This document shows positions 1-11,158 of a stretch of 11,158 bases of DNA, piece after piece. Below the pieces are notes generated by a model. That model did not search any database and was not told the DNA's origin. It saw only the letters and a list, made by a program, of their open reading frames with translations. Numbering within the stretch: the first letter of the stretch is position 1; each line of letters opens with the position of its first letter. The position numbers were made by a program, and so were the translations under genes. Source of the stretch: Pseudomonadota bacterium. Its GTDB lineage: Bacteria; Pseudomonadota; Alphaproteobacteria; Acetobacterales; Acetobacteraceae. The stretch covers positions 1 to 11,158 of the forward strand of contig JAJZFF010000291.1 in NCBI GenBank assembly GCA_021805485.1. The letters run 5' to 3'.

Positions 1-1
1 G

Positions 2-793
2 GGCATCGTGATGCGCGGCGGCGACCAGATCGTGCTGGTGGACACGCCGGGCATTTTCGCGCCGAAGCGGCGGCTCGACCGCGCGATGGTCGCGGCGGCG
101 TGGGAGGGGGTGGCTGGCGCCGATCTCGCCTGCCTGATCGTCGATGCCGCGAAGGCGGACCCGGACGATCTCGCCGAGCCGATCGAGGCGCTCGCCGCGA
201 CCGGGCGGCCGCGCTGGCTGATCCTCAACAAGATCGACCTGCTGCCGCGCGACAAGCTGCTGCCGCTGGCCGAAACGCTGGCGCGGCAGGGCGGGTTCGC
301 GGAAGTGTTCATGATCAGCGCGCTGAAGCGCGACGGCGTCGATCGCCTGCTCGACGCGCTGGCCGCGGCGATGCCCGAAGGCCCGCATCTCTACCCCGAG
401 GACGAGCTGACCGACCAGACCGAGCGAATGCTCGCTGCCGAGCTGGTGCGCGAGCAGATCTTTCTCCAGCTGCGCGACGAGGTGCCCTACGGCGCCTCCG
501 TCGAGACCGAGAGTTTCAGCGAGCGGAAGGACGGATCGGTGCGGATCGACGTTACCGTCTATGTCGCGCGTGCCGGTCACAAGAAGATCGTGCTCGGCGA
601 GGGCGGGGCGCCCGGCCACAAGAAGATCGTGCTCGGCGAGGGCGGGGCGCGCATCAAGTCGATCGGTTCGCGGGCGCGGCGGGATCTCGAGCGCCAGCTG
701 GAGCGGCGGGTGCACCTGTTTCTCAACGTCAAGGAACGCCCGGGCTGGGACGAGGAGGCCGCGCGGTTGCGCGCCCTCGGCCTCGACGGCTGA
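2..793 (+). CDS. era: GTPase Era, 5'-truncated by window edge, with a 13-residue internal duplication
   Basis: Era is an essential GTPase that binds 16S rRNA and helps mature the 30S subunit. The visible 263 residues begin after the P-loop (G1), which lies outside the window. The G3 motif DTPG is at residues 14-17, G4 NKID at 76-79, and a G5-like SAL at 106-108. The Era linker signature around HLYPEDELTDQ (129-139) follows, then the C-terminal KH domain with its GxxG loop and the typical RPGW near the end. Oddly, the KH loop segment GHKKIVLGEGGA occurs twice in tandem (13 residues inserted, frame kept; DNA 573-650). A doubled GxxG in an essential protein is unlikely to be tolerated, so a sequence artefact is suspected. 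The gene converges with the acyl-CoA dehydrogenase gene, 38 bases away across a hairpin. Identity is certain from the motifs; the duplication is seen directly and its cause is inferred. Confidence 0.95.
   Translation, partial: GIVMRGGDQIVLVDTPGIFAPKRRLDRAMVAAAWEGVAGADLACLIVDAAKADPDDLAEPIEALAATGRPRWLILNKIDLLPRDKLLPLAETLARQGGFAEVFMISALKRDGVDRLLDALAAAMPEGPHLYPEDELTDQTERMLAAELVREQIFLQLRDEVPYGASVETESFSERKDGSVRIDVTVYVARAGHKKIVLGEGGAPGHKKIVLGEGGARIKSIGSRARRDLERQLERRVHLFLNVKERPGWDEEAARLRALGLDG
573..650. repeat. Tandem duplication 2 x 39 bp inside era
   Basis: Bases 573-611 and 612-650 are the same 39-bp unit with one difference (T577 against C616, fifth base of the unit). The frame is kept, adding 13 residues that double the KH-domain GxxG loop. 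Confidence 0.95.
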
Positions 794-795
794 AC

Positions 796-823
796 ACCGG
801 CGCCGGGTTGGCCCGGCGCCGGT
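796..823. terminator. Bidirectional hairpin terminator between convergent era and the acyl-CoA dehydrogenase gene
   Basis: A perfect inverted repeat has arms at 797-807 and 812-822 (11 bp, all G/C), a TTGG loop, and an extra A-T closing pair at 796/823. It sits 3 bases after the era stop and 9 bases short of the stop of the opposing gene, where a shared terminator is expected. No long T-run follows on either strand, which is common in high-GC genomes, so intrinsic efficiency is uncertain. Confidence 0.75.
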
Positions 824-831
824 TCAGAACG

Positions 832-2000
832 TCAGGCGGCGAGCCGGCGGCGATGGTGGTCGGCGTTGCCGAACATCGTGTCGATCATGGTCAGCCGCTT
901 GAAATAGTGGCCGGCCTTGTATTCCATCGTCATCGCGATGCCGCCATGCAGCTGGATCGCCTGCTGGCCGACGAAGTGCAGCGCCTTGCCCACCCCGGCC
1001 TTGGCCAGCGCCATCGCCTTGCCGCGCGCCTCGGCATCGTCGTCGGCGACCGAGAGGGCGGCGAAGATGGCGAGGCTGCGCGCCTGTTCCAGCGCCACAT
1101 ACATGTCCACCGCGCGGTGCTGCAGCGCCTGGAAGACGGAAATCGCCACCCCGAACTGCTTGCGCTGCTTCATGTAGTCGACGGTCAGGCCGACCAGGGC
1201 CTCCATCGCGCCCACCGCCTCGGCGCAGAGGGCGGCGATCGTCTCGTCGCGCGCGCGCTCCAGCACCGCGAGATCGCCGATCTGCCGCGCGGCCGGAACC
1301 CGCACGCTGGCGAGCGAGATTTCCGCGCCGCGCAGCAGGTCCTGCATCGGATAGCCGCGGCGGGAGACGCCTTCGGCCTTCGCATCGACCAGGAACAGGC
1401 CGATCCCGTCGCGGTCGCGCCGGCTGCCGGCAAGGCGGGCGCTGACGATCCGATCCCGTCGCGATCGCGCCGGCTGCCGGCAAGGCGGGCGCTGACGATC
1501 AGCCAGTCCGCCGTATCGCCGCCGAGGACCACCGACTTCTCGCCTTCGAGGATGAAATGATCGCCGTCGCGCTTCGCGGTAGTGGTCACGTCTTCGAGGT
1601 CGTGGCGGGAACTGCGCTCGGTATGGGCGACGGCGACGATCGTCTCGCCGGCGGCAAGTGCGGGAATCACCTCGTCCCTCACGGCCGCGCTTGAGCCGTG
1701 GCGCAGGACGGCGCCGGCGAAGACGATCGCGGCGAGATAGGGTTCGAGGGCCAGCGCCTTGCCGATCTCCTCCATGACGATCATGGTCTCGACCGGCCCG
1801 CCGCCGAAGCCGCCCTGCGCCTCGTCGAAGGGCAGGGCGAGCAGCCCGGCCTCGGCATATTCGGCCCAGACCGCGCGGTCGAATCCTTCGGGAAGTTTCG
1901 CATAGGCCTTGCGCTTTTCGAAATCGGCGTAGCGGCTGGCGAAAAGCTTGCCGACACTGTCGCGCAGCAGGCGCTGTTCTTCGGTAAAATCGAAATCCAT
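832..2000 (-). CDS. pimD: Acyl-CoA dehydrogenase, small-subunit (PimD) type, frameshifted by a 50-bp duplication
   Basis: This is a flavin acyl-CoA dehydrogenase resembling the small subunit of pimeloyl-CoA dehydrogenase, oxidising acyl-CoA to trans-2-enoyl-CoA in the cytoplasm. The ATG at 2000 is preceded by GAGGA seven bases upstream, overlapping the stop of the large-subunit gene. The N-terminus (MDFDFTEEQRLLRDSV) and GGFGGGPVETMIVMEE at about 63-78 are typical. The frame is good to about residue 184 (ARLAGSRRDRDGIG). The 50-bp duplication at 1400-1499 then shifts it, and as written translation stops at 1185. The remaining half (from about 1400 to the TGA at 832) continues in another frame with LFLVDAKAEGV and ends ADHHRRRLAA. 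Deleting one copy gives one 372-residue protein, normal for the family. The C-terminus has FGNADHH where classical enzymes carry the YEG glutamate, consistent with a non-catalytic partner subunit. Family assignment is firm; the pim assignment rests on operon order. Confidence 0.85.
1400..1499. repeat. Tandem duplication 2 x 50 bp, frameshifting
   Basis: Bases 1400-1449 and 1450-1499 repeat a 50-bp unit with one difference (G1414 against A1464). Fifty is not a multiple of three, so the pimD-like frame is broken here. With one copy removed, the protein joins correctly as DRDGIG-LFLVDAK. Confidence 0.95.
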
Positions 2001-2010
2001 TGTCTTGTCC

Positions 2011-3222
2011 TCAGAACCCCAGGATCGCCTTGGCGATGATGTTGCGCTGGATCTCGTTCGAGCCGCCGTAGATCGAGATCTTCCGCCAGTTGAAGTAGGT
2101 GGGCGCCGCCTCGGCCGCGTCGTCCGGCCCGATCGGCATGGCGTTGCCATCGTCATCCGGATCGGTCGAGCCCTGGAACGGCATGGCGAGCGGGCCGACG
2201 ACATCGAGCAGAAGCTCGGTCGTCGCCTGCTGGATTTCCGAACCCTTGATCTTGAGGATCGAGGATTTCGGATCCGGCCGGCCATGCTTGCCCGATTTGC
2301 GCGCCTCGGCGAGCACGCGGAGCTGGGTGATTTCCAGCGCCTTGAGATCGATCTCGACATCCACGAGCTTCTCGCGGAACCAGGGCGCGTCGATCAGCCT
2401 GGCATCGCCGGCCCGCTCGATCGCGGCGAGTTCGCGGATGCGACGCAGGCGCTGCTTCGAGGCGCCGACGCGGGCGATACCGGTGCGCTCGTTGCCGAGC
2501 AGGAACTTCGCGTAGTCCCAGCCCTTGTTTTCCTCGCCGACGAGGTTTTCCGCCGGCACCTTCACCTCGTCGAACCAGACCTCGTTGACCTCGTGCCCGC
2601 CATCGATCAGCTGGATCGGCCGGACGGTGATGCCGGGCGTCTTCATGTCGACAAGGATGAAGGAAATGCCTTGCTGCTTCTTCTCCGCACCCGGATCGGT
2701 GCGGGCGAGGACGAAGATCCAGTCGGCATACTGGGCGAGGGTCGTCCAGGTCTTCTGGCCGTTGATGATGTAGTGATCGCCCTCGCGGCGGGCCGTGGTC
2801 TTGAGGCCGGCCAGATCCGATCCCGCCCCCGGCTCGGAGAAGCCCTGGCACCACCAGATATCGAGGTTGGCCGTCGCCGGCAGGAATTTCCGCTTCTGCT
2901 CGTCATTGCCGAAGGTCGCGATCACCGGGCCGACCATGGAGACGTTGAACGGCAGCGGGCTGGGCGCGGGGGCCGATTGCAACTCGTCGAGCAGGATGAA
3001 TTCCTGCACCGGGCTCCAGTCCTGCCCGCCCCAGGCGCGCGGCCAGTGCGGCACCGCCCAGCCTTTCGCGTTCAGCTTGCGCTGCCAGTCGACAATGTCC
3101 TGCTTGCCGATCTCGCGTCCCTCGATCAGGCGCTTCTGCACATCCCCGGGCAGGTTGTCGCGGATGAAGGCGCGCACCTCGTCGCGGAACGCGATTTCCT
3201 CGGGCGAAAAGCTGAGTTCCAT
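2011..3222 (-). CDS. pimC: Acyl-CoA dehydrogenase, large-subunit (PimC) type
   Basis: This is an intact 403-residue flavin acyl-CoA dehydrogenase, closest in style to the large subunit of pimeloyl-CoA dehydrogenase. The ATG at 3222 has a strong GAGGAG site six bases upstream. The N-terminal domain begins MELSFSPEEIAFRDEVRAF. The family signature CQGFSEPGAGSDLAGL is at 125-140 (FAD/substrate middle domain), GQKTWTTLAQYADW at about 155-168, and the C-terminal signature YGGSNEIQRNIIAK at 385-398. The classical catalytic Glu position (YEG in medium-chain enzymes) is Gly386 here. Glu245 in GNERTGIARV is a candidate base at the alternative position used by isovaleryl- and long-chain dehydrogenases (inference). 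Ten bases separate its stop from the small-subunit start, which suggests a co-translated heteromeric enzyme. It is not interrupted by any of the window's duplications. It could act on another CoA ester; substrate is not readable from sequence. Confidence 0.9.
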   Translation of the reverse strand: MELSFSPEEIAFRDEVRAFIRDNLPGDVQKRLIEGREIGKQDIVDWQRKLNAKGWAVPHWPRAWGGQDWSPVQEFILLDELQSAPAPSPLPFNVSMVGPVIATFGNDEQKRKFLPATANLDIWWCQGFSEPGAGSDLAGLKTTARREGDHYIINGQKTWTTLAQYADWIFVLARTDPGAEKKQQGISFILVDMKTPGITVRPIQLIDGGHEVNEVWFDEVKVPAENLVGEENKGWDYAKFLLGNERTGIARVGASKQRLRRIRELAAIERAGDARLIDAPWFREKLVDVEIDLKALEITQLRVLAEARKSGKHGRPDPKSSILKIKGSEIQQATTELLLDVVGPLAMPFQGSTDPDDDGNAMPIGPDDAAEAAPTYFNWRKISIYGGSNEIQRNIIAKAILGF

Positions 3223-3232
3223 GGCGCTCTCC

Positions 3233-3328
3233 TCAGTTGTTCTCGAAACGGCCGGCGCTGTCCTTGCGGGTGCCGGTGGGGGTGTCCATCCGCCCGCGCG
3301 GGGCGGCGGCGATGGTGGGCGGGATCAT
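3233..3328 (-). CDS. Candidate 31-residue small ORF between ligase and large dehydrogenase
   Basis: The ATG at 3328 overlaps the ligase TGA as ATGA, and the frame stays open for 31 codons (begins MIPPTIAAAPRGR, ends RFENN) to a TGA at 3233-3235, just before the next gene's ribosome site. It is basic, has no membrane segment, and I recognise no family. It fills nearly all of the 102-base gap where R. palustris carries the thiolase gene pimB. It may be a coupled small protein, a leader that passes ribosomes to pimC, or chance in GC-rich DNA. Low confidence. Confidence 0.22.
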   Translation of the reverse strand: MIPPTIAAAPRGRMDTPTGTRKDSAGRFENN

Positions 3329-5010
3329 GGTGCCGCAGCACCCGAAGCTCTGGCGGAAGCGTGCCGTTCGCGTTCCTCCGCCGCGAGTTCCTTGCGGGAG
3401 AACTTGCCGACCGATTCCTTGCGCGAGAACTTGCCGACCGATGTCTTCGGCAGGGCCTCGCGGAATTCGACGGCGGCGGGGAGTTCGTGCTTGCCGAGCT
3501 TGTCGGCGAGGAAGTCGCGCAGCGACTCGATCGTGAATTCCGCCGCACCCGGCTTCAGCGTTATGAAGGCCTTGGCCGACTGGCCGCGATAGTCGTCCGG
3601 CACGCCGACGACGATGACCTCGGCGACGTCGGGGTGTTCGTAGATCGCGCTCTCGATCACGGTCGGGTAGACGTTGAAGCCGCCCGAGAGGATCATGTCC
3701 TTCTTGCGATCGACGAGGAAGACCATGCCGTCCTCGTCGATATAGCCGACATCTCCGGTCAGGAAATGGCCGTCGACGAAACTGCGGGCGGTCTCCTCGG
3801 GGTTCTGCCAGTAGCCGATGAAGGTGTTGGGCGAGCGGATGCGGATTTCGCCGGTTTCGCCATAAGGCAGCACGCGGGACGGATCGTCGAGGGCGACGAC
3901 GTCGAGCTTGATGCCGGGCAGTGGCATGCCGGCGGAGCCGAACTTGAACAGCCCGTCGAGCAGGTTGCCGGTGCCGGCCGAGGCGGTTTCGGTCATGCCC
4001 CAGCCGCCGCCGAGGCGCATGCCGGTCAGCCGCTCGAAACGCTGCCCGATTTCCACCGGCAGCGGCGCGCCGCCCGAGCCGACGAGGCGAAGCGACGACA
4101 GGTCCCGCCGGTCGAGATCCGGCACGTTGGCGAGCGCGATCCACATCGTCGGCACACCGGGAAAATAGCTCGCCTTCTTCACCTCGATGTCGCGCAGCGT
4201 GGTCTCGGCATCGAATTTCAGCCGCAGCAGCAGCGTCGATCCGCGCGAGAGCTGCAACAGGCAGAGCACGACCAGCGCGTAGATATGGAACAGCGGCAGC
4301 ACGCAGATCGCGCGGAATTTCTGCCCCGGCGGGAAGCGGTTCTGGCCGTCGAAGAAGGTGGCGTAGATCGCGACCGCCGCCCGCAGCGTCGCGTGCGTGT
4401 GCATCGCCCCCTTGGGCAGGCCGGTGGTGCCGCCGGTATATTGCAGCAGCGCCAGATCGTCCGGCGCGATGGCGGGCGGCTCGAACGCGAATGCCCGTCC
4501 CCGCGCGCGCAGGGCATCGAGCGTCATCACCCGCGGATCGCCCGTCGGGATCGGCGGGTGCGCCATGCCGGGGATCTCGCCGAACGCCGCGTCGTCGGCG
4601 ACGATGATGCGCTCCACATGCCCGGCATCGAGCAGTTTCAGCGCCATGCCGAGCATCGCGCCGAGATTGGTCGTCACCAGCGTGCGTGCGCCGGAATCGT
4701 GCAGCTTGTGGGCAAGCACCAGCGTGCGTGCGCCGGAATCGTGCAGCTTGTGAGCAAGCTCGCGCTCCGCATCCAGCGGCGAGAGATGCGCGACGACGAG
4801 CCCCGCCGTCAGCGCGCCGTAGAAGCAGAACGGGTGCGCCGGCACGTTCGGCAGATAAAGCGCGATGCGCTCGCCCTTCGCATGGCCGAGCGATGCGAGC
4901 CCTGCGGCAACCTCGCCGATGGCTTCGCCGAGCTCGGCGAAGCCGGTTTCACGGTCGCGATATTCCAGCGCGGGCAGCGCCGCGTTTTCGGCAACGCTGC
5001 GCACGATCAT
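3325..5010 (-). CDS. pimA: AMP-forming acyl-CoA ligase (PimA/FadD type) with two in-frame duplications and a damaged N-terminus
   Basis: This ANL-superfamily ligase activates a carboxylic acid to acyl-AMP and then acyl-CoA. From the ATG at 5010 the frame encodes 561 residues. The ATP-binding loop YTGGTTGLPKG is at 191-201, GWGMTE at 336-341, TGD at 418-420, and the hinge/A8 region DRKKDMILSGGFNVYP at 434-449. The A10 catalytic lysine motif SVGKFSRKE occurs twice (524-541) through a 27-bp duplication, and LAHKLHDSGARTLV occurs twice (85-112) through a 42-bp duplication. The start at 5010 is probably not the native one: it opens at RSVAENAALPALEYRDR, which lies some 30 residues into the family, and its nearest GGGAG is 12 bases away. 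The native start is likely the ATG at 5050 (separate entry), out of frame. It is third from last in the pim-like operon, where it would supply the CoA ester. A dicarboxylate or medium/long-chain acid substrate is inferred from context only. Confidence 0.88.
   Translation of the reverse strand: MIVRSVAENAALPALEYRDRETGFAELGEAIGEVAAGLASLGHAKGERIALYLPNVPAHPFCFYGALTAGLVVAHLSPLDAERELAHKLHDSGARTLVLAHKLHDSGARTLVTTNLGAMLGMALKLLDAGHVERIIVADDAAFGEIPGMAHPPIPTGDPRVMTLDALRARGRAFAFEPPAIAPDDLALLQYTGGTTGLPKGAMHTHATLRAAVAIYATFFDGQNRFPPGQKFRAICVLPLFHIYALVVLCLLQLSRGSTLLLRLKFDAETTLRDIEVKKASYFPGVPTMWIALANVPDLDRRDLSSLRLVGSGGAPLPVEIGQRFERLTGMRLGGGWGMTETASAGTGNLLDGLFKFGSAGMPLPGIKLDVVALDDPSRVLPYGETGEIRIRSPNTFIGYWQNPEETARSFVDGHFLTGDVGYIDEDGMVFLVDRKKDMILSGGFNVYPTVIESAIYEHPDVAEVIVVGVPDDYRGQSAKAFITLKPGAAEFTIESLRDFLADKLGKHELPAAVEFREALPKTSVGKFSRKESVGKFSRKELAAEERERHASARASGAAAP
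3388..3441. repeat. Tandem duplication 2 x 27 bp in the ligase A10 motif
   Basis: Bases 3388-3414 and 3415-3441 repeat a 27-bp unit with one difference (G3397 against C3424). The frame is kept, adding nine residues that duplicate the catalytic-lysine motif SVGKFSRKE. Confidence 0.93.
4675..4758. repeat. Tandem duplication 2 x 42 bp in the ligase N-domain
   Basis: Bases 4675-4716 and 4717-4758 repeat a 42-bp unit with one difference (G4711 against A4753, five to six bases from the right end). The frame is kept, adding 14 residues (LAHKLHDSGARTLV). Confidence 0.94.
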
Positions 5011-5050
5011 GCGGATAATTCCGCTCCCACGGGAACGGCCGGGTGCTCAT
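5011..5050 (-). other. Out-of-frame native N-terminus of the acyl-CoA ligase; probable deletion junction at about 5005-5016
   Basis: An ATG at 5050 overlaps the TGA of the upstream gene (5049-5047) as ATGA, like other junctions in this window, and encodes MSTRPFPWERNYP. From memory of the family, this is the canonical opening of alphaproteobacterial FadD/PimA-type ligases, which then continue with a Gly/Trp-containing stretch of roughly 20 residues. Here that stretch is absent. The main ligase frame resumes at IVRSVAEN, shifted by one base. The simplest explanation is loss of about 60 bases, biologically or by mis-assembly. As written, the peptide is out of frame with the rest of the enzyme. 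Confidence 0.6.
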
Positions 5051-7143
5051 GAAGCGGCTTTCGCGTCCTGGGCGAAATCCGCGAACCCTTGGCCGGCATC
5101 CGCGAGGCGGCGCAGCAGGGCGCAGGGGGCGAGCGTTTCGTCGCCCACCGCCGTTGCGTAATGCTCCAGCCGGGCGGCGATCTCCTTCAGCCCGACCAGG
5201 TCGGCGTGGAAGCACGGCCCGCCGCGCCAGACCGGCCAGCCATAGCCGTAGACCCAGACGACATCGACATCCGAGGGGCGGATGGCGATGCCTTCCTCGA
5301 GGATGCGGGCCGCCTCGTTGATCATCGGGTAGGTCATGCGTTCGAGGATTTCCTGGTCGGAAATCGCGCGCCGGGTGACGCCGAGCGCTGCCGCCTTGTC
5401 CTTGATCAGCGCCTCGACCTCGGGGTCGGGCGTCGGCACGCGGCTGCCGTTTTCATAGATGTAGTAGCCGCGGCCGGTCTTCTGGCCGAAGCGGCCCATC
5501 TCGCACAGCGCGTCGGACACCGGTGCTGTGGCGCCGCGATGCTTGCGGATCCGCCAGCCGACATCGAGCCCCGCAAGGTCGCCCATGGCGAACGGGCCCA
5601 TCGGGAAGCCGAACGCCTTGACCACGGCATCGACCTGCTGCGGCAGCGCGCCTTCCAGCATCAGCCGCTCGCACTCGATGGTGCGGCGCGCCAGCATGCG
5701 GTTGCCGACGAACCCGTCGCAATTGCCGACCACGACCGGCACCTTGCCCAGCGTCTTGCCCACCGCGATGGCGGTGGCGATCGACTGCGCGGAACTCTCC
5801 TTGCCGCGCACGATCTCCAGCAGCTTCATCACGTTGGCCGGCGAGAAGAAATGCATGCCGAGAACGTCGCCCGGCCGCTTCGTCGCGGCGGCGATGGCGT
5901 CGACATCCAGCGTCGAGGTGTTGGTCGCGAGCAGCGCGCCGGGGCGGGCGATGCCGTCGAGCCGCGCGAAGACCTCCTTCTTGAGCCCGAGTTCCTCGAA
6001 CACCGCCTCGATGACGATGTCAGCCTCGGCGATCACGCCCCAGTCGGTGCTGCCGGAGAACAGGGCCATGCGCTTCTCGGTCGTTCCCGCCGGCAGCGCG
6101 CCACGCTGGACCGAGACGTCGTAGGTGCCGCGCACGCGGTCGAGCCCGCGGGCCAGCGCCGCCTCGTCGGTTTCGACGACGGTGACCGGGATGCCCGCAT
6201 TGGCGAAATTCATCGCGATACCGCCGCCCATCGTGCCGCCGCCGATGACGACGGCGCGGCCGATTTTCGCCCCTTTCACCTCGGGGCCGATGCCGGGGAT
6301 CTTCTGCGCCTCGCGCTCGGCGAAGAACACATGCCGCTGGGCACGCGACTGGTCGCCGACGACGAGGCGCATGAACGCCTGCTGCTCGGCCTTGGCACCT
6401 TCGTCGAAGGGCAGGGTGAAGGAATTGCGCACGGCTTCGACGCAGGCGGCCGGCGCCTCGACGCCCTTGAGCCGCTTCGTCGCCTCGGCGGCGGCGGCCT
6501 CGAACGCGCTCGGATCGGCCTTGGCGGCGGCAATTTTGTCGCTCCGGTCGCGCACGCGGACCAGCTTCGCGGGATCGACCGTGTGGGCGAAGTCGATCGC
6601 GCCCTGCACCGGGTCGGACACGATCGCGTCGATCAGCCCGTCCGCCAGCGCAGCCTTCGCGCCGATCATCTTCCCGGAGACGATGGCGGCCACCGCCTTT
6701 TCCGGCCCGATCAGCCGCGGCAGGCGCTGCGTGCCGCCGGCGCCCGGCAGCAGGCCGAGCTTGACTTCCGGCAGTCCCATCCGGGCCGACTCGACGGCGA
6801 CGCGATAATGGCAGCCGAGTGCCAGTTCCAGCCCGCCGCCGAGCGTGGTGCCGAACAGCGCGGCGATGACGGGCTTGCGGCAGTTGTCGAACCGCTCGAT
6901 CACCTCGTGCAGGCCCGGCGCGCGCGGCGGCTTGCCGAATTCGGTGATGTCGGCGCCGGCCGAGAAGGTGCGCCCCTTGCAGGCGAGCACGATGGCGCGG
7001 ACCGAGGCATCCGCCTCCGCCGCCGCGAGTTGCTCGACCAGCCCGGCCCGCACGGCATGGCCGAGTGCGTTCACCGGGGGGTTGTCGATCGAGATCACGG
7101 CGACGCCGTTGGCGATTTCGAGCCCGACTTTCTGCTCGCTCAT
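5047..7143 (-). CDS. pimF: Bifunctional enoyl-CoA hydratase / 3-hydroxyacyl-CoA dehydrogenase (PimF/FadB-like)
   Basis: This intact 698-residue enzyme hydrates trans-2-enoyl-CoA and then oxidises the L-3-hydroxyacyl-CoA with NAD+. The N-terminal crotonase domain (1 to about 190) has the oxyanion-hole segment FSAGADI at 60-66 and both catalytic glutamates, Glu106 (LGGGLELALG) and Glu126 (GLPEVKLGLLPGAGGT), spaced 20 apart as in FadB. The dehydrogenase part has the GGGTMGGG dinucleotide loop at 301-308, the NAD-selecting acidic Glu324, NTST at 408-411, and the His431-Glu443 catalytic dyad in HFFSPANVMKLLEIVRG. Asn481 lies in GFVGNR, and the C-terminal domain includes GFPMGPFAMGDLAGLDVGW. The ATG at 7143 has GGAGG four bases upstream. 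It is first in the operon, and its stop overlaps the native ligase start as ATGA. No duplication interrupts it. The pim symbol rests on order and partners; fadB/fadJ-like is the safe name. Confidence 0.92.
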   Translation of the reverse strand: MSEQKVGLEIANGVAVISIDNPPVNALGHAVRAGLVEQLAAAEADASVRAIVLACKGRTFSAGADITEFGKPPRAPGLHEVIERFDNCRKPVIAALFGTTLGGGLELALGCHYRVAVESARMGLPEVKLGLLPGAGGTQRLPRLIGPEKAVAAIVSGKMIGAKAALADGLIDAIVSDPVQGAIDFAHTVDPAKLVRVRDRSDKIAAAKADPSAFEAAAAEATKRLKGVEAPAACVEAVRNSFTLPFDEGAKAEQQAFMRLVVGDQSRAQRHVFFAEREAQKIPGIGPEVKGAKIGRAVVIGGGTMGGGIAMNFANAGIPVTVVETDEAALARGLDRVRGTYDVSVQRGALPAGTTEKRMALFSGSTDWGVIAEADIVIEAVFEELGLKKEVFARLDGIARPGALLATNTSTLDVDAIAAATKRPGDVLGMHFFSPANVMKLLEIVRGKESSAQSIATAIAVGKTLGKVPVVVGNCDGFVGNRMLARRTIECERLMLEGALPQQVDAVVKAFGFPMGPFAMGDLAGLDVGWRIRKHRGATAPVSDALCEMGRFGQKTGRGYYIYENGSRVPTPDPEVEALIKDKAAALGVTRRAISDQEILERMTYPMINEAARILEEGIAIRPSDVDVVWVYGYGWPVWRGGPCFHADLVGLKEIAARLEHYATAVGDETLAPCALLRRLADAGQGFADFAQDAKAAS

Positions 7144-7181
7144 GTTTCCTCCGCTTGGATGGCCGCAGCCTGCACCATTGG

Positions 7182-7217
7182 TTAAGCGTTTATCGCTTGC
7201 GGTCGGGGGCGATGCAA
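7182..7217 (-). promoter_or_regulatory. Possible promoter and small palindrome upstream of the beta-oxidation operon
   Basis: On the minus strand TTGCAT (7217-7212), 17 bases, then GATAAA (7194-7189) makes a modest sigma-70-like pair about 45-50 bases before the ATG. A palindrome AAGCG-N5-CGCTT (7184-7198) overlaps the -10 and could be an operator. The surrounding A/T enrichment is unusual for this window. The -35 lies inside the hairpin at 7201-7228. No factor can be named. Confidence 0.35.
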
Positions 7218-7228
7218 GACCCCCGGCC
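7201..7228 (-). terminator. GC hairpin after the solute-binding protein gene
   Basis: The arms 7201-7209 and 7220-7228 pair over nine positions (eight Watson-Crick and one G-T) around a 10-base loop. It lies 13 bases past the stop of the upstream gene. No T-run follows on the minus strand, so it is at best a weak intrinsic terminator or an attenuating structure separating the two transcription blocks. Confidence 0.4.
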
Positions 7229-7241
7229 CGCCTTCGCGGTG

Positions 7242-8318
7242 TCAGAGGCCGGGGCCGACCATTTCGCGCGCGAACCAGGCGATCGCCGGCAGCGGGTTGG
7301 CGGCGACCGCGGCCGGATCGCGCGGGGCGAGGGCGGCAAGGTCCGGCAGGCCTGGCGGCGGCGGCACCGTCGCGTTCACCGGCCAGAAGGCTGAATCCAT
7401 GTCGTCGGACGCGAGCGCCGCGCGCTGGCCGGCGGGCGAGCAGGCAAAGGCGATGAACGCCGACGCCGCCCGCCGCAAGGCCGGCGTCATGTGCCGCGGC
7501 ATCACGATCAGGCTCGGCATCAGCACGGCTGGAGCCGGCACGACGGCTTCGAGCGAGGGATCGATCCGGGAAGCGACGTGGAAGGCCACGGCGGAGCGGA
7601 CGAGGGCGAGCTGGATGGCCCCGCTGCGCAGGGCGGCGACGGTGTCCGCCGTGGTGGCGTAGATATGCAGCCCGGCGCCGCCGAGCGCGGTGACGAAGCG
7701 GCGCCCGTCCGGCCAACCCTCGGTGGCCAGCAGGCTCGCGAGGCCGCCCCAGGCTGCGTCGTCCGTCGTCGGGTCGGCCATGCCCGTGAGTCCGCGGCGG
7801 GCCGGCGCGAGCAGGCCGTGCCAGTGCAGCGGCGGCGTAAACGGCGCCGATTTCGACATCAGCACCACGCCGCCGAGTTCGAGTCCGGTCGGGATTGCGC
7901 TGCCATGCGGCGGCGTGAACGGCGCCGATTTCGACATCAGCACCACGCCGCCGAGTTCGAGTCCGGTCGGGATTGCGCTGCCATCCGCCGGAATGAGGGC
8001 GGCGGCGCGGGGCGAGAGGCCGGCCGGCACCGGCAGATGGCGCGCCAGCAGCCCCCGCGCGTCGAGGGCCACGGCGTTCGGCGTGCCGGCGAACCAGGCG
8101 AGCGCCCATCGCGGGTGCGCGCCCTCGCGCTCGATCCGGTCGGCGAGGCCGGTCGGCGGCGGGCGGCGCACGCGCACGGCGATCCCGGTCTTCGCGGTGA
8201 AGGCGCGGGCGACGGCGGGCGCATAATCAAGCCGCGAATACAGCGTGAGCGATGCGGCGTGCGCGGCGAAGGGCATGCCGAACAGGCAGGCGAGAACAAG
8301 CGAAGCGAGACGGCGCAT
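7242..8318 (-). CDS. Periplasmic solute-binding protein (iron(III)/ABC type 2-like) with a 26-residue duplication
   Basis: This 358-residue (332 without the duplication) extracellular solute-binding protein starts with a signal peptide: basic MRR, a hydrophobic stretch LASLVLACLFGMPF, then a likely signal-peptidase-I site after AAHA. The mature start SLTLYSRLDYAPAVARAFTAKTGI is the classic first strand of the Fbp-like binding proteins. Later segments such as LRSGAIQLALVRSAVA and AFIAFACSPAGQRA are family-typical. No permease or ATPase gene is adjacent, so the partner transporter and ligand are unknown; iron is only the family prototype. The ATG at 8318 overlaps the upstream stop as TGATG and has GGGAG seven bases upstream. 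HGSAIPTGLELGGVVLMSKS occurs twice (DNA 7829-7984), frame kept. Being last after two TPR transferases is unusual for a transporter component; a regulatory or polymer-binding role is possible but unsupported. Confidence 0.75.
   Translation of the reverse strand: MRRLASLVLACLFGMPFAAHAASLTLYSRLDYAPAVARAFTAKTGIAVRVRRPPPTGLADRIEREGAHPRWALAWFAGTPNAVALDARGLLARHLPVPAGLSPRAAALIPADGSAIPTGLELGGVVLMSKSAPFTPPHGSAIPTGLELGGVVLMSKSAPFTPPLHWHGLLAPARRGLTGMADPTTDDAAWGGLASLLATEGWPDGRRFVTALGGAGLHIYATTADTVAALRSGAIQLALVRSAVAFHVASRIDPSLEAVVPAPAVLMPSLIVMPRHMTPALRRAASAFIAFACSPAGQRAALASDDMDSAFWPVNATVPPPPGLPDLAALAPRDPAAVAANPLPAIAWFAREMVGPGL
7829..7984. repeat. Tandem duplication 2 x 78 bp in the solute-binding protein gene
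   Basis: Bases 7829-7906 and 7907-7984 repeat a 78-bp unit with one difference (A7839 against G7917, 11 bases from the left end). The frame is kept, adding 26 residues. Confidence 0.96.
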
Positions 8319-9809
8319 CAGAGACTCCCGGCAACCCGTTCGACGACGCCGGACCAGTCGGAGGGGCGCTCCTGGCGGAACAGGCGCAGCGACGGGTACC
8401 AGGGCGTGTCCTCGCGGTCCAGCAGCCAGCGCCAGTCGAGGACTCCCGGCAACCCGTTCGACGACGCCGGACCAGTCGGAGGGGCGCTCCTGGCGGAACA
8501 GGCGCAGCGACGGGTACCAGGGCGTGTCCTCGCGGTCCAGCAGCCAGCGCCAGTCGGGCGCATAGGGCAGGATGATCGAGGTCGGCACGCCCGAGGCGCC
8601 GGCCAGATGAGCGACGGAGGTGTCGATCGTCACCAGCCGGTCGAGGCATTGCAGGATCGCCAGCGTATCGGTGAAATCGAAGATCGACGGCCCGAGATTG
8701 ACCAGCGGCGCCGGGCCGAAATACCCGCCCACCTCGTCGATCCGGTCGCCTTTCTGCACGGTGACGATCGCGATGTCCGGCCGCGCGAACAGCGGCGCGA
8801 AACGCTCCAGCCGCACCGTGCGCTTGCGGTCGTTCTTGTGGGTCGGCCGCCCGGCCCAGACCAGGCCGATGCGCTTCAGCCCCGGCGGCACCAGCGCGGC
8901 GAGGCGCTGGCGCCACGCCTCCACCTTGCGCGGATCGGCCCGCAGATAGGGGATGTCCGCCGGAATCGTCGCGATCGTCGTGCCGGCGAGGCGCGGCAGC
9001 CCGGAGAGCGGCATGAAGGCGTCATACTCGCCCGCGGCGGCCCAGCTGTTCGCGAACCGGCCCACCTCGGGGAACTGCCGCAGCAGCGGCATGAGATCAC
9101 CGCCACAGGCGATCACCGGCTTCGGCGCGCGCGCCGCGACCCAGGGGATATAGCGGCCGAACTGGATGCAGTCCCCGAAGCCCTGGTCGGCGACCAGCAG
9201 CAGCCGCCCCTCCGGCATCGGGCTGCCGTCCCATTGCGGCTTGTCGGTCTTCGGCAGCATGCCGTCGGCCTGCTTCAGCTTGAAGCGCCATTCGTAGCTC
9301 TCCCAGCCTTCCGTCAGCCTTCCGCCGATCAGCAGCAGCTCGGCGCGCTCGAAATGCGCCTCGGCGAAATCAGGTGAAAGCGCGATGGCGCGGTCGGCCG
9401 CCTCGATGCCCGCGTCCAGCTCGTGGCGCTCGTAGCGGATCAGGGCGAGATTGAAATGCGCGGCGCGCTCCTCCGGCGCGAGTTCGACGGCGCGCAACGC
9501 CATCGCCAGCGCGTCGTCGAGCCGCCCGGCGCCGCGATAGATCTCGCAGGCGTTGCGCGGATAGATCGCGACCTCCGGCGCCAGGACGAGGGATTTCTCG
9601 ATCCGCTCGATCGCGCGCGGGATGTTGCCGCGCCGGTAGGCGACGATCCCCGAGAGATGCAGGATGTGCGGATGCCCGGGCGAGGCGGCGACCGCGCGCT
9701 CGGCGAGCGATTCGGCGTCCTCCAGCCTGCCGTCCCGTTCGAGCGCGGTGATCTCGGCCAGCACCTCGCCGACCGTGATCTTCGCCGTCGGTTGCGGCGC
9801 GGCGCTCAT
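8318..9809 (-). CDS. TPR-repeat glycosyltransferase (GT9/heptosyltransferase-like), frameshifted near its C-terminus
   Basis: The repaired protein has 457 residues: tetratricopeptide repeats over about 15-180 (for example HFNLALIRYERHELDAGIEA at 118-137), then a GT-B-like transferase half. That half has LLVADQGFGDCIQFGRYIPW at 204-223, RIGLVWAGRPTHKNDRKR at 313-330, and the nucleotide-sugar-site motif IDTSVAHLAGASGVPT at 395-410, ending DTPWYPSLRLFRQ. Such TPR-GT9 fusions are common and mostly uncharacterised in Acetobacteraceae and Rhizobiales; a glycan or protein acceptor is plausible but unknown. The ATG at 9809 overlaps the sulfotransferase stop as ATGA, with GGAGG seven bases upstream. 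A 118-bp duplication at 8323-8558 shifts the frame after VAGS. As written, the frame misses its stop and runs without interruption into the binding-protein gene, so a gene caller would report a false fusion. With one copy removed it ends VERVAGSL at the TGA 8318-8320. No signal peptide; cytoplasmic. Confidence 0.87.
8323..8558. repeat. Tandem duplication 2 x 118 bp, frameshifting, at the end of the TPR-glycosyltransferase gene
   Basis: Bases 8323-8440 and 8441-8558 repeat a 118-bp unit with one difference (A8439 against G8557, two bases from the right end). 118 leaves a remainder of one on division by three, so the frame shifts and the native stop at 8318-8320 is skipped. Confidence 0.97.
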
Positions 9810-11115
9810 GCCGCGCCCTCCGGCGTCGCGGCATAGCCGAGGCGCTCGATCCAGGGGGCGAGAACCGGCATCGCCTCGCCGAAGACGTCGCCGAAGCGGC
9901 GGTGGCGGAACACACCCCGGCGATGCGGCGGCTCCAGCTCGGCGCGATAGGCCGGAACGCGCGGGACGGCGCGCGGCGGGGCGGCGATCATCGCGGCGGG
10001 GTCGGCGGCCAGGCCGATGAAGTCGAGCACGCGGCGCAGCGTCGCCTCCGTGTCGGTGACGAGATCCTCGTAGCGGACGGGCAGGTAGCGCATGGTGGTC
10101 TGTCCGCGGACATGGGCGATGGCGTTCATCTGCGCGTCGTAGAGCCGGGCGAGGCTGGCCAGCGTCACGCCGGCATTGCCGTCGTAAAGCCGGTCCTGCG
10201 CGAAGCCGGACAGTACCACGTCGAGGGGGTGGCGCAGCACATGGATCACCGGCGCCCCCGGGAACAGCGTGTTGGCGAGGCCGAGCAGCCAGGGCAGTTC
10301 GGGATGGCGGTCGGTCACGAACCGCGCCTGCGGCCCGACAATGCCGGCGGCGCGGATCAGGGCGGCATAGCGGCTGGCGAGAATGGCCATAGCGGCTGGC
10401 GAGAATGGCCGGAATGTCCTGCGCCTCGCCGGCCACCGTGCCCTCGAGGGCGGCCGGAAAGTCGAGCGTCGGCCCGCCAAACCCCTCGACCAGCCTGGGC
10501 AGCAGCCGCCCGAGGCCGGGCAGCGGCGCGCGGTTGTCCGCGGGGTCGATCTCCGTCGCCTGGGCCAGCAGGTGTTCCAGCAGGGACGATCCGGAGCGCG
10601 GCGCGCCGAGCAGGAAGACCGGCACCGGCGCGTTCGCCACGGGCGCCGGCCGCGGCAGCCCTGCCAGACGGTCGGCCCTGAACGTTTCGCGGATGCCGGG
10701 GCGCTGGCCGCGGCAGCCCTGCCAGACGGTCGGCCCTGAACGTTTCGCGGATGCCGGCGAGCCGGGCCTCGATCGGCGCGGGATCGAACCGGCGGCGGGC
10801 GCGTTCGCGCTGGAAGTCGCGGCCGGCAAGATAGGCGGCCCAGGCCTCGTCGTGGCGGCCGAGGCGTTCCAGCGCGCGGCCGCGCATCGCCAGTTCGGTG
10901 GTGAGCAGCGGTTGCGGCGCGATTGCCGCCTCGGTGGCGGCGATGCGGTCGAGCGCGGCCTCGGCATCGCCCGCACGCAGCCGGGACAGTGCGATCAGGG
11001 CCGCGACCATGCGGTCGCCCGGGGCGGCCGTCCCGGCTTCGGCCAGCAGCGCTTCCGCCGCGTCGAACCGGCCGCGCCCGGCCTCGACCTGCGCCAGCCC
11101 GGCCAGAGCGCGCAC
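9806..11115 (-). CDS. TPR-sulfotransferase, frameshifted twice, 5' end uncertain
   Basis: Three frame segments join into one protein if one copy of each of two duplications is removed. From GTG 11115 the repaired length is exactly 409 residues. Residues 1-130 are TPR-like helices (ALAGLAQVEAGRGRFDAAEALL). Then come a PAPS 5'-phosphosulfate loop VFLLGAPRSGSSLLEHLLA (147-165) and the 3'-phosphate site HVLRHPLDVVLSGF (265-278, Arg268 and Ser276). RYEDLVTDTEATLRRVLDFIGL follows at 321-342, typical of the Sulfotransfer_3 family. It would transfer sulfate from PAPS to a hydroxyl of an unknown acceptor in the cytoplasm. The 58-bp (10641-10756) and 22-bp (10365-10408) duplications each shift the frame. 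Family members usually carry more TPR sequence, so the true start probably lies further right. However, an in-frame TAG at 11140-11142 blocks extension as written. It ends with an ATGA overlap into the TPR-glycosyltransferase, implying coupled expression and perhaps a shared acceptor. Confidence 0.8.
10365..10410. repeat. Tandem duplication of 22 bp, frameshifting, in the sulfotransferase gene
   Basis: The 23-base string at 10366-10388 recurs at 10388-10410 (period 22). Taken as units 10365-10386 and 10387-10408, the only difference is the first base (G10365 against C10387). It shifts the frame inside DIPAILASRYAALIR; removing 22 bases restores that string. Confidence 0.88.
10641..10756. repeat. 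Tandem duplication 2 x 58 bp, frameshifting, in the sulfotransferase gene
   Basis: Bases 10641-10698 and 10699-10756 repeat a 58-bp unit with one difference (C10647 against T10705, seventh base). It separates the TPR segment from the P-loop segment; removing one copy joins FRADRLAGLPRPAP to VANAPVPVFLLGAP. Confidence 0.95.
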
Positions 11116-11158
11116 CGGCCGGACAGTTCCGGACAGCGCCTACGCGGAGACCGCCGCC
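11116..11158. other. Unresolved right edge, probably damaged 5' part of the TPR-sulfotransferase gene
   Basis: The minus-strand frame of the TPR segment meets a TAG at 11140-11142. GGACAG occurs at 11121-11126 and again at 11131-11136 (period 10). Removing 10 bases would open the frame to the window edge. This may be one more short duplication or a real start region; too short to decide. Confidence 0.25.

Follow-up and report, generated by a model that had tools for sequence, protein, structure and literature searches.

The window, the whole 11,158-base stretch of DNA analysed here, is apparently part of an Acidiphilium chromosome. Its nearest named proteins come from Acidiphilium (93% identity for the ligase and 77% for Era, for which closer entries exist), and G001, the nearest genome compared (4.2 Mb in 9 contigs), is collinear with the window along one contig, G001:C6. 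On the basis of Pfam matches and position, the window carries era, two acyl-CoA dehydrogenase genes, an AMP-binding acyl-CoA ligase gene and a FadB-like 3-hydroxyacyl-CoA dehydrogenase gene, together with genes for a solute-binding protein, a TPR protein and a sulfotransferase. The TPR protein has Pfam matches for its TPRs only, and we read the remainder as glycosyltransferase-like. In G001, the eight corresponding frames are each open up to one stop over the extent that the window covers.

Within these genes, we found eight pairs of directly repeated, abutting units (Table 1). Tandem Repeats Finder and an independent lag scan (unit lengths from 20 to 300 bases, no more than two mismatches) placed them at the same starts, confirming the pairs listed in an earlier note on this DNA, and the lag scan of the window returned exactly these eight and no others. 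The unit lengths sum to 434 bases, with a mean of 54 and a standard deviation of 31. Pairwise comparison of the eight units on either strand (28 comparisons) revealed no common word longer than 8 bases, in agreement with the previous statement that the units share no sequence. A minisatellite or VNTR is ruled out, as each unit is present in about two copies and the units are unrelated. Six of the pairs differ at one interior base, while the pair at 8323 has its single mismatch at position 117 of the 118-base unit, adjoining the join. The earlier count of seven pairs with one mismatch is therefore upheld, whereas the eighth pair, described as ambiguous, consists of two identical 22-base copies; the odd base at 10365, from which the start is alternatively counted, lies outside the perfect pair.

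Table 1. Tandem pairs (numbered as proposed joins), a join-like defect and the tip of the window (positions of the forward strand)
Feature	Coordinates	Strand	Unit	Reading frame	Location and effect
Join 1	573..650	+	39 bases	in frame	KH region of era (GTPase Era); 13 residues doubled
Join 2	1400..1499	-	50 bases	frameshift	inside the first acyl-CoA dehydrogenase gene (about 832-2000)
Join 3	3388..3441	-	27 bases	in frame	near the C-terminus, acyl-CoA ligase gene (3325-5010)
Join 4	4675..4758	-	42 bases	in frame	acyl-CoA ligase gene (3325-5010)
Join 5	7829..7984	-	78 bases	in frame	inside the solute-binding protein gene (7242-8317)
Join 6	8323..8558	-	118 bases	frameshift	3' end of the TPR/glycosyltransferase-like gene (8318-9809)
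Join 7	10366..10409	-	22 bases (perfect)	frameshift	sulfotransferase gene (9806 to beyond the window end)
Join 8	10641..10756	-	58 bases	frameshift	sulfotransferase gene (9806 to beyond the window end)
Join-like defect	5010..5011	-		ligase start region put out of frame	47 G001 bases missing between the two positions
Window tip	11136..11158	-			four differences from G001 within 12 bases (11136-11147)

A global alignment with G001 contains 158 substitutions when the bases of the inserted copies are left out. The only insertions of the window relative to G001 are the eight units, and two stretches, 47 and 6 bases long, are missing from it. One-base indels do not occur, and the sequence of the window is free of N characters. 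The earlier note had proposed alignment to an unduplicated relative as a check; in this comparison, G001 has each unit once at all eight sites. The 47-base absence is an additional defect beyond the pairs first listed. It cuts an N-terminal stretch of the ligase that is retained in all five homologues inspected.

The density of pairs in the window is far above the background of related sequences. The same lag scan found 4 pairs in 380,000 bases of G001 (19 stretches), none in the 16,001 bases surrounding the homologous site in G001, and none in 10,328 bases of G097. A set of 80 loci (1,289,771 bases), the top-ranking ones among at least 594 confirmed stretches, contained 8 pairs, and at least four of these pairs are simple repeats. 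No pair was detected in 148,543 bases from the 29 family loci scanned besides G001, drawn from the 141 of 150 genomes that match window positions 1-5000. From these rates, 0.07-0.12 pairs would be expected in 11,158 bases (0.12 at the G001 rate), as compared to the 8 observed (P for at least 8 of 8e-13 or less). Pairs are about 68 times as frequent in the window as in G001, and 116 times as frequent as in the 80 loci. A chance origin of the pairs is ruled out by these scans of the G001 stretches, the 80 loci and the family loci.

Only the second acyl-CoA dehydrogenase gene and the FadB-like gene are untouched, and the other six genes are altered. For example, at the 118-base pair the frame of the TPR gene continues into the solute-binding protein gene, giving one open frame at 7242..10976. 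The out-of-frame start of the sulfotransferase is fully covered by none of its 117 protein matches; query coverage is 83% and 80% for the two best matches and reaches at most 92% (P0161, at 37% identity). The 20 nearest Era proteins listed comprise 18 of 295 residues, one of 296 and a piece of 226 residues. The 13-residue repeat of Era occurs in none of these 20, which come from a database clustered at 90% identity, where an undoubled representative could mask a doubled member; 17 of the entries represent one sequence each, and the remaining three represent 3, 7 and 2. A repeat scan of 357 listed proteins (120 of 7950 ligase matches, all 117 sulfotransferase matches and 120 of 8000 Era matches) returned two with an unrelated 10-residue repeat (P0107 and P0109). 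Some Era entries without the exact search word are of normal length, and the repeat scan found nothing in them.

We consider that the eight pairs are most likely assembly artefacts and do not represent a biological feature. At a probability of about 0.88, the window is a scaffold in which some ten short contigs, derived from an Acidiphilium population, stand in the correct order, with overlaps that were left unmerged and mostly join differing strain haplotypes. Neighbouring contigs that overlapped by 22-118 bases would have been set end to end without merging, so that every overlap would appear twice, and the correct order may have come from read pairs or from a reference. At 5010/5011, the two pieces probably never met, and 47 bases would have been lost between them. 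Where two contigs followed different strain haplotypes, most overlaps would carry one synonymous difference, and the same haplotype difference could have both broken the assembly at the site and kept the overlap from being collapsed. Unmerged overlaps, the main conclusion of the earlier note, best account for the single-copy state of all eight sites in G001, for the pairs as its only insertions, for the broken genes and for the lack of microhomology at the sites (0-1 base at all eight would-be breakpoints, as measured in G001). The concatenation proposed there is thus the most likely account, and its number of about nine contigs would become about ten, given the extra join-like defect at 5010/5011.

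The nature of the mismatches separates two versions of these joins. The version first put forward attributes the mismatches to errors of sequencing or assembly at the tips of contigs from a single clone. The six interior mismatches lie at base 5, 15, 10, 6, 11 and 7 from the nearer unit end, so that the earlier statement on their closeness to an end (about 14 bases) holds as a description; however, a preference for the ends is not significant when compared with uniform placement (P = 0.15 for the mean relative distance and 0.066 for all lying within 15 bases). A tip error should affect the last bases of copy 1 or the first bases of copy 2. As judged against G001, the departing base is near the start of copy 1 at 573, 1400, 3388 and 7829, and near the end of copy 2 at 4675, and the position expected of a tip error is seen only at 10641 and, next to the join, at 8323. 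Five of the six interior mismatches thus have their departing base in the copy with the farther tip, which argues against errors in terminal bases.

The coding effect of the mismatches points in the same direction. When read in the frame of the single copy in G001, each of the six interior mismatches is synonymous, while a random change at these sites is synonymous in 24-32% of cases; the probability that random errors are synonymous in all six is 0.0004, or 0.0008 with transitions weighted threefold. Among the natural coding differences between the window and G001, 117 of 154 are synonymous, and at that rate six out of six has a probability of 0.19. Being unlike random errors, the mismatches resemble natural variants that were under selection before any doubling. 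From sequence comparison, and within a small sample of six, the interior mismatches look like natural strain variants, and an end-to-end assembly of mixed strains fits them better than errors at contig tips. This is the pattern of copy differences that strain haplotypes should leave, with two exceptions, namely the join-side base at 8323, which is not synonymous, and the mismatch-free pair at 10366.

Several observations nevertheless agree with tip errors. Besides the bases at 8323 and 10641, the window's own end is noisy: three of the four differences at 11136-11147 change the protein, one of them to a stop, and the last 23 bases of the window look like a noisy contig end. The pieces of the window diverge from G001 by 0.32-6.8%, but counts of differences in the 150 bases flanking each of the nine joins reveal no clear step of the kind that contigs of different strains might leave, so that a mosaic of different strains visible as divergence steps has no support. 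The perfect pair at 10366 indicates that a mismatch is no prerequisite for an overlap to stay unmerged. These weak points bear more on the strain part of our interpretation than on the joins themselves. Given the six synonymous changes, the positions of the departing bases and the lack of a significant end preference, we regard errors at single-clone contig tips as unlikely.

True tandem duplications in a hypermutable lineage, produced by slippage during replication or by illegitimate recombination, are much less probable still. The pairs are head to tail, as expected of such events, and four of the eight units keep the frame. In contrast, the other four shift it, and era is among the genes affected. 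The duplications are absent from G001, the era repeat is absent from the nearest Era proteins listed, and the G001 background amounts to 0.12 pairs per window length. The microhomology of 0-1 base is evidence against slippage, since the short direct repeats looked for at the breakpoints are lacking at all eight sites; the 47-base absence has 1 base. In addition, eight events in 11 kb that alter six of eight genes, next to a single-copy G001, argue against any common process in a living cell.

Some processes in living cells are free of the requirement for microhomology. Fill-in of staggered nicks and end-joining can proceed without it, and a synonymous variant of the donor could come along. We therefore considered a living Acidiphilium lineage with an extreme rate of short head-to-tail duplication without microhomology, for instance where staggered nicks are filled in and joined or where sister-strain DNA is end-joined after uptake, so that one copy retains a synonymous variant of the donor; this is very improbable, and if the duplications were real, they would reveal a very surprising mutational process. 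The specific proposal that true duplications arose when staggered nicks were filled in, or when DNA arriving from another strain was end-joined, would suit both the missing microhomology and the synonymous variants in one copy. It is the least credible reading of all, as it requires eight events, altering six of the eight genes, within 11 kb that are mostly coding.

Each element of the interpretation of the pairs as unmerged contig overlaps has a published precedent. In the first assembly of Entamoeba histolytica, 161 artefactual tandem duplications with a median of 892 bp were described at contig boundaries, and they vanished upon reassembly (PMC2886108). Like the window, that assembly is described as having direct tandem pairs within scaffolds and distorted gene models; it differs in being from a eukaryote, with longer duplications at known contig boundaries, whereas the window is bacterial, its units have 22-118 bases and its boundaries are deduced. 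In vertebrate genomes, overlapping contigs were reported to be duplicated owing to two haplotypes (PMC2864568). As in the joins proposed here, the contig ends in that account overlap, carry polymorphisms and are both retained; there, the two versions were vertebrate haplotypes tested with mate pairs, while in the window they presumably belong to co-existing strains. Strain polymorphism has also been given as the cause of about 40% of the gaps in one metagenome assembly (PMC3528712).

The mean length of the units is also close to that of published contig overlaps. According to the description of Scaffold_builder, the overlaps left between contigs by Newbler or MIRA averaged 56 ± 24 nt when merged (PMC4177539), and the units of the window, with their mean of 54 bases, resemble these overlaps of about 56 nt between neighbours. 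By default, as described there, this program sets poorly matching ends end to end, and such a rule, which joins ends without merging, resembles the step that may have produced the window. The same defaults merge overlaps of more than 80% identity and fill gaps with N (PMC4177539), so that neither the pairs nor the N-free loss of 47 bases is its expected output.

If the pairs are artefacts, their significance is limited to data hygiene. The gene models of this region, namely the out-of-frame ligase start, the fusion of the TPR and solute-binding protein genes, the broken sulfotransferase and the doubled stretch of era, should not be taken as biology. The test for synonymous mismatches offers a cheap way, free of reads, to separate joins between strain haplotypes from sequencing errors. 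A 23-base pattern across the 8323 junction had no exact match in viral_contigs, which is an unlikely place for chromosomal sequence, and a plasmid search with window positions 8200-8700 only returned seven Azospirillum records, each matching over less than half of the query.

Within the acyl-CoA ligase gene, comparison with G001, the nearest genome compared, revealed 47 extra bases in that genome, and their absence from the window leaves the start region of the gene out of frame. Microhomology at this site amounts to 1 base. The absence is likely a ninth join of the window, in addition to those at the eight tandem pairs, which were read as unmerged contig overlaps.

Coordinates of the features in the window and in G001 (stretches L124 and L127)
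Feature	Position	Strand
47-base absence	5010/5011	
Dense differences	4081-6724	
Part with 6.8% differences	4717-5010	
Long open frame	7242-10976	-
Six-base difference	11028	
Window tip	11136-11158	
34-base pair, perfect	L124:9857	
53-base pair, one mismatch	L127:18375	

Divergence from G001 is uneven: it is 6.8% at 4717-5010, and five other pieces between joins differ by only 0.3-0.8%. The segment of dense differences resembles a recombination tract, and its edges do not coincide with the joins. The window tip carries 4 differences within 12 bases, three of them non-synonymous (one a stop), and looks like a noisy contig end. Elsewhere in the sulfotransferase gene, the window is two codons shorter than G001 with the frame kept, next to GGC repeats.

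The long open frame (1,244 residues) runs together parts of three genes; in our reading, three of the tandem pairs (units of 118, 22 and 58 bases) give rise to it, together with high G+C. A tandem-pair scan found short pairs in G001 itself, and the repeat in L124 runs on past the length of two copies. Among the matches to the window's Era, record P0287 (99% over 67% of the query) comes from a 1,373-base contig, and its C-terminal part is out of frame.
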